Source: Halostagnicola sp. A-GB9-2
GTDB taxonomy: Archaea > Halobacteriota > Halobacteria > Halobacteriales > Natrialbaceae
Direction: 5' to 3'
Length of the DNA stretch: 64,000 nucleotides
Assembly: GCF_030068615.1 (NCBI RefSeq)
Contig: NZ_JASJOC010000003.1
Coordinates: 124,001 to 188,000 of the forward strand
Position numbers and translations under genes: made by a program. A model generated the notes under the pieces. It was not told the DNA's origin, made no database searches, and was given only the letters and a program-made list of their open reading frames with translations. Below, in pieces: positions 1 through 64,000 of this stretch (positions are counted from its first letter, which is position 1; the number at the start of each line of letters is the position of its first letter).

Positions 1-51
1 GTCACAATCGGTATTACCGTTGGCGTCGTGTTCAATCTCTTCATCGTCTGA
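1..51 (+). CDS. C-terminal end of a truncated upstream gene, probably a membrane protein
   Basis: An open frame enters from the left edge and ends at a TGA at 49-51. The 16 visible residues (VTIGITVGVVFNLFIV) are almost all hydrophobic, like the last membrane segment of a transporter. Because arsM follows 85 bases downstream on the same strand, an arsenic efflux permease would be a sensible neighbour, but that is inference. Too little is visible to identify the family. Confidence 0.35.
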   Translation, partial: VTIGITVGVVFNLFIV

Positions 52-135
52 CATCCAAAATATGAGAGACCAACAGTCGACACAATTCTCGTCGCAGTGG
101 GCTCCAAAAAAGTGACACCTACCCGACAAACAACA

Positions 136-1026
136 ATGACTGAAAACACAACCGCTCCAGAAGAGTCGACTTTCACTGACGATGAACAGCACGAGACAGT
201 CCGCGACCGATACGCGGAGGTGGCATCTGATGACACGGGCTGTTGCGAATCGAGTTCGAACGCTGATTGTAGCAGTAGCACGGAGTCACCAACAAGTGAC
301 GATACCGACACAGAGACACTAACTGGGTGCTGTACAAACGATGAAACATCAACAACATGGGCGGAACAAGTTGGGTATAGTTCTGAAGAGATCGAGTCGG
401 TTCCGACTGATGCGAACCTCGGACTTGGGTGTGGCAATCCGACCGCTATCGCAAACCTGACCCAAGGGCAGACGGTTCTAGACCTCGGCTCCGGCGGAGG
501 GTTCGACTGTTTCCTCGCTGCAAACGAGGTTAGCACGGATGGACACGTCATCGGAGTCGATATGACACCCGAGATGATCGAAAAAGCCCGTACAAATAGT
601 GAGGAAAACGACACTGAAAACGTTGAATTCCGACTCGGTGAGATAGAACATCTCCCTGTTAGTGACGATACCATCGACGTCATCATCTCGAACTGCGTAA
701 TCAATCTCTCACCCGACAAGCGCCAAGTGTTTGAAGAGGCCTATCGAGTGCTTCGACCCGGCGGTAGGCTGGCTATCTCGGATGTCGTTTTGACGGCTAA
801 ACTCCCTGACGAGTTGCGTGCAGATCTCGACTCAATCGCGGAGTGCGTTGGCGGTGCAACACGAATTAGGGAATTAGAGGGTCTTCTCGAAGAGGCGGGA
901 TTCCAAGACGTCCAAATCGAACCTCAGGACGAAACCCAAGACTTCATCCGCGAGTGGGGTGACGACCGCGACTTAGACGAGGTGCTCGTTTCGGCGACTA
1001 TCCGGGCACACAAACCGAGCAATTAG
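136..1026 (+). CDS. arsM: arsenite S-adenosylmethionine methyltransferase (ArsM family)
   Basis: Predicted to methylate trivalent arsenic using SAM, a detoxification reaction in the cytoplasm. The 296-residue protein has the ArsM-type opening GLGCGNP, the SAM-binding stretch VLDLGSGGGFDC, then GVDMTPEMI and the ISNCVINL block, whose Cys residues are typical As(III) ligands. The N-terminal 80 residues are low-complexity, rich in Ser/Thr/Asp, with two Cys-Cys pairs (GCCE and GCCT). I chose the ATG at 136 over an in-frame GTG at 97, because the family-like sequence begins after it. The gene uses more A/T-ending codons than its neighbours, which suggests acquisition by transfer. It converges on the gene at 1171, with a hairpin between them. 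Confidence 0.88.
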   Translation: MTENTTAPEESTFTDDEQHETVRDRYAEVASDDTGCCESSSNADCSSSTESPTSDDTDTETLTGCCTNDETSTTWAEQVGYSSEEIESVPTDANLGLGCGNPTAIANLTQGQTVLDLGSGGGFDCFLAANEVSTDGHVIGVDMTPEMIEKARTNSEENDTENVEFRLGEIEHLPVSDDTIDVIISNCVINLSPDKRQVFEEAYRVLRPGGRLAISDVVLTAKLPDELRADLDSIAECVGGATRIRELEGLLEEAGFQDVQIEPQDETQDFIREWGDDRDLDEVLVSATIRAHKPSN

Positions 1027-1069
1027 CCACTACGGTGGAATTTGCTCGTAACCCTTTCTGAATAAGTAC

Positions 1070-1098
1070 CAGCGAGTAGCGATTCGAACTCGCTGTTT
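1070..1098. terminator. hairpin followed by T-run between convergent genes
   Basis: CAGCGAG at 1070-1076 pairs with CTCGCTG at 1089-1095, giving a 7-base stem with a 12-base loop, followed by TTT. It lies between the end of arsM and the oppositely oriented gene at 1171-1581, a natural place for transcription to stop. Haloarchaeal terminators are often just T-runs, so the stem may be incidental. Confidence 0.4.
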
Positions 1099-1170
1099 CC
1101 CCCTGTTCACCGCTCGAAAAACCGCCTGTTCTCGTTCGTAGATTCGTTATCCTTCGAACTTGTACGCAAC

Positions 1171-1581
1171 TCACTCGTCCGGTTCGTCGGCCGCGCCGAC
1201 CATCCCGCAGACGATGTTCTCGGGTTCGAGAATTTCCTCGCCCGACACGGCGTCCGGATCGAGCAGTAAAATCGTGTCCTCGGGCATCCCCTCTTCGACG
1301 CGAACCTCGTGGCCCAGCCGGTCCTCGAGATCCTCGGTGTCGTCGATGTCGGCCTCGTCGGTCTCGAACACCAGTTCCGCGTTGAGCGACGAAAGGACGA
1401 GCACGAGATCCTCCGTGTCGGTGTTTTCGACCGCGTACACCTCGAGCAGCGATTTGATCCCGTCGTAGCTCACCTCCTCGAGCGATCTGATCGTCACTCG
1501 TTCCGTGTCCGAACCCGCGGCGTCTTCGGACTGGGTTCGCATGCGTGCAGACAGCTCTTCGAAATCCGTACTCGAGTCCAT
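1171..1581 (-). CDS. conserved-looking acidic haloarchaeal protein of unknown function
   Basis: A 136-residue, very acidic soluble protein with no signal peptide, membrane segment or metal motif. The middle (about residues 30-75) looks like a compact alpha/beta domain, with alternating hydrophobic residues in LVLVLSSLNAELVF. The tail has the pattern TILLLDPDAVSGEE. I do not recognise a named family. The ATG at 1581 is the first good start. It converges with arsM and is transcribed away from the membrane-protein gene at 1738, whose promoter region it shares. Confidence 0.7.
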   Translation of the reverse strand: MDSSTDFEELSARMRTQSEDAAGSDTERVTIRSLEEVSYDGIKSLLEVYAVENTDTEDLVLVLSSLNAELVFETDEADIDDTEDLEDRLGHEVRVEEGMPEDTILLLDPDAVSGEEILEPENIVCGMVGAADEPDE

Positions 1582-1737
1582 ACCGGATTGTTACCGTGTG
1601 GGACCAAGTCGCTATGCCTGGCCAGTACAGGCGGCCGACATTTCGTTCCCGAAATCTGGCTTCGAGATGCTATGCTGCCGCTTCCGTTCTGACAAAAGCT
1701 TTAAAGGTCGCTCTCGAACGTCTTCCAACTGAATATC

Positions 1738-2211
1738 ATGAGGGATTATCTGTCGACGGCGGCCGTGCTGTCGGGCTCGCTGTTGCTGTTCGTTCCGTTG
1801 ACTTTCCTGACGGTCCTCGCTGCGGCTGATACCCTCCGGATCGTCGCGGGTCTCGGCCCGATCCAGAACGGGTTCGTCCACGCGACGGTCCTGTTCTCGT
1901 CGTTGGTTCTCGGGTACGTCACCGCGATGGAGATCTGTCGGGTTCGTTTGCACGGGTTCTCGGAACTCCATAGGGGGACCCGTTCGCGGCAACTGGCCCG
2001 ACACGGCGTGTTGGGCGTCGTCGCACTCGCTGCGGCCGTTGTCCTCGTTCGGATCCTGGTCGCCGCGATATCGTTCGGTTTCGCGAACAACGATCCGGCC
2101 GTTCTCGGTCTCGGCGTCGCGGGCGCACTGGCGCTCTCGTGGACCGCTCTCGGCTCCGTAAACGCGTTCCGCAGGGGAACTCGCCACATTCAAAACGAGG
2201 GCTCGAGGTAA
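1738..2211 (+). CDS. small multi-pass membrane protein, unknown function
   Basis: A 157-residue protein with about four hydrophobic segments: residues 6-28, 42-60, 84-104 and 113-133. The loops are short and positively charged (RGTRSRQLARH, FRRGTRH), consistent with an inner-membrane protein whose Arg-rich loops face the cytoplasm. No catalytic motif is visible. It is convergent with another small membrane-protein gene at 2225-2686, with only 13 bases between the two stop codons. The two may have related roles, but their sequences are not clearly alike. Confidence 0.65.
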   Translation: MRDYLSTAAVLSGSLLLFVPLTFLTVLAAADTLRIVAGLGPIQNGFVHATVLFSSLVLGYVTAMEICRVRLHGFSELHRGTRSRQLARHGVLGVVALAAAVVLVRILVAAISFGFANNDPAVLGLGVAGALALSWTALGSVNAFRRGTRHIQNEGSR

Positions 2212-2224
2212 ACCGACCCTCGAG

Positions 2225-2686
2225 TTACTCCGCCGAGGAGCTCGCGTCCAGACCCACAAACGCGAGCGAAATGAGTGATCCGTTGATTCCGACGAGCGCC
2301 ACGACGAGCAGCCCCAGAGGCGGTTCGCCGTCGGGCGAAAGGGCGACCAGAACGAGCGCCCCGACGCCGACCACGCCGAGTCCGAGCGCGAGGACGAGGT
2401 CGGACCACCTGTTCCACGATTCCTCGAGCGTCGGCTCGAGTCTCGCGAGCCACCACTCGCTCTCGGCGGCGTTCCCCTCGCTCGTTCTCGGTGTGATTCT
2501 GAACAGGCGGGAGATTCCCGCGGACCCTACGGCTCCGGCGAGCGAACCGATGCCGACGAGGAATAGGACGACCGCGGCGGGAATCGACAACACCCGGGCC
2601 TCGAGGAGCAAGTAAAGGAGGAGAAAAGAGAGGCCGGCGAATCCCGCCAGAAGACCTCGAAGCGCCCGAATAATCGAACTCCGCAT
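2225..2686 (-). CDS. small membrane protein, unknown function
   Basis: A 153-residue protein with four hydrophobic stretches in two pairs: residues 9-28 and 32-55, then 98-118 and 125-145. A soluble acidic stretch separates the pairs (TSEGNAAESEWWLARLEPTLEESWNRW). The start ATG at 2686 gives an Arg-rich N-terminus (MRSSIIRALRG) suited to membrane insertion. It lies just downstream of the YgfZ-like gene on the same strand's side but is separated by 68 bases. No family recognised. Confidence 0.65.
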   Translation of the reverse strand: MRSSIIRALRGLLAGFAGLSFLLLYLLLEARVLSIPAAVVLFLVGIGSLAGAVGSAGISRLFRITPRTSEGNAAESEWWLARLEPTLEESWNRWSDLVLALGLGVVGVGALVLVALSPDGEPPLGLLVVALVGINGSLISLAFVGLDASSSAE

Positions 2687-2754
2687 ACGTGGCGTGACGT
2701 ACGATGTCGGTGATAGAAACTATTTGGTTACTCGACGACGGGGGAGCGTCGGGA

Positions 2755-3888
2755 CTACTCGTAGACGGGCAACCGAGCAGATCGGTCGGACCCTTCGACG
2801 AACGGCAGCGTCGTTCGCTCTGCAGGGACTTCTTCCCCGTCCACTCGAACCGCCAGCCTCTCAGCCTCGAGTCCGTACTCGACGGTAGCGAGCGCGATCG
2901 GGTGCTCGAGCATCGGACTCGTCTCAGCGCGGGTGATCTCGCCGACTGCGTCGTCGCCGTCGAAGACGGCCGCGCCGCTCGAGGGAACCGTTCCGTCGCT
3001 GTCGCCGTCGTCGCTCTCGTCGGCGTTACCACCGCCATCTTTGAGCGAGAGCCCGATTAGCTGTGAACTCGGTCTGCCGCGGTTTTCGACCCTCGAGACG
3101 ACCTCCTGGCCGACGAAACAGCCCTTCTCGTAGTCCACGGCGTGATCTAGCCCGAGAACGTTCGGAATGCGTCCCTCGAGTTCGGTCTCGAACAGCGGTG
3201 AACCGGCCTCTACCGTGAGCGTATCCCAGGTTCGGTAACCGAAGGGGGCCGCGTTCAACCCCTGATTTAGGAGGGTGTCGTAGACGGCCGCCGCGTCGTC
3301 GGCTCCGCAGATCACCTCGTAGCTCTCCTCGCCAGTGAGTGCGTCCGTTCGGATCACAGTTACGCCCTCGTCGCCCATCGATCCGCGCACGAAGGAGTAG
3401 CGTTCGTCGGGCGTCGACGATTTGTTCAACACGCTGGCGACCTTCTCGGTGGCTTTCGGGCCGTGAACGCCGAACGTCCCGTACTCGTCGGTCGCGACTC
3501 GAATCTCGACGTCCTGAATGAACACCTTCTCGGACCACTCCGATGCCAGTTCCTCGGCGAGATCCGGCGGGGTGAACAGAAGCAGTCGCTCGCCTGCGTT
3601 GTAGACGTAGAGTTCGACCTCGATTCCGCCCTGTGGATCGAGAACGAGTGCGTAGCAACCGTCACCGTTCTCGGTCGGAACGCGATTCGTAACGACGTTG
3701 TCGACGTACTCGACGCGGTCGTCTCCTTCGACGACGAGGACGCCGTAGGCGGACTCGATCAACCCGGCCGCGTTTCGAACGGCTCTGTGTGCTCGCTCCG
3801 GGCGACCGTAGTGTTCGACGATAGTTCGCCCCGCTCGGTCGCCAAACGTTGCCCCGTGATCCTCGTGTAGCGACTCGATGACACTCAT
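2755..3888 (-). CDS. folate-binding YgfZ/GcvT-related protein
   Basis: This 377-residue protein belongs to the tetrahydrofolate-binding GcvT superfamily. Near residue 250 it carries YEKGCFVGQEV, the K-G-C-x-x-G-Q-E signature of the YgfZ/IBA57 branch, which helps maintain iron-sulfur enzymes. Glycine-cleavage T proteins have a different motif here. The N-terminus (HGATFGDRAGRTIVEHYG) is typical of the haloarchaeal members often labelled aminomethyltransferase. A short Asp/Gly insert (about residues 288-300) is an acidic loop. No gcv genes are nearby, which supports the iron-sulfur role over glycine cleavage. Confidence 0.8.
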   Translation of the reverse strand: MSVIESLHEDHGATFGDRAGRTIVEHYGRPERAHRAVRNAAGLIESAYGVLVVEGDDRVEYVDNVVTNRVPTENGDGCYALVLDPQGGIEVELYVYNAGERLLLFTPPDLAEELASEWSEKVFIQDVEIRVATDEYGTFGVHGPKATEKVASVLNKSSTPDERYSFVRGSMGDEGVTVIRTDALTGEESYEVICGADDAAAVYDTLLNQGLNAAPFGYRTWDTLTVEAGSPLFETELEGRIPNVLGLDHAVDYEKGCFVGQEVVSRVENRGRPSSQLIGLSLKDGGGNADESDDGDSDGTVPSSGAAVFDGDDAVGEITRAETSPMLEHPIALATVEYGLEAERLAVRVDGEEVPAERTTLPFVEGSDRSARLPVYE

Positions 3889-3998
3889 ACCGTGTTCGAA
3901 GAGCCAGACGATATCAGGCGTTTCGATCTCTCGAGTGATTCGTCCGTTCGCGCAGAGCCTCGAGTGGTTCGGCCGCCGTTCGAGTGACGCCTTGCTCG

Positions 3999-4298
3999 TT
4001 AGAACGGGAACCGCTCGCGAACCCAGTCGCGAAGTGACGCCCCCTCGTTCTCGTCGTCCGGTTCGTCGGGCACCACTTGATCGTCGGGTCTGATGACCGC
4101 ACCGCGCCCGTCTCGCTCGACGACGATCAGATTATCGTCTTTGAGCGTCGCCAGCGCGTCCTCGAGGTCGTCTATTTCGACCGAAACGGCCGCGCGAAGC
4201 TCGAAGACGGTCATGCCGTCCTCGACATTGTTGACAAGCACGTCGAGTACCGCCACCTGCGTTCGCTCTCGGTCCCGGTACTCTCGCTTCGCTTTCAT
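3999..4298 (-). CDS. small winged-helix-like haloarchaeal protein
   Basis: A 99-residue protein. Residues 10-65 read as a helix-turn-helix followed by a beta wing: VAVLDVLVNNVEDGMTVFEL, an acidic helix EIDDLEDALATLK, then DNLIVVERDGRGAVI. The tail is acidic and ends in RERFPF. This pattern matches a small conserved haloarchaeal family (I believe one of the numbered DUFs, possibly DUF6432, not verified). It could bind DNA, but the surface is very acidic. It is on the same strand as the YgfZ-like gene downstream. Confidence 0.65.
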   Translation of the reverse strand: MKAKREYRDRERTQVAVLDVLVNNVEDGMTVFELRAAVSVEIDDLEDALATLKDDNLIVVERDGRGAVIRPDDQVVPDEPDDENEGASLRDWVRERFPF

Positions 4299-4525
4299 CC
4301 AGTGACGTATTTGTCGACCCGGGATTTGACGTTTGCCGTTCGACTGGGGGTCTAAACGCGGCTCGTTCTTTCGTTCGTTGACGTCTCTGCTGGAGTGTCG
4401 GCGTATTCACTGGATCAGAGGGCTCTCGATGCGCTTCTCGCGATATCGGCTAGCGACTGTCTAGCCGTCAACGAGTATACCACTTGCAGTACGTTTTTTA
4501 TGCCGTGAATAGATACGATTGGATA

Positions 4526-5584
4526 ATGGTACTGCGATGTTCGCTGCTCGGCCACAGTTACGGCGAGCCCGAAGTCGATCGCGAGCGTGAAGAACGGGGC
4601 AGCGAAGTCGTCCTCACTGTCACGGAGTTTCAAGCGTGTCAGCGCTGCGGTGAGCGAAACATCATCACTGAGAACACGGAAGTGACAAGCATCGTCCCTG
4701 ATGAGACGCCTGCTCGCGCTTCGAACGCACCTGATGATTCCGACCAAGCGCCAGACCCTGCTCGTTCTACGCCGCCTGAACCGTCCGCCGAACAGGCTAT
4801 GGGTATCGAGCCCGACTCGAGTGGTATCATGGATGCAGAGCGCGACGCTGAGCCCCTCGATGCCGAGGCCGCACCCGAGGACGCCGTCTCGGTCGATCAG
4901 ACGCCGGCCGAGGCCGCTTCGGATGACGGCGCCGACGAAATCGACGTTCCGACGGACGAAAACGACGAGCCGATCGTCGACGACGGGGAAATCCTCGAGG
5001 ACGACGGCGACGATGACGACCCGATTTCGGGCGATCGGCGCCACGGCGAGTGGCCCGACTCGGCGGACGTCGGCCCGCCCGTCGGAAGCGATACCGAACC
5101 CAGCGCCTGGCCCGACGACGAACAAGAGCGCGCACGGGCCGTAGCCGACGACGAAGACGTCGGCGACCGGCCATCGGAACTCGAGGAACAGCCCGATGAC
5201 GACGCCGTAATCCTCGAGAGTGGGTCGGAGACGACGGCCGACTCGAGCGGCAAACAGTTCGACCACTCCATCGATGCGAGCGGCGAGCCGGCTGCTGAAC
5301 CCGGTTCCGATCCAGAGCCCGCTGACGGCTCCGAGACGAGCGCCGTTCAGGTTGAGTCTGTCGCCGAGCCCGCCGCTGGCTCCCAGTCGTCGGGTCCCGA
5401 AACCGGTATCACCAGCGCAGAGAGCGCACCTGCTCCAGGAGAGAGTTCGATTCCAGACGGTGCGACTACGGAGTTTTTCTGTCCGCAGTGTCGCTTCGTT
5501 GCGCCGGGAGATAGCGGCTCGCTCCGAACCGGCGACATCTGCCCCGAGTGCAAGAAGGGCTACATCGGCGAGCGAACGGCGTAG
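4526..5584 (+). CDS. zinc-ribbon protein with long acidic linker (DUF7093-like)
   Basis: A 352-residue protein with two ordered ends and a disordered centre. The N-terminus opens MVLRCSLLGHSYGEPE and has a CQRCGE knuckle at about residues 37-42. The C-terminus (about residues 318-350) has CPQCRF and CPECKKGY, a two-knuckle zinc ribbon. The 250 residues between are Asp/Glu/Ala/Pro-rich with no fold. The ATG at 4526 was chosen over an earlier in-frame one at 4484 because that stretch is AT-rich promoter sequence with a TATA-like run at about 4494-4502. Family name from memory; function unknown. Confidence 0.75.
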   Translation: MVLRCSLLGHSYGEPEVDREREERGSEVVLTVTEFQACQRCGERNIITENTEVTSIVPDETPARASNAPDDSDQAPDPARSTPPEPSAEQAMGIEPDSSGIMDAERDAEPLDAEAAPEDAVSVDQTPAEAASDDGADEIDVPTDENDEPIVDDGEILEDDGDDDDPISGDRRHGEWPDSADVGPPVGSDTEPSAWPDDEQERARAVADDEDVGDRPSELEEQPDDDAVILESGSETTADSSGKQFDHSIDASGEPAAEPGSDPEPADGSETSAVQVESVAEPAAGSQSSGPETGITSAESAPAPGESSIPDGATTEFFCPQCRFVAPGDSGSLRTGDICPECKKGYIGERTA

Positions 5585-5682
5585 TCGGCCCCCCGGACGC
5601 CGACTTACGCACGCTATCGGAATTCCGCCACACGCTGCATTGCTTCGTTCTGATTTTGCGCTTCCGGTCAGCAGGTGTCTAT

Positions 5683-5735
5683 TGATATCCTCCCCGCGCT
5701 GAAGCTCGAGGTTTTCTCCTCGATTTTCCGTAACT
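5683..5735. repeat. possible relic of an IS200/IS605-type element end
   Basis: The segment has TCCTCCCCGCGCTGAAG followed by a 6-base hairpin, TCGAGG (5706-5711) with CCTCGA (5718-5723). In haloarchaea, similar text with a hairpin occurs at the ends of IS200/IS605-family elements, as I recall. No transposase-like reading frame lies nearby, so at most this is a remnant. The resemblance was not tested by alignment. Confidence 0.22.
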
Positions 5736-5830
5736 TTTCGTTTACCCGAGCGGCGTCCATCTCCACCCCGTGACTTCGCCAGCCGGAGACTATGAAAAGA
5801 GGTAAACACTCCGCCGTATATCTCCAATTT

Positions 5831-6214
5831 ATGAAGGAGTACAAGATGCGACGTGGTGAACACCTCGAGGATCGGATTCCGGATATGGAAGCCACGGTCG
5901 AGGAGTACTTCGGACCAATCACCGGCACAGAGGAGTTCAAAGGAAGCGATCTCTACGTTATCGCCGAGCCGGACAACCCCGTCTTCGAACGTATTATCGT
6001 CGGTGCAGTCGAGTACTCCGGCAAAAAGGACAAACTCGCTGTCGATTTCGTCGAACGCGATCCCACCGAACTCGGCCCCGACGAACTCGAGGCCGCTGGC
6101 GACGCCGTCGACGCGAAAAACGATTTCCTCCTCGAGGCGACCGCTCGAGACGCCAAGTCCCGACGCGACTCGCTAAAACGCTCCGTTGAGGACGACCCGG
6201 ACCACGATTTATAG
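5831..6214 (+). CDS. DUF5611-type haloarchaeal protein
   Basis: A 127-residue soluble protein beginning MKEYKMRRGEHLEDR, which I recognise as the characteristic start of the DUF5611 family. The core (EYFGPITGTEEF, then DLYVIAEPDNPVFERIIVGAVEYSG) is a compact alpha/beta fold and the C-terminus is a charged helix. Function is unknown. An in-frame ATG at 5792 exists, but the family start is at 5831. It is flanked by a zinc-ribbon gene upstream and a one-domain membrane protein gene downstream, all on the same strand but separated by 180-250 bases. Confidence 0.72.
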   Translation: MKEYKMRRGEHLEDRIPDMEATVEEYFGPITGTEEFKGSDLYVIAEPDNPVFERIIVGAVEYSGKKDKLAVDFVERDPTELGPDELEAAGDAVDAKNDFLLEATARDAKSRRDSLKRSVEDDPDHDL

Positions 6215-6391
6215 AGTCGGTTTCTTGTTCCGTTTCGATCCATTCACCGCCGAGAGCCTGCGGCTTCGCCCGTCGAAACAGTCGGTTCTGGAACTCGAGG
6301 GACGTTCGCCTCTTAGACTTGAGACGGCGTCTCGCGCTCCGGAACGTCTGCTTCGAAATAGCTAAAACGTTTTCACCGCAATCGCCCGCTA

Positions 6392-6580
6392 ATGGAACTG
6401 CAGACGTTCATCTTTGCGACGGCAGTTGCACACCTCGGTTTCGCGATGTTCATCGTCGGTCACGCCTACTGGACCGATCAGGAGTCCGGCAACTGGCCGT
6501 ATATCACGCTCGCGTTCGGACTTGCGGGGCTTGCAGGCTATTTCTTTTACGACGAACTCGAGGGGTCTGGCGGGATTTAA
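6392..6580 (+). CDS. small two-helix membrane protein
   Basis: A 62-residue protein with two membrane segments, about residues 4-24 (FIFATAVAHLGFAMFIVGHA) and 38-53 (ITLAFGLAGLAGYFFY), joined by a short polar loop. It ends in an acidic tail. Its codon use matches neighbouring genes and the frame is clean, so I consider it real despite its size. It converges with the heme-protein gene, with 32 bases between their stops. No function can be assigned. Confidence 0.6.
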   Translation: MELQTFIFATAVAHLGFAMFIVGHAYWTDQESGNWPYITLAFGLAGLAGYFFYDELEGSGGI

Positions 6581-6612
6581 CCCAAGGAGGGCGATCCGCA
6601 GGTTCGGCTGGA

Positions 6613-8142
6613 TTATGCCAAGAAAACGTGACGCGGTCGATCCGCTAGGACGTCCCGCCCGAACTCGACAGTTTCAGCGAACGCGTCGCTTCGGAAGAAC
6701 TCCATCGCGTCCTCGCGGGAATCCCAGCGGCTGGCGATGAACATATCGAGTTCGTTTTCGCGGTTGATCAGCAGATCCGTTTTCCGGTGGCCGTCCATAT
6801 CGGCCAGCAGACCCGCGACGTCGTCGAACGTTTCGACGAAATCCTCCTGGTGCTCATCTTTCACCGTGTAGAACATTCCCATCGTTCCCCAGGAGTCTGA
6901 CTCGTCGTCGCCGGCTTGTCGAACGATTTTGGGGAGGTCAGAGAGAAATCCGGCCGCCGTACTCGCCGCACGCTCGGTGTCCCAGAGACTCACAATAGCC
7001 GTTTCGGCGTCTTCGTCTTCGCTTTCGTAGACGGCCGTCTTCACGTGCGTGTCGTAGTGATCGAAATTCGTTCGCAGGCCGTCAACTTCCTCGAACAGTT
7101 CCTCGGGGCTGGCCGCCGAGTAGAGGACGACCGCGTGAACGTCCTCGCCGTGTGGCTGGCCGGCGTAGACGCCCACGTCCTCGAGTTCCTCTCGGATGTC
7201 CGCGTCGTCTTCGTCGTCGCGGCCGGAGCCGCCGCCGTGGTCGTGGTCGTGGTGGCCGTCTCCACCGGACCCGCCGTGATGTCCACCGGAACCGCCGTGG
7301 TGGCCGCCTTCGTCGCCGTGACCGCTTCCGTGTCCGTGACCCGAACTTGCGGCCTCCTGTGGCACGAACTCGCCCGAGAGGTACGCACCGAGGTTTTCGG
7401 GTGCGAACCGCCGACCGAAGAGGAATCGCCCGAACTCGCCGAATCGAGAACTCGAAGGATCGAATCGCATTTCATAGAGCAGTTCCTTGATATCGGTCGG
7501 ATCGTCGCCGAAGAGCGTGATGCCCCACTCGTAGTCGTCGAGGCCGATACTCCCGGAAATGATCTGCGTGACCCGCCCGGCGTACTGCTTGCCGATATCG
7601 CCGTGGCCGGACATGTACTCGGCCCGCTCGTCGAAGGAGAGGTCGTACCAGTTCCACTCGTCGTCGCGGCGCTTGTCCATCGGATAGAAGTTCGCGTACT
7701 CGAAGTCCGGAATTTCGGGTTTGAGCCGCGATTCGATGTACCTGGCCATGCCGGTGTCCTCGACCTCGCTATCCTCCTCGAAGTACTCCTCGGACATGTA
7801 GCCCGAGACTTCGGTCACCGACACGTAGGAGTCGACCTGCTCGGTGAACTCAGCGAGGGCGGTGTGTTCGAACCGCCGCTCGAGCACGTCGATATCCGCG
7901 GGTGACGGCCGAAGATGCAAGAACATGAGGTCGGCCTTGTGGCCGAGGATCCCGTACGTCGCCGAGTCGCCTTCCTCGGCGTCCTCGAGTCGTTCGCACG
8001 CCGAAAGGTACTCGATTCCCTCCGTGATCGCCTGCTCGCGACGCCGTTGCGGTGCGTCTCGCCAGGCGTCCCAGTCGATCGACCGGAAGTCGTGAAAGAC
8101 GTACCAGCCTTCCTCGGTCTGTGGCGGTCTGCGTCGTTCCAT
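6613..8142 (-). CDS. pitA: PitA-type fusion: chlorite-dismutase-like heme domain, His-rich linker, ABM-like domain
   Basis: A 509-residue protein. Residues 1-260 form a chlorite-dismutase/coproheme-decarboxylase-like domain: WNWYDLSFDER holds Tyr166 at the position of the coproheme decarboxylase tyrosine, and SGHGDIGKQYAG holds the likely proximal heme ligand His180. LDDYEWGITLFGDD is a family hallmark. Residues 265-315 are a Gly/His/Ser linker with about 17 His, apt for metal binding. Residues 320-509 resemble the antibiotic-biosynthesis-monooxygenase ferredoxin-like fold. This architecture is known from haloarchaeal PitA. A decarboxylase role in heme synthesis is inferred from the conserved Tyr and His. 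The gene diverges from a PadR regulator. Confidence 0.85.
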   Translation of the reverse strand: MERRRPPQTEEGWYVFHDFRSIDWDAWRDAPQRRREQAITEGIEYLSACERLEDAEEGDSATYGILGHKADLMFLHLRPSPADIDVLERRFEHTALAEFTEQVDSYVSVTEVSGYMSEEYFEEDSEVEDTGMARYIESRLKPEIPDFEYANFYPMDKRRDDEWNWYDLSFDERAEYMSGHGDIGKQYAGRVTQIISGSIGLDDYEWGITLFGDDPTDIKELLYEMRFDPSSSRFGEFGRFLFGRRFAPENLGAYLSGEFVPQEAASSGHGHGSGHGDEGGHHGGSGGHHGGSGGDGHHDHDHGGGSGRDDEDDADIREELEDVGVYAGQPHGEDVHAVVLYSAASPEELFEEVDGLRTNFDHYDTHVKTAVYESEDEDAETAIVSLWDTERAASTAAGFLSDLPKIVRQAGDDESDSWGTMGMFYTVKDEHQEDFVETFDDVAGLLADMDGHRKTDLLINRENELDMFIASRWDSREDAMEFFRSDAFAETVEFGRDVLADRPRHVFLA

Positions 8143-8260
8143 ACGAGCGAGTTAGGCCGGGGTCGCTAAGAAGGACGGGGTTTTCGTCGCAGGGAGAGCG
8201 TAGCGCGGATATCCCGTCGCCGGCTGGCAGTTGCGCCGACCGAAACCATTTACGTTCGCC

Positions 8261-8270
8261 GATTTAAATC
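8261..8270 (+). promoter_or_regulatory. palindrome overlapping the padR promoter
   Basis: GATTTAAATC is a perfect 10-base palindrome ending 10 bases before the padR ATG at 8280. It can serve as the TATA-like element or as a regulator site covering the leaderless start. PadR proteins commonly repress their own genes through AT-rich palindromes, so self-control is a reasonable inference. Confidence 0.4.
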
Positions 8271-8279
8271 AGGGCGTAT

Positions 8280-8807
8280 ATGCGGAAAAGCGGTCCACCG
8301 AAAGGACTCATCGCCTATCTCGTTCTCGAACTGCTCGAGGAAAAGCCGCGATACGGCTACGAGATACTCAAAGAAATTCGCGACATCAGCGGCGGTCACT
8401 GGGAGCCGTCCTACGGCTCCGTCTACCCGATCCTGTACAAGTTCGAAGAGAAGGGGTGGACCGAGCGAATCGAGCGCGAGGACGAGCCCGACCGAAAGTA
8501 CTTCGAACTCACCGATTCGGGGTACGAGGAACTCGAGGACAGGCGCGCGAGCGGCTCAGAGAAGGCTCGAGACTTCGCCGACGTCATCCTCGGCTTTTTC
8601 CACGTCTACGCGGCCTTCTCGACGGACGAGCGGTTCGAAATCCCGGATCTCGAGGGCGAGTGGCGCTTCGACGAGGAATTCAGCGCGTGGGTCGTCGAAC
8701 AGGTCGTCCGCCATCACGAACATTACTTCGACAACGACTTCGAACGCATCGAGGACACGCCCGAGGAGTTTTACGAGCGCCACGACGTCGAGCACGACGA
8801 CGAGTGA
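8280..8807 (+). CDS. PadR-family transcriptional regulator
   Basis: A 175-residue protein whose first 95 residues are a PadR winged helix: LIAYLVLELLEEKPRYGYEI, then GHWEPSYGSVYPILYKFEEKGW for the recognition helix and wing, then RKYFELTDSGYEEL. The C-terminal half is the helical dimerisation arm expected for the family, though very acidic. It faces the PitA-type gene across 137 bases, so heme or metal stress genes are a plausible target. A palindrome sits immediately before its start. Ligand unknown. Confidence 0.88.
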   Translation: MRKSGPPKGLIAYLVLELLEEKPRYGYEILKEIRDISGGHWEPSYGSVYPILYKFEEKGWTERIEREDEPDRKYFELTDSGYEELEDRRASGSEKARDFADVILGFFHVYAAFSTDERFEIPDLEGEWRFDEEFSAWVVEQVVRHHEHYFDNDFERIEDTPEEFYERHDVEHDDE

Positions 8808-8926
8808 TTGCGGACTAGTCGTTCGTCGTTGGTTTGCTCGAGTTCTTGTGGTAAGTATAGGCGGAGGTGTTACCGCTTGCACCCGCGACCGAACGCAGTG
8901 AGCGAGCGGGCCAAGGAGCCCTCGAA

Positions 8927-9017
8927 GCCGCGCCAACGGCGCGGCTGAGGGGTTGACGACGTGCTTTTCATCAACGTTTTGCCGAGTGCGGTCGCGAAGC
9001 GACCGCACGCAGAGCAA
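8927..9017. terminator. pair of strong hairpins between convergent genes
   Basis: Two perfect stems lie in the 255-base gap between padR and the site-2 protease gene. The first is GCCGCGCC/GGCGCGGC at 8927-8945, with a 3-base loop. The second is GTGCGGTCGC/GCGACCGCAC at 8986-9008, also with a 3-base loop, and flanked by TTTTGC and GCAAAA that extend the pairing to about 8978-9017. The genes converge here, so a two-way terminator is likely. The size of the stems also resembles a decayed repeat element. Confidence 0.45.
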
Positions 9018-9062
9018 AAGGTTGGCAGGCGTAGTGAACACCAGCAAGCTATTGGACGCTTC

Positions 9063-10907
9063 TCAGGCCAGCATTCCGGGCGCGAATATCATTGCGAGGA
9101 AGCTGATCAGCATGGTGACGCCGACGATCGTCGTGACCATCCGAATCATCCCCCGAGTCGTCTCGATGGGCAACCGGGAAGCGACAGCTTCGGTGCTCGT
9201 TCGGAGGATGTGACCACCGTCGAGCGGGAACGCGGGAATGCAGTTGAAGAAGCCGAGTTGGACGTTGATCCAGCCGGTCCAGAACAACAGGTTCGCGATG
9301 ATGAACACCGTCCCGTCGCCCAGTGCCGCCAGTGACCCCTGTACCTCATAGAAGTTCTCGACGCCGCCGGTGAATCCGGCGAAATTAAACGGCAACAGAT
9401 CTGTGATCCCGATAATTGGGAGAAACAGGACCAGTACCATCTTTCCGAGGAACGAGTCCGTCATCCCGCCGAAGCTGTCGTCTCCGTCGCCACCGAGAAT
9501 GGAGAGATACTCGCCGGCGGGGTAGTACTGAACCCCGAGGTCGTTCATCGAGATTCCTGAAACCTCCTCGATCGTGCTCTGTGCGCCGATGAGGCCGTAG
9601 TCCACGTCCGAACTTTCTCCGAGCGTCACGTCGTACTCGACGGGTTCGTCACCGGCGTATCCCGAAACGACGACCTCCTGACCGGGTTCGGTTCCCTCGA
9701 GGAACGTGTAGAGTTCTTCGGTCGACTGGATCGGCTCTCCGTCGATCTCGGTAACGATGAGCGGCTCGTCCGTCGGCGCACCCGCCTCTCCCACCGGCCC
9801 GTTCTGTGCGACTTCGATGGCCGCGCCGATCGGTACGTCCTCGAGGTCGATGATCTCGCCGTTATCACCGCGTTCGACCGTGAGCGTGACGGTTTCCTCG
9901 TCACCGACGGCGTCGAAGAAGGCGGCTTCCGTGCCGACGTCTTCGCCGTTGACCTCGAGAATCGTATCGCCAATGTTGACATCCGCTGGCCCGCCTTCGA
10001 TCGCGACGGTGACGAGTAAGGATCGCTCGACGGTCGTCGTCTCCTCGTCGTTGAGTTCTACCTCGACCTCGTCGCTGTCGATTCCTGCGAGCAGTTCGTC
10101 GAGGTGGTCGTTCGATTCGACCTCGGTCCCGTCGATCGCGGTGATCCGGTCGTTCGCACCGATATCGGCGTTAGAGGCCGGTGAATCTGGTGCAGCTCCG
10201 GCAACCGATGCGCCGGGTGCGACGGCGATCGAGCCCGCGATCGGACCGAACAACAGGACGAAGACGACGATGGTGATCGCGAAGTTGTTCGTCACGCCGG
10301 CCGCGAACATCCGCGTCTGACCGCCGCGACTCGCGTTTTTCGAACTCTCCTGTTCGGGTTCGACGAACGCCCCGATCGGCAATAGTGCGAGCATCGCGAC
10401 GCCCATCGATTCGATGTCGATATCCTCGACGCGACAGAGCAATCCGTGGCCACCTTCGTGGACGACGAGTCCGACGAGCAGACCGAAGACGATACCGGGA
10501 GTCGCAGAGAGCGGGAGGAAATCGTTGACACCGGGGATAACGAGGACGTTCCGCGGCGTCTGGATTCCCGACGGCTCCGGCGACAGGAGCGCGCCGACCG
10601 CCGCGAGCAGGAGGAAGACGAACATGCTCCCCATCACGACGATGGCGATGCCGACGCCGAAGTTCGCCCAGGCCCGCCAGAATCGCTTCGGGCCCGCTAA
10701 CCAGTCCAGAAATGCCCGTCCACGCTTCGTGTGGATCGTCAGAATCGGTCCCTGCGCGCCGACGTACGACGGTAGCAGATCGCGCTTCCGAAGCGCGATG
10801 ATCGCGAGCCAGTACGCCGCGAGACCGACGAGAATCCACGATAAGATCCCCGAGGTAAACATCTCGAGGAAAGCAGGTGATGTCGCTGTAAACGGACCGG
10901 ACTCCAT
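9063..10907 (-). CDS. site-2 protease family zinc metalloprotease with PDZ domains (M50)
   Basis: A protein of about 614 residues predicted to cleave membrane-anchored substrates inside the membrane. The zinc site HEGGH is near residue 150 and the second metal motif PLDGG near residue 563, each inside a hydrophobic segment; further membrane helices lie at both ends. Between them, at about residues 235-430, are two PDZ-like regions (ASNADIGANDRITAIDGTEV and GPADVNIGDTILEVNGEDV). The ATG start is used rather than a GTG two codons upstream. It is the last gene of the leftward pyrH-lysS unit, 76 bases after lysS. A second family member lies at 15066. Confidence 0.88.
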   Translation of the reverse strand: MESGPFTATSPAFLEMFTSGILSWILVGLAAYWLAIIALRKRDLLPSYVGAQGPILTIHTKRGRAFLDWLAGPKRFWRAWANFGVGIAIVVMGSMFVFLLLAAVGALLSPEPSGIQTPRNVLVIPGVNDFLPLSATPGIVFGLLVGLVVHEGGHGLLCRVEDIDIESMGVAMLALLPIGAFVEPEQESSKNASRGGQTRMFAAGVTNNFAITIVVFVLLFGPIAGSIAVAPGASVAGAAPDSPASNADIGANDRITAIDGTEVESNDHLDELLAGIDSDEVEVELNDEETTTVERSLLVTVAIEGGPADVNIGDTILEVNGEDVGTEAAFFDAVGDEETVTLTVERGDNGEIIDLEDVPIGAAIEVAQNGPVGEAGAPTDEPLIVTEIDGEPIQSTEELYTFLEGTEPGQEVVVSGYAGDEPVEYDVTLGESSDVDYGLIGAQSTIEEVSGISMNDLGVQYYPAGEYLSILGGDGDDSFGGMTDSFLGKMVLVLFLPIIGITDLLPFNFAGFTGGVENFYEVQGSLAALGDGTVFIIANLLFWTGWINVQLGFFNCIPAFPLDGGHILRTSTEAVASRLPIETTRGMIRMVTTIVGVTMLISFLAMIFAPGMLA

Positions 10908-10983
10908 TATCACCCTATCAGGGAGGGGCTCTCAAATGGCTTTTGTCTACGAACGCTCCGAAATTCGACGGCCCACCGTCCCG

Positions 10984-12693
10984 TTACCGTTCGCGTCGAA
11001 GCCGGGCGACGACGAACTCCTGATCTACTTTCGCGAGAAACGGACCGAGCTTCGGTCCCTGTTCTTCGTCGAAAAAGAGCCTGTAGCCGGCCGAGAAGAA
11101 CGATCCCATGTCGACGCCGTGGCGCTTTGCGGTCTCGTAGATCTCCTCTTGGATTTCGTCGGGTCCGTGTCCCTCCTCGATGAAATCCGCGAGTTCCTTG
11201 AGGGCCGTCTCGGTCGTCTCGTCGAAGTCGTGATCCGGAATCGCGCTGCGTTTGAGTTCGTAGTCGAACTCGTTCTCAGTTCGGCGCGCCCAGTTTCGGG
11301 CCTGCTCGACGCGATCGAGTGCGCCCTCGACGGCCCATTCTGGCGCGTCGTCGGGAATGTGTCCTTCGTGACGGGCGATCTCTTCGCGCAGGTCCGGGTC
11401 GTCGGTCATGCCAAGCACTGCGGCGAAGGTGTAGGGAAGCCGGATCCGTTCTTCGTCCGGTTCGTCGACGACGAGCGGGTAGACGCGCTCTGCGAACGCC
11501 TTCTCGTCTTCGCTCGCCTCGACCTCGTCGTAGTAGATCGATTCGAAGCGGTCGAACTCGTCGACGAGCAGATCGAGTCGCTCGACGCTGAAGTCCCGAG
11601 CCTTGATCGGGTCCTTCGCGAAGAAGTACCGGAGCACTTCGGGCTCGATCAGATCGAGCACGTCGGAAACCAGAATCACGTTTCCGGCGGAGGAGGAGAA
11701 CGGTTCCCCGTCGAGCGTGAACCACTCGTAAACCATTGGAACCGGCGGTTCGATCCCGAGCACGTTCTCGGCGACGTCGATCCCGCTCGGCCAGGAGCCT
11801 TCGGCGTGGTCCTTCCCGAAGGGCTCGAAGTCGACACCCAGCGCCTGCCACTGGGCAGGCCACTCGAAGCGCCAAGGCATTTTCCCCTCGCGGAGCGTGG
11901 CGGTTCCCTCGTGGCCGCAGCCGTCGATCGTCTGGTCGCCGGCGTCCATATCCGTACAGCGGTAGTCGACGGTTCCGGCCTCGAGGTCGATCCCCGTCAC
12001 CGTCTCGGTAATTTTCCCGCAGTCGGCACAGATTGGGTTGAACGGAACGTATTCGCCGTTCTCGTCTACTTTATCCTGATATTTCGAAAGTACTTCGCGC
12101 GCCGTATCCCGGTTCTCGAGGACGTGGCGAGTGATCTCCTCGAGATCACCGTTTTCGTACAGCTCGGTCGTCGAGACGAACTCGAGGGGTACGTCGACCG
12201 CTTCGGCGCTGTCTCTGATGATTTGTGAAAAGTGGTCGCCGTAGGAGTCACAACACTCGAAGGGGTCCGGAATGTCGGTGTAGGGCGCGCCGAGATTTCG
12301 ACCGAGCGCGCCGGCGTTTACCTCGCCCAGGTCGACGAGGTTCCCCTCGAGGTCACAGAGCGTCCGCGGGAGTCCGCGAAGCGGGTCGCGGTCGTCGCCG
12401 GTGAACACTTGCGTGACGTCGTGGCCGCGTTCTCGGAGGACCTCGGCGACGTAGTAGCCGCGCATAATCTCGTTGACGTTCCCGAGGTGTGGAACGCCGG
12501 AGGGCGAGATTCCGCCCTTGATGACGACGGGCTCGTCCGGATTTCGGGCTTCGACTCTATCCGCAACGTCGTCCGCCCAGAAGGCGTGGTGGGTTTCGTT
12601 CCCGTCCTCGCGCTGGAGGGTGTACGGACTCTCCGAACCGGTCGTTTCGGTTTCGTCGATCCCGTCTTCGGGTGCGTCCGAATCGGGACTCAT
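10984..12693 (-). CDS. lysS: lysyl-tRNA synthetase, class I
   Basis: Charges tRNA-Lys in the cytoplasm. The 569-residue protein is of the archaeal class I type. PSGVPHLGN (residues 64-72) is the HIGH-like motif. The KMSKS position reads SSSAGN (residues 333-338), lacking the lysines seen in many relatives. Cys222, Cys225, Cys246 and Cys259 could form a zinc site. Its ATG overlaps the pyrH stop codon as ATGA, so the two are translationally coupled. The N-terminal 30 residues are an acidic haloarchaeal extension. Confidence 0.93.
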   Translation of the reverse strand: MSPDSDAPEDGIDETETTGSESPYTLQREDGNETHHAFWADDVADRVEARNPDEPVVIKGGISPSGVPHLGNVNEIMRGYYVAEVLRERGHDVTQVFTGDDRDPLRGLPRTLCDLEGNLVDLGEVNAGALGRNLGAPYTDIPDPFECCDSYGDHFSQIIRDSAEAVDVPLEFVSTTELYENGDLEEITRHVLENRDTAREVLSKYQDKVDENGEYVPFNPICADCGKITETVTGIDLEAGTVDYRCTDMDAGDQTIDGCGHEGTATLREGKMPWRFEWPAQWQALGVDFEPFGKDHAEGSWPSGIDVAENVLGIEPPVPMVYEWFTLDGEPFSSSAGNVILVSDVLDLIEPEVLRYFFAKDPIKARDFSVERLDLLVDEFDRFESIYYDEVEASEDEKAFAERVYPLVVDEPDEERIRLPYTFAAVLGMTDDPDLREEIARHEGHIPDDAPEWAVEGALDRVEQARNWARRTENEFDYELKRSAIPDHDFDETTETALKELADFIEEGHGPDEIQEEIYETAKRHGVDMGSFFSAGYRLFFDEEQGPKLGPFLAKVDQEFVVARLRRER

Positions 12694-13415
12694 TGCTCGT
12701 CGCTCGCCCAGTAGGTCGGTTCCTCGCCCGCGCGTTCCGGAATAACGTCGGTTCCGTCGTGTTCTCCTCGGCGAACGGCTCGCGCGATTCGGTCCGGGTC
12801 GGTACCGTCGAGGACGATGGTTCGCATCCCCGAGCGCTCGATAATCTTCGCCGCCAGCAGGTCGACGGGTGCGGACGCTCCGGCGTTCATCTCGAGGCCG
12901 GCGATCACGTCGACGAGTTCGCTCGCGGTGAGTTCGTCGTACTTCGTCGCGTCCTCGGTCTCGTTAGGGTCGTCGCTGTAGACGCCGGGGACGCTGGTCG
13001 CGTAGATCAACAGGTCGGCGTCGACGTACTCCGCGAGGGCGGCTCCGACGGCGTCGGTCGTCTGTGCGGGTGCGACGCCCCCCATTATGCAGATATTCCC
13101 GCGGCGGAGCGCTTCGCTTGCTTGCTCGTAGTTCTGTGCCGGTGCGGTGACCGACTCCTCGCTGAGCGCGGCGATGAGCAATCGCGCGTTTAGCCGAGTG
13201 ACATCGATCCCGAGCTGATCGAGTTCGATCTCGTTCGCGTCGAGTTCTCGAGCCGCGCCGATATAGTCCCGAGCGACGCCGCCGCCGCCGACGACGGCGC
13301 CAACGCGACACCCTTCCGAGACGAGGTTTTCGACGACGTCGGCGTGTTCTGCGACTCGAGCCGTACTCGGGTCGGGCACGAGAACGCTGCCACCGATAGA
13401 AACGACCACTTTCAT
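12690..13415 (-). CDS. pyrH: UMP kinase (archaeal PyrH)
   Basis: Phosphorylates UMP to UDP in pyrimidine synthesis. The 241-residue protein shows the amino-acid-kinase fold: SIGGSVLVPD at the N-terminus, VGGGGVARDYIG at about residues 41-52, GGVAPAQTTDAVGAALAEYV for UMP binding, and DLLIYATSVPGVYSDDP late. The ATG at 13415 is the family start; the frame is open upstream but that stretch is promoter-like. First gene of the pyrH-lysS-protease unit. An inverted repeat surrounds its putative TATA region at 13440-13461. Confidence 0.92.
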   Translation of the reverse strand: MKVVVSIGGSVLVPDPSTARVAEHADVVENLVSEGCRVGAVVGGGGVARDYIGAARELDANEIELDQLGIDVTRLNARLLIAALSEESVTAPAQNYEQASEALRRGNICIMGGVAPAQTTDAVGAALAEYVDADLLIYATSVPGVYSDDPNETEDATKYDELTASELVDVIAGLEMNAGASAPVDLLAAKIIERSGMRTIVLDGTDPDRIARAVRRGEHDGTDVIPERAGEEPTYWASDEQ

Positions 13416-13439
13416 ACTACAGCGGTGTAGCGTGGTGGC

Positions 13440-13461
13440 GGGCTTAAGGATTATCAAGCCC
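13440..13461. promoter_or_regulatory. inverted repeat around the pyrH promoter
   Basis: GGGCTT (13440-13445) and AAGCCC (13456-13461) flank the 10 bases AAGGATTATC, 25-46 bases upstream of the pyrH ATG. On the minus strand the enclosed bases include a TATA-like GATAATCCTTAAG. It may be a protein-binding site or chance symmetry. Confidence 0.3.
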
Positions 13462-13571
13462 GGCTCCGAGCGGGTGGGACTCTCTTTCACCGTACTCGTT
13501 GCCGCCCACGATTCGGCTGCTCGCCTTCGAGGGCGACAGCTACAAAGACCAACACGTCCTACCGTTCTCGT

Positions 13572-14402
13572 ATGCACGTACTCGGTATTCTCGAGCGCGA
13601 CTCGAGCGACGAACTGCTCGATCAGGTCGTCGACCGCGTCGTCGATCGGCTCTCTCGAGCGGGTCGCGTCGGCGTAGTTCGATACGATGCGACGATCGCT
13701 GACGGCACGCACGAGTCACTGACGCCCGGCGGCGACGTTACGTACGACCTCGGTGCCGACGGCGACTGGACCGCCGCCGGAACAGGGCTCTCCGTCGGGG
13801 ATGCTCTCGACGCGCTGGCCACCGACTGTGAGTATGCGGTCGTCGTCGGCGTCTCGACGCTCCGATACCCCTCGATCGTAGTCGGAGCGGCGGACGAACC
13901 GTCGGCTGCCGGAACCGTTCTCACGTCGGTTGCGTCGGCCAGCGACCTCGAGGAGGACGACCTCTTCGACGCGCTCGAGCGCCACGAACCGTACGAAACC
14001 CTCGAATCGCTCGTCGCCGATGTCAAGCGCTCGCCGGAGGCGGATCAAGCGGGTGCGATCGCGACGTTCACCGGCCGCGTCCGTGCAAAAGACGACCCCG
14101 ACGACGAGCGCACGGAGTACCTCGAGTTCGAGAAGTACGAGGGTGTCGCACAACGGCGCATGGCCGCGCTTCGGGAGGATCTCGAGTCTCGCGACGGCGT
14201 CTACGAGGTCGTGATGTACCATCGGACGGGGGTCGTCAAGGACGGCGAGGATATCGTATTCGTCGTCGTTCTCGCCGGTCACCGCGAGGAGGCGTTCCGA
14301 ACGGTCGAGGACGGGATCAACCGATTGAAGGATGAGGTCCCGCTGTTCAAAAAGGAGGTCACCGTCGAGGACGAGTTCTGGGTACACGAACAGTCACAAT
14401 AA
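13572..14402 (+). CDS. moaE: molybdopterin synthase catalytic subunit (MoaE) with MobB-like N-terminal domain
   Basis: The 276-residue protein has a MoaE domain at about residues 145-270, which transfers sulfur to precursor Z in molybdenum cofactor synthesis. Visible motifs are FTGRVR, the HRTG turn, AGHREEAF, and the catalytic-region lysines in RLKDEVPLFKKE. The first 140 residues begin MHVLGILERDSSDEL and continue in a pattern like MobB, but the Walker A loop (GxxGSGKT) is absent. Thus the domain is probably structural or partner-binding. No other moa genes are adjacent. It is divergent from pyrH. Confidence 0.88.
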   Translation: MHVLGILERDSSDELLDQVVDRVVDRLSRAGRVGVVRYDATIADGTHESLTPGGDVTYDLGADGDWTAAGTGLSVGDALDALATDCEYAVVVGVSTLRYPSIVVGAADEPSAAGTVLTSVASASDLEEDDLFDALERHEPYETLESLVADVKRSPEADQAGAIATFTGRVRAKDDPDDERTEYLEFEKYEGVAQRRMAALREDLESRDGVYEVVMYHRTGVVKDGEDIVFVVVLAGHREEAFRTVEDGINRLKDEVPLFKKEVTVEDEFWVHEQSQ

Positions 14403-14655
14403 TTTATATCTATGTATTAGGATATGTATTAACGTATTTAGTATCATAACGAGAATGTTTGAAAATCGTGAGTTTCAAAATCGAAATAACGTATTAGATC
14501 CGGTTATAAAACTTCTAACTGAATATGAAACAGTCATAATGGCGATTATAAATGGGTGTGAAACGTCTCTGGCCCCCCTTCTTCCTGAATATATCCGAAA
14601 TTCTGCTAACCGACCTCCCTTTATAACATACTTCCCCGACAAGGAGCTACTGTCG
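14403..14655 (+). other. AT-rich intergenic segment with promoter
   Basis: These 253 bases are much richer in A/T than the surroundings. A short near-repeat of ATGTATTA occurs twice near 14412-14430. A TATA-like TTTATAACATA at 14620-14630 lies 26-36 bases before the DUF7123 start and is the best promoter candidate. The frame of the downstream gene stays open through the whole segment, with an in-frame ATG at 14455, but the sequence it would encode resembles no known protein. Confidence 0.45.
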
Positions 14656-14895
14656 ATGAGCACCACAGCCCAACCCTCCACGGAAAGCAAGGAACGTCGC
14701 CTCAAGAATTACCTGCGCAATCGCGCAGAGGACGGCGAACTATACTTCAAAGGGAAGTTCATCGCTGACGATGTCGGCATGTCCCCCAAAGAGATCGGCG
14801 CGCTAATGGTCAAGCTCTCGGAGTCCGCGACGGACCTCGAGGTCGAGAAATGGTCGTACACGAGTGCAACCACGTGGCGCGTCGAACCAGCCTGA
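14656..14895 (+). CDS. small DUF7123-type haloarchaeal protein
   Basis: A 79-residue protein whose core (RRLKNYLRNRAEDGELYFKG, then IADDVGMSPKEIGALMVKL) looks like a small winged-helix or helix-turn-helix domain, followed by LEVEKWSYTSATTWRV as a beta hairpin. I recall this as a conserved haloarchaeal family (DUF7123). The start at 14656 follows a TATA-like box by a leaderless distance. Codon use returns to the high-GC norm exactly here, which supports this start over the open frame upstream. DNA binding is inferred only from the pattern. Confidence 0.72.
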   Translation: MSTTAQPSTESKERRLKNYLRNRAEDGELYFKGKFIADDVGMSPKEIGALMVKLSESATDLEVEKWSYTSATTWRVEPA

Positions 14896-15035
14896 TCACC
14901 GCTTCAATCTCCAAGTCACACGTTGTACACCTCCTGTCCGTGTCGGCGCGTCAGTGACGCTATCCGACACACCTCTTCCCGCCGTTTTTCCCAGACACGA
15001 TATCCGCCGATCATCACTGTCTGTCACCCGGCACG

Positions 15036-15044
15036 TTATTTATA
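15036..15044 (+). promoter_or_regulatory. TATA box of the second site-2 protease gene
   Basis: TTATTTATA lies 22-30 bases before the ATG at 15066, the spacing expected for a leaderless archaeal transcript. Confidence 0.5.
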
Positions 15045-15065
15045 CGACACGAGGGTGAACCACCG

Positions 15066-16241
15066 ATGATGGACGGTCCGGACTCGTCCGACGTTGGACG
15101 ACACTGGTATTCCTCCGCCGGAACTGACGTCGACCCTCCCGCCGATGGTCCCTCGCTCGAGCGAATCGAGTCGACGTTCGTCGTTGCTGAAACGCGAACG
15201 GAGGACGAGACGCTTCTGTACTTCGGCACGCCGCTCGTTTCGCCGGAAGCGATGATGCGCGAGCTGTGGTCCGTTTTTCGGGAGTCAGGCTACGAGGCGC
15301 AGCTCACGGTTCGGGAGGGAAACTACGTGATCGTCGCAGAGCCGACCCAGATCGGCATCAACGGGATTCCCTGGACGAACCTCTTTTTGTTCGTCGCGAC
15401 GGTCGTCTCGACGCTCTTTGCCGGTTCGATGTGGTACTACATCGACCCGTTTTCGAACCCGACTGAAATTTGGCGGGCCTGGCCGTTTACCGCGGCCCTT
15501 CTCGGCGTACTCGGCGTTCACGAGATGGGACACTATTTGATGAGTCGGTACCACAAAGTCGACGCCTCGCTCCCCTATTTCATCCCCATACCGACGCTTA
15601 TCGGGACGATGGGTGCGGTCATCAAGATGAAAGGTCGAATGCCCGACCGAAAGGCGCTGTTCGATATCGGCGCTGCGGGCCCGCTCGCGGGGTTGATAGC
15701 CACGATCGGCGTAATCAGTATCGGCCTCCATCTGCCACCCGTCGAGCGGCCCGATACCCTCCTCAACAATCCGAACACCGTCGAGTTCATCCTCGGCTAC
15801 CCGCCGTTGATGGAGTTTCTCGCATCCGTCTTCGATCAGCCGCTGTATCAGGACGACCCCACGAGAGACGTGAATCCGGTCGTCATCGGCGGCTGGGTGG
15901 GGTTGTTTGTCACGTTCTTAAACCTCATCCCAGTGGGCCAACTCGACGGCGGGCACATTCTCCGTGCGATGGCTGGCTCTGTTCAACGAACGATTGCAGC
16001 ACTCGTTCCCGGCGTCCTGTTCGCCCTCGCGGGATATCTCTACTACGTCAGCGGACACGACATCAACTCGGTACTCATCTGGGGTTTCTGGGGGCTGATA
16101 ACTGCATTTATCGCCACTGCAGGTCCTGCTCATCCCGTTCGAGAGGAGACACTCGATACGAAGCGACTCGCGCTCGGAATACTCACGTTCGGCCTCGGTA
16201 TTCTCTGTTTCACGCCGGTTCCGGTAACGGTGGTCGGCTAG
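15066..16241 (+). CDS. site-2 protease family metalloprotease (M50), PDZ-less
   Basis: A 391-residue membrane protease. After a soluble N-terminal domain (about residues 1-100) come membrane segments with the zinc motif HEMGH at 152-156 and the second motif QLDGG at 292-296. The stretch KGRMPDRKALFDIGAAGPLAGL is characteristic of the archaeal and plant EGY-like branch of the family. No PDZ domain is seen, unlike the paralog at 9063. It is transcribed alone, convergent with thiL. Its substrate cannot be told from the sequence. Confidence 0.88.
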   Translation: MMDGPDSSDVGRHWYSSAGTDVDPPADGPSLERIESTFVVAETRTEDETLLYFGTPLVSPEAMMRELWSVFRESGYEAQLTVREGNYVIVAEPTQIGINGIPWTNLFLFVATVVSTLFAGSMWYYIDPFSNPTEIWRAWPFTAALLGVLGVHEMGHYLMSRYHKVDASLPYFIPIPTLIGTMGAVIKMKGRMPDRKALFDIGAAGPLAGLIATIGVISIGLHLPPVERPDTLLNNPNTVEFILGYPPLMEFLASVFDQPLYQDDPTRDVNPVVIGGWVGLFVTFLNLIPVGQLDGGHILRAMAGSVQRTIAALVPGVLFALAGYLYYVSGHDINSVLIWGFWGLITAFIATAGPAHPVREETLDTKRLALGILTFGLGILCFTPVPVTVVG

Positions 16242-16283
16242 CCGCTCTTCAGCTACGATTCTGCAGTCGCACTTCTTGGGTCG

Positions 16284-17189
16284 TCATCCGTGCGTGTATC
16301 CTCGATCAGGAAGGGGTTGCCCGTCCATCGTCATACCATCGTCGACGACGGCACCGATTGGTGTGAGTGCCACTGTAATCGCTTTTCGAGCCGATTCGAA
16401 CGCCGATTCGGGAATCGTTACGACGAGTTCGAAGTCCTCGCCGAAGGTGGTCGCCCGCTCGAGCGCTTTCCCTTCCGTTTCGGCCGTCTCGAAGACGGCG
16501 TCGTCGATCGGGATCTCGTCGGCGTCGACGGCGAACCCGCAGTCCGACGCCTCGGCGAGTTGGTGGAGCGACCTGGCGAGCCCGTCACTCGAGTCCATCA
16601 TCGCCGTCGCGTGGGGCGCGAGCGCTCGTCCGGCGGCGACTCGCGGTTCGAACCGAAACAGCTCGTTCGCGCGTTCCCTGTCCGCATCCCGATCGCTCGA
16701 TAGGGTTCGGTCTCGAGCGCGCTCGAACAACTCGATGGCGGCCGCGCTGCGCCCGAGCGTCCCGGTGACGCAGACGAGGTCGCCGGGTTGAGCACCGCTT
16801 CGGAGAACGGGATCGGCGGTCGTACCGAACGCCGTCGTTACGGCCGTAAACTCCTCGTGGTCGTCGAGATCGCCGCCCACGTACTCCGCGTCGACGAGCG
16901 CGCAGACGTCGCTCGCGCCGCGGACGAACGCGAGCAGTTCCTGCCGGTCGAATTCGGGAGCGGCGTAGGCCGCGACGGCGGCGGTCGCCTGCCCGCCCAT
17001 CGCCGCGACGTCGGAAAGCGATGCGCCGACTGCTCGCCACCCCGCGGTGTATCGGCTCGTTCCCGGCGGAAAATCCGTCGTCTCGTGAAGCATATCCGTC
17101 GTCACCACGAGGTCGTCGACGACGGCGGCGTCGTCTCCCACCGACTCGAGTTCGTCTTCGAGCACTGCCAGCGCGGCGCGTTCGTCCAT
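16284..17189 (-). CDS. thiL: thiamine-monophosphate kinase
   Basis: Converts thiamine phosphate to the diphosphate cofactor using ATP. The 301-residue protein has the expected N-terminal metal/ATP region: VGDDAAVVDDLVVTTDMLHETTDF, then AVGASLSDVAAMGGQ, and GTLGRSAAAIELF. MMDSSDGLARSLHQLAEAS is the family's second hallmark. The length is normal. ThiD-ThiN, which makes its substrate, is encoded at 32459. It diverges from rps19e. Confidence 0.9.
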   Translation of the reverse strand: MDERAALAVLEDELESVGDDAAVVDDLVVTTDMLHETTDFPPGTSRYTAGWRAVGASLSDVAAMGGQATAAVAAYAAPEFDRQELLAFVRGASDVCALVDAEYVGGDLDDHEEFTAVTTAFGTTADPVLRSGAQPGDLVCVTGTLGRSAAAIELFERARDRTLSSDRDADRERANELFRFEPRVAAGRALAPHATAMMDSSDGLARSLHQLAEASDCGFAVDADEIPIDDAVFETAETEGKALERATTFGEDFELVVTIPESAFESARKAITVALTPIGAVVDDGMTMDGQPLPDRGYTHG

Positions 17190-17351
17190 GCCCCCCCTTT
17201 CGCCTCGAGTGCGAAAAACGGTCCGGCACGATCGAACGATCTATATCGTGCCGGGGACACGACTGTGGCGGCCGTCGTAGCGTGCCCGGCGTCGACGGCC
17301 GTGGCGTGTCACGACAGGCCATAGTTGCCGGCTGCACCCACAACGATGGTC

Positions 17352-17357
17352 TTAAAT
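17352..17357 (+). promoter_or_regulatory. TATA-like element of rps19e
   Basis: TTAAAT ends 24 bases before the rps19e ATG at 17382, consistent with a leaderless or near-leaderless ribosomal protein mRNA. Confidence 0.4.
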
Positions 17358-17381
17358 GCCGCGGAAGGGAACCAAACGCCA

Positions 17382-17837
17382 ATGGCTACGATGTACGACG
17401 TTCCGGCGGACGCGCTCGTTCAGGCGCTCGCCGAGGACCTCGAGGACCGACTCGACGAACCCGACTGGGCACAATTCACGAAAACTGGCGTCAGCCGCGA
17501 TCTTCCGCCAGAACAGGACAACTTCTGGGCAGTTCGCGCCGGCAGCCTTCTCCGCAAGGTCGCCGACACCGGACCGGTCGGCGTCGAGCGCCTCTCGACC
17601 GAATACGGCGGTGCGAAGAGCGGATCGAACCGCTACCAAGTCTCGTCGGACAAGCGAACCGACGGCTCGCGCAACATGATTCGAACCATCCTCCAGCAGC
17701 TCGAAGAGGAAGACCTCGTCGAGACTGCAGAAGGAGAAGGTCGTCGAATCACCGCCGAGGGACGCAGTTTCCTCGACGAAACCGCCGGTAACGTCCTCGA
17801 AGACCTCGATCGACCGGAACTCGAACGCTACGCGTAG
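17382..17837 (+). CDS. rps19e: 30S ribosomal protein S19e
   Basis: An archaeal/eukaryotic-specific small-subunit protein of 151 residues. Hallmarks are WAQFTKTG, the AGSLLRKV helix, and the YGGAKSGSNRYQV loop, followed by IRTILQQLEEEDLVE. The ATG at 17382 gives the family N-terminus MATMYDVPADALV; an earlier in-frame ATG at 17325 overlaps the promoter. It is followed after 165 bases by the PDCD5-family gene, a neighbour also seen in other archaea. Confidence 0.93.
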   Translation: MATMYDVPADALVQALAEDLEDRLDEPDWAQFTKTGVSRDLPPEQDNFWAVRAGSLLRKVADTGPVGVERLSTEYGGAKSGSNRYQVSSDKRTDGSRNMIRTILQQLEEEDLVETAEGEGRRITAEGRSFLDETAGNVLEDLDRPELERYA

Positions 17838-18002
17838 AGACCGACACCGCCGTCGACAGTGGGCGTATTCGCGTCCGCAAGCGGGAGATTGGGACGAGGG
17901 AACGGAACGATCGACTCGTTTTCGAACCGATCACGCCTGGAGCGGTTGCGCTGATCGCCCCGGTCCGTAATCATTTTCCCCACTGCGAGAGTAGGCGATT
18001 GT

Positions 18003-18353
18003 ATGAGTGGCACCCCTGACGACGAGAATATCGAAGAGCTCCGTCAGAAGAAAATGGAGGAGCTACAGAACCGTGCGGAGAACCAGGGCGGTGACCAGGG
18101 ACAGGAAGCCGCAAAACAGCAGGCCGACGCCCAGAAACAGGCGCTGCTTCGAAAACACCTGACCGACGAAGCCCGCCAACGGCTTAACACCGTCAAGATG
18201 AGCAAAGAGCAGTTCGGCGAGCAGGTCGAACGACAGGTCGTCGCCCTCGCCCAAAGCGGGCGCATTCAGGGCAAGATCGACGACGAGAAAATGAAACAAC
18301 TGCTCAAGGAACTCCAGCCCGAGAAGAAGAGCTTCGACATCAAGCGGCGCTGA
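18003..18353 (+). CDS. PDCD5-family DNA-binding protein
   Basis: A 116-residue protein of the archaeal PDCD5/MTH1615 family. It has an N-terminal Gln/Glu-rich helix ([20 protein letters not shown]), then a compact three-helix core with [19 protein letters not shown] and [15 protein letters not shown], ending in the basic tail KSFDIKRR. Archaeal members bind DNA and nascent-chain factors have been suggested for the eukaryotic one; the role here is not settled. Its TGA overlaps the next gene's ATG by one base, so the two are coupled. Confidence 0.88.
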
Positions 18354-18943
18354 TGGAGCTCGGATTGCTCTACAGCGGCGGCAAAGACTCAACGCTCGCG
18401 GCGTTGCTTCTCAAGGAGTTTTACGACGTCACGCTATTGACCGCCCACTTCGGCGTTACCGACGACTGGAAACACGCTCGAGCGACCGCTGAATCGACGG
18501 AATTTACGTTCGAACGCCTCCAGCTCGAGACGGGCGTTGCCGAGGAAGCCGCCGAGCAGATACGCGAGGACGGGTTTCCGCGCAACGGCATTCAAATGGT
18601 CCACCAGCACGCACTAGAGCGGGCGGCCGAGGAAGGCTACGACGCTGTCGCCGACGGGACGCGCCGAGATGATCGTGTTCCAACGGTGTCGCACGCGCAA
18701 GCCCAGAGCCTCGAGGATCGTCACGATATCGACTACATCGCCCCGCTCTCGGGTTTCGGGCGGACCGCCGTCGATTGTCTCGTCGAGAACACCCTCGACG
18801 TGACCGTCGGCCCGAGTGAGGAGATCACGCGGGCCGATTACGAGGCCGAACTCAGAGCGCTTCTGGTCGATTCGGCGGGTGAGGCGGCGATCGGAGATCT
18901 CTTTCCCGATCACGAACAGACCCACGTGACGGACGTTCGGTGA
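18353..18943 (+). CDS. PP-loop ATP pyrophosphatase-type protein
   Basis: A 196-residue protein starting [20 protein letters not shown], the PP-loop that binds ATP and adenylates a substrate, as in tRNA-modifying and amidotransferase-like enzymes. The motif ADGTRRDDRVP around residue 100 resembles the second conserved region in this superfamily. There is no zinc-ribbon or THUMP domain, so the substrate cannot be inferred. It overlaps the PDCD5-family stop codon by one base, and this tight coupling suggests a shared role in translation or tRNA biology. Confidence 0.78.
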   Translation: MELGLLYSGGKDSTLAALLLKEFYDVTLLTAHFGVTDDWKHARATAESTEFTFERLQLETGVAEEAAEQIREDGFPRNGIQMVHQHALERAAEEGYDAVADGTRRDDRVPTVSHAQAQSLEDRHDIDYIAPLSGFGRTAVDCLVENTLDVTVGPSEEITRADYEAELRALLVDSAGEAAIGDLFPDHEQTHVTDVR

Positions 18944-19083
18944 CGGGCGGCCCACGTCGCTGATCGGTCGGTAGCGAGGCGACCTGCGTCACGGATTGTC
19001 GATTTCTCGAACGGACGACCACTCGAGGAGAACCGCGGCCGCGAACGAAAGGTTAGAAGTTCGCGCTCGCCAAACGACTGCTC

Positions 19084-20382
19084 ATGTACGACCGGATCAA
19101 GGGCTTTCGTGATATCTATCCCGGCGAGATGGCCGCCAGACGCGAGACCATCGACACGCTGGAGGAGACGGCCCGTCAGTACGGCTTTCGCGAGATCGAA
19201 ACGCCGGCCTTAGAGCGCGCGTCGATGTGGACGGACAAGAGCGGCGACGATATCGTCGACGAACTCTATTCGTTCGAAGATCAGGGCGGACGCCACGTGA
19301 CGCTCACGCCCGAGCTGACGCCGACCGTCGCGCGGATGGTCGTCGCCAAACAACAGGAGCTTTCGAAGCCGATTAAGTGGTTCTCGACGCGGCCGTTCTG
19401 GCGCTACGAGCAGGTCCAGCAGGGTCGCCAGCGCGAGTTCTATCAGACCAACGTCGACATCTTCGGCTCGAGCGAGCCCGAAGCCGACGCCGAGATTCTG
19501 GCGTGGGCCGCCGACGCCATGACCGGGCTCGGCCTCGCGGCGGAAGACTTCGACTTCAGAATATCCCACCGCGACATTTTGGGCGGCGTGCTCGAGACCT
19601 ACGACGCCGATATCGACACCGAGGCGGCGATCCGCGCCGTCGACAAGTCGGATAAGATCTCTCAGGCCGAGTACCATGATTTACTCGTCGGGGCCGGACT
19701 CACCGCCGACGAGGCGGCAGAGTTCGACGATCTGATCGCTTCCGGCGACCTGGAGGCCGTCGAGTCGTTCGCCGGGACCGAGCGCGTGACCGAGGCGGTC
19801 ACAAACCTCGAGAACGTGCTTGAGGCCGCCGAGGACTTCGGCGTTCGGGAGTATTGTACGATCTCGCTCGAGACCGCGCGCGGACTCGATTACTACACGG
19901 GGATCGTCTTCGAGTGTTTCGACTCCGCTGGGGAGGTCTCGCGGTCGATTTTCGGTGGCGGCCGCTACGACGACCTCATCGAGCAGTTCGGCGGCCAGCC
20001 GACGCCAGCCGTTGGCGTCGCGCCGGGTCACGCGACCCTGCCGCTGTTGATGCAACGGGCGGGCGTCTGGCCCGAGGAGGAAGTGACGACGGACTACTAC
20101 GTCCTGCAGGTCGGCGACACGCGAACGGAGGCCGCCCGGATCTCTCGAGCCCTCCGCGAGCGCGGCCACATCGTCGAAACCGATATCGCCGGTCGTTCGT
20201 TCGGCGCACAGCTCAACTACGCCGACTCGATCAACGCCGAGACGACAGTTATCGTCGGCGAACAGGATCTCGCGAACGACGAGGTGACGATCAAGGATAT
20301 GGAGTCGGGCGATCAGATCCAGGCCCCGGTCGAGGATTTCCCTGGCGACCTCGAGCGGCCGACAACCGAGGACTTCTCGTAA
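19084..20382 (+). CDS. hisS: histidyl-tRNA synthetase
   Basis: Class II synthetase of 432 residues that charges tRNA-His. Motif 1 lies near residues 45-75. Motif 2 reads FWRYEQVQQGRQREFYQ. The histidine-binding signature RGLDYYTGIVFE is present at about residue 261. Motif 3 is near GGGRYDDLI, GGQPTPAVGVAPG. The C-terminal anticodon-binding domain begins about residue 335 (YYVLQVGDTRTEAARISRAL). The start is unambiguous and the length normal. Transcribed alone. Confidence 0.95.
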   Translation: MYDRIKGFRDIYPGEMAARRETIDTLEETARQYGFREIETPALERASMWTDKSGDDIVDELYSFEDQGGRHVTLTPELTPTVARMVVAKQQELSKPIKWFSTRPFWRYEQVQQGRQREFYQTNVDIFGSSEPEADAEILAWAADAMTGLGLAAEDFDFRISHRDILGGVLETYDADIDTEAAIRAVDKSDKISQAEYHDLLVGAGLTADEAAEFDDLIASGDLEAVESFAGTERVTEAVTNLENVLEAAEDFGVREYCTISLETARGLDYYTGIVFECFDSAGEVSRSIFGGGRYDDLIEQFGGQPTPAVGVAPGHATLPLLMQRAGVWPEEEVTTDYYVLQVGDTRTEAARISRALRERGHIVETDIAGRSFGAQLNYADSINAETTVIVGEQDLANDEVTIKDMESGDQIQAPVEDFPGDLERPTTEDFS

Positions 20383-20511
20383 CCCGATAGTGCCCGTCTC
20401 TGGTTTGTCGGAACGTGTCTTGCTCGACTCCCAGTTCCCCTCTCAGTTGAGTTGTGCCCACTTCCATACGGCGGTGCAAGCGTTAACTGGCCGAGCGGTG
20501 TAGCCGACCCG

Positions 20512-22002
20512 ATGGTCGACTCACCGCCGAACGTCTTGCTCGTGCTCACAGATCAGGAGCGCTACGACTGTAGCGCTCCCGACGGCCCGCCGGTCGAGAC
20601 CCCGACAATAGACAACCTCTCGAGCGAGGGGATGCGATTTGATCGGGCGTTCACCCCGATCAGCATCTGCTCGAGCGCTCGCGCCTCGCTTCTGACCGGG
20701 CTGTTTCCACACGGCCACGGCATGCTCAACAACTGCCACGAAGACGACGCGATCCAGCCGAATCTCCCGCCGGAACTGACGACGTTCTCGGAACTGCTCG
20801 CGGAGTCGGGCTACGAGCTGACCTACACCGGAAAGTGGCACGTCGGCCGGGACCAGACCCCCGAGGACTTCGGCTTTTCCTATCTCGGTGGGAGCGACAA
20901 ACACCACGACGACATCGATGACGCGTTTCGCGAGTACCGCGACGAACGCGGCACTCCGGTGGACGACGTCGACCTCGAGGAGGTGATCTACACCGGCGAC
21001 GATCCGCGCGACGGAAGCGAAGGGACCTTCGTCGCCGCGAAGACAACAGTCGACGTCGAGGAGACTCGAGCCTGGTTCCTCGCGGAGCGGACGATCGACG
21101 CGATCGAAGCCCACGCCGAGGGAGATAGAGGCTCCCCGTTCTTCCACCGAGCCGATTTCTACGGTCCGCACCACCCCTACGTCGTTCCCGAACCCTACGC
21201 CTCGATGTACGATCCCGAGGATATCGAGCCGTGGGAGACCTACGCCGAAACCTACGACGGAAAACCGCAGGTTCACGAGAACTACCTCGAGTATCGCGGC
21301 GTCGACGGCTTCGACTGGGAGCTCTGGGCCGAAGCGATCGCGAAGTACTGGGGCTTTGTCAGCCTGATCGACGACCAACTCGAGCGGATCCTCGAGGCCC
21401 TCGATCGAGCCGGTCTCGCCGAGGAGACGGTCGTCGTCCACGCCTCGGATCACGGCGACTTCACGGGCTCGCACCGGCAGTTCAACAAGGGGCCGCTGAT
21501 GTACGACGACACGTACATGATTCCGTTGCAGGTTCGCTGGCCGGGCGTGGTCGGACCGGGATCGGTCTGTGAGACTCCGGTCCACCTCCACGATCTGGCG
21601 GCGACGTTCCTCGAGATCGGCGACGTTTCGGTTCCGGACTCGTTCGACGCTCGGAGTCTCGTACCGTTGCTCGAGGGCGGTGACGGAGCGGTTGTAAGCG
21701 ACGAAGGCCAGGGCACGGATAGCCCGCTGGACTGGCCGGACTCGACGTTCGCACAGTATCACGGCGACGAGTTCGGGCTATACACCCAGCGAATGGTCAG
21801 GACGGAACGCTACAAGTACGTCTACAACGGCCCCGACGTGAACGAACTGTATGACCTCGAGGCAGACCCAGCCGAACTTCACAACCTGATCGACCATCCA
21901 GATTACGAGCGCGTTCGAGCGGAGATGGCCGAACGGTTACTCGAGTGGATGGAGGCGATGGCGGATCCGAACCGAGCGTGGGTGCCACAGACGTTCAAAT
22001 AA
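20512..22002 (+). CDS. sulfatase-family hydrolase
   Basis: A 496-residue arylsulfatase/alkaline-phosphatase-superfamily protein. It begins PPNVLLVLTDQERYD, with the metal-binding Asp. The active-site region reads ICSSARASLLTG, with Cys53 as the residue that would become formylglycine; the usual proline or alanine two residues on is Ser here. Further marks are TGKWHVG and VHASDHGDFTG, a metal site. The C-terminal half has RTERYKYVYN. No signal peptide is seen, so it is probably cytoplasmic. The ATG at 20512 matches family starts. The substrate is unknown. Confidence 0.83.
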   Translation: MVDSPPNVLLVLTDQERYDCSAPDGPPVETPTIDNLSSEGMRFDRAFTPISICSSARASLLTGLFPHGHGMLNNCHEDDAIQPNLPPELTTFSELLAESGYELTYTGKWHVGRDQTPEDFGFSYLGGSDKHHDDIDDAFREYRDERGTPVDDVDLEEVIYTGDDPRDGSEGTFVAAKTTVDVEETRAWFLAERTIDAIEAHAEGDRGSPFFHRADFYGPHHPYVVPEPYASMYDPEDIEPWETYAETYDGKPQVHENYLEYRGVDGFDWELWAEAIAKYWGFVSLIDDQLERILEALDRAGLAEETVVVHASDHGDFTGSHRQFNKGPLMYDDTYMIPLQVRWPGVVGPGSVCETPVHLHDLAATFLEIGDVSVPDSFDARSLVPLLEGGDGAVVSDEGQGTDSPLDWPDSTFAQYHGDEFGLYTQRMVRTERYKYVYNGPDVNELYDLEADPAELHNLIDHPDYERVRAEMAERLLEWMEAMADPNRAWVPQTFK

Positions 22003-22033
22003 CTGGTCGTTGGGAAATAGCAGTCCCGTGTAC

Positions 22034-22279
22034 TCAGTGCGACAAAAGAAGCAGTTTCTCTTCCGTTCGAGCGAGACAGAACGGCTTTTCCGGGGGGCTG
22101 TCGAACGATGCCGTCGCGTTCTCCGTGACGAACAACCGGTCGAACGGCTGGCCACACGACGGACAGCCGAGTTCTTCCCGGTTCTCGAGCACCCGCGTGT
22201 CTCCGTTATCGTTCAAGAGTTTCAGTTTCGTTCGGTAGTCGTGAATGCTGAATCCGGCAGTGATATCGATCCGTCCCAT
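22034..22279 (-). CDS. small CPxC protein (DUF7385-like)
   Basis: An 81-residue protein with CPSCGQPFDRLFVTE at about residues 39-53 and a later Cys at PFCLARTEEKL, so half of a zinc ribbon or a redox pair. I recall such a haloarchaeal family next to chemotaxis genes, possibly DUF7385. It is divergent from the orphan cheR, sharing a 238-base AT-rich intergenic region. Its own TATA-like GTATAC is near 22290. The function is unknown; an association with CheR is inferred from position. Confidence 0.62.
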   Translation of the reverse strand: MGRIDITAGFSIHDYRTKLKLLNDNGDTRVLENREELGCPSCGQPFDRLFVTENATASFDSPPEKPFCLARTEEKLLLLSH

Positions 22280-22517
22280 TTCAGTTAGTGTATACTCTTT
22301 CTAGGGCCCATTTCAACTTCACTGTCGCTGACAACTATTTGATGATTATAGTATTACCGGCTGATATTTGTGTCATGCTATAACCCTTCTATCGAGACTG
22401 TCTCCCCGTCACGTCTCTGATTTTGTGACGAAAACATCTAAAAAACATAACTTCAACTTGCCGGTACGTATAAGACCGGTGATTACATGTGTCGATATAT
22501 CTCGGACCGCGTACGCT
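22280..22517. promoter_or_regulatory. AT-rich divergent promoter region between CPxC gene and cheR
   Basis: This gap is clearly richer in A/T than the genes around it. CCGGT (22461-22465) and ACCGG (22475-22479) form a short inverted repeat, and GATATATC at about 22493-22500 is a TATA-like palindrome 17-25 bases before the cheR ATG. No coding potential is apparent. Confidence 0.4.
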
Positions 22518-23330
22518 ATGAACACATCAGATACTATTCAGCCGATTCTCGAGTTCGTCGAGGAGGAACTCTCCTTCGCGACGAGTTACTACAACGAACG
22601 ATATCTCGATCGTCGCGTTTCGTCTCGAATGCGTCGAACGGACTCCGAATCGTACAGAGACTATTTCAGCCTGTTGAAACGTGACGAAACCGAACAGGAG
22701 GAACTCCTCGACGCGCTGAGCATCAACGTTACCGGGTTCTTCAGGAATCCCAGCGTTTGGGAGGGAATTCAGACCTTGCTCCGGAAATTGACCGACGAAC
22801 AGTCCCACGTCCGCATCTGGAGTGCGGCGTGTGCGGACGGCCGCGAGCCGTATTCGCTATCGATGCTCGCCCACAGCGATCGCAAGATCGACGAATCGCG
22901 AATCAGTATCCTCGCGACCGACATCAGCGACGACGCACTCGAGACCGCACGGGGCGGCGTTTATCAGGACCTACAGACGGACGACGTCTCGAGCCAACTG
23001 GACTTTCTCGAACGCCCGAATCGCTATATTACGAAAGGCGACGGGCATATCGAAGTCGCAGATACAATTCAAGAACCGGTCGAATTCGAGCGCCACGACC
23101 TGATCAACGGCCGCTCGAAGTCCGGTTTCGATATGGTCGTCTGTCGGAACATCCTCATCTACATCAACGACGAACACAAGACGCCGATTTTCGAGACCAT
23201 CCGTGACTCGCTCGAGGAGGGCGGCTATATGGTGATCGGGAAATCGGAGACGATCCCCCTCGGTATGCGCCGGGAGTTCGATTCGGTGAATGCGGGGGAT
23301 AAGACCTATCAGTACCCCGCTGTTGAGTGA
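22518..23330 (+). CDS. cheR: chemotaxis protein methyltransferase CheR
   Basis: Methylates glutamates of taxis receptors using SAM. The 270-residue protein has an N-terminal helical domain (FATSYYNERYLDRRVSSRM), the switch to FFRNPSVW, then a Rossmann domain with IWSAACADGREPYSLSMLA, ATDISDDALETAR and the catalytic MVVCRNILIYI. GREPYS replaces the more common GEEPYS. The ATG at 22518 gives the typical length; upstream sequence in frame is AT-rich promoter. No other che genes lie nearby, so it is an orphan copy. Confidence 0.92.
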   Translation: MNTSDTIQPILEFVEEELSFATSYYNERYLDRRVSSRMRRTDSESYRDYFSLLKRDETEQEELLDALSINVTGFFRNPSVWEGIQTLLRKLTDEQSHVRIWSAACADGREPYSLSMLAHSDRKIDESRISILATDISDDALETARGGVYQDLQTDDVSSQLDFLERPNRYITKGDGHIEVADTIQEPVEFERHDLINGRSKSGFDMVVCRNILIYINDEHKTPIFETIRDSLEEGGYMVIGKSETIPLGMRREFDSVNAGDKTYQYPAVE

Positions 23331-23336
23331 TCTCGC

Positions 23337-24377
23337 CTACAGCGTGTCCGTTCCGGTACCGTCCGCTGATCCGGTCAACGAAAAGCCCGTCACGGCGTCT
23401 TCGGGATCTTTGAGGAACGTGTGGCGTCCGGTAATGTGTGCAGAGCCTCTGATTTCGGGGGTCGTAACCGTAATCCCGTCCCGTTTCTCGGCCTCGAGCA
23501 ACCGCCCCGTAAACCGCGTTCCGATGACGCTTTCGTACGCGTACGGTTCCTCGACCGCGAGGGCTCCTTCCCGATGGAGGAGCGTCATCTTCGCGCAGGT
23601 ACCCGTCCCGCAGGGGGACCGGTCGACCTGTCCGTCGCCGAAGACGACAACGTTCCGATCCGCATCGCCGTCTCCGCCGCGTTCGTAGAACTCGACGAGC
23701 GAGACAGGTTGGCGCTCGCCCGTAAACGGATGGACGACGTCGAGTCGGTCGTTGATCGCTCGCCGGATCTCGAGGCCGTCCTCGACGAACGCCTCGACGC
23801 GTTCGGGTTCGATCGCTCGTTCAAGGGCCGCGGCGTCGACGAGCGCGAAGACGTTTCCGGCGAAGACGATGTCGACGGGCACGGATCGGGCCGACTCGCC
23901 GGTCTCGAGCGACACCGTAAGCGCGTCGTAGACGAACGATTCGACGTTTCTGATTGCGACCGATTCGACTCGGCCCGTCTCGTCGACGGCGGGGTGGGTC
24001 CGTACGAGTCCGGCCGGCGTTTCCACGGTGATCGTTTCCCGGGCCTCGAGCTGGCCAGTCTCTAAAAGCGCCGTGACGGCACCGATCGTTCCGTGACCGC
24101 ACATCTCGAGGTAGCCGCCGGTGTCCATGAAGAACAGTCCGAGGTCGGCTTCCTCGGCGGTCGGTTCGACGGGGACCGCCCCGAACATGTCGTCGTGGCC
24201 GCGCGGCTCACAGAGGACGAGTTCTCGGAGCCAATCCTGACCGTCGGCGAACTCCCGACATTTGTCCGCGACGGTTCCGCCGTGGAGCTGTGATCGATTC
24301 GCTCCGCTCGTGATGATTCGCGTCGGCTCTCCAGCTGTGTGCGTGTCAAGCGTTTCGATAAGCGTCTCAGTGTGCAT
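23337..24377 (-). CDS. proline racemase-family protein (racemase or 4-hydroxyproline epimerase)
   Basis: A 346-residue protein with both catalytic cysteines of the racemase/epimerase branch: Cys93 in EMCGHGTIG and Cys256 in RSPCGTGT. Dehydratases of this family have Ser or Thr at the first position, so racemisation or epimerisation is favoured. DTHTAGEPTRI at the start and GSAHITGRHTFL near the end are also typical. It is cytoplasmic. The gene follows the NSS transporter and its small subunit on the same strand, 67 bases on, suggesting the transporter imports its substrate. Confidence 0.9.
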   Translation of the reverse strand: MHTETLIETLDTHTAGEPTRIITSGANRSQLHGGTVADKCREFADGQDWLRELVLCEPRGHDDMFGAVPVEPTAEEADLGLFFMDTGGYLEMCGHGTIGAVTALLETGQLEARETITVETPAGLVRTHPAVDETGRVESVAIRNVESFVYDALTVSLETGESARSVPVDIVFAGNVFALVDAAALERAIEPERVEAFVEDGLEIRRAINDRLDVVHPFTGERQPVSLVEFYERGGDGDADRNVVVFGDGQVDRSPCGTGTCAKMTLLHREGALAVEEPYAYESVIGTRFTGRLLEAEKRDGITVTTPEIRGSAHITGRHTFLKDPEDAVTGFSLTGSADGTGTDTL

Positions 24378-24444
24378 TGTATTGCGTTTGTAATCGTGAT
24401 TCGGTCGGCCTGCAAAGCCCGTCTCCAGCTTCTCGCTCGAGGGG

Positions 24445-24762
24445 TTAGAGCCGCTCGAGCGACTCGATCTCCCGGTCGCTCCAGTCGTAGAAGTGTTGAT
24501 CTGTCGTCTCAAGGGTGTCGACGCACTCGTTGTACTGCGCTCTGGCCTCCGCCGCCAGCGGGTCGTTCGGATTCCGTTCAATCCACTCGCGCAGTTCCGC
24601 GAGCGCTTTCGGCGAGTAGGTGTCAAGTCGGTCCTGTTGCTCAAGCATCTCGACCTTGCGACTCTCCTGGCGGAGCGTTCGGGTGAGCGCCCAGATAGCG
24701 ACTCCCCAGAACGCAAGCAGGGTGAACGCGAGCATGCCGAGGACGCCGGGAGTGAGCGGCAT
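24445..24762 (-). CDS. MetS-like small subunit of an NSS transporter
   Basis: A 105-residue protein with one N-terminal membrane helix (about residues 8-28, LGMLAFTLLAFWGVAIWAL) and a soluble charged tail with LRTLRQESRK-like basic face and later acidic helices. Its ATG shares one base with the stop codon of the NSS transporter gene (TAATG). The known MetP/MetS pairs have the same order, with a much shorter MetS of about 60 residues; the extra tail here is unusual. It probably stabilises or modulates the transporter. Confidence 0.78.
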   Translation of the reverse strand: MPLTPGVLGMLAFTLLAFWGVAIWALTRTLRQESRKVEMLEQQDRLDTYSPKALAELREWIERNPNDPLAAEARAQYNECVDTLETTDQHFYDWSDREIESLERL

Positions 24763-26222
24763 TAGTCGTCACCTCCGGTGACCTCGGCGGTATCAGTTTC
24801 GGTCGCCGTGCGATCGACTACTGACATGATCCCGTAGCCGATGATCGGGAACAGGATGATGACCAGCATGCCGCCGATCATCTCCGGGGTTCCGAACTCG
24901 TCGACCGCGAAGTAGCCCATAATGAAGATCATGACGATCGGGATCACGTACTTGATGACGGGATCCCACCACTTGCCGACGTAGATACCGGCGTTCTTGT
25001 TTACCGCGAGGACGCGCAGCCGCTCCGGCCCCATCACCCAGCCGATGACGAGGATGATCGCGAGCGTCGCCAGCGGCAGTCCCCAGCTCCCGAAGATGAA
25101 GTCCGCAAAGTCGAGGAAGTCGGCCGAGAACGCACTCGGTAGCCCGACGAGCCAGATGAGCCCGCAGATACCGAGTACGGTTTGGGTCCGGTCGAACCGC
25201 GTTTCCTCAGCGACCGTCGTGACGCTGACCTCGGTGATCAACAGCCCCGAGGTGAACGTCGCGATGAAAAAGCCGACGAAAAACAAGATTGCGAGGATCC
25301 CGCCCAGCGGAATCTCGGGGAACACCTGCACGAGCGAGACGAACGCGAGTCCCGCGCCCGCGTCGGGTTCGACGCCGACCGCGAAGACGACCGGGAAGAT
25401 CGCGAGCGCCGCCAGGATCCCGATGCTCGATTCGCCGATCGCCGTGAAGACGCCGCCTCCGAGCGGAACGTCGTCGTACTCGCGGAGATAGCTCCCGACC
25501 GTCAGGGCGATACCCCACCCCAGGCCCGTCGAGAACAGCGCCTGGCCGAGGGCCTCGATCCAGGTGCTACTGTAGGTGAGATACGCCCAGTCGATGCCGA
25601 AGGTGAACGCGATCCCCTCGCTCGCGCCGTCCAAGGTCAGCCCGTAACCCGTCATGATGACCAGCGAGACCACGAGTGCGGGGACCGCGTAGACGACGAT
25701 TCGCTCGACGCCCCTTCGGATCCCGAGGATGAGGATCCCGGCGACGCTCGCCATCACGAGCGTGTGGAGCCCGATCATGAGCCCCGAATTCGCGAAGAAG
25801 GCCTCCATAAACGGTTCGGCCTCGAACCCGCTCGAGGTGAACGTAAACAGCAGCGAATGTGCCGCGTAGTACAGCGTCCATCCGATCAGCGGCGAGTAAT
25901 AGGACATTAGCGCGATGTTCACCAGGAGGACGACGACACCCAGCCCGACCATCCCGCCGGGCCCGAGAACGTCGCGAAACGCGCCGATAACGCCCTTGTT
26001 CGTGTACCGTCCCAGCGCAACTTCGGCCATGAGCCCGGGTACCGCCAGCAGGAACAGCAGTACCAGAAACGCCAGGACGAACGCTCCGCCGCCGTTGTCG
26101 CCCATCACGTACGGAAACCGCCAGACGTTGCCGGCACCGACCATCGCCCCGACCATCGCCATCAAGAACCCGAACCGAGTCCCCCATTCCTCTCGAGCAG
26201 TTTTTGCCTCACTTTCTGCCAT
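24762..26222 (-). CDS. neurotransmitter:sodium symporter-family amino acid transporter
   Basis: A 486-residue protein with about twelve membrane segments. The N-terminal GFLMAMVGAMVGAGNVWRFPYVMG is the LeuT-type unwound helix 1, and the GxGNxWRFP core binds sodium and substrate. It should take up an amino acid with sodium. I chose the ATG at 26222 over a GTG three codons before. It leads the unit transporter, MetS-like subunit, proline racemase. Proline or hydroxyproline as the substrate is inferred only from that last gene. Confidence 0.9.
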   Translation of the reverse strand: MAESEAKTAREEWGTRFGFLMAMVGAMVGAGNVWRFPYVMGDNGGGAFVLAFLVLLFLLAVPGLMAEVALGRYTNKGVIGAFRDVLGPGGMVGLGVVVLLVNIALMSYYSPLIGWTLYYAAHSLLFTFTSSGFEAEPFMEAFFANSGLMIGLHTLVMASVAGILILGIRRGVERIVVYAVPALVVSLVIMTGYGLTLDGASEGIAFTFGIDWAYLTYSSTWIEALGQALFSTGLGWGIALTVGSYLREYDDVPLGGGVFTAIGESSIGILAALAIFPVVFAVGVEPDAGAGLAFVSLVQVFPEIPLGGILAILFFVGFFIATFTSGLLITEVSVTTVAEETRFDRTQTVLGICGLIWLVGLPSAFSADFLDFADFIFGSWGLPLATLAIILVIGWVMGPERLRVLAVNKNAGIYVGKWWDPVIKYVIPIVMIFIMGYFAVDEFGTPEMIGGMLVIILFPIIGYGIMSVVDRTATETDTAEVTGGDD

Positions 26223-26337
26223 GTTTGTCACTGGCTAGCATAACACTCACAAACGGGTTATACGTGGTGTTCCCATGGTCGGGTCACGCCGAGTTCACTC
26301 GCCGGTATGGCGCGCTGTCTGTTACTATCTGCAGCTG

Positions 26338-28590
26338 TTATCCGCCATGGCCCGGATAATCCCGCTCGAACCGATCCTCGATCTCCCCCTCGTCGAACTG
26401 GATGACGACCGGCCGGCCGTGCGGACAGGAATATGGATTCTCACAGGAATCGAGCGCCTCGAGCAGGTCCACGACCGACCCCTCGGTAAGCGACGTGTTG
26501 CCCGTGATCGAGGGGTAACACGCCAGATCGCCGAGGAACTCGTCGGCCAGCGCGTCGACCGTCTCGGAGCCGGCCTCGCGGTCGCCGGCGATGAACGACG
26601 CGAGGACGTCTCGCAGTCGGCTCGGCTCGAGCGTTTTCTCGAGCACCGCGGGGACGGTCGTCACGGCAACGGTCCGGTCGTCGACGCGGTCCGCGTAGAA
26701 GCCGAGTCGCGAAAGCGCCTCGCGGTAGTGTTCGAACGCCTCGGCTTCGGCGGCTGTTAACTCGAGTTCGACCGGCGAGGCGAGCGCCTGCGCGGCGGGG
26801 TCGGCGGCGAAGGCTTCCTGGAGTCGTTCGTAATTTACGCGTTCGTCCGCGGCGTGTTGATCGATCAGCGCGAGGCCGTCGGGCGTTTCACAGACGAGGT
26901 ACGTGTCTTGTATCTGCCCGAGGACGCGAAGGCTGGGCAGGGAGTCAAACGATGGCGCTTCGCCGGTCGCCACCTCGCCTGCGAGCGTTCGCTGGTCGGT
27001 GTCACCGGAGAACTTGCGACCGGACTCGAGGGCGGCTTCGCGTTTGGACCCCCCTGATTCGGATCGATCCGGTGGGGACGACTCCGCCGAACCCAACTCG
27101 GCTTGACCCGTTTCTCCGGGAGACTCGCCGCCCGTCAGGGACTCCGGATTCGTCGTCTCGGCCTCCGTTCGTTCAGCTGAGTGCTCCGATTCTACCGCGG
27201 TAGTCTCCGCTTTCGAGGATCGGTCGTCCGGGTTCGACGTCGCCGGCCGTTCGCCGTCGTGGGTCGCCGGCCTCGTCTTCTCAGTTTCGGCCCCCGCGTC
27301 CGTCTCCGCGTTTGCCTTTCGATCCGTTCCCGTTTTCGGCGCTCGAGTCGTCTCGCCCGTCTCCGACTCGGCCTCTCGGCTCGACTCGGCTCCCTCGTCC
27401 GGTTCGTCAACCTGGCCCGATTCGACTTCCCAGTTCGATCCGGCGCTCGCCTCCTCGAGTTCCCCGTCACGACCGGAGCGATCCGGCTCGATTTGGGCTT
27501 CTCGCGGCGCGGATCGACCTCGAGGAGCGCTCGAACGGAGCAGTCCGTGCTCCAAGAGTGCGGATTCGACCGCTGAATCGACCGCCCGGCGTACGGCATC
27601 GTCGTCGTCGAAGCGCACCTCGCGCTTGCGCGGGTGGACGTTCACGTCCACGGCCTCGCCCGGCACCTCGAGAAAGAGGACGACGAACGGGTAGCGATCG
27701 CTCCCGAGTTGGGTCCCGTAGGCACCCATGATCCCCTCGCGGATCGCATCGGAGGTGACCGCCCGGCCGTTGACGTACGTCGCGAGATAGTCTCGGCTCG
27801 AGCGGTTGGTTTCAGGGTGGGAAACGAGACCCGTGACAGACTCGAGCGGGCCGACTGGGAGTTCGTCACTGTCGGCCTCGACAGGGATCATCGCTTTGGC
27901 GACCTCGCGGCCGTACACCGAGAGGATGGCCTCCTGCAGATCGCCCGTCCCCGTCGTCGAGAACACCTCGCGGTCGTCGTGGGTAAGCGAGACCGCGACG
28001 TCGGGATTGGCCAGCGCGTATCGGGTGACGACGCGGTTGACGTGGGCGAACTCCGTCGCCGTCGTCTTCAGGAACTTTCGGCGGGCGGGCGTGTTGTAGA
28101 ACAGATCCGCAACCTCGACGGCGGTTCCCTCCGGACAGCCCGTCGGCTCGACGGTCGTCACCTCTCCGCCCTCGTAGACGAGTTTCGTGCCCGTCGCGGC
28201 CGACGCTCCCTGTTGGGCTCCGTCGCCGTCGGCTCGAAGCCGAGTCTCGACGGTTAGCCGCGAAACGGAGCCGATCGTGTGCAACGCTTCGCCGCGAAAG
28301 CCGAGCGTGGCGACGCCTTTCTCGAGATCCTCGAGTCCCTCGATCTTGCTGGTCGTGTGCTGGCGGATCGCCGCGCGAACGGCATCCTCGGTCATGCCGT
28401 AGCCGTCGTCGGCGACTCGAATCAGTTCCGTCCCGCCGTCCTCAACTGTAATGTCGATTCTCGAGGCGTCGGCGTCGAGGCTGTTCTCGAGGAGTTCCTT
28501 GACCGCGCTGGCCGGCCGCTCAACGACTTCGCCGGCGGCGATGCGGGCGACGGTATCCTCGTCGAGTTCGCGGATTTCGTGGTCACTCAT
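26338..28590 (-). CDS. mutL: DNA mismatch repair protein MutL
   Basis: A 750-residue protein. The N-terminal ATPase shows IAAGEVVERPASAVKELLENSLDA (Glu32, Asn36), DDGYGM and GFRGEAL. Residues 380-560 form a long acidic Ser/Glu/Thr linker. The C-terminal domain has DQHAADERVNYE, the metal-dependent nicking-endonuclease motif, and SCPHGRP near the end, so this MutL likely cuts DNA itself, as in organisms without MutH. It overlaps the end of mutS by 8 bases. Few archaea outside the haloarchaea carry this pair. Confidence 0.95.
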   Translation of the reverse strand: MSDHEIRELDEDTVARIAAGEVVERPASAVKELLENSLDADASRIDITVEDGGTELIRVADDGYGMTEDAVRAAIRQHTTSKIEGLEDLEKGVATLGFRGEALHTIGSVSRLTVETRLRADGDGAQQGASAATGTKLVYEGGEVTTVEPTGCPEGTAVEVADLFYNTPARRKFLKTTATEFAHVNRVVTRYALANPDVAVSLTHDDREVFSTTGTGDLQEAILSVYGREVAKAMIPVEADSDELPVGPLESVTGLVSHPETNRSSRDYLATYVNGRAVTSDAIREGIMGAYGTQLGSDRYPFVVLFLEVPGEAVDVNVHPRKREVRFDDDDAVRRAVDSAVESALLEHGLLRSSAPRGRSAPREAQIEPDRSGRDGELEEASAGSNWEVESGQVDEPDEGAESSREAESETGETTRAPKTGTDRKANAETDAGAETEKTRPATHDGERPATSNPDDRSSKAETTAVESEHSAERTEAETTNPESLTGGESPGETGQAELGSAESSPPDRSESGGSKREAALESGRKFSGDTDQRTLAGEVATGEAPSFDSLPSLRVLGQIQDTYLVCETPDGLALIDQHAADERVNYERLQEAFAADPAAQALASPVELELTAAEAEAFEHYREALSRLGFYADRVDDRTVAVTTVPAVLEKTLEPSRLRDVLASFIAGDREAGSETVDALADEFLGDLACYPSITGNTSLTEGSVVDLLEALDSCENPYSCPHGRPVVIQFDEGEIEDRFERDYPGHGG

Positions 28591-31372
28591 CCTCGAGCCT
28601 CCGTTGCCACTCCTGTACCTTGGTGATCAACTCGATTGGGGGCGTCTCGTTCACGTCGATATCCTCGAGGTCCTCGAGCACCTCGACTGTTTCGGGCTCG
28701 AGGCCGGCGTTCGCCTCGGCTCCGGAATCGGCGACGGATTCTGCGTCAGCGGCGGATGCTTCGCCAGTGTCAGCTGTGGTGTCAGTTGCCGATTCTGTAC
28801 CGAGACTGGCCTGCGTCCCCGCCCCCGACGCAGCTCCGCCGTCGGTCGTCGCCGCCCGCTCCATCGTGCCACTCGAGAGGTCGAAGACCGCTTGAACCGG
28901 TTCCGAGGTGCCGTCGCCCTTCGCTTCAATGGCTTTCTCCTCGCGAAGCCGCTCTAAGACGTCCTGTGCTCGATCGACGACCGGGCCGGGAACCCCGGCG
29001 AGGTCGGCGACGTGGATTCCATAGGAGCGATCCGTCGGCCCGTCCCGAACCGTCCGCAGGAAGGTCACGTCGCCGTCGCGTTCGTCCGCCGCGATGTGGA
29101 CGTTCGCGACGCGCGGCAAGTGCTCTGCTAACCCCGTCAGTTCGTGATAGTGGGTTGCAAAGAGGGTCTTCGCTCGAATCTCGTTGTGGAGGTACTCGGT
29201 CGCAGACCACGCGATCGAGATGCCGTCGTAGGTCGCCGTCCCGCGGCCCACCTCGTCTAAAATCACCAGCGATTCGTCGGTCGCGGTGTGGAGGATGTTC
29301 GAGAGCTCGCTCATCTCAACCATGAACGTCGAGCGGCCCTGAGCCAGTTCGTCGAGCGCCCCGACCCGGGTGAAGATGCCGTCGACGAGGCCGATCTCGG
29401 CCTCTCGAGCGGGAACGAAGCTCCCGACCTGTGCGAGCAAGACGATACAGGCGACCTGACGCATGTACGTCGATTTCCCGGACATGTTCGGCCCGGTGAC
29501 GACCAGAAAGCCCCGGTCGTCGGTCATCCGCACGTCGTTGGGGACGAACTCCGTCGTCTGCTCGACGACGGGGTGGCGTCCCTGATCGATGTCGAGGTCG
29601 TCGCCTTGGTGGAGGTCGGGTTGTACCCAGCCGTTCGCCGCGGCGTGGCTCGCCAGACTCGAGAGAGCGTCAACGGTCGCGAGCGCTCGCCCGACGTCCT
29701 GGAGGAGCGCCGCCTCCGCGGCGACGTCCTCGCGTACCTGCTCGAAGAGTTCGTACTCCAACTCGCCCCGTTGCTCCTCGAGTCTGAGCATCTCGCGTTC
29801 TTTCTCCTCGAGTTCCGGCGTCGTGAATCGCTTCGAGTTCTTCAGCGTCTTGATCTGTTCGTAGTGATCCGGTACCTGATCCGCGACGGAACGGCCGACC
29901 TGGATGTAGTAGCCGTCGGTCTTGTTCCGATCGACGGTGACGTGGCTCAGGCCGTGTTCGCGTTTCTCGCGGTCGGCGAGGCTCTCGAGCCACCGTTCGA
30001 CCTCGTCGTGGCGGTCGATCACCTTGTCGAGTTCCTCGTGGTAGCCCCGCTGGAGCAAGCCGCCTTGCGTGACCGTCGACGGGGGCTCCTCGGCGAGCGC
30101 TTCTGCGAGCATCTCCCGGAGGTCGGCGACGGCCCCGCGATCCGGCCGATCCACGATCGCGGACAGCGGCGAGCCGGTCAGCTCCTCGTTCGAGGCGATC
30201 ACGTCGGCGATCCGCGGGAGCACCGCGAGCGTTTCCCGAACCGCGACTAGATCTTGCGCGTCGGCGCTTCCGTGGGTCGCTTTCGAGGCCAGGCGCTCTA
30301 AGTCGTAGGCCTCCCCGAGCACGTCTCGGAGTTCGTCGCGGGCCAGTGCGGCCGAGGAGAGCGCGGCGACGCTCTCCTGGCGCTCCTCGAGAACGGAAAG
30401 CGATCGACGGGGGCGCTGGAGCCATTCCTTCAGGCGTCGCCCGCCGGCGCTCGTTTCGGTGTGGTCGATGGTCTCGAACAGCGAGCCCTTGCGCTCGCCC
30501 TGCATCGTCTCGGTTAACTCGAGATTCCGCTGGGTGGTTCCGTCGAGGGTCACGTGGTCGTCGCTGTGATGGGTCGTGATCCGAGTCATCGACGCGAGCA
30601 CGCCGGCTCCCGTCTCCTCGACGTAGGCGAGGATCGATCCCGCCGCTGAAATCGCAGGTTGGGGTGCGTCGAGTCCCTCGAGGGGTTCGCGCCCGAACTG
30701 CTCGCGAACGACGTGTTCGGCCCGTTTCGGTGCGAACGATTCGGTATCGTGGAGGGTCAGTGTCGCGTCGGTCCGGTCACGGATCTGCTGGAGGATCTCG
30801 TCGTCGTTGCGAACCGCGGGGCCCGGAAGCACTTCCACCGGATCGAATCGGTACAGTTCCGTCAGCGTTTCCGCAGCGTCTTCGGCACCCGCGACCAGGA
30901 ATCGTCCTGTCGTCACGTCGGCGAAGGCCAGTCCGTACGTCGAGCCGTCGCTGCCGCTAGTGGTGCCAGCCGTGCTGGCCGACCCACCGCCGGAATCGCC
31001 CTCGACGACGGCCGCCAGATACTGCGCGTCGGCGTCGGTCGTCTCGAGGAGCGTGCCGGGTGTCACGACGCGAACGATTTCGCGTGCGTGGCCGTCGTCG
31101 GTCTCGTACTGGTCGGCGACGGCGACGCGATAGCCGCGCTCGACCAGCGCCTTGAGGTAGGGCGTGAGGTCGTCGAGCGGAACGCCCGCCATCGGGTACG
31201 ACGACCCGTGGGAGGACTTCTGTGAAATCGTGAGGTCGAGTTCGTCAGCGACGAGTTCGGCGTCCTCGTCGAAGAACTCGTAGAAATCGCCACACTGCAT
31301 CGCCAGCACCTCCGCGTCGGTCGTCTCCTTGAGCGAGAGAAATTCGCCGACGATACCCGTCGCCTCTGTCAT
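28583..31372 (-). CDS. mutS: DNA mismatch repair protein MutS
   Basis: Recognises mismatched DNA and signals to MutL. The 929-residue protein has the N-terminal mismatch domain with QCGDFYEFF, the connector and lever domains, and the ATPase with GPNMSGKSTYMRQV (Walker A), DEVGRGTATYDG (Walker B) and TLFATHYHEL. The C-terminus carries an Ala/Glu/Thr-rich acidic insert (about residues 830-895) before a last helix ending KVQEWQRRLE. The start at 31372 (MTEATGIVGEFL) fits the family; an in-frame ATG exists at 31393. Confidence 0.95.
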   Translation of the reverse strand: MTEATGIVGEFLSLKETTDAEVLAMQCGDFYEFFDEDAELVADELDLTISQKSSHGSSYPMAGVPLDDLTPYLKALVERGYRVAVADQYETDDGHAREIVRVVTPGTLLETTDADAQYLAAVVEGDSGGGSASTAGTTSGSDGSTYGLAFADVTTGRFLVAGAEDAAETLTELYRFDPVEVLPGPAVRNDDEILQQIRDRTDATLTLHDTESFAPKRAEHVVREQFGREPLEGLDAPQPAISAAGSILAYVEETGAGVLASMTRITTHHSDDHVTLDGTTQRNLELTETMQGERKGSLFETIDHTETSAGGRRLKEWLQRPRRSLSVLEERQESVAALSSAALARDELRDVLGEAYDLERLASKATHGSADAQDLVAVRETLAVLPRIADVIASNEELTGSPLSAIVDRPDRGAVADLREMLAEALAEEPPSTVTQGGLLQRGYHEELDKVIDRHDEVERWLESLADREKREHGLSHVTVDRNKTDGYYIQVGRSVADQVPDHYEQIKTLKNSKRFTTPELEEKEREMLRLEEQRGELEYELFEQVREDVAAEAALLQDVGRALATVDALSSLASHAAANGWVQPDLHQGDDLDIDQGRHPVVEQTTEFVPNDVRMTDDRGFLVVTGPNMSGKSTYMRQVACIVLLAQVGSFVPAREAEIGLVDGIFTRVGALDELAQGRSTFMVEMSELSNILHTATDESLVILDEVGRGTATYDGISIAWSATEYLHNEIRAKTLFATHYHELTGLAEHLPRVANVHIAADERDGDVTFLRTVRDGPTDRSYGIHVADLAGVPGPVVDRAQDVLERLREEKAIEAKGDGTSEPVQAVFDLSSGTMERAATTDGGAASGAGTQASLGTESATDTTADTGEASAADAESVADSGAEANAGLEPETVEVLEDLEDIDVNETPPIELITKVQEWQRRLEDE

Positions 31373-31436
31373 ACTTGAGGGGTGTCCTTCCATCGCAAAA
31401 GACCTGCGGGTTCCGCGGCGGAAGTGGTCGTCACTT

Positions 31437-31508
31437 GACTTACTGGCCCCAACCGTACACGACTCACCGAACCCGACCCTACTCGACTTACCGACCCCAA
31501 CCGTACAC
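31437..31508. repeat. three tandem 24-base repeats ending a gene
   Basis: Units at 31437-31460, 31461-31484 and 31485-31508 share the pattern GACTYACCGACCCCAACCGT plus three to four bases. The first and third differ at two of 24 positions; the middle one is more diverged. The third holds the last codons and TAA stop of the minus-strand gene at 31488. Each unit keeps a stop codon at the same place in frame (TAA, TGA, TAA). Confidence 0.75.
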
Positions 31509-31967
31509 CGTAGAGTGAATCGGGGCGACCAGCATGACCGTGCCGAACACGAACGACTGTATTGTCAGTTGCAGCCGCTCTTCGTATGTCGTCGGATCGT
31601 CGACTTTCTCGGCCGCAAGTACAAGGAGGAAGTAGAGTCGCTTGAACGGATTCCGTTCTTTTTGGCGACTCCGCTCTTCGCTCATTCGCCGAAGCTGCCA
31701 GAACGACCAGACGCTGTAACTGAGAAGCGACGACCAGATGCCGATCCAGGAACCGAGCAGTACGAAAACGGGGATATCGGTGATATCAGTGATCGTCAGC
31801 GGTTGACTGGTATCGGGCTGAATAAGTGCGATCCCCACCGTTCCGACCATCGACAGGACGAACGAAATCCAAGAAGCCACGAGAAGCTTCCCGAAGATGC
31901 GCCCCAGATTGTCGGGATTCACCCGAAATTTTGATCTGTTATCTTTGGTTTTCGATCGTTGTTTCAT
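31488..31967 (-). CDS. membrane protein of unknown function
   Basis: A 159-residue protein with a basic N-terminus (MKQRSKTKDNRSK) and four hydrophobic stretches at about residues 29-49, 64-84, 110-118 and 132-155. The loop between helices 2 and 3 (FWQLRRMSEERSRQKERNPFKRLY) is strongly basic, so it probably faces the cytoplasm. No catalytic motif. Codons are less GC-biased than in mutS, and the gene's last codons form one unit of a tandem repeat, so it may be a young or lineage-specific gene. Confidence 0.6.
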   Translation of the reverse strand: MKQRSKTKDNRSKFRVNPDNLGRIFGKLLVASWISFVLSMVGTVGIALIQPDTSQPLTITDITDIPVFVLLGSWIGIWSSLLSYSVWSFWQLRRMSEERSRQKERNPFKRLYFLLVLAAEKVDDPTTYEERLQLTIQSFVFGTVMLVAPIHSTVYGWGR

Positions 31968-32013
31968 ACTATTGTGGTAACGGGATCAGTTCATCCTGTC
32001 TCGCCGATTGACG

Positions 32014-32343
32014 TCAGAACAACAGGCCCCCGAGCGGGACCTCCTCGTCGGGTTCGACGAGAACGGGAAACCCCTCTTCGTCCGGAACGCCGACGGTCAG
32101 CGCCTCGGATTTGAAGCCGGCGATCCGAACGCTTCCGAGGTTCGTCGCACAGAGAACCTGCCGCCCCTCGAGTTCGTCGGGCTCGTAATGGTGATCGAGC
32201 TGTCCGGCGGACTGAATTTCGCCGTCTCCGTCGCCGAGATCGATCCACAGTTTGGTCATCTTCGGCTTGTTCGCTTCCGGGAACGATTCGGCCTCGAGTA
32301 TCTCGCCGACCCGAATGTCGACGTCGAACGGGCTTTCGACCAT
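32014..32343 (-). CDS. tRNA-binding domain protein (CsaA/MetRS-beta type)
   Basis: A 109-residue protein that is one tRNA-binding OB-fold: FDVDIRVGEILEAESFPEANKPKMTKLWIDLG, then SAGQLDHHY, GRQVLCATNLG and SEALTVGVPDEEGFPVLVEP. Homologs are the secretion-related CsaA, the beta domain of methionyl-tRNA synthetase, and Arc1-like proteins. It probably binds tRNA or partner proteins in the cytoplasm. The ATG at 32343 gives the classic start MVESPFDVDIRVG. It follows the ThiD-ThiN gene by 115 bases on the same strand. Confidence 0.87.
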   Translation of the reverse strand: MVESPFDVDIRVGEILEAESFPEANKPKMTKLWIDLGDGDGEIQSAGQLDHHYEPDELEGRQVLCATNLGSVRIAGFKSEALTVGVPDEEGFPVLVEPDEEVPLGGLLF

Positions 32344-32458
32344 ACGCGAGCGAACGGGGGCGGGAACAAAAACGTCAGCGGAACGTCCCGTCGGTGGTAG
32401 TCGACCGTCCCGCCCGCTTTCGCGGAACGCCCTCTCTATCGATGGGACAGTCGCCCCG

Positions 32459-33805
32459 CTAGTCGAGTTCCGAATAGAGCTCGAGGACACGATCGGCTAC
32501 CGTCTCGGCCTCGACGGCGACCAGATACGTCATCGCCTCTTTCCCGACGGATCCGCGGTCGATAATCGCGGTCGGGTGGTCGCCGTCGCCATCGAAGACC
32601 GTTTCGACGGCTGTCGGCGTCACCCACTCGTCGGTTTCGGACTCGGTATCGCGGGATAGTTCCGTGATCACCCATCCGAGTTCCTCGAGCGCTTGTTCGA
32701 CCTCCTCGTTGAACCGGAGGTTACACGCAAACCGCAGGCTTGGACAGACCTCTCGAGCGTCGAGCAGGAATCGTGCGACGTTTTTCGAGGCGCCGAACCG
32801 AACCGCGCCGTTCGGACTGATCCCGCCCAGCGTTCGGGTGATTCGCCCTTCGACGGCCGCAGTCTCTTCGACGGCGTCCGCGTACGGCGTCGCACCGACG
32901 ACGTTCGTTCCGACTTCCGGAACGAGCGGCGAGATATCCGCCTCAACGATCCGCCCGACGGCGTTTCGGACCTGTTCGGTGGTCGATTCCATGGCCGCTC
33001 GATTTCGCTGTTCGACGCCGTGGTTGACCGCGCCGGCTCCCTGCCCAACGTCGTAGTGGTACCGAACTGCGCGGGTGAGAAAGTCGGTCGCGCCGCTGAC
33101 TGCGTCCTCGAGCGAATCTCCCTTTGCAAGTCGCGCGGCGACCGCCGCTGCGAGCGTACAGCCCGAGCCGTGCGTCGCGTCGGTGTCGACTCGCGTGTGT
33201 TCGAACGTCCTGACCCCGTCCTCGGTCACGAGCACGTCGCTGATCGTTTCGCCGGGGACGTGCCCGCCCTTGACCAGCGCCGCGTCCGTACCGAACTCGA
33301 GGAGCGCTTCCCCGGCCTCGATCGCGCTGTCCTCGTCTTCAACCGTAATCCCGGTCAGTACCTCGGCTTCATCCGCGTTTGGCGTAACGATCGCGGCCTC
33401 CCCGATGAGGTCCTCGTAGGCGCGTTCGGCTTCGGGCTCGAGCAGTCGATCCCCCGAGGTAGCGACCATGACGGGGTCGACAACGAGCGGAAACGCGAAG
33501 TTCTCGGCCTCGGTCGCAATTGCTCGGACGATTTCGGTCGTCGCGAGCATCCCCGTCTTGGCCGCGCCGATGTCGAAATCCCCTGTAACCGCCGAAAGCT
33601 GGCCCTCGACCTCCTCGAGCGGAAGCGGGTACGATCGTTCGACGCCGCGGCTGTGCTGGGACGTGACCGCGGTGATCGCACTCGTGCCGTAGACGTCGTG
33701 TCCGGCCATCGTCGCGAGGTCGGCCTGGATTCCGGCACCGCCGCCGGAGTCGCTTCCGGCGATCGTCAGGGCGACCGGTAGTGTTTCTGGTGCTGGCGTT
33801 CGCAT
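32459..33805 (-). CDS. thiD: ThiD-ThiN: HMP-phosphate kinase fused to thiamine-phosphate synthase
   Basis: A 448-residue bifunctional enzyme. Residues 1-265 are the ribokinase-like ThiD ([14 protein letters not shown], then [14 protein letters not shown] and a C-terminal [17 protein letters not shown]) that phosphorylates hydroxymethylpyrimidine phosphate. Residues 280-440 are the archaeal ThiN domain ([40 protein letters not shown]) that joins it to the thiazole. ThiL at 16284 completes the pathway. The ATG at 33805 has a TATA-like GTATAAC 18-25 bases upstream (minus strand), so the mRNA is probably leaderless. Confidence 0.93.
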
Positions 33806-33886
33806 GCCTAGTTGTATTTCGCCGTTATACAAATGGGTAGTGGGCTCCGCGTCGCAGTGTTGCTCGCCGCGGAGATCGTGTCAATT

Positions 33887-34999
33887 TCACTGACCGGCCA
33901 ATTCGGCGTACGCCCTCCACGACGGATCGACATCGGGGTGCTCGAGTCGCTCCCCGTCGACGAAGACGTTTCCGCCTGGTGCCTCCCATCGATCTATCTC
34001 GACCTCATTGCTCTCGTCCGCCACTTGCCCGGTATCGGCGTCTACCACTCGCCCGATTTCGGCGACGACGGTGTCCCGATCCTCGAGCGCGCTCCGGACC
34101 GCATCGACGCCCGCCGGATCGACGGCGATCACGAGCGAGCCACAACTCGTCGTGTGCCACGGATCGATCTCGAGTTCGGCACAGACCTCGGCGACACCCG
34201 GCCGGATCGGAACCGCCGCGCGGTCGATTTCGAATCGGATATCTGCGTCGGCCACTTCGCTCGTACTCTCTGACGCCCGCCGGTTCGCGCCGTTGCCCAT
34301 CTCGTTGAGCGCCCCGGCGAGGCCGCCTTCGGTAACGTCGTGCATCGCCGTCACAGGGCCGGCCGCGGCGGCAGTGAGCGCGTCGCGGACGCAGTGGACG
34401 TCTTGGAGCCGTTCTCGCGCGTCCTCGAGCACGTCGTCCGGGAGTTCCATCTGATCGCCGAACAGCGTACTCAACAGGCCGACCGATTCGACGCCGGGAC
34501 CGGTCGTGAGGAGGAGTTCGTCGCCGGCTCGAGCCCCGTCAGGGCGAACGATTTCGTCGTGGTCGCCAACCCCCATGGCGGTCGCCGCGCCGACCCACGG
34601 ATGGGACGGGTCGGAGTAGCGAGCGGTGTGACCGGTGACAACGGAAACGCCCAGATCGACGCACTCGGCGTGAATCGTCTCCCAGACGGTTGCGAATTCC
34701 TCGTCACTCATCGATTCGGGAAGGGTAAAACAGATCGAGAGATGCGACGGCGAAACGCCGCTGACGGCGACGTCCGCGAGCACCAGATCGAGCGCGAACC
34801 GGGCGGCGCGCTCGAGGCCGATCTGGGGAAGGATCGAGAGCGGGTCGGTTGCGGTGACCAGCGCTTTCCCGTCGATGTCGAGGACGCCGAAGTCGACCCC
34901 GTGTCGAGGGCCGATCGCGACATCGTCTCGCCGCGCGCCGAGGTTCGGGGCGACGTGGCGCTCGAAGAACGTCCGGTCGATTTTTCCAAGGTCGCTCAC
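33887..34999 (-). CDS. AIR synthase-family protein (HypE/ThiL/PurM-like)
   Basis: A 370-residue ATP-binding protein of the PurM superfamily. The pattern [18 protein letters not shown], then [33 protein letters not shown], and [17 protein letters not shown] matches the haloarchaeal AIR-synthase-like family related to HypE. No hydrogenase or purine gene is near, so the substrate is unknown. I chose the GTG at 34999 because family members begin near DLGKIDR; an ATG is in frame at 35089. A TATA-like CGATAAGA lies 24-31 bases before the GTG. Confidence 0.83.
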
Positions 35000-35150
35000 G
35001 CGGGTTGCTTTCGGTGCGGGTCTCTTATCGGTGCTGATCGCCGAACAGCTTCGGCCGTCCCGAGACAGTAACGGTTCTGTGACAGTCATCTCTCGCGGAG
35101 TGAATCGTGGGACAACGGTTTAGAAGCCGTGCGTTGAGCGTTCACGGAAC

Positions 35151-35978
35151 GTGACACATTCAATTCGAAAAAGCGCGATTTTGGCCGTCGTACTGGTCGT
35201 TCTGATCGCCGGTTGCTCAGGCGCGATGCCCGGCGGCGACGACCCTGGAGACGAGGAGATCGAGCAGACAGAGATCCTCCAACAGGTCGAAGCCGTCGAC
35301 ACGTATCAGTACGAGATGACGCAAACGATCGAAACGCCAAACGGTGAGGAAACGGTCGTCTCGGAGGGAACGATCAACGAATCGGCGAACAGATCTCACG
35401 TGAGTTCGACCACCGACAACCAACTGATTTCGGAGAACGAGACCATCGACGTCGAAGAATACATCATCGAGAACACGATGTACGCCTCGATCGACGGCGA
35501 CTGGTTCGAGATGGACCTCGATGGCGACGTCTGGGAGGAAAGCGCCCAGCTCGCGGCACAGACCGACTTCATCGAATCCGGGACACTCACCGAAGACGGA
35601 ACCGAGACGGTCAACGGCGTCGAAACGACCGTCGTCTCCGTCGAAGCGACCGACGAACTCAAAGAAGAACTCGAGAGCTCCCGAGACTTCCAGGCGACCG
35701 GAGCGACCGTCGACGACGTCTCCTACGAGCTCTACGTCGACGAGGAGACGAACTACATCCACGGTATCGACGCCGATCTGACGATGACTTCCGGCGGTGA
35801 AACCATCACCTCGACCACGGAGATGATAATCTCTGAGCACAACGAACCGGTCGATATCCAGCTCCCCGAAGACGCCGAAACGGCGGAGGACGTTGAAGAC
35901 GGCGAGGATATTGGGGATATAGAGGATGCCGAAGACATCGAAGACGCCAACGGTAGCGACGGTAACGAGTCAGCGTAG
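35151..35978 (+). CDS. secreted lipoprotein of unknown function
   Basis: A 275-residue protein with a signal peptide and lipobox: a basic start, a hydrophobic run (ILAVVLVVLIAGC) and Cys22 as the likely lipid-bearing residue. The mature part is an acidic alpha/beta protein with LppX/LolA-like repeats of short strands (SEGTINESANRSHVSS, MYASIDGDWFEMDL). The last 35 residues are a Asp/Glu repeat tract (EDAEDIEDAN). The GTG at 35151 is the start. No named family is recognised. Confidence 0.75.
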   Translation: MTHSIRKSAILAVVLVVLIAGCSGAMPGGDDPGDEEIEQTEILQQVEAVDTYQYEMTQTIETPNGEETVVSEGTINESANRSHVSSTTDNQLISENETIDVEEYIIENTMYASIDGDWFEMDLDGDVWEESAQLAAQTDFIESGTLTEDGTETVNGVETTVVSVEATDELKEELESSRDFQATGATVDDVSYELYVDEETNYIHGIDADLTMTSGGETITSTTEMIISEHNEPVDIQLPEDAETAEDVEDGEDIGDIEDAEDIEDANGSDGNESA

Positions 35979-36204
35979 CGGTGGCGGATCAGTCGAATAG
36001 CACAGACGAGTCACTGTCGGACAGAGATGCCTTCCAGACTACGTCTGGGCCCTCGCCGTTTTCTCAGCGTCTCTCGTCACAGCGTGGTTAGGGACCTTCC
36101 AAAACCGAGCAGAGTGGCAACTGATATCAGTTACGTTTGCTCGAGAAATAACGTCGCAGAGTTTCTGGCAAGAGTAAAAGGGACCGTCAGCCTAATGGCT
36201 ACAG

Positions 36205-37317
36205 ATGGCGCATTCGTCACAGCACTCGACTCGAGAATCGCTCGAGTTTTCGACGAGCGAACTGACGGGTGCGCTAGGTGATTCGGTTACGGTTCTACCC
36301 CTGATCGTGGCGCTCGCGGCGACGACATCGGTGTCGTTACCCCACGTTCTCGTCGGCTTCGGCGTGTTCCAGATTGTCTGGGGGCTGTACTACGGGATGC
36401 CGTTGTCCGTCGAGCCGATGAAAGCCCTGATCGGCCTGGCGATCGTCGGCACGCTTTCGTACCCGGAACTCGCCGCCGCGGGATTGCTCGCGGGAATCGT
36501 CTTACTCGTTGTCGGTCGGCTCGGACTCGTCGGGAGGCTCCAAACCGTCGTCGGCGAGCCCGTCATCCGCGGTATTCAGTTCGCGGTCGCCCTGCTCCTG
36601 CTCGAGGCCGCTGTCGAGCTGTCCGTCGAAAGCCTCCCCGTCGCGGCCGCCGGCCTTGCGGTCGTCGTCGTTCTTACGCTCGTCGGATACCGCAAGCAGA
36701 GCGTGTTGGTCGTGCTCGGCCTCGGAGCCGTCGCCGCGGTCGCGTACGCGGGCATTCCGACTCCTCGAGTGCCCGAGGCGACCCTCTTCCCGGCGGGAAC
36801 ACCCGCGTTCAGCGAGGCCGCACTCGAGGGCACCGTTGCCCAAATCGGGATGACCGTCGGCAACGCGGCTATCGCGACCGCGTTGCTCTGTGGTGATCTC
36901 TACGACCGGGATATCTCCGCGGACAACCTTTCACAGAGCATGGGCGTCACCTGTCTCGCGGCGGTGCCGATCGGGGGCGTGCCGATGTGTCACGGAAGCG
37001 GCGGACTCGCCGGGAAGTACGCCTTCGGTGCTCGGACCGGCGGCGCGAACGTCCTGCTCGGGATCGGCTACCTCGCGCTCGCGCTCGTCGCGGCGGGGGC
37101 CCTGCTGGCGGCCTTCCCGATGGCCTTGCTCGGCGTCCTGCTGGTCGTCGTCGCGCTCGAGCTCGGTCGCGCCGCCTTCGATCCCGTCGATACCCACCAG
37201 TCGCTCGCGCTCGTCGTCGGCGTCGGAGCCGTCGGCCTGCTCGTCAACGTCGGCGTCGCGTTCGTCCTCGGAACGGTCGTCTTTTGGCTGCTCGCGCGCC
37301 GGAAACGCGGCGTCTAG
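36205..37317 (+). CDS. molybdate/sulfate transporter, MOT1 type
   Basis: A 370-residue protein with about ten membrane segments. Motifs PLSVEPMKALIGLA (near residue 72) and PMCHGSGGLAGKYAFGARTGG (near residue 255) match the two hallmark regions of the MOT1 molybdate transporters, a SulP relative. It likely carries molybdate or sulfate across the membrane. MoaE, which needs molybdate-derived cofactor, is 22 kb away. An upstream ATG in another frame at 36195 was rejected. Confidence 0.85.
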   Translation: MAHSSQHSTRESLEFSTSELTGALGDSVTVLPLIVALAATTSVSLPHVLVGFGVFQIVWGLYYGMPLSVEPMKALIGLAIVGTLSYPELAAAGLLAGIVLLVVGRLGLVGRLQTVVGEPVIRGIQFAVALLLLEAAVELSVESLPVAAAGLAVVVVLTLVGYRKQSVLVVLGLGAVAAVAYAGIPTPRVPEATLFPAGTPAFSEAALEGTVAQIGMTVGNAAIATALLCGDLYDRDISADNLSQSMGVTCLAAVPIGGVPMCHGSGGLAGKYAFGARTGGANVLLGIGYLALALVAAGALLAAFPMALLGVLLVVVALELGRAAFDPVDTHQSLALVVGVGAVGLLVNVGVAFVLGTVVFWLLARRKRGV

Positions 37318-37390
37318 GGTCGAGCGGCGGACGGCCGATACCGACGAGAAAAGCGCACGCCTTTTTCGGTCCGGCCCTAACTCGCGTCCG

Positions 37391-37552
37391 ATGACGATGA
37401 CGAACTGGGCGGACCTCTTCGATCGAGCCGAGTCGGCCGACGTCGACCTCGAGACGATTCGAGAGACGCTCGAGTCGCAGCGTCACGATTCGTCTGCGGA
37501 CGAGCGCGAACCGGGATCCGACGGGGACGAGGAGGCAATCGACGATGACTGA
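37391..37552 (+). CDS. small acidic protein overlapping the PIN-like gene
   Basis: A 53-residue protein (MTMTNWADLFDRAESADVDL at the start) with a short amphipathic helix and a long acidic tail ending GDEEAIDDD. Its TGA overlaps the ATG of the next gene by 8 bases. The order small acidic protein then PIN-domain protein resembles a toxin-antitoxin pair, but the sequence has no recognisable DNA-binding motif. Real coding status rests on codon bias and the overlap. Confidence 0.55.
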   Translation: MTMTNWADLFDRAESADVDLETIRETLESQRHDSSADEREPGSDGDEEAIDDD

Positions 37553-38036
37553 GAACCCGAATCCGACCCGCGTCGTGGCCGACGCGGACGTCCTCGCGGC
37601 CGATCTGCTCGTCGGCGGCGAGGCTCGAGACGCGCTCGATCACGTTCGACGCCACTCCTGGGTCGAGCTCCTCGCGAGCGACGAACTGCTCGACGAGACC
37701 GAACGGCTCGTGGCCTCGCTGACCGACGCGGATCTCGCGGGCGACCACCGCGCGCGACTCGAGGCCGAACGCGTTCGCGTCGAACAGCCCGCGGAGGACC
37801 ACCCCGCGCTGGCCTCCGCGTACCAGGGCGACGCCGCGCACCTGCTGAGCTACGACGAACGGCTCGGGTCGGCGAAGGCCGGGCTAACGCTCCAGCCGCG
37901 AGTATCGCTCAGTATCCGCCCACCGGACGCGTTCGCAACGCTGTTCGATCCAGCGAGTTTGTATAAAACAGTGGACGAGCACAGCGGGGAGTATCCCGGC
38001 CCGGATCGAGATCCTCGAGACGGGAAATCGCCGTAG
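37545..38036 (+). CDS. PIN-like domain protein (DUF7384-like)
   Basis: A 163-residue protein. The pattern RVVADADVLAADLLV at the N-terminus, SDELLDETERL in the middle and AAHLLSYDERLGSA late aligns with the acidic-residue positions of PIN nucleases (Asp, Glu, Asp-Asp). The last 35 residues are a disordered acidic tail. If active it would cut RNA. I recall it as DUF7384. It is coupled to the small gene upstream by an 8-base overlap. Confidence 0.72.
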   Translation: MTENPNPTRVVADADVLAADLLVGGEARDALDHVRRHSWVELLASDELLDETERLVASLTDADLAGDHRARLEAERVRVEQPAEDHPALASAYQGDAAHLLSYDERLGSAKAGLTLQPRVSLSIRPPDAFATLFDPASLYKTVDEHSGEYPGPDRDPRDGKSP

Positions 38037-38296
38037 CATCTCGTGACTTCCTTTCATCTCCAAGAGTAGTGCGAACCTCCCTTATCGAGCAATTCGAGAA
38101 GAGGGTTCTCTCTCGTCCGTCCGGACTGCGTTTCGCGATGGATTCTCGAGATGGATTTACAACTCGAGCGGTCGGAAGATCGTAGCGTTTTCGAACGAGT
38201 CGAATACCCCTTCCGAAGGCGGTGTATGCGTTTGTGAGTGATTAGGAGACAATGTATTTGCAAAACAGAGTTCGTTTAGCTGATTTGTCTATCCTC

Positions 38297-39187
38297 TCAC
38301 ACCGTTCCGACGTGGCGGTGCCGTGCGACGACGTACATCACCGTCGCTGCCCAGAGGGCGGTAAGGAACCCGAACGTGCCGGGAGCCGACGGCCCCGGTA
38401 CTTGTTGAACCGCCGCCACAAGATAGACGAGCGCGTAGCCGCCGATCGGGAGACCAACGTACAGCCACAGATTCGGAATCCAGTCCGTCTCCGCGGCTCG
38501 AGGGGCGGTCGCGTCGATAAAGAGCGAGACGAACGCGATCACCGAAACGAACGCGAGACAGATCGTGAGCAGAGCAGCGAGCAGTCCGTGAAGTTCACTC
38601 CGGGACTCGAGGGCGACCATCCCGACGAGCGTGATCGGTGCCGCGAGCGCGTACACTGCCACGGGGATCCACCAGCGGGAGTTCCGGACGGTTCGTTCGA
38701 CGGTCTCGTGCGAGTCGACTACTCGCCGGTTTCGGTCGAGTCGCGTCCCTACCCAGCCGCTGAACATGGCGGTCGCCGTGGTCACGAGGACGGTGAGCCC
38801 GACCCCGAGGATAATGGTGGGCGGGGTTAGGAGGGCGGCGATCGCGGCCAGTTCCGCGGAGGCATCCCACATCGTGGTCGCGGTGTTTGCCAGATAGATG
38901 AGTATCGTCCCAGCTGAGGCTCCGAGCCCGGTCCATACGCCGGCGCGTCGAGCCGTCGTTTCCCGGTCGCTGTAGCGGTAGCCGACGACCAGCGCGGCCA
39001 GTAGCAGGGGCGCTCCCGAGATCGTTCCGCCGAGAAAAGCCACGTCGTCCGTGACGACCTCCCAGGAGAGGAGCAGGGTAATCGGAATCGTCGCGAGCCC
39101 GGCGAGGATCGCGAACCGCAACGACTCGTCCGTCAGGCCGTCGCGAACGGGTTGGATGGGTGGGAGGGGAGATCGAAGCGAGGTCAT
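38297..39187 (-). CDS. multi-pass membrane protein (possibly DUF5518)
   Basis: A 296-residue protein with about seven or eight hydrophobic segments in two clusters: residues 25-125 and 170-290. The patterns GLATIPITLLLSWEVV and FLGGTISGAPLLLAALVVGY recall the DUF5518 family of haloarchaeal membrane proteins, from memory. No catalytic or transport motif is visible. A TATA-like CAATATAAC lies 16-24 bases before its ATG on the minus strand. Confidence 0.68.
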   Translation of the reverse strand: MTSLRSPLPPIQPVRDGLTDESLRFAILAGLATIPITLLLSWEVVTDDVAFLGGTISGAPLLLAALVVGYRYSDRETTARRAGVWTGLGASAGTILIYLANTATTMWDASAELAAIAALLTPPTIILGVGLTVLVTTATAMFSGWVGTRLDRNRRVVDSHETVERTVRNSRWWIPVAVYALAAPITLVGMVALESRSELHGLLAALLTICLAFVSVIAFVSLFIDATAPRAAETDWIPNLWLYVGLPIGGYALVYLVAAVQQVPGPSAPGTFGFLTALWAATVMYVVARHRHVGTV

Positions 39188-39311
39188 GCGATGATTGTGT
39201 TATATTGACACCTCCCCTTGAAGCTACCGTTCGTTACGAGGGTTGTCGGCCGACAAAAACCAGAACGGACTCGGAATCGACGACCGTCGATCATCACTCG
39301 AGGACACTGTA

Positions 39312-39359
39312 GATAGCCCGCCCGAGAAACCCGTCGATAACCCGCTCGAGAATACCCCA
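39312..39359. repeat. two tandem 24-base repeats in an intergenic gap
   Basis: GATAGCCCGCCCGAGAAACC at 39312 and GATAACCCGCTCGAGAATAC at 39336 head two 24-base units that match at 17 of 24 positions, mostly in the first 17. They sit between rdgB and the membrane-protein gene. Confidence 0.5.
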
Positions 39360-39396
39360 CTTTGCCCGCAAAACGAAGTAGCAATTCTCGGCGCGC

Positions 39397-39945
39397 CTAT
39401 CGTTCTTCGGCGTACCATTCCGAAAACGTCGCCAGCGCCCGGCCGCGGTGGGAGACGGCGTTTTTCTCTTCGGTGCTCATTTCGGCCATCGTCTGGCCGT
39501 TGTACTCGAAGATGGGATCGTAGCCGAAGCCGCCCTCGCCTCGAGGCGCGACCAGCGTTCCGGCCACGGAGCCCTCGAACGTCTCGGTCCCGTTCTCGTC
39601 GCAGTAGGCCAGTACCGTCCTGAATCGCGCGCGGCGATTGTCCTCCTCGCTGGCCAGTCGCCAGAGTCGTTCGACGCCGACGGTGTCCTCGACGAAGGCG
39701 GAGTACGGCCCCGGAAAGCCTCCGAGGGCGTCGACGAACAGTCCCGCGTCGTCGACCAGCACGGGCTCGTCGGCCCCGAGTTCTTCGTAGGCCTCGAGCG
39801 CCCCGTGGGCGGCGATCTCCTCGAGTCCGTCGCTCTGGATCTCCGTGTAGTCGTACTCGACCTGCTCGACGGGTTCGACGCCCTCGAGGTAGGCGGTTGC
39901 CTCGCGCACCTTTCCCTCGTTTCCGGTGACGAACTGAATGGTCAT
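39397..39945 (-). CDS. rdgB: XTP/dITP pyrophosphatase (RdgB/HAM1)
   Basis: Hydrolyses non-canonical purine nucleotides such as dITP and XTP to keep them out of DNA. The 182-residue protein has FVTGNEGKVREA at the N-terminus, VDDAGLFVDALGGFPGPYSAF for substrate binding, and GEGGFGYDPIFEY plus VSHRGRAL near the end, all family marks. The ATG at 39945 gives the normal length. A three-copy 18-base repeat lies 73 bases upstream. Confidence 0.93.
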   Translation of the reverse strand: MTIQFVTGNEGKVREATAYLEGVEPVEQVEYDYTEIQSDGLEEIAAHGALEAYEELGADEPVLVDDAGLFVDALGGFPGPYSAFVEDTVGVERLWRLASEEDNRRARFRTVLAYCDENGTETFEGSVAGTLVAPRGEGGFGYDPIFEYNGQTMAEMSTEEKNAVSHRGRALATFSEWYAEER

Positions 39946-40017
39946 ACGAGGGGAGGTGTTCGGGAGGGCTAAAGCGTCGTCGGTGTCTTCCGCGATAATC
40001 GATACGAGGGCTCGAGC

Positions 40018-40071
40018 AACCACACGTGGTTACTGAACCACATCCGGCTACTGAACCACGTGCGGCTACTG
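40018..40071. repeat. three tandem 18-base repeats
   Basis: Units AACCACACGTGGTTACTG (40018), AACCACATCCGGCTACTG (40036) and AACCACGTGCGGCTACTG (40054) repeat exactly at 18 bases. The second and third differ at two or three positions. They lie between the end of the Bat-type regulator gene and the start of rdgB, both on the minus strand. Confidence 0.75.
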
Positions 40072-40163
40072 ACGCTCTTTCGAAGACGAACGCCTTCGCT
40101 TCGCTCGCCGCGACACAGCGCGCGCCACCGAATGTCGGATGCTCCTCGAACTCGCTCGTCAGA

Positions 40164-40814
40164 TCACAACTCGAGCCCGCGGATCACCCTTGATTCGGCC
40201 TTCTGCAGGTGTTCGGCGGCCGTCCCCGGTGTAACCCCCAACTCCTCGGCGACATCCTCGACGCTTGCCTCGCGCGGAATCGCGTAGTACCCCTTCGCTC
40301 GAGCGACGCGGAGGGCCTCCCGCTGGCGCTCGGTCAGCGACATCGGGGCGGAATCGGGCCGTTCGTACTCGCCGATTCGCTGGACAGTGGCGTCGATCCC
40401 GTCCGGAACCGTCTCGAGGGCGCGGCGGAGGTCCTCCGATTCGCCGACGACCGAAAAGCGGATCGTCCAGTCGTCGCAGTACTCGACCGGCGGCAGAGCG
40501 ACGAGCGTGCCCCGCGTAAACGCCGCGAGCAACTCCTGGCCGACCTCCTCCGGCGCGTCGCGGACGTAGACGGAGAACGATCGCTCGCTCGTTTCGGTGA
40601 GATCGTAGGAGACCGTCCCGCCGAACTCCTCTAGGGCTCGTTCGTAGACCGTCGCGTCGCCGACGACGTGGAAGATGAACGACCGTTCCTCCTCGCCGCT
40701 GAAGTTTCCGTGGACCATTCGGTAGGAGTCGAACGCGTCGTGCTCGGCGACGAACCGATGCATCGGGTGGATCGTCTCGGCGTCGTGGCGCAGGATCAAC
40801 CGAACGGTCTTCAT
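40164..40814 (-). CDS. Bat-type helix-turn-helix regulator 1
   Basis: A 216-residue regulator. The C-terminus is the bacterio-opsin-activator HTH: LTERQREALRVARAKGYYAIPREASVEDVAEELGVTPGTAAEHLQKAE. The N-terminal 150 residues form the alpha/beta sensor-like domain usual for this family, with no GAF or PAS residues I can name. The ATG at 40814 lies 21-30 bases from a TATA box, so it is leaderless. It diverges from nuoCD, making that gene a candidate target. Confidence 0.85.
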   Translation of the reverse strand: MKTVRLILRHDAETIHPMHRFVAEHDAFDSYRMVHGNFSGEEERSFIFHVVGDATVYERALEEFGGTVSYDLTETSERSFSVYVRDAPEEVGQELLAAFTRGTLVALPPVEYCDDWTIRFSVVGESEDLRRALETVPDGIDATVQRIGEYERPDSAPMSLTERQREALRVARAKGYYAIPREASVEDVAEELGVTPGTAAEHLQKAESRVIRGLEL

Positions 40815-40834
40815 CGTCCGCAGATCGGCTCGAG

Positions 40835-40844
40835 TATATAAATA
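40835..40844. promoter_or_regulatory. TATA box shared by the regulator and nuoCD
   Basis: TATATAAATA reads as TATTTATATA on the minus strand, 21-30 bases before the regulator's ATG. On the plus strand it lies 53 bases before the nuoCD ATG, so nuoCD would have a short leader if it is used. Confidence 0.5.
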
Positions 40845-40896
40845 GCCTAGTGACTGGTGCACAATCGATTCACGAGATTCGTTCGAACGTCAAGTT

Positions 40897-42588
40897 ATGT
40901 CGACAGGTTCCGAATCCGAGGCGCTCGAGGCGGACGTGCGAATCGACACGGCGAACGCGGGGGACGGGCGGATCGAAGCCGATCTCGAGGACCTGCTCGG
41001 CGAGGCGATCCTCGCTCGAGACGACCACCTCAACGCGCCGGGGATCGTCGTCAGGCCCGACGAAGTAGTCGACGTCCTCGAGACGCTTCGCGAGCGGGCT
41101 GATTTCGATCACTGCGCGTGTGTCACCGCTCAGCAGTACCCGGACCGGTTCGAGACGATCTACCACCTCCGGTCGTACGCCGATCCGACGCGGGAACTGA
41201 GCGTCGTCGTTCCGACGGCGGTCGACGATCCGGTGAGCGAGTCGGCGTCGTCGGTGTACCGGACCGCGGAGTGGCACGAGCGCGAAGCCTACGACCTCGT
41301 CGGGATCGAGTTCGAGGACCACCCCGATTTACGGCGAATCCTTCTGCCCGAGACCTGGCAGGGCCACCCGCTGGCGCGAGACTACGATCGGACGAAGCCA
41401 CAGGTCGTCACGCTCTCCGAACACGCGAACCCGATCGCGGGCGACGAACGCGACCCCGAATCGGAGACGATGTTCCTCAACATCGGCCCCCACCATCCCT
41501 CCACGCACGGGGTCCTCCACGTGAAGGCGGTCCTCGACGGGGAGACGGTCGTCGACGCCGAACCCGACATCGGCTACATTCACCGCTGCGAGGAGCAAAT
41601 GTGCCAGCAGAGTACGTACCGCCACCAGATCATGCCCTACCCCGATCGCTGGGATTGGGTCTCCTCGGGCCTGTTAAACGAGTGGGCCTATGCTCGAGCG
41701 GCCGAGGATCTCGCCGATATCGACGTCCCCGAATACGCGCAGGTGATCCGTACGATGGGCGCGGAGCTCTCGAGGATGGCCTCGCACTTCATCGCGCTGG
41801 GAACCTACGCCCTCGACGTCGTCGGCGAGTTCACCGTCGCCTTCCAATACGCGATGCGGGACCGCGAACTCGTCCTCGACATTCTCGAGGAACTCACCGG
41901 CCAGCGGATGATGTTCAACTACCTCCGGCTGGGCGGCGTCGCCTGGGATCTGCCCGAACCGCGCGAGGAGTTCGTCGGACGAACTCGGGACCTCCTCGCG
42001 GAGTTACCCGCGAAGATCGACGAATACCACGACCTGCTCGTCGGGAACGAAATCTTCCAGCTTCGATGCGTCGACACGGGCGTCCTCGAGCCCGACGTCG
42101 CGAAGGACTACGGCTGTACCGGCCCGGTCGCCCGCGGTTCTGGCGTCGACTACGATCTCCGCCGGGACGATCCCTACGGCTACTATCCGAACCTCGAGTG
42201 GGACGTCGTCACCGAGGGCGGCTGCGACAATTACGCCAGAGTGCTCGTTCGAATGCGGGAGGTCGAAGAGTCAGCCAAAATCGTCGCGCAGTGTCTCGAC
42301 CTGCTCGAGGAGTGGCCCGAGGACGACCGGGAGGTGCAGGCGAACGTACCCCGAACCCTGAAACCTGACGCGGATGTAGAAATCTATCGCGCCGTCGAAG
42401 CCGCGAAGGGAGAACTCGGGATCTACATCCGAACGGACGGCACCGAGACGCCGGCGCGGTTCAAGATCCGAAGCCCCTGTTTCTCGAACCTCTCCGTGCT
42501 CCCCGAACTCGCTCGGGGGGAGTACGTCGCCGACCTGATCGCCTCGATCGGGAGCCTCGATTGTATAATGGGCGAAGTCGATCGATAG
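40897..42588 (+). CDS. nuoCD: fused NADH-quinone oxidoreductase subunit C/D, stand-alone copy
   Basis: A 563-residue fusion of the 30-kDa (C) and 49-kDa (D) subunits of the respiratory complex I type enzyme. Residues 1-180 are the C part (EREAYDLVGIEFEDHPDLRRILLP). The D part has GPHHPSTHGVLHVK, DIGYIHRCEEQMC, YPDRWDWVSSGLLNEWAYARA and the normal C-terminus, so it should be folded and complete. No other nuo gene is within this window. Relative to the usual operon copy it is probably a second, diverged paralog. Confidence 0.9.
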   Translation: MSTGSESEALEADVRIDTANAGDGRIEADLEDLLGEAILARDDHLNAPGIVVRPDEVVDVLETLRERADFDHCACVTAQQYPDRFETIYHLRSYADPTRELSVVVPTAVDDPVSESASSVYRTAEWHEREAYDLVGIEFEDHPDLRRILLPETWQGHPLARDYDRTKPQVVTLSEHANPIAGDERDPESETMFLNIGPHHPSTHGVLHVKAVLDGETVVDAEPDIGYIHRCEEQMCQQSTYRHQIMPYPDRWDWVSSGLLNEWAYARAAEDLADIDVPEYAQVIRTMGAELSRMASHFIALGTYALDVVGEFTVAFQYAMRDRELVLDILEELTGQRMMFNYLRLGGVAWDLPEPREEFVGRTRDLLAELPAKIDEYHDLLVGNEIFQLRCVDTGVLEPDVAKDYGCTGPVARGSGVDYDLRRDDPYGYYPNLEWDVVTEGGCDNYARVLVRMREVEESAKIVAQCLDLLEEWPEDDREVQANVPRTLKPDADVEIYRAVEAAKGELGIYIRTDGTETPARFKIRSPCFSNLSVLPELARGEYVADLIASIGSLDCIMGEVDR

Positions 42589-42636
42589 CGATGGGTCCCG
42601 AAACGTAGCGTACGAGGCCGTTCTGATACGTTGAGT

Positions 42637-42702
42637 ACTCACGCTCCACCGAAACGATGCGCTCGAGGTACCGGCTATCGGAAACGAACGAGGAGCGTGA
42701 GT
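42637..42702. terminator. 11-base perfect inverted repeat between convergent genes
   Basis: ACTCACGCTCC (42637-42647) pairs with GGAGCGTGAGT (42692-42702) across 44 bases. It sits between the ends of nuoCD and the DUF5808-like gene, which converge, so a two-way terminator is one reading. The 66-base size with terminal repeats would also suit a tiny mobile-element relic. Confidence 0.4.
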
Positions 42703-42716
42703 CCGCTAAGAGAGGA

Positions 42717-43010
42717 TCAGTCGTCGCCGTCGTTGTCAACGATTACTTCGACCGGTTCGTCGTCCTGGGTGTCTTCGGTTTCGTCCGCGGAGCCGCTCGC
42801 TTCCTGCTGGTAGAGCAGGGCACCGGCGACAAGGACGACGATCCACGACCGCCAGTTGGCGAGGTTCAGCGTGTAGCCAACGCCGAAGGGTTTCTCGACG
42901 AGCATTCCCTCGCCCGGTTTCCAGTACGAAGAGAGCATCCGGCCGATACTTGGGCGTTCGAAGTTGTACGGTACCCCGAGGATCTCTCCGGAGGTCGGCT
43001 TGTCTACCAT
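42717..43010 (-). CDS. DUF5808-type membrane protein
   Basis: A 97-residue protein with the DUF5808 marks LGVPYNFERPS, RMLSSYWKPGEGMLVEKPFGVGYTLNLANW, followed by one membrane helix (about residues 55-70, SWIVVLVAGALLYQ) and an acidic cytoplasmic or exterior tail. Bacterial relatives are parts of larger membrane proteins. Function unknown. Its stop lies 15 bases beyond the inverted repeat that separates it from nuoCD. Confidence 0.78.
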   Translation of the reverse strand: MVDKPTSGEILGVPYNFERPSIGRMLSSYWKPGEGMLVEKPFGVGYTLNLANWRSWIVVLVAGALLYQQEASGSADETEDTQDDEPVEVIVDNDGDD

Positions 43011-43111
43011 GAACGGACGTACGGGCTCGCCTGATAAGAATATTGTGTGACCTTCTCGGCCCTCGAAGAATCACATCTGCACCGGCAACTACTCCGTCGC
43101 TATCCGTTCAA

Positions 43112-43753
43112 CTACGGCCTCGTCGTCCGCTCGACCGCGACCTCGAGACCCGAAACCAGCCCGCGTTCCATTGTTTCTACGGACATACTCGGCTCGCCGT
43201 CATCCCGTCGGGCGGCCTGTTCATGGGAGAAGGGTACGTGGATGAACCCGGAGTCGAACTCGGCGGGACACGCGCTCGTCTCCGCCAGGTAGCAGGCGGT
43301 GTACAGCAGGTTGTTACAGAGGTGGGTTCCCGCGTCGCTTGAGCGCGTCGTCGGAACGCTGGCCTCGACCATCGCCGTTTTCATCTCCCGTAGCGGAAGC
43401 GTCGCGAAGTACGCTGCCGGGCCATCTTCGACGACCGGCTCGTCCGCGACCTCCCGGTCGGCGTTGTCCGGAATTCCCGATGTCGTCGTATCCCTGCAGT
43501 TGATCCCGACGCGCTCGAGTGAGAGTGTGTTTCGACCCGCGGCGAGGCCGAGCGAACAGACGATGTCGGGGTCGTGCTCGTCGATGGCGGCCTCGAGCGC
43601 CGGTTGGAGTCGGTCGAAGACGACGGGGAACTCTCGTCCGACGACGGTGGCATCGCCGATGGTCGTCCCGTCGAGGGCTGTCGCGAGTCGCCGTGCAGGG
43701 TTGGTTTCGAACTCTCCGAACGGTTCGTAACCGGTGAGCAGAATCTCGCTCAT
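43112..43753 (-). CDS. pcp: pyroglutamyl-peptidase I
   Basis: Removes N-terminal pyroglutamate from peptides. The 213-residue protein has LLTGYEPFG at the start, the active-site Glu in LSLERVGIN, the Cys nucleophile in GTHLCNNLLY and the His in SGFIHVPF, so the whole triad is present. The ATG at 43753 is used rather than the GTG three codons upstream. The protein is cytoplasmic. It sits between a DUF5808 gene and the second Bat-type regulator on the same strand. Confidence 0.92.
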   Translation of the reverse strand: MSEILLTGYEPFGEFETNPARRLATALDGTTIGDATVVGREFPVVFDRLQPALEAAIDEHDPDIVCSLGLAAGRNTLSLERVGINCRDTTTSGIPDNADREVADEPVVEDGPAAYFATLPLREMKTAMVEASVPTTRSSDAGTHLCNNLLYTACYLAETSACPAEFDSGFIHVPFSHEQAARRDDGEPSMSVETMERGLVSGLEVAVERTTRP

Positions 43754-43887
43754 GGTCGACACTCACGCTACCGGGGGATGAACGCCACGACTCGCTGCGG
43801 GGCCGCTCATACGGTCTACTGTAACGATGTACCGTACAATCGCGACCGTCCTGGGACTGCACCGGCAATGACGTACAGCAGTCCGTA

Positions 43888-44544
43888 TCACACGTCGAAC
43901 AGCGCCCTAATCAGCTTCGATTCGGCCTTCTGGAGGTGTTCGGCTGCGGTTGCAGTCGCACAGTCGAGTTCGCGAGCGAGGACTTCGGTGGTCGCGTCTC
44001 GAGGGACCTCGTAGTAGCCGACCTCGAGTGCCGTTTTGACGGTCTCTCGTTGCCGTCGAGAGAGGCGTCCGACGGCGCTATCGGGCGCGACGGTCTTCCC
44101 GCCGACCGCTTCGACGGTAACCTCGACGCCGTTGGGGACGCCTTCGACGGCGCGCTGGATATCCGAACCCGTCCCGATGATCGAGAACGTGTTACTCCCG
44201 TCGTCGTTGCACTCGACCGGCGGGACGGTGATCAGGCTCCCCTGTGTAAAGTTCTCGAATAGTAGCCGCGCAGCGTCGGCGACCGCCCCCTCGAAAAAAC
44301 AGTGACACTCGCGATCCGTGATCGGGAGGAGTTCGTACTCGTCGACGTTCGTGCTGGCCTCGAGTTCGGTCTCGAACCGTTGGTAGTCGCCCCGAATCCA
44401 CAGCAGAAACGCTGTCGGCGGCGCCGCGACGTTCCAGTTGACGATCCGAGCCTGCTCCAGATACGGGGCTCCACCTGCGAGTCGTCCGTACAGCGGCGGC
44501 GCGTAATCGCCTGCCGGGTCCAGCGTAATGCGAATCCGTTTCAT
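43888..44544 (-). CDS. Bat-type helix-turn-helix regulator 2
   Basis: A 218-residue regulator. Its C-terminal HTH, LSRRQRETVKTALEVGYYEVPRDATTEVLARELDCATATAAEHLQKAE, closely matches regulator 1. The N-terminal sensor region differs more. Both genes share the start-codon context CGGACGATGAA. A TATA-like TTTATACG is 33-40 bases before its ATG on the minus strand. It is divergent from the DUF2892 gene. Confidence 0.85.
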   Translation of the reverse strand: MKRIRITLDPAGDYAPPLYGRLAGGAPYLEQARIVNWNVAAPPTAFLLWIRGDYQRFETELEASTNVDEYELLPITDRECHCFFEGAVADAARLLFENFTQGSLITVPPVECNDDGSNTFSIIGTGSDIQRAVEGVPNGVEVTVEAVGGKTVAPDSAVGRLSRRQRETVKTALEVGYYEVPRDATTEVLARELDCATATAAEHLQKAESKLIRALFDV

Positions 44545-44639
44545 CGTCCGTTCGTGTTGGCTGGTCGACACGGGGGCGTATAAATGGACCCGAACTGTTC
44601 GGCCACACGATTTCCACTCGGCCGCACGTACGAACGCGT

Positions 44640-44861
44640 ATGCAGCGAAACGTCGGCGGAACCGATCGTATCGTACGCAGCGTCCTCGGCATCTGGCTGG
44701 TCGTGACGGGCGCCGCAGCGTATCAGGACGGCAAACGCGAGCGCGCCGCAATCGCCATCATCGCCGGGCTCGGACTCTGCTGGAACGCCATGACTCAGTT
44801 CTGTGGCGGGAACTACCTGCTCGGCGTGGATACGAGTACGGACTCCTGTTTGGTCGAGTAG
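44640..44861 (+). CDS. DUF2892-type small membrane protein
   Basis: A 73-residue protein with the family pattern MQRNVGGTDRIVRSVLGIWL and a second helix AAIAIIAGLGLCWNAMTQFC. DUF2892 domains also occur fused to rhodanese sulfur-transfer domains, but none is here. It likely forms two membrane helices. Function unknown. Confidence 0.78.
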   Translation: MQRNVGGTDRIVRSVLGIWLVVTGAAAYQDGKRERAAIAIIAGLGLCWNAMTQFCGGNYLLGVDTSTDSCLVE

Positions 44862-44921
44862 CCAGCGCTCGAGTATCGTACCCACAGCAACCGGCAACTC
44901 GAGTCCTCTAGCCGATCGGTT

Positions 44922-46661
44922 CTATGCCTCGTCGGTCACGTACCGACCGCGTCCCTCGACGTCCCGCAGGCGCTCGAGGACCCGTTTTTCGCCCGCTTCG
45001 CGGTACCCGTTCCGGAGCGCCTCGCGGAGTGGTTCGGGGTCGTTTGCGGTTCCGACGAGGCTCTGATCGAAGACGTGGATATCCATCGCGTAGTCCTCGA
45101 CGTGGTCGGTGTGGTAGCCGAGGCCGAAGTCGATGAGGGTGGTGCGGTCAGCGTCGTCGCCGTCGCTCCCGACTCTGACGTTTCGCGTCGTCGGATCGCC
45201 GTGGACGAACCCTGCTCGATGGAGCACCGCGAGGTGGCGGCCCACGTCGCGAACGCGTTCGGGGGTCAATGACTCTCGAAGGTCCGTCTCGCCGACGTAC
45301 TCGAACTCGAGCGTTGCTTCCGTGGTATCGATATCGGTGAGAACGGGCGTCGGAACCCCCTCGCGTCGAGCCAGGTTCGTCAGTCTCGCCTCGATCCGCG
45401 TCCGCTCGCGGCGCAGTCGTTCGTCGAGTTCCGGATGGCGATATGACTTCGACCGCCGGTTCTTGGTCACGCGGCCGAGTTTTCCTCGCTCCGGTTCGAG
45501 CGTGACGAGCGCCTCGGCACCGCGAACGTCGTCGGTGTCGCTCTCGAGGGCGTCGCTTCGGTCCGACCTCCCGCGCCAGGTGATTGGCACCTGATCGGGC
45601 CGGAAGTCCGGATCGACGTGGGAGTCCTCGAGTTCAAGCGTATCGCCCGCTTCGTACATTTTCGCGCCGAGGACGGCGATCATGCCGGCGTTGTCCCGCA
45701 GGAATCGCGGGTCGGGCGCGTGGAAGTCGGCTCCGCGCTGCTCGCACATCTCCTCTAACATCTCCCGCAGGCGCGCGTTCTGGCCGACGCCGCCGCCGAG
45801 GACGAGTTCGTCACTGCCAGTCAGCGAGAGTGCGCGCTCGGCGACCTCGGTGAGCATCGCGAAGATGTTCTCCTGCAGGGAGTAGCAGATGTCCTCGACG
45901 GCGACTCCGTCGTCGTGGCGCTGTTTCGCCGCGCTCATGATCCCCGAAAAGGAGAAGTCCATCCCCTTGACGACGTAGGGAAGATCGACGTACTCGCCGT
46001 CTTTGGCCGCGGCCTCAACCTTGGGTCCGCCGGGATGGCTCCAGCCGACGTGTCTGGTGAACTTGTCGATGGCGTTGCCGACGCCCGTATCCATTGTCTC
46101 CCCGAGAACGCGATACCGTCCGTTTCGGTAGGCCAGCAGGTGGGCGTTCGCGCCGCTGGCATTCAGGCAAACGGGCGAGTCGAATCCGGAGGTGTGTCTG
46201 CCGATTTCGAGGTGGGCGACCATGTGATTGACCCCGATCAACGGCACCTCAAGTGTCTGGCTGAGCGCGCGGGCCGCGGTTCCTACGATGCGGAGACAGG
46301 GGCCGAGCCCGGGGCCTCGCGCGAAGGCGACGGCATCGACGGGTGGGCCATCCGTTTCTCTTGTTCCCCCGTCAGACCGCTCCTGTGTGCGTTCTTGGCG
46401 TTCTCGAGCGTGCTCGAGGGCCGTCTCGACCACGCGCGGAATCGCCTCGTGCATGTGTTCTGCGGCTTCTCGAGGGTGGATGCCGCCGCTTTCGGGTTCG
46501 TACGCGTCGCTTTCGATAAAGATGGCGTCGGAAGCGCTCGCCTCGCCGACGGCCGCACGACTCGTCGGTTCAGCCTTCGAAGAAATGTCCGCGTCGGCGT
46601 CGGAATCGTAGACGGCCGCGCTGGCCGCCCAGGCGGTGCCCTCGATTCCGAGGATTCGCAT
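44922..46661 (-). CDS. kae1: Kae1-Bud32 fusion (KEOPS complex)
   Basis: A 579-residue fusion that helps make threonylcarbamoyladenosine at position 37 of tRNAs. Residues 1-360 are Kae1 (LGIEGTAWAASAAVYD start; NHMVAHLEIGRH holds the two iron-binding His; VLGGGVGQNARLREML is the nucleotide site). Residues 390-579 are the Bud32 kinase (EPERGKLGRVTKNRRSKSYRHPELD, then VHGDPTTRNVRV and LIDFGLGYHTDHVEDYAMDI). It is the last gene of the rps24e-rps27ae unit, 3 bases after rps27ae, linking ribosomes to tRNA modification. Confidence 0.94.
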   Translation of the reverse strand: MRILGIEGTAWAASAAVYDSDADADISSKAEPTSRAAVGEASASDAIFIESDAYEPESGGIHPREAAEHMHEAIPRVVETALEHARERQERTQERSDGGTRETDGPPVDAVAFARGPGLGPCLRIVGTAARALSQTLEVPLIGVNHMVAHLEIGRHTSGFDSPVCLNASGANAHLLAYRNGRYRVLGETMDTGVGNAIDKFTRHVGWSHPGGPKVEAAAKDGEYVDLPYVVKGMDFSFSGIMSAAKQRHDDGVAVEDICYSLQENIFAMLTEVAERALSLTGSDELVLGGGVGQNARLREMLEEMCEQRGADFHAPDPRFLRDNAGMIAVLGAKMYEAGDTLELEDSHVDPDFRPDQVPITWRGRSDRSDALESDTDDVRGAEALVTLEPERGKLGRVTKNRRSKSYRHPELDERLRRERTRIEARLTNLARREGVPTPVLTDIDTTEATLEFEYVGETDLRESLTPERVRDVGRHLAVLHRAGFVHGDPTTRNVRVGSDGDDADRTTLIDFGLGYHTDHVEDYAMDIHVFDQSLVGTANDPEPLREALRNGYREAGEKRVLERLRDVEGRGRYVTDEA

Positions 46662-46664
46662 TCG

Positions 46665-46799
46665 TTATTCCCACTCGGTGTAGCCGCACTTGCCGCAGTG
46701 CTGGCGGTCACCGTGGTCGGCGAGATAGGTGTCGCCACAGCGCGGGCAGTTCTCGCGGTCTGGGGTACCGTCGTCGTTGTAGACTTCGTGTCGAGCCAT
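46665..46799 (-). CDS. rps27ae: 30S ribosomal protein S27ae
   Basis: A 44-residue zinc-ribbon ribosomal protein. The four cysteines are in CPRCG and CGKCG, with [12 protein letters not shown] at the N-terminus. The length is typical for archaea, which lack the ubiquitin fusion found in eukaryotes. It follows rps24e by one base. Confidence 0.92.
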
Positions 46800-46800
46800 C

Positions 46801-47127
46801 TTATGCCTCCTCCGCTTCCGCTTCGGCGGTTTCCTCGTCCTCTGCATCGGCGACGATCTTATTGCGCTCGAGCATGTGGTCCTGTTCGACGTCTCGAGCG
46901 AAGTCCGCGGTTTCGTAGACTTTCGCCTGTCCGACGGTCTTTCGCATCCCGAACTTGGTGTCGAGTTTGCGGATGACGACTTCGCCGGCCTCTTTGTTCA
47001 GTTTCGCTGCGAGACTGTCACGGACCTGAAGACGAGACGGCGTGGCCTCGTCGTGGGTCAATTCGAACGTGACGTCCGTTCGGTGCAACATGGGGTTCTC
47101 CGTTTCGGAGATGATGTCGACGTCCAT
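46801..47127 (-). CDS. rps24e: 30S ribosomal protein S24e
   Basis: A 108-residue archaeal small-subunit protein. Marks include [23 protein letters not shown], then [19 protein letters not shown] and [22 protein letters not shown]. The C-terminus is an acidic haloarchaeal tail. First gene of the unit rps24e-rps27ae-kae1, with a tandem repeat of 25 bases upstream at 47208-47257. Confidence 0.93.
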
Positions 47128-47207
47128 GATATCACTCAGTTACTCTATTATCCCCGTGTAGCGCCTAAAAGGATTTCGAAGCGGGGGACGAGACGGGTGG
47201 GTCCCTT

Positions 47208-47257
47208 CTCTCGCGGGTTTTCGTGGTGACTGCTCTTGCGGGTTTTCTCCGTGACTG
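47208..47257. repeat. tandem duplication, 25-base unit
   Basis: CTCTCGCGGGTTTTCGTGGT at 47208 and CTCTTGCGGGTTTTCTCCGT at 47233 head two 25-base units that differ at four of 25 positions. They lie in the gap before rps24e, 46 bases from the end of the beta-propeller gene. Confidence 0.65.
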
Positions 47258-47302
47258 GTTCGTTCCGGTCGCCAGCCATGTCCTAACCGGCTGCGCTCTA
47301 GC

Positions 47303-48400
47303 TTACCGGACGACCAGTCCCCGCGGAGCCTGTGTCTCGAGTTCGTCCGGCCACTCGAGGCCGACCCGTTCCCACGAGTCGCCGAAATCGCGGCTCGCGA
47401 ACAGTCCTCGGTTGTTGACGCCGTAAACGACGCCCGGCTCCCCGGTCGTCGCGAAGACGGTTCGAACAACCCCGTCGCCTGTGGGAAGCCCGCGGCCATT
47501 GAGTCGTTCCCACGGCGTTCCGTTCCGTTTTCGGTAGACGTGAGCGTCGGCTCGATGTGCGGTGTGGGCCGTCGTCGCGCCGCTCGCACTCGAGACGAGC
47601 ACCGAATCTGGATCGCCGGGGTCGACGGCCAGTCCCCAGCAGTAGCGGTGCTCGAGGCCCTCCTGCGGTTGGGACCACGACTGGCCGCCCTCGTCGCTCT
47701 CGGCGTAGCCGTCGCCCGAGGCGGTGTAGACGCGACCCTCCGCGTCGGCGTGGACTGCCAGGGTGTGGTTGTCCCGTCTCGAGCCCTCGGGCCGTTCGTG
47801 CCACGTTTCCCCGCCATCGGTACTGAAGACGAACGCCCCGGCTTCGATCCCGACGTAGATTCGATCGGGGTCGAACGGATCGACCTCGAGCCAGCGGGCG
47901 TGGTGGGTGCTCGGCCGCGGCGGGAAGAACCACTGCGGCTCGGACGGAAGGTCGTCGACGCCCTCGAGTTCCGTCCAGGTATCGCCGCCGTCTGCTGACC
48001 GGTAGACGCGGCTGGGTTCCGTTCCCGCGTAGAGCACGTCCGAGTCGTGGGGACTGATCGCCAGCGACATGACGGCCTCGTCGCCGTCGTACGCGTCGAC
48101 GCCGTCGCTACTCTCGGTTCCTCCGAGTTCTGGTTCGCTCCCGTCGTGTCTCACGAATCCGGTCTCGAGGCGAACGAATGTCTCGCCGCCATCCGTACTC
48201 CGAAAGAGCCCGTTTTCGAAGGTTCCGACGAAGACACGGTCGGGTGCGTCGGGAGAAGCGGCCACGCACTCGAGGTCGTAGTCCTCGAGGCGCTCGGTCA
48301 CGCGCCACCCTCCCTCTTCGGTTCCGTCGGGTCCGCTACCGTCGTCGTCCCGTTCGCAGACGAGCAGTCGATCTCGCATCGCGGCGTACGCTCGAGTCAT
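47303..48400 (-). CDS. BNR/Asp-box beta-propeller protein
   Basis: A 365-residue protein with at least five Asp-box repeats: RSTDGGETF, RSADGGDTW, STDGGETW, SDEGGQSW and SRDFGDSW. These close the blades of a sialidase-like beta-propeller. No signal peptide is seen, so the location is unclear. Archaeal members are usually labelled glycosyl hydrolase or WD40/YVTN-type, but no catalytic set can be assigned. The ATG at 48400 is preferred over one at 48457 because the propeller begins at once. Confidence 0.8.
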   Translation of the reverse strand: MTRAYAAMRDRLLVCERDDDGSGPDGTEEGGWRVTERLEDYDLECVAASPDAPDRVFVGTFENGLFRSTDGGETFVRLETGFVRHDGSEPELGGTESSDGVDAYDGDEAVMSLAISPHDSDVLYAGTEPSRVYRSADGGDTWTELEGVDDLPSEPQWFFPPRPSTHHARWLEVDPFDPDRIYVGIEAGAFVFSTDGGETWHERPEGSRRDNHTLAVHADAEGRVYTASGDGYAESDEGGQSWSQPQEGLEHRYCWGLAVDPGDPDSVLVSSASGATTAHTAHRADAHVYRKRNGTPWERLNGRGLPTGDGVVRTVFATTGEPGVVYGVNNRGLFASRDFGDSWERVGLEWPDELETQAPRGLVVR

Positions 48401-48508
48401 GCCCGCCCTTACGGCGGCGACCGTGAGAAGTGTTCGGCTCTCGAGTTGTCGCTCCATTCGCGCCGAATTCGTCAGCGGCCACGTCGAACTCCTCGGCTTC
48501 CGGGGGAG

Positions 48509-49213
48509 TCACCGCGACGATCCCGTCGCGCGAACGGTTTCTCGCCTCGAACCACTCCCGGCGACGATCGTGGACATGAGCCTCGCTTCGATCCGACGAA
48601 GGTGTTGCCCGACGGTACCCGGCGAACAATCGAGCTGGGCGGCGATATCCTCGTAGGTCACCTGCCGCGGCTCCTCGTAGTACCCCGCTTCGACGGCGAG
48701 ACGCAACACTTCTCGCTGGCGATCCGTGAGATCGGCGAACGCCCGCCGGTCGGCGGGTTCGTAGCTCCCGAGGCGCTCGATTTGGACATCGATCGTCGAG
48801 CGTGTCTCCTCGATCAGTCCCCGCAGTTCCTCCTCGGGGCCGACTTCGGAGACGCGAAGCCACCGGTTTTCGGGTCCCGTGTACTCGAGTGGGTAGTCCA
48901 ACAACACGGCGTACCGCCGGTGGATGTCGAGCAACTGCCGCGTGAGATCGCTCGGCTCGTAGTGAAGCTGGAGGATTGTACTGGTGTCAACCCTCGTGAG
49001 TTGGAAATCGATGACGCTTGAGCCGCCCTCCTCGAGGTAGCGCCGGACGTCTCTCTGATCGCCGCGAAGTTCCTTTCGCATGATGACGGTCTCGTCGGTG
49101 AGCCGGTCGATATCCTGGATGGTCTCGAACGTGACTCCGTGCTCACGGAGGCGCTCTTCTCCCCGATCGAAGTGTCCATGTTGCGGCTTGAGAACGTATG
49201 TCACATATCGCAT
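48509..49213 (-). CDS. Bat-type helix-turn-helix regulator 3
   Basis: A 234-residue regulator with LTDRQREVLRLAVEAGYYEEPRQVTYEDIAAQLDCSPGTVGQHLRRIE at residues 165-212. The N-terminal domain (RYVTYVLKPQHGHFDRGEERL) is of a different type from regulators 1 and 2. A TATA-like GTTAAAATAG is about 15-24 bases before its ATG. It lies 108 bases upstream of the propeller gene on the same strand and may control it. Confidence 0.85.
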   Translation of the reverse strand: MRYVTYVLKPQHGHFDRGEERLREHGVTFETIQDIDRLTDETVIMRKELRGDQRDVRRYLEEGGSSVIDFQLTRVDTSTILQLHYEPSDLTRQLLDIHRRYAVLLDYPLEYTGPENRWLRVSEVGPEEELRGLIEETRSTIDVQIERLGSYEPADRRAFADLTDRQREVLRLAVEAGYYEEPRQVTYEDIAAQLDCSPGTVGQHLRRIEARLMSTIVAGSGSRRETVRATGSSR

Positions 49214-49456
49214 GAGGGTGGCGTACTATTTTAACGATAATAACCATTACGAATCGCCATTGAGCAAAACGGTCTTGGCCGGTAACAAACTCTTCTCGTC
49301 TCTTCTCGGACGAATTTTCGGCCAGTCGAAATGGGGTCTCCCGTCCGTCTTTTCGGCTCGAGTAGCCTCGCGAAAAGAAACACCGACTCAGTCCGCGAAT
49401 CTCAGGCACTCAGCGCGAGTTCCATGGGTCACCCGACCCGTGGTCGTCTCCTCGAT

Positions 49457-52414
49457 TCAGTCGTCGTCCGTCGGTGCCGTAACGGGATCGACGCGTTCGC
49501 CGCGAGGCCCCTCGAGGTCGACGGCCGGCAACAGGTCCCGAAGATACCGCCCCGTGTGTGAGGCCTCGAGTCGAGCGATCTCTTCTGGTGTCCCCGTCGC
49601 GACGATCTCGCCGCCGTTCTCGCCGCCTTCGGGGCCGAGGTCGATGACGTGGTCGGCGTTTTTCACGAGATCGAGTTCGTGCTCGATGACGGCGATCGTG
49701 TTGCCGTTGTCGGTCAAGCGGTGAAGCACGTCGATCAGCTTCCGTTCGTCCTCCGAGTGAAGGCCGGTCGTGGGCTCGTCGAGCAGGTATAGCGTCTCGC
49801 CGGAATCTTTCTTGCCGAGTTCTTCGGCGAGTTTGATCCGCTGGGCTTCCCCGCCAGAGAGGGTCGTCGAGGGCTGGCCGAGTTTCATGTAATCCAGTCC
49901 GACGTCTTTCAGCAATTTGAGCCGACGACGGATCTGGCTCGAGGACTCGAAGAACTCGTGGGCCTCCTCGACGGACATCTCGAGGACATCGGCGATCGTC
50001 TTGTCCTTGTAGGTAACGTCGAGCGTGGCGTCGTTGTACCGTGCTCCGCCACACTCCTCGCAGGGGACGTAGACGTCCGAGAGGAAGTTCATCTCGATCT
50101 TGACCGTTCCCTGGCCGCCACACTCCTCACAGCGGCCGCCCTTGACATTAAAAGAGAATCGCCCCTTCTCGTAGCCGCGCTGTTTCGAGAGTTTGGTCTC
50201 GGCGAACAGCTTGCGGACGTAGTCGAAGACGTTCGTGTAGGTCGCCGGATTCGACCGCGGCGTCCGACCGATCGGCGACTGGTCGATCAGGCGCACGGTT
50301 TCGATCTCGTCGAGCCCCTCGAGCGAGTCGTGCTCGCCCGGGATAACGCTCGTGTTGTCGTTCATCTGTCGGGCGAGTCCCTTGTACAACACGTCGTGCA
50401 TGAGCGTCGACTTGCCGGACCCTGAGACGCCCGTGATCGCGGTGAAACAGCCGAGCGGAATATCCACGTCGAGGTCATCGAGGTTGTGCTGGCGTGCTCC
50501 CAAAATAGTCAGCGCACCCTCGGGATCGCGTCGCTCTTCGGGAACGGGGATCGCCCTCCGTCCGGAGAGGTAGTCGCCGGTGATCGACTCCTCGCAGTCT
50601 TTGAGTTCGTCGACGGTGCCGTTGACGACGACCTCGCCGCCGCGTTTGCCCGGACCGGGACCCATGTCGATCACGTTGTCGGCCCGGCGCATCGTCTCCT
50701 CGTCGTGTTCGACGACGATCAGGGTGTTTCCGAGGTCCCGAAGCTCCTCTAAGGTATCGAGCAGTCGGTCGTTGTCCCGCTGGTGGAGCCCGATGGAGGG
50801 TTCGTCGAGGACGTAGAGCACGCCCACCAGCCCCGAGCCGATCTGGGTCGCCAGTCGAATCCGCTGGTTCTCTCCGCCGGAAAGCGTCGAGGCCTCTCGA
50901 TCGAGCGTGAGGTACTCGAGGCCGACCTCGCACATGAATCCGAGCCGAGCGCGAATCTCTTTTAAAATCTCCTCGGCGATGACCTTCTCGCGTTCGGAGA
51001 GGTCGGCTTCCATCGAGTCGAAGTGGCCGAGCGCGTCGCCGATACTCGCAGCGTTGATGTCGGTGATCGCCGTGTCGTCGACCAGGACCGCTCGAGAGGC
51101 CGGCTTGAGACGCGTTCCGTCACAGGCCGGACACTCGGTGACGCTCATGTAGTCCTCGATGTGCTCTCGAGTCGAGTCGGAGTCGGTCTCGATGTATCGG
51201 CGGTCGAGGTTCGGGATCACGCCTTCGAATCGCTTTTTCTTGCGCCGGGTGCCGTTTTTCGTTTGACGCTTGAACAGCACCTGACCGTCGGTGCCGTAGA
51301 GAAACGCTTGCCGGACGTCTTCGTCGAGTTCTTCGAACGGCGTCGAGAGCGAGACGTCGAAGTGCTCGGAGACGGCGTCGAGTCTGGTCTGGTAGTACGA
51401 GCGGTTGTAGCTCCAGGGTTCGAAGACGTTTTTCAGGATCTTTGTCTCGTCCTGGACCACGAGATCCTCGTCGACCTCCTTGGCCTCGCCGAGGCCCTCG
51501 CACTCCGGACAAGCGCCGTGGGGCGAGTTAAACGAGAAGCTCCGCGTCTCGATTTCGGGAACGTCGATCCCGCAGTGGGTACACGCCAGGTCCTTCGAGA
51601 ACTCGACGACCAGTCGGTCGTCGTCGCCGGCCTCGTCGCCGAGCGCGCCGGTCGAGCGCGATTCGGAACCGAGTTCGACGTCTTCGGGCGCGTCCGGTAG
51701 GATCACCTTCATGACGCCGTCGGCCTCCTCGAGCGCCGTTTCGACGCTGTCGATGATCCGCGGCCGGTTTTCCGTCGAGACCGAAATTCGGTCGACGATC
51801 ACGTCGACCGTGTGATCGAAGTTCTCGTCGAGGTCCGGGTTCTCGAGGCTGAGATCGTGTTCCTCGCCGTCGACTTCGACGCGGGCGTACCCCTCAGAGA
51901 CCAGTTCGTCGAATAAGTCCTCGAAGGCACCCTTCTGGTCGCGCACAACGGGTGCCGCGAGCTTCACCTTCGTTCCTTCGGGAAGCTCGAGGATGCGTTC
52001 GACCATGTTCTGGGCGCTCTGTTCGCCGACTTCGCGCCCACATTCGGGACAGTGTGGCGTGCCCACGCGGGCATACAGCAGTCGGAGATAGTCGTGCAGT
52101 TCCGTGACCGTCCCGACCGTCGAACGGGGGTTGTTCGCCGCGTTCTTCTGATCGATCGAAATCGCCGGGGAGAGCCCTTCGACGGTCTCGACCTGTGGTT
52201 TGTCCATCTGCCCGAGGAAGTTTCGGGCGTACGCCGAGAGGCTCTCGATATATCGGCGCTGGCCTTCGGCGTAGACGGTTTCGAACGCTAGCGAGGATTT
52301 GCCCGACCCCGAAAGGCCGGTGACGACGGTAAACGACTCGCGGGGAATCGAGACGTCGAGGTCCTTGAGGTTGTGTTCCTCTGCACCCCGCACCTCGATG
52401 TACTCTTTGCTCAT
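49457..52414 (-). CDS. uvrA: excinuclease ABC subunit A
   Basis: The damage-sensing ATPase of nucleotide excision repair. The 985-residue protein has two ATP-binding cassettes: GLSGSGKSSLAFETVYAEGQ and GVSGSGKSTLMHDV as Walker A loops, and LSGGENQRIRLATQIGS and LSGGEAQRIKLAEELGK as signatures. Zinc sites are CTHCG...CPECEG and CEECGGQG...CEECGG. ADDNVIDMGPG and the rest are typical. It is one of the few archaeal groups with bacterial-type UvrABC; uvrB and uvrC are not in this window. Confidence 0.95.
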   Translation of the reverse strand: MSKEYIEVRGAEEHNLKDLDVSIPRESFTVVTGLSGSGKSSLAFETVYAEGQRRYIESLSAYARNFLGQMDKPQVETVEGLSPAISIDQKNAANNPRSTVGTVTELHDYLRLLYARVGTPHCPECGREVGEQSAQNMVERILELPEGTKVKLAAPVVRDQKGAFEDLFDELVSEGYARVEVDGEEHDLSLENPDLDENFDHTVDVIVDRISVSTENRPRIIDSVETALEEADGVMKVILPDAPEDVELGSESRSTGALGDEAGDDDRLVVEFSKDLACTHCGIDVPEIETRSFSFNSPHGACPECEGLGEAKEVDEDLVVQDETKILKNVFEPWSYNRSYYQTRLDAVSEHFDVSLSTPFEELDEDVRQAFLYGTDGQVLFKRQTKNGTRRKKKRFEGVIPNLDRRYIETDSDSTREHIEDYMSVTECPACDGTRLKPASRAVLVDDTAITDINAASIGDALGHFDSMEADLSEREKVIAEEILKEIRARLGFMCEVGLEYLTLDREASTLSGGENQRIRLATQIGSGLVGVLYVLDEPSIGLHQRDNDRLLDTLEELRDLGNTLIVVEHDEETMRRADNVIDMGPGPGKRGGEVVVNGTVDELKDCEESITGDYLSGRRAIPVPEERRDPEGALTILGARQHNLDDLDVDIPLGCFTAITGVSGSGKSTLMHDVLYKGLARQMNDNTSVIPGEHDSLEGLDEIETVRLIDQSPIGRTPRSNPATYTNVFDYVRKLFAETKLSKQRGYEKGRFSFNVKGGRCEECGGQGTVKIEMNFLSDVYVPCEECGGARYNDATLDVTYKDKTIADVLEMSVEEAHEFFESSSQIRRRLKLLKDVGLDYMKLGQPSTTLSGGEAQRIKLAEELGKKDSGETLYLLDEPTTGLHSEDERKLIDVLHRLTDNGNTIAVIEHELDLVKNADHVIDLGPEGGENGGEIVATGTPEEIARLEASHTGRYLRDLLPAVDLEGPRGERVDPVTAPTDDD

Positions 52415-52573
52415 CTAGACGTTGGCAACCGCCCCAGAAATGAAGGGCTGTCGGTTACGATATCGCCCGGAGTGAAAGTGAACGTTGAACTGCAGTGTTG
52501 ACCGCCGCTGGCGCTATCAGGTAGTGGTATCAGCCGCTCTCAGCCGACTCGTTTCGCCGGCCTGCAAAACACG

Positions 52574-52774
52574 TTAGAACGTCGTCGGTTCCAGCAGTTC
52601 CTCGAGAAGAATCTCCTCGCAGACCGTCGGTACCTGCGGCCGAATCGCGGAATCGCTCGAGTCGACCGTGTGACCCGTTTCGATGTGATGTTCGAGCGCC
52701 TGTTCTTTCCGTTCTTGTGCGGTGTATCCGTCAGTTTCATGGACGGCCCACTCGCAGTTATGGCAGTACTTCAT
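52574..52774 (-). CDS. small putative zinc-finger protein
   Basis: A 66-residue protein starting MKYCHNCEWAVHETDG, with two Cys and then HHIETGH, so a C2H2-like zinc site is possible. It overlaps the end of the HalOD1 gene upstream by 17 bases on the same strand. The two are probably one transcript. Function unknown. Confidence 0.6.
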   Translation of the reverse strand: MKYCHNCEWAVHETDGYTAQERKEQALEHHIETGHTVDSSDSAIRPQVPTVCEEILLEELLEPTTF

Positions 52775-53060
52775 CGTGGTTGTTCTGGCGTTTATTGTCT
52801 TCTCTGACGTCGATTTCGATGCCCTCGTTGTTCTCGATAACTACCGTGTGGCCGCGATAGGCGAACGTAACTCGCCCGGTGCGCTGGTGGCCAGCGATCG
52901 TCGGATCGAACAGCGCATCCAGTGCACTGGTGTTGACCACATTGTGAAGCGGTGGCGAGACGTCGACCGGATCGATCCCCTCGTGAGCAGCGACCTCGTT
53001 GGCGATTTGGACTGACACCGAATCTTGCGGATTTGAATCCTGTGGAGGGTAGGTTACCAT
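52758..53060 (-). CDS. HalOD1 output-domain protein
   Basis: A 100-residue protein matching the haloarchaeal HalOD1 output domain: SVQIANEVAAHEGIDPVDVSPPLHNVVNTSALDALF, then TGRVTFAYRGHTVVIENN. HalOD1 often sits at the end of signal proteins, so this free-standing copy may be a partner in a signal chain. The ATG at 53060 is chosen. It overlaps the zinc-finger-like gene at its end. Confidence 0.8.
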   Translation of the reverse strand: MVTYPPQDSNPQDSVSVQIANEVAAHEGIDPVDVSPPLHNVVNTSALDALFDPTIAGHQRTGRVTFAYRGHTVVIENNEGIEIDVREDNKRQNNHDEVLP

Positions 53061-53184
53061 CATCAGAGTAAGGCCGTATAGACGTATAAGGGCTGTGAAC
53101 AATTCCATCTCGTTATACCAGCAGAGAAGATCAATTCTGGTCAGCGACCACTGTGAAAAAGGAGGTTGTAGCGGTCGAGACGTT

Positions 53185-53691
53185 CTACGATTCGTCTGAT
53201 TCATCTCTCAATATAGGGCCGAAGTGATTGAACGGTTGCGAGTACTCTTCTCGAAGCATTTCGGACATTTCGATCTCGAGTCCGAGTTCGTCTAACTCCT
53301 TTGCAACCACTTCGATACTCTTGGCGTCGAGACAAACGATTTCCACGTGGAGGTTTCGTTGTCCGGTGAGTAGCTCTCGGGTGTTGACAACCCCGTCGAT
53401 ATCGGTCGCCTGTTTGGCGAACTTCGTGCGTTCTGCGATCGGGGCCGTACAGACGAAGAGAATGTGGTGCGGAATTCCAGCTTCCTCGTAATTAATTTTT
53501 GGCTGATAATCCTGTAATACCTCTCGTTCTTTGAGCTGTCGAATCCGGTTTCCAACGGTGCTCGAGGACACGTCGATTTGTTCGGCGATATCCTCGTGGC
53601 TGAGGTTTGTTCGCATTTCCTCTTGCAAGAGGAAGAGAATCTTGCGGTCCGTGTCGTCGAGCTTCATGATGTCCAGTTCATCCCCTGCCAT
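53185..53691 (-). CDS. Lrp/AsnC-family regulator
   Basis: A 168-residue protein. The N-terminal HTH reads DDTDRKILFLLQEEMRTNLS, then EDIAEQIDVSSSTVGNRIRQLKE. The C-terminal half (about residues 80-140) resembles the ligand-sensing RAM domain (HILFVCTAPIAERTKFAKQATDIDGV). It is transcribed toward the HalOD1 gene with 124 bases between. An ATG at 53691 is used. The effector is unknown. Confidence 0.85.
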   Translation of the reverse strand: MAGDELDIMKLDDTDRKILFLLQEEMRTNLSHEDIAEQIDVSSSTVGNRIRQLKEREVLQDYQPKINYEEAGIPHHILFVCTAPIAERTKFAKQATDIDGVVNTRELLTGQRNLHVEIVCLDAKSIEVVAKELDELGLEIEMSEMLREEYSQPFNHFGPILRDESDES

Positions 53692-53785
53692 GTTGGTCGT
53701 TCCCTGGAATTCATGTGACGGTTGATCGTCGGTACTCCCGAGTAGCGGCGCGAACACCGGCAAGTCTCGTCGAAGACACCCGTAC

Positions 53786-54025
53786 TCAAATTTCCCCGCG
53801 GAGAACGATTTCCTCTCCTACCGACTCGAGCATATCCTCGGTTACGGTGTAATCCTCGCCGTCCGTGTCTTCCATTCCGATTTTCGAGAGCAGTTGCTCG
53901 AGCATGCTCGGATTCGGGTTGACGAACGCAGTGTCGTTCTCGACACTCGAGACGATTCCAAGCGTCTTGCCTTCGGCGTCGACGACTGTTTTGCCGACAT
54001 CGTCGTCGGTGAGCGGAGCGGCCAT
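53786..54025 (-). CDS. PRC-barrel-like small protein
   Basis: A 79-residue protein with the PRC-barrel pattern TDDDVGKTVVDAEGKTLGIVSSVENDTAFVNP followed by an acidic tail. Archaeal PRC-barrel proteins often act in stress or RNA/cell-division contexts. It is near the UspA and DUF2267 genes, so a stress role is inferred. Confidence 0.75.
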   Translation of the reverse strand: MAAPLTDDDVGKTVVDAEGKTLGIVSSVENDTAFVNPNPSMLEQLLSKIGMEDTDGEDYTVTEDMLESVGEEIVLRGEI

Positions 54026-54129
54026 ACCGGCTGTAACAAAACTATTCGGATAAGCCTAGACCCGTCGTATTCCAGCATCGTTTCAGCGCCGGATGGTGGA
54101 TTCGTCTCGAGAGGTCGCTGCGCTCAGTT

Positions 54130-54561
54130 TCAGTTGTCTGTTTCCGGCCGGGGAACGATCGTCATCGGGGTCGTCGTCAGCTTCGAAAGCCGTTCGGTCG
54201 TACTGCCGATTATCGCCCCCGTCAGCCCGCTCGTTCCTCGCTGGCCGACGACGAGCAGATCCGCGTCGATCTCTTCGGCATACTCGAGAATGGTGTCGGA
54301 CGGCTTCCCTCGCAAGATGTCGACTCGGATCTGGAGATCGTTGCCGCCGTAGGCTTCGCGCGTCTCTTCGACCAGCCGGCTCGCGGCCTCGTTGAGTTCG
54401 TCGACCTGTTCGACGCCGAAGGTCATCGGCGACGTCGTCGTTTCGACGACGGTGAGCACGTGGACGATCGCGTCGGTGCTCTTTGCGAGGGAGATTGCGT
54501 GCTCGAGGGCGTTCTCCGCGGAATCGCTGTCGTCGATCGCAACGAGGATGTGGTCGTACAT
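54130..54561 (-). CDS. universal stress protein (UspA)
   Basis: A 143-residue ATP-binding stress protein. The start MYDHILVAIDDSDSAENALEHAI and the ATP motif GQRGTSGLTGAIIGSTTERL (G-2x-G-9x-G-S/T) are intact. The ATG at 54561 is chosen over an ATG 12 codons earlier. It follows DUF2267 by 69 bases, within a small stress-related group. Confidence 0.9.
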   Translation of the reverse strand: MYDHILVAIDDSDSAENALEHAISLAKSTDAIVHVLTVVETTTSPMTFGVEQVDELNEAASRLVEETREAYGGNDLQIRVDILRGKPSDTILEYAEEIDADLLVVGQRGTSGLTGAIIGSTTERLSKLTTTPMTIVPRPETDN

Positions 54562-54630
54562 AGTGGATATAGCGGTCGTGCGTGTCTCGTTTGTCAACCA
54601 ATATAAGAGATGCCGGTTCTGCCGCCTCGA

Positions 54631-55050
54631 TCACTCCTCCGCTGTGGTCTCCTCGCTCGCCTCGTCTGCTTCGTGATCGACGGCCTCGAACAATCGCTCG
54701 AAATCCTCAGGCAACTGGCTGCGGGCTTTCTCGAGGTTCCCCGACGGTGTATCCTCGGCGATGACGGCCACGATTTGCTGAGCGTGATAGTTGGCATCGG
54801 AGCGGTCGACCCCCTCCCGCTCGGCGACTCGGTCGAGAAACTCCGAGTAGTCAAAGCGCTGTCCGTGATCCGCTTGGGTGAGGTAGCGATCGATCTCCAT
54901 CGGCAACGGGCTTGCGAGATCGGTCGCTTCCCCCTCGTGGAGGCGCTCACCGAGCGTCGTCAGGGTCGCCCGTATCGCGCGGACCGCCTGGCCCAGCTGT
55001 GCGAACTCGAGTCTGTGGTGTACCTGTCCGGTGAACTCCTTGTAATTCAT
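54631..55050 (-). CDS. DUF2267-type protein
   Basis: A 139-residue protein with the DUF2267 pattern: MNYKEFTGQVHHRLEFAQLGQAVRAIRATLTTLGERLHEGEATDLASPLPMEI, then FDYSEFLDRVAERE. The family is helical and is often near stress and UspA genes. Function unknown. Two TATA-like boxes precede the ATG, described separately. The ATG at 55050 gives the usual N-terminus. Confidence 0.85.
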   Translation of the reverse strand: MNYKEFTGQVHHRLEFAQLGQAVRAIRATLTTLGERLHEGEATDLASPLPMEIDRYLTQADHGQRFDYSEFLDRVAEREGVDRSDANYHAQQIVAVIAEDTPSGNLEKARSQLPEDFERLFEAVDHEADEASEETTAEE

Positions 55051-55075
55051 CGTCACTGGGGGCCACACCGTGAAG

Positions 55076-55112
55076 CGGTATATAGCGCAGGGACCGGTAT
55101 ATAATGCAGGGA
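55076..55112 (-). promoter_or_regulatory. duplicated TATA element upstream of DUF2267
   Basis: CGGTATATAGCGCAGGGA (55076-55093) and CGGTATATAATGCAGGGA (55095-55112) match at 16 of 18 positions, with a 19-base spacing. On the minus strand each contains TATATA. The near copy is 29-33 bases before the ATG at 55050, the leaderless position; the far copy is 47-52 bases away. Confidence 0.55.
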
Positions 55113-55367
55113 GCAAACGAACACGCGTGGGTCTTACCCGATTTCGTCCGCGGACTTTCGTTCGCGCACCTGGTCCCGAATACGATCAGAACCGTGACCG
55201 TACGATCTGCAGGGAAAACTGGGACAAGTCCTGATCTCGTATTATTTTCAATGTGGTTTATGGCCGCCAACACGGACTGAAATTTCCCGGCGCTAGGAAG
55301 GAACGGACTGGCGTACGCGCCGAATCCAACGCCGAGAACTCCCCACTGATAGTGAATACCGCACCGA

Positions 55368-55400
55368 TCCCGGACAAGGTACACTCTTTATCGTCCGGGA
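55368..55400 (+). promoter_or_regulatory. inverted repeat flanking the TATA box of the lipid reductase gene
   Basis: TCCCGGAC (55368-55375) and GTCCGGGA (55393-55400) form an 8-base inverted repeat around CTTTATCG, a TATA-like element 22-29 bases before the ATG at 55414. The right half overlaps the expected transcription start, a typical repressor position. Confidence 0.5.
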
Positions 55401-55413
55401 CAGTCGGGATAAC

Positions 55414-56646
55414 ATGAACGACGAGTACGATGTGGTGATCGCCGGCGCAGGCCCCGCTGGGGCCCAGTGTGCACGGGATCTCGCGGCGCGGGACTACGAC
55501 ACCGTCGTCCTCGAGACGGAGGTCGAAGACGAGTTCCCGCGACAGTCGAACAAATCGACCGCCGGCACCTTCCCGTCGATGATGTCCGCGTTCGGGATAC
55601 CCGACGACGTCGTGATGAACTACACCGAGAACGTCGTCCTCGAGTCGCCCAACGAGTACTACGTCCGACAGCAACCGGGCGCGGTCCTCGAGTTCGCCGA
55701 GTTCAAACGCTATCTGGTCGCCGACAGTCAGGAGAACGGTGCGGAGTACATTTTCGACGCCCACGTCACGGAGCCGATCACGGAGAACGGGACGCCGATC
55801 GGTGTCCGATACAACGGCTCCGAGGAGGTGTACGCCGACGTCGTGATCGACGCGACGGGCCCGAGTGCACCGCTCGCAAAGAAACTGGGCGTCAGCGATC
55901 TGGAGCGTCAGAATCACGCCATCGGGATCGAGTACGAACTCGAGGGGATCGAGATCGACCGACAGGGCTACGCGGATCTGACCGACGCAATGATGCTTCG
56001 ACTGGATCACGACCTCGCGCCCGGGGGCTACTCGTGGATCTTCCACACGGGCGAGGACACGGCCAAGGTCGGCCTCTGTTACATCCAGAACGACAGCCAC
56101 CAGCACTACGCGCGCGACGATTTCAGCATCGACGACTATCTCCAACACTGGCTCGACACCGACCCCCGATTCGCCGACGCCTCGAGACTCGAGGGGAAAC
56201 AACACCGCGGCTCGGCGCACATCCAGATGCCGGGTCAGCTGTACACGGATCGGTTCATGGCCATCGGCGACACCGTCCCAACCGTCGACCCGCTCTGGGG
56301 AGAAGGAATCAACAAGTGTATGCGATCGGGTCGGGCCGCCGCGACCGCGGCCGACGCTTGCCTCAAACACGGCGAACTCGAGCCGACAGCCGAGAACCTC
56401 GAGGTCTACGAGACTCTCTGGCACCGAGACGTCGCACCCAACATGGATTCGCGGCTCCTGATGACGGAACTGCTCTATCTCGCGTCGAACGAACGATACG
56501 ACCGGCTGATGGCGGATCTCTCGGACCTGGACGACGACACCCTCGCGAAGGCCAACAAGGGGAGCAAACGGGCGATTTTACAACTGCTGTCTCCCGGCGA
56601 TCTTCCGTTGCTCGCGACGTTCGCCCGTCAGCGACTCGGCCGGTAG
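55414..56646 (+). CDS. geranylgeranyl reductase-family protein
   Basis: A 410-residue FAD-dependent enzyme that saturates isoprenoid chains, likely in archaeal membrane lipids or menaquinone. Marks are VVIAGAGPAGAQCARDLAA (FAD binding), FPRQSNKSTAG, DATGPSAPLAKKL, and FMAIGDTVPTVDPLWGEGINKCMRSG (second FAD site). The length is typical. The protein resembles the digeranylgeranylglycerophospholipid reductases, but the exact substrate cannot be told. It has a palindromic promoter. Confidence 0.85.
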   Translation: MNDEYDVVIAGAGPAGAQCARDLAARDYDTVVLETEVEDEFPRQSNKSTAGTFPSMMSAFGIPDDVVMNYTENVVLESPNEYYVRQQPGAVLEFAEFKRYLVADSQENGAEYIFDAHVTEPITENGTPIGVRYNGSEEVYADVVIDATGPSAPLAKKLGVSDLERQNHAIGIEYELEGIEIDRQGYADLTDAMMLRLDHDLAPGGYSWIFHTGEDTAKVGLCYIQNDSHQHYARDDFSIDDYLQHWLDTDPRFADASRLEGKQHRGSAHIQMPGQLYTDRFMAIGDTVPTVDPLWGEGINKCMRSGRAAATAADACLKHGELEPTAENLEVYETLWHRDVAPNMDSRLLMTELLYLASNERYDRLMADLSDLDDDTLAKANKGSKRAILQLLSPGDLPLLATFARQRLGR

Positions 56647-56710
56647 TCTCGTTATTCGAGCGAATCGCGTTTCTCTCCTACTTATTCTCTCTTCTTTCTC
56701 TCCGCCGTCC

Positions 56711-57502
56711 TCACTCGATTGAGCCTCCGTCGACGACCTCCGGTTCGTCCCAGTCCGTTTCGGTATCCACGAATAGTTCGAGCGCCACGAGCGAGAGCGC
56801 GAAGGGAACGATCCCGAACGCAATCATCTCGAGCGTTCCCGGATTGGTGACGACGAACGCATCGTCGGCCCACCCGCCGGCGAACAACTGCTGGACGGTC
56901 TGGAAGGCGACGTGAAAACCGATACACGCCCAGACGTCGCCGGTGATGGCTCGGATCAGTCCGAGCACGGCGGCCACTGCGAGGAAGATTACGACGCGTT
57001 CGACCGTGGGCGCGGCTCCGATGGCGACCGCCCAGAGGGTAAACAGGACCGCCTGACCGCCCACCGCCAATCGCTGTGGATACGCGGTGGCGAGGTTACG
57101 ATGGAGGTATCCGCGAAACACCAACTCCTCGTGAAACGCCTCGTAGAGGAACACGAGCACCATCAGGCTGGCGACGAGCAGCAGTAGCTCGCCGAGGGAC
57201 GTCTCGAGGGTTATCTCGACCCATCCGAGGGCCACGACCGCCGTCAACCCGACGGCGGCGGGAAGTAAGTAACACGCCGTTCCGATCAGGAACGACCACC
57301 AGCCGGACCGAAGCGGAGAGAGTCCCAACCCGGCCCACGGGCGTCGGTCGAGAACGCGGCAGGCCAGTACGACCACCGGAACGGTCAGTACGGTAGCGAG
57401 GACGGCCGACACGACGTGTCCGGTGCGATCGTAGCCCGCGCCGAAGGCCGCTCGGCTCACGTACTGGATGACGAGCCAGATCAGCGTTACGGCGACGAAC
57501 AT
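56711..57502 (-). CDS. CPBP-family intramembrane metalloprotease
   Basis: A 263-residue protein with about eight membrane segments. EELVFR at residues 125-130 is the Abi/CPBP glutamate motif, and a His in GFHVAF is the second metal site. These proteases process prenylated or peptide substrates. An in-frame stop lies 13 codons before the ATG at 57502, so the start is well constrained, although the first helix seems to begin just before it. Confidence 0.85.
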   Translation of the reverse strand: MFVAVTLIWLVIQYVSRAAFGAGYDRTGHVVSAVLATVLTVPVVVLACRVLDRRPWAGLGLSPLRSGWWSFLIGTACYLLPAAVGLTAVVALGWVEITLETSLGELLLLVASLMVLVFLYEAFHEELVFRGYLHRNLATAYPQRLAVGGQAVLFTLWAVAIGAAPTVERVVIFLAVAAVLGLIRAITGDVWACIGFHVAFQTVQQLFAGGWADDAFVVTNPGTLEMIAFGIVPFALSLVALELFVDTETDWDEPEVVDGGSIE

Positions 57503-57725
57503 GGCCGCGATCCGTACGAACAGGAAGCGCGATTCTCAGCGCCGTCGCCACAGCCCCCGTTGGCGTCATCCGTCCGCTTCGGATCCGCATCACCCATGCC
57601 TCGTATTGCGTTCCCAACTGCGACTCTCTTGAATCTTCTCGCGGCTACCTAACACAACTGCGAGAACTGGAGACTCGATCGTTTTTCCGAATGCTCGTCT
57701 CAACGACGGTTTCGAGAACGATCGA

Positions 57726-58466
57726 CTACACCTGCTCGGGCAGCCAGCCGCCGTCGACCTCGACGTTCTCGCCGCTCACGTACTCGTTGTCGGGATCGAG
57801 GAAGAAGTACAGCGGTCGGATCAGATCCTCGAAGCTCGCCGGCCGCCCTCGAGGCAACTTTTCGGGGAACTCCTCGGAGTTTTCGACGACGTACGGCGAG
57901 ATGGCGTTAACGGTGATCCCGTCGTCCTGCGTATCGGCGGCGAGCATTCGCGTGAACTGGAGGACGCCGGTTTTGGCGACGAAGTACGGGAAGTTTTTGG
58001 GGTTGACCATCGCCCGGTCGCTCGAGGCGTAGCCGACGTTGACGATCCGGCCGTAGCCCGCCTCGCGCATTTCGGGGAGGACCCGCTTCGAACAGAGGGC
58101 GGTGCCGTTGAGGTTCGTCTCGAGGACCTGGTTCCACGTCTCGAGGTCGATATCTTCCCAGTGTGACGGGGCGAAGTCGCCGACGTTGTTCACGAGCACG
58201 TCGACGGAGCCGAGTTCAGATTCGACGGCCGAGACGAGCCCGTCGACGGAGTCGGGATCAGTGACATCTCCCTGCACCGTCATCGAGTCGGCCGCGCCGC
58301 GTTCGTCGGCGGTGGCGGCGACCGCTCGAGCCTCGTCGGCGCTCGTGTGGTAGTGAACCGCGGTTTTCGCACCGCGTTCGGCCGTTGCCAGCAGAAGTTC
58401 TCGTCCCACGCCTCGTCCGCTGCCGGTGACGAGGACGACCTGGTCCGTGAGGTCGGGTCCGTTCAT
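57726..58466 (-). CDS. short-chain dehydrogenase/reductase
   Basis: A 246-residue NAD(P)-dependent oxidoreductase of the SDR family. TGSGRGVGRELLL is the cofactor loop (residues 14-26), VLVNNVGDFAP is the NNxG element, and PYFVAKTG carries the catalytic Tyr and Lys. A C-terminal DGGWLPEQV is typical. It has no clear operon partner and the substrate is unknown. Confidence 0.88.
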   Translation of the reverse strand: MNGPDLTDQVVLVTGSGRGVGRELLLATAERGAKTAVHYHTSADEARAVAATADERGAADSMTVQGDVTDPDSVDGLVSAVESELGSVDVLVNNVGDFAPSHWEDIDLETWNQVLETNLNGTALCSKRVLPEMREAGYGRIVNVGYASSDRAMVNPKNFPYFVAKTGVLQFTRMLAADTQDDGITVNAISPYVVENSEEFPEKLPRGRPASFEDLIRPLYFFLDPDNEYVSGENVEVDGGWLPEQV

Positions 58467-58580
58467 ACACGCTCTCCGTCTGCCGCGGGGTTAGAAGTAT
58501 TGCACCGTGTCCGATGTTCGCGACCTTCAGTACTCGATAGTCAGTTAACGTTTAAGCGGGTAGGGTGAGTTTTCGGTTGT

Positions 58581-59036
58581 ATGTCGCTCGATACAATTTT
58601 ACTGGCCGTCGGCCCGACCGACTCCGACCGAATCGATGCGCTCGCACAGACAGTCGTCGACGTCGCCGCTCCGGCGGACGCGACCGTCGTTCTCGCACAC
58701 GTCTTCACGCAGGACGAGTACGAGGAAGTCTGTAGCCGTCTCGACTTCGATCAGGCTCGAGAGGATTTCGACGCGGACGACGTCGCGAACCACCATGCGA
58801 CGATTCGCGATCTCGAGGACGTGCTCAACGACCACGACGTCGCGTACGATGTCCGCGGTGCCGTCGGCGACCATGGCGAGACGATCGTCGATCTCGCGGA
58901 GGCCGTCGACGCCGATCGGGTCGTCGTCGGCGGACGGAAACGATCTCCGGCCGGCAAGGCGGTGTTCGGCTCGACTGCACAGGATATCCTGCTGTCGTCG
59001 CCGGCTCCCGTCACGTTCGTCCGCGGCGAAGACTGA
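58581..59036 (+). CDS. universal stress protein (UspA), second copy
   Basis: A 151-residue member with [21 protein letters not shown] and the ATP motif [21 protein letters not shown]. The middle is a His/Asp-rich acidic stretch. The TATA-like GTTTAAGCG is about 27 bases before the ATG. It is transcribed alone. Confidence 0.88.
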
Positions 59037-59235
59037 TCGGTTCACGACCGCGTAGCCGCCCGTTGCCGCGGAGGGTCTGTTCTGGCCGCGTTCAAGTGGC
59101 GACCCGTTCTCCGTCGCCTGAGCCGATAATCGGCTCCGAACTGGGAATTGCTCACCCGAACACTGTGGTATATGTTAACTCCAATTCGAGTAAACTGGCA
59201 ACTTAAGTAACGCCGCGGTCGTCAATACGATAGGA

Positions 59236-60216
59236 ATGGTCTACTACGCGGGCGTCGATCTCGGCGCGACGAACGTGCGTGCGGTCGTCGCTACGGACGA
59301 CGGGACGATCATCGGTCGGAGTCGGAACGCGACGCCACACGGTCCGACCGGAATCGATGTCACCGAAGGCGTCCTGGCGACGATACGAAACGCGTGTGAC
59401 GAGGCCGGCATCGGCCCGGAACAGGTCGTCGCCGCGGGAATCGGTTCGATCGGGCCGTTCGATCTTGCCGAGGGGGCCGTCATCGATCCGGCGAACCTCC
59501 CTGATACAATCGACCGGATTCCGCTGACGGGTCCGATCTCGAAACTCCTCGAGACCGACGAGGTCCACCTCCACAACGATACAGCCGCGGGGGTCATCGG
59601 CGAGCGCTTTCACGCAGACCGAAATCCGGACGACATGGTCTACGTCACGCTCTCCTCGGGTATCGGGGCCGGCGTCTGCTGCGACGGAAAAGTACTCACC
59701 GGATGGGACGGCAACGTCGGTGAGATCGGCCACTGCGTCGTCGATCCGCGGGAGCGACTCACCTGCGGTTGCGGCCGGGACGGCCACTGGGAAGCCTACT
59801 GTTCGGGGAACGCGATCCCGGACTACACCCGACTGCTCGCCGAAGACGACCCGACGATTTCGACCGATCTCCCGCTCGAGGACCCTGATTTTACCGCGAA
59901 AGACGTCTTCGACCTGGCCGGCGAGGACGAACTGGCCGACTACACGATCGAGCAACTCGCCCACTGGAACGCCATGGGCGTGACGAACATCATCCACTCG
60001 TTTGCACCCCTCCTCGTTTCCTTCGGCGGTGCCGTCGCGTTGCACAACGAGGAACTCGTCGTCGACCCGATCCGGGAACGCGTCTCGGAGATGGTGATGA
60101 CGAACGTTCCTGAGATTCGCGTAACCGATCACGGCGACGACGTCGTCGTCGAAGGTGCCATCGCGAGCGCTCTGACCGGCGGAACCGGCGATCGGCGTCG
60201 GCTCGAGAGCGATTGA
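59236..60216 (+). CDS. ROK-family sugar kinase (glucokinase-like)
   Basis: A 326-residue ATP-dependent sugar kinase. AGVDLGATNVRA (phosphate site), HNDTAAGVIGE (substrate Asp), SSGIGAGVCCDGKVLTG and the zinc motif CGCGRDGHWEAYCSG identify the ROK family. The sugar is probably glucose or a related hexose, inferred only from the family. A TATA-like CTTAAGTAA is about 28-36 bases before the ATG. Confidence 0.9.
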   Translation: MVYYAGVDLGATNVRAVVATDDGTIIGRSRNATPHGPTGIDVTEGVLATIRNACDEAGIGPEQVVAAGIGSIGPFDLAEGAVIDPANLPDTIDRIPLTGPISKLLETDEVHLHNDTAAGVIGERFHADRNPDDMVYVTLSSGIGAGVCCDGKVLTGWDGNVGEIGHCVVDPRERLTCGCGRDGHWEAYCSGNAIPDYTRLLAEDDPTISTDLPLEDPDFTAKDVFDLAGEDELADYTIEQLAHWNAMGVTNIIHSFAPLLVSFGGAVALHNEELVVDPIRERVSEMVMTNVPEIRVTDHGDDVVVEGAIASALTGGTGDRRRLESD

Positions 60217-60337
60217 GACGAGCGCGAGCGAACTCGAAGGAGCCGTCGGACGTTCGCAGGGCGGTTGCCGTACTCGCGAGGTGGTGATCGCGTTTGCGAG
60301 GCGGTGCATTATTGGTCGCCGCGCCCGGTTTTCCAGT

Positions 60338-61741
60338 ATGCGACGACGAGCCGTGCTGCAGGCGACCGGCGGCGCGGGACTGTCCTTCTCGGTCGCCGGC
60401 TGTCTGTTCGACACCGGTCCCGAGGACGTGTCCGAACCCCTCTACGAGCCCCTCGATAGCACCTCGCTCGAGGGGGCCGCCGAAGCCGTGGTCGGCGACG
60501 ACGGCGAGACAGCCTACGTAGCCAGCGTCGACGGGTTCGCGACCGTTGACGTGACCGATCCGGAGGAGCTGACGGTGCTGGCCGAGCCGAAAAACCTCCT
60601 CGAGGACGAAAACGCGGGCGAGTTCGAGGGCGAACCGTTCTTGGATATCCTCGACGTGAAAGTCGGTGACGAGCGACTCGTAGTTCCCGGCCCGGCCAAC
60701 GAGGGGATGGGGGATGTCTTTCACGGGTTTTTAGTGTACGACGTGAGCGACCCCGCGGAGCCGGTCCTCGCGGCCGAACCGTACGAAACGGGCTATCACA
60801 TCCACAACTGCTTCGTCGACGGTGACTTGCTTTACGTGGTCGCGAACTACGTTCGCGCCGACTCGAGTGCTGGCGGCGGTTCGACGCTTGCTGACGATGG
60901 TACCGACGACAACATCACCGACGCGCCGACGAACCCGCTCGTCGTCTTCGACATCTCAGGGGGCGACATCGAGGAGATCGGGCGCTGGTCCTTACTCGAG
61001 TACGACCCGGAGTGGACGGACGTCGACTGGATCCTTCGCTATCTCCACGACGTGTACGTCCGCGACGACCTCGCGGTGCTCGCCTACTGGAACGCGGGAA
61101 CGTTCTTGCTCGACGTGAGCGACCCCGCCGACCCGCAGTTCGTCTCGAGGCTCCTCGAGACCGACCTCGAGACGCAACTCGAGTACGACACCCGGTCGGA
61201 GATCCGGGACGCCCAGCTCGGACTGCCCGGAAACGACCACTACTCGGCGGTCGACGACACCGGCGAGATACTTGCGATCGGCCGAGAGAGCTGGGAGACC
61301 GGCCTCGAGGGGGCGGACGGCGCGGGTGGCATCGATATCTACGATCTGAGCGACCCGTCCGATCCGGTCTACCGGTCGACGATCGACGCCCCGGAGGGGT
61401 ACGACGAGTCGTACAACGGCGAGCCGTGGACGACCTCACACAACTTCGAGCTGCGGGACGGAGAGCTCTACTCGTCGTGGTACGAAGGCGGCGTGAAGAT
61501 CCACGACCTCTCCGATCTCGAGTCCCCGGAAGAGCTCGCCTGGTGGCGCGAACCGACGAACGGCTCCTTCTGGACGGCCCGCGTGCTCGAGCCCGGCGAG
61601 TCGTTCGTCGCGAGCAGCACCGCCTACACGAACACGGACGGTCCGGAGAGCAGGCTGTACACGTTCCCGATCGAGTCGGGTGAACAGGCCGATCCGCCGT
61701 CGCTGACCGACTCGGGCGTCTTCAGTTCGGACGACGAGTGA
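60338..61741 (+). CDS. LVIVD-repeat lipoprotein, Tat-type signal
   Basis: A 467-residue secreted protein. The N-terminus has MRRRAVLQATGGAGLSFSVAGC: twin arginines, a hydrophobic stretch and a lipobox Cys. The mature region is a beta-propeller of LVIVD-type repeats (VTDPEELTVL, VSDPAEPVL, VSDPADPQFVS, LSDPSDPVY). It should be anchored outside the membrane. Function unknown; LVIVD proteins often take part in cell surface structures. The ATG at 60338 is preferred to one at 60281 for the signal peptide. Confidence 0.85.
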   Translation: MRRRAVLQATGGAGLSFSVAGCLFDTGPEDVSEPLYEPLDSTSLEGAAEAVVGDDGETAYVASVDGFATVDVTDPEELTVLAEPKNLLEDENAGEFEGEPFLDILDVKVGDERLVVPGPANEGMGDVFHGFLVYDVSDPAEPVLAAEPYETGYHIHNCFVDGDLLYVVANYVRADSSAGGGSTLADDGTDDNITDAPTNPLVVFDISGGDIEEIGRWSLLEYDPEWTDVDWILRYLHDVYVRDDLAVLAYWNAGTFLLDVSDPADPQFVSRLLETDLETQLEYDTRSEIRDAQLGLPGNDHYSAVDDTGEILAIGRESWETGLEGADGAGGIDIYDLSDPSDPVYRSTIDAPEGYDESYNGEPWTTSHNFELRDGELYSSWYEGGVKIHDLSDLESPEELAWWREPTNGSFWTARVLEPGESFVASSTAYTNTDGPESRLYTFPIESGEQADPPSLTDSGVFSSDDE

Positions 61742-61880
61742 TCGTCGATTCCGACGAAAGTGACCGTCGAATCGACCACCGTTCGTCCGATCGACGGCTC
61801 GAACGAATCAGCCCTCTAAACCTTCACAATCGTTCGGACGCAGCGGAACGTATTCTTTCCTTGAGACACTAGTGGGACCA

Positions 61881-62246
61881 ATGAGTGAATCCCAGGAGGA
61901 ACCGTCGCTCCACGAGCGCGTCGAAAAGTGGCTCGCCCGGGAGATGCCGATCATCCAGATGCACGGGGGAACGAGCGCAGTTCGGACGGCGGATCCGGAC
62001 ACCGGCGAAGTGATCATCGAACTCGGCGGCGGCTGTAGCGGCTGCTCGGTGAGCGACGTGACGACGGGAAACATCGAAGCGGAACTCCTCAAATGGGACG
62101 AAATCGAGGATATCACCGTTCGGGTCCCCGACGCTCGAGACCAACTCGGCGGCCCCGATCAGGCCGAATCGATCATGGGAATCGACCGAACCGAAGGCGG
62201 TCGCGGTGATTGGGGGTCGTCGAACCCCGGCAAGGACCATCTGTAG
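61881..62246 (+). CDS. NifU-type iron-sulfur scaffold protein
   Basis: A 121-residue protein with the NifU C-terminal domain (LHERVEKWLAREMPIIQMHGGTSAVR, then GGGCSGCSVSDVTTGNIEAEL). The two Cys bind a cluster for delivery. The C-terminus is an acidic tail ending GKDHL. Its stop codon is in the first of three tandem 24-base units. The ATG at 61881 is used. Confidence 0.85.
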   Translation: MSESQEEPSLHERVEKWLAREMPIIQMHGGTSAVRTADPDTGEVIIELGGGCSGCSVSDVTTGNIEAELLKWDEIEDITVRVPDARDQLGGPDQAESIMGIDRTEGGRGDWGSSNPGKDHL

Positions 62247-62300
62247 GTAGCTGGCAAGGTCTCTCTGTAGGTGGCTGGCAGGGACCATCTGTGGGTAGAG
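62229..62300. repeat. three tandem 24-base repeats ending a gene
   Basis: Units start GGCAAGGACCATCTGTAGGT (62229), GGCAAGGTCTCTCTGTAGGT (62253) and GGCAGGGACCATCTGTGGGT (62277). The first holds the last five codons and TAG of the NifU-like gene; the second repeats them with a TAG in frame; the third has TGG. All keep the gene's reading frame. Confidence 0.8.
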
Positions 62301-62557
62301 CAGTTGGCCGAACTCGGACCGCATCGCGTGTTCGGGATACCGTTTCTGGATTTGCATTTGGTTTTCTCACCCCGCTGGGACTCCCGTCCTGCCGGGACAC
62401 AGCGGTAGGATACGTCGATAGCCGGCCAGCCCTCGGGCGATGTATGGTAGGCGTTAGCGAGGCCGGACAGTTTTGGGAACGACTATACGTTTTTACCCGC
62501 CCATTACTCAGATACTGACTATGACGACGTGTAGACGCCTTCGGGGAGGTACCGACG
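62247..62557 (+). other. 311-base intergenic segment with tandem repeat and promoter
   Basis: The first part contains the tail repeats of the NifU-like gene. The rest holds no convincing gene apart from a 14-codon leader frame. A TATA-like run TTTTTAC at 62490-62496 lies 25-31 bases before the ATG at 62521. Confidence 0.5.
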
Positions 62558-62565
62558 ATGGGTGA
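62521..62565 (+). CDS. putative 14-residue leader peptide
   Basis: A tiny frame encoding MTTCRRLRGGTDDG, with three threonine codons, starts at 62521, at the position expected for a leaderless transcript start. Its TGA overlaps the ACT gene's ATG by 8 bases. Within it lies GGAGGT (62545-62550), a full ribosome binding site 7 bases before the ATG of the ACT gene. Such a layout could couple or regulate translation. No homology evidence is possible at this length. Confidence 0.35.
   Translation: MTTCRRLRGGTDDG
62545..62550 (+). promoter_or_regulatory. strong Shine-Dalgarno site of the ACT-domain gene
   Basis: GGAGGT ends 7 bases before the ATG at 62558. Most genes in this window lack such a site, so translation here likely begins internally on a transcript with a leader. 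Confidence 0.6.
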
Positions 62566-63151
62566 TTCGTCCGTCCCCGACGACACCGGATCCAGCACAG
62601 TAGACGGGGCAGCGTCCGCCGAACCGAGCGCCGACGGCGGCCTTCGTGCTTACACCGTCCGCCTCGAACTCGTCGACGAACCCGGCGAGTTGCTTCGCGC
62701 GCTCGAGCCGATTTCGAAAAACGGCGGCAATCTCCTAAGTATTCATCACGAGCGCGGGAACATCACCCCGCGCGGACACATCCCCGTCGAAGTCGACCTC
62801 GAGTGCCCGCCGGACCGGTTCGAAGACGTTGTCGAATCGCTCCGTCAGGGCGGCGTCAACGTCATCCAGGCCGGTGCCGAACGCTACGGCGGCGAGGTTT
62901 CTGTCGTCCTCGTCGGCCACGTCGTCGACACCGATCTCTCAGATACGCTCTCCGCGATCGAAACCGAAGCGAACGCCGTCGTCCTCGACCTCTCGCTGGC
63001 CGCCCCTGACGGCACGAAAGGCACCGCCAGCGCCCGCCTGCGACTCGCGATCGACACCGGCCGAGCCGACGAGGTGCTCGAGACGATCCGATCTATCGGC
63101 GCAAAAAAGGATCTCACTGTCGTCGAACCGCTCCCCGGAGGTGACGCCTGA
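62558..63151 (+). CDS. ACT-domain amino-acid-binding protein
   Basis: A 197-residue protein. After an acidic start (SSVPDDTGSSTVDG) it has an ACT domain: LRAYTVRLELVDEPGELLRALEPISKNGGNLLSIHHERG, then a second ligand-like region. It probably senses an amino acid such as threonine or methionine. Its TGA overlaps the next gene's ATG by one base, so it is coupled with homoserine dehydrogenase and probably regulates it or is its separate regulatory subunit. Confidence 0.85.
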   Translation: MGDSSVPDDTGSSTVDGAASAEPSADGGLRAYTVRLELVDEPGELLRALEPISKNGGNLLSIHHERGNITPRGHIPVEVDLECPPDRFEDVVESLRQGGVNVIQAGAERYGGEVSVVLVGHVVDTDLSDTLSAIETEANAVVLDLSLAAPDGTKGTASARLRLAIDTGRADEVLETIRSIGAKKDLTVVEPLPGGDA

Positions 63152-64000
63152 TGCGACTCGCCGTGTTAGGTTCCGGCTCCGTCGGCACGTCCGTCGTCAA
63201 CCTCGCGGGCGAGTACGGCCACGAGGTCGTCGCCCTCGCGGATTCAAGTACCGCGGCGATCGACGATGGCGGAATCGACGTTGAGAACGCCCTCGAGCGC
63301 AAGGCCGGCGGTAATCCAGTCGGCGATCACGACCCGGATGCCGTCTTTGAAACCGATTACGACGTCCTCGTCGAGGTCACACCGACGACGCTCGGCGATG
63401 CGGAGCCCGGCTTTACGCACACGAAACGCGCATTAGAAGCCGACCGCCACGTCGTCCTGGCGAATAAAGGCCCCGTCGCCGAGCGGTACGAAGAACTGCA
63501 GGACCTCGTCGCCGCGAGTGCCGGTTCGATCCGGTTCGAAGCGACGGTCGGCGGCGCGATTCCCGTCCTCTCGACCATCGAGGACTGTACGCCCGAAGCA
63601 GTCACGGCCGTTCGGGGCGTCCTCAACGGCACCGCGAACTTCATCCTCACTCGGATGGCTGCGGAAGGACTGGACTACGAGCACGTGCTCACGGAAGCGC
63701 AGGATCTGGGCGTCGCCGAAGCCGACCCGTCGTTCGACGTCGACGGCACCGACGCGGCGCTCAAATTCGTCATCCTCGCGAACGTCCTGAACGACGGCGG
63801 CTTCTCCCTTGAGGACGCCACCGTCGACGGGATCGAAAACATTCCCGGAAGCGCGCTCCAACTTGCCGCAGAAGACGGCCGGACGATTCGACTCATCGGC
63901 GAAGCGACCCGCGACGGCGTTCGCGTCGGTCCGCGATTGGTCCCCGAACACGGCGCGCTCGCGGTGACGGGAACGCAGAACATCGTCGAAATCGAGACGC
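63151..64000 (+). CDS. hom: homoserine dehydrogenase (truncated by the window end)
   Basis: The first 283 residues are present. It starts MRLAVLGSGSVGTSVVNLAG (NAD(P)-binding glycines), then VLANKGPVA (KGP catalytic region), FEATVGGAIPVLS, RGVLNGTANFILT and EADPSFDVDGTDAALK, all typical. It makes homoserine for threonine and methionine. The C-terminal ACT domain of many homologs is missing here, and the upstream ACT protein may replace it. The frame continues past 64000. Confidence 0.92.
   Translation, partial: MRLAVLGSGSVGTSVVNLAGEYGHEVVALADSSTAAIDDGGIDVENALERKAGGNPVGDHDPDAVFETDYDVLVEVTPTTLGDAEPGFTHTKRALEADRHVVLANKGPVAERYEELQDLVAASAGSIRFEATVGGAIPVLSTIEDCTPEAVTAVRGVLNGTANFILTRMAAEGLDYEHVLTEAQDLGVAEADPSFDVDGTDAALKFVILANVLNDGGFSLEDATVDGIENIPGSALQLAAEDGRTIRLIGEATRDGVRVGPRLVPEHGALAVTGTQNIVEIET

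Follow-up and report, generated by a model that had tools for sequence, protein, structure and literature searches.

A recurrent haloarchaeal gene trio of an NSS transporter, a small protein and a proline racemase family enzyme, with a probable role in proline utilisation

Layout of the locus and residues of the enzyme

The window, that is, the whole 64,000-nucleotide stretch of Halostagnicola sp. A-GB9-2 that was analysed, carries three genes for a neurotransmitter:sodium symporter-type (NSS) transporter, a small protein and a proline racemase family enzyme (Table 1). The ORF coordinates agreed with the initial annotation, which had placed the three genes on one strand with a one-base overlap and a 67-base gap; the NSS/small gene junction, GACTAATGCCG, has one base common to both ORFs. 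A GTG at 26231 provides an alternative start for the NSS gene. The trio is flanked by ORFs that we take, from their translations, to be MutL/MutS-like and CheR-like, and no proline gene was found near it within the window.

Table 1 Features of the trio in the window and of the loci compared with it
Feature	Location	Strand	Remarks
NSS (SLC6/SNF) transporter, 486 aa	24762..26222	-	ATG at 26222, stop ends 24762; PF00209 match
Small protein, putative transporter subunit, 105 aa	24445..24762	-	ATG at 24762, stop ends 24445
Proline racemase family enzyme, 346 aa	23337..24377	-	ATG at 24377, stop ends 23337; PF05544 match
Gap between small gene and racemase, 67 bases	24378..24444	-	-4 to +102 bases in 27 other trio loci
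DAO, DHDPS-family and racemase-family gene cluster	L146 5802-8978; L148 7974-11227		
35-aa single-helix ORF, Clostridia	L086 1551-1658; L089 1437-1544		Between NSS and racemase

The transporter matched PF00209 (SNF) at 190.3 bits against a gathering cut-off of 27 (E 7.6e-56, Pfam) with 4us3 as its closest solved structure (E 1e-61), and it is a putative Na+-coupled amino-acid importer. Close relatives were represented by 42 matches in 40 of the 243 genomes of the order (E<=1e-120). The same genome contains a second, solitary NSS gene, 34.5% identical to the first (L167 6939-8354; G000:C1, contig 1, about 48.9-50.4 kb), and no small-protein match was found beside it within its 16-kb stretch.

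The enzyme matched PF05544 (Pro_racemase) at 302.9 bits against a gathering cut-off of 27 (E 3.3e-90, Pfam). At E<=0.001, no other protein of its genome (4.68 Mb, 38 contigs, 99.97% complete) matched this family. Its closest solved structure was the proline racemase 7pb3 (E 2.6e-83). Both catalytic cysteines noted in the initial annotation were found, as Cys93 (MCGHG) and Cys256 (DRSPCGTG). The enzyme stayed below the curated cut-offs of the proline racemase equivalog NF010576 (324.8 of 556 bits) and of the hydroxyproline epimerase equivalog NF010578 (242.4 of 376 bits). Watanabe et al. 2015 named the sites at which proline and hydroxyproline enzymes differ, a proline racemase having Phe at sites 1 and 5 and no His at site 4 (PMC4364671); an epimerase was recognised here by His at site 4 with Phe absent from sites 1 and 5. 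Read from an alignment with fragments of four chains of known structure, the specificity residues of the window enzyme were Phe65/Leu227/Phe246 (sites 1/4/5), the combination of a proline racemase and not that of a 4-hydroxyproline epimerase. The same Phe/Leu/Phe and Cys/Cys residues occur in 7pb3, and the window enzyme is predicted to have proline racemase activity. TlProR of Thermococcus litoralis (6j7c) is likewise an archaeal Cys-Cys enzyme with Phe at site 1 and Leu at site 4, but differs from the window enzyme by Trp at site 5, an identity of 38% and another gene cluster (PMC4364671).

Recurrence of the trio and its neighbouring genes

The same gene order was found at 27 other loci, or 24 once three copies of the same contigs were dropped; two of these 24 share one genome, and the window locus is counted apart. 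Conservation of the order in 24 other haloarchaeal loci indicated that the trio is not a chance arrangement, in support of the initial proposal that transport and racemisation form one functional unit. The small gene and the racemase overlap by 4 bases in 12 of the 27 loci, and at all 27 the enzyme has Phe, Ile or Leu, and Phe at sites 1, 4 and 5 together with Cys/Cys, proline-type like the window enzyme. Among 29 named loci retrieved with the racemase (25 archaeal and 4 bacterial), all three genes were recognised by similarity in 18; five of the named loci belong to Haloferax. In the plasmid collection, the racemase adjoins the small gene in 8 records. One locus (L130 7917-9161) holds a decayed trio with a small-gene remnant, no NSS match and a racemase that is still open. 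A search of one open-access library found no publication on the trio.

The genes around the trio point to proline breakdown. Near the 24 trio loci we found proline dehydrogenase (ProDH) at 13, an HTH_10 regulator at 20, aldehyde dehydrogenase (ALDH) at 9 and a DAO-type oxidoreductase at 4, versus 2, 0, 2 and 7, respectively, near 31 loci with NSS and small genes and no racemase; the flanks counted were 6 to 8 kb, some of them cut by contig ends. The families were read in representative loci as Pro_dh, HTH_10, Aldedh and DAO. None of these four genes occurred in the flanks of L062, L077, L092 and L100, which make up four of the 24 loci. One annotated plasmid carries ALDH, HTH, ProDH, a DMT transporter, NSS, small protein and racemase genes within about 8 kb; of the three annotated plasmid loci, the other two combine the trio with an HTH gene and show no ProDH within 7 kb. 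In the genome of the window, ProDH, HTH_10 and ALDH genes are clustered at about 304-308 kb (G000:C23), some 155 kb from the trio; the ProDH is 56.7% identical to that of L065, with 58.5% for HTH_10 and 83% for ALDH. No curated model reached its cut-off on the linked ALDH, and its linkage suggests that it acts on P5C as a P5C dehydrogenase.

A different haloarchaeal arrangement is represented by HjProR of Haloarcula japonica (PMC4364671) and its PutA-linked clusters, which share with the trio a Cys-Cys enzyme linked to proline dehydrogenase. At L150-L160, assumed to be of this HjProR/PutA type, the racemase adjoins ProDH in 11 of 11 loci. These enzymes differ by lying on a separate branch, by an identity of 48-49% to the window enzyme and by Ala at site 4; branched-chain-type ABC transporter genes lie alongside (families read from L084, which has the same clusters), and an NSS match is absent.

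Two racemases from annotated D-proline reductase (prd) operons, 43-44% identical to the window enzyme, were among the closest bacterial relatives seen. The prd-operon racemase feeds D-proline reductase, whereas the genes linked to the haloarchaeal trio are oxidative. Two Clostridia loci (L086 and L089) carry an NSS gene, a 35-aa helix ORF and a racemase in one direction, and the plan would thus extend beyond archaea, with these two loci as its support. Past one opposite-strand gene, both continue with a DAO-cluster gene and with genes similar to portions of sarcosine oxidase. The 35-aa ORFs, which gave no convincing match to Pfam, are perhaps MetS-like subunits.

The history of the trio was approached through trees of its parts. 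In an NSS tree of 52 rows, the trio label required 6 changes, at least 4 of them forced by starred branches. The racemase of L119 clusters with the window's type (support 88/98), whereas its NSS transporter clusters with those of L129 and L066 (100/96 and 94/89 in two trees). The alternative grouping of L119 was rejected in both cases (AU p 0.00338 for the racemase and 0.0233 for NSS), for groups that were picked after seeing the trees and with forks that are not all starred. The conflict between the two trees suggested at least one probable re-pairing of racemase and NSS gene, and plasmid carriage may explain the spread of the trio.

The small protein as a candidate transporter partner

Of the 243 genomes of the order, 40 carried the small protein, at 42 places in all, and at 41 of these places its gene is paired with a close NSS relative; the exceptions noted were a 291-residue NSS piece in one genome (G081) and a small-gene remnant without NSS match in another (G162). 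The racemase is the next gene at 11 of the 42 places, the decayed G162 place included, and is absent at 31. The near-constant pairing with NSS, together with the frequent absence of the racemase, argued that the small protein belongs to the transporter, and the 31 places without racemase led us to reject a racemase-specific role. In a sample of 294 genomes across the phylum, the small protein occurred in at least 7, all in the same order, with up to 16 candidates scored per genome, a depth at which distant or weak relatives may escape. Of 12 plasmid records with the small protein, 11 label its gene 'hypothetical protein' and one lists no gene at that position.

MetPS of Corynebacterium, a methionine/alanine importer, is an NSS transporter with a small subunit, MetS. 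The likeness of the haloarchaeal pair to MetPS lies in an NSS gene followed by a gene for a single-helix small protein whose helix matches in register: a profile comparison aligned the first third of the small protein, over 32 columns and at a probability of 86%, to a set that combined 17 MetS-type proteins from archaea with two clostridial ORFs; helix composition may inflate this probability. The trio protein is, however, MetS-like in the helix alone, with some 65 extra residues, and another substrate is to be expected. The initial description gave the subunit an excess of about 40 residues over MetS, in agreement with 105 aa set against the 60 positions of the PF16951 model. Pfam and NCBIfam scans of the small protein gave no model above cut-off, PF16951 and NF033493 included; PF16951 did not match its first 39 residues (Pfam), and NF033493 matched nowhere in the genome. 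When 8 N-terminal pieces of haloarchaeal proteins were tried, two gave PF16951 matches, both below cut-off (E 0.0006 and 0.018). The two features by which MetS-type proteins are defined here, a single helix and a gene directly after the NSS gene, are both present, but with no model at cut-off the small protein was not classed as MetS.

An alignment of 32 small proteins had 119 columns and twelve invariant residues. The predicted structure (mean pLDDT 76, pTM 0.47) has helices at 5-44, 51-63 and 70-86, of which the first begins with the MetS-like part and the other two form a helical hairpin. Basic residues past the long helix suggest that in this model the hairpin extension would be cytosolic, and it probably serves the transporter, since the NSS/small gene pair is mostly found without a racemase. 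Sub-threshold matches to TPR_14 (E 0.061) and BamD (E 0.0043) gave no more than a hint of a TPR-like hairpin. None of 9 matches to solved structures was convincing (best E 0.023). From these comparisons of sequence and gene order, the small protein appears to be an NSS transporter subunit that has so far been overlooked, which gives a small haloarchaeal 'hypothetical protein' a testable role.

Proline utilisation and competing explanations

We consider it probable that the trio is a proline-utilisation module for uptake, perhaps of D-proline as well, racemisation and oxidation. The NSS transporter and its small partner would import proline together with Na+, with D-proline a likely substrate or co-substrate given that the racemase gene follows the transporter genes. 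The racemase would interconvert D- and L-proline through a 1,1-proton transfer that uses both cysteines, and L-proline would be converted to glutamate by the proline dehydrogenase and aldehyde dehydrogenase of the distant cluster. Co-transcription of the trio, uptake, its substrate and the direction of flux are what we infer from this arrangement. The parts are familiar and their combination is new, and it would tie one clade of NSS transporters to proline breakdown. To our knowledge, there are few descriptions of archaea that use D-amino acids, and a D-proline importer of the SLC6 family would be new. A narrower version of the scheme appears rather unlikely: dedicated D-proline scavenging, in which the NSS transporter would take the D-enantiomer, the cytosolic hairpin of the small subunit would dock the racemase or another enzyme, and uptake would be coupled to stereo-inversion, some Clostridia following the same plan with a helix-only subunit.

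The initial annotation had proposed a hydroxyproline or D-proline route. Its D-proline part remains plausible, whereas the hydroxyproline part was weakened by the Phe/Leu/Phe pocket and by the ProDH, ALDH and HTH_10 genes linked to the trio in relatives, and hydroxyproline ranks below proline as the main substrate. Import of trans-4-hydroxy-L-proline by the NSS transporter, followed by epimerisation for breakdown, would draw on the same enzyme family, and in a preliminary assay a Haloarcula homologue converted hydroxyprolines as well as proline (PMC4364671). The genome also encodes DAO-type proteins (best identity 30%) and DHDPS-family proteins, the best of which is 44% identical to that of the hydroxyproline-like cluster. 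Such clusters are seen at L144, L146 and L148, where haloarchaeal enzymes have Tyr/His/Phe at sites 1/4/5. All three loci carry a DAO gene nearby, joined at L146 and L148 by a DHDPS-family gene, a context that likely represents a hydroxyproline pathway in haloarchaea. In the racemase tree, these His-bearing enzymes group with the trio enzymes of L068 and L070, nested in the trio-type clade, from which we take their difference from the trio to be recent. None of the three, however, has an NSS match beside it, and the window enzyme has proline-type pocket residues, so that we regard hydroxyproline import as improbable for the trio.

Equally improbable in our view is a broad importer, or one of other amino acids such as methionine/alanine, with the enzyme gene merely co-travelling on mobile replicons. 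The 31 of 42 small-gene places without racemase mean that the substrate of the transporter could be broader than proline, and the MetS-like partner and the plasmids that carry racemase and small gene together fit this reading as well. Against it, the order and tight spacing of the trio are kept across families, down to the recurrent 4-base overlaps, ProDH and HTH_10 are linked where the racemase is present, and the tree conflict suggests re-pairing. A biosynthetic or stress role of the enzyme, making D-proline, would accord with the reversible reaction of TlProR (PMC4364671), but the catabolic genes linked in relatives make it very improbable.

The proline-utilisation reading also helps to distinguish, within the racemase family of haloarchaea, members of the proline type from those of the hydroxyproline type. 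Family members that pass the cut-off are present in 43 of the 243 genomes of the order, so the enzyme lives outside the trio too. At 11 loci, the family members are Cys-Thr, as in trans-3-hydroxyproline dehydratases. One haloarchaeal member (L131 7971-9050) has Ser-Cys replacing Cys-Cys. At L080, L082, L087, L088 and L147, racemase-family genes lie beside hydantoinase-like genes, with a prolidase-like gene also present at L080.
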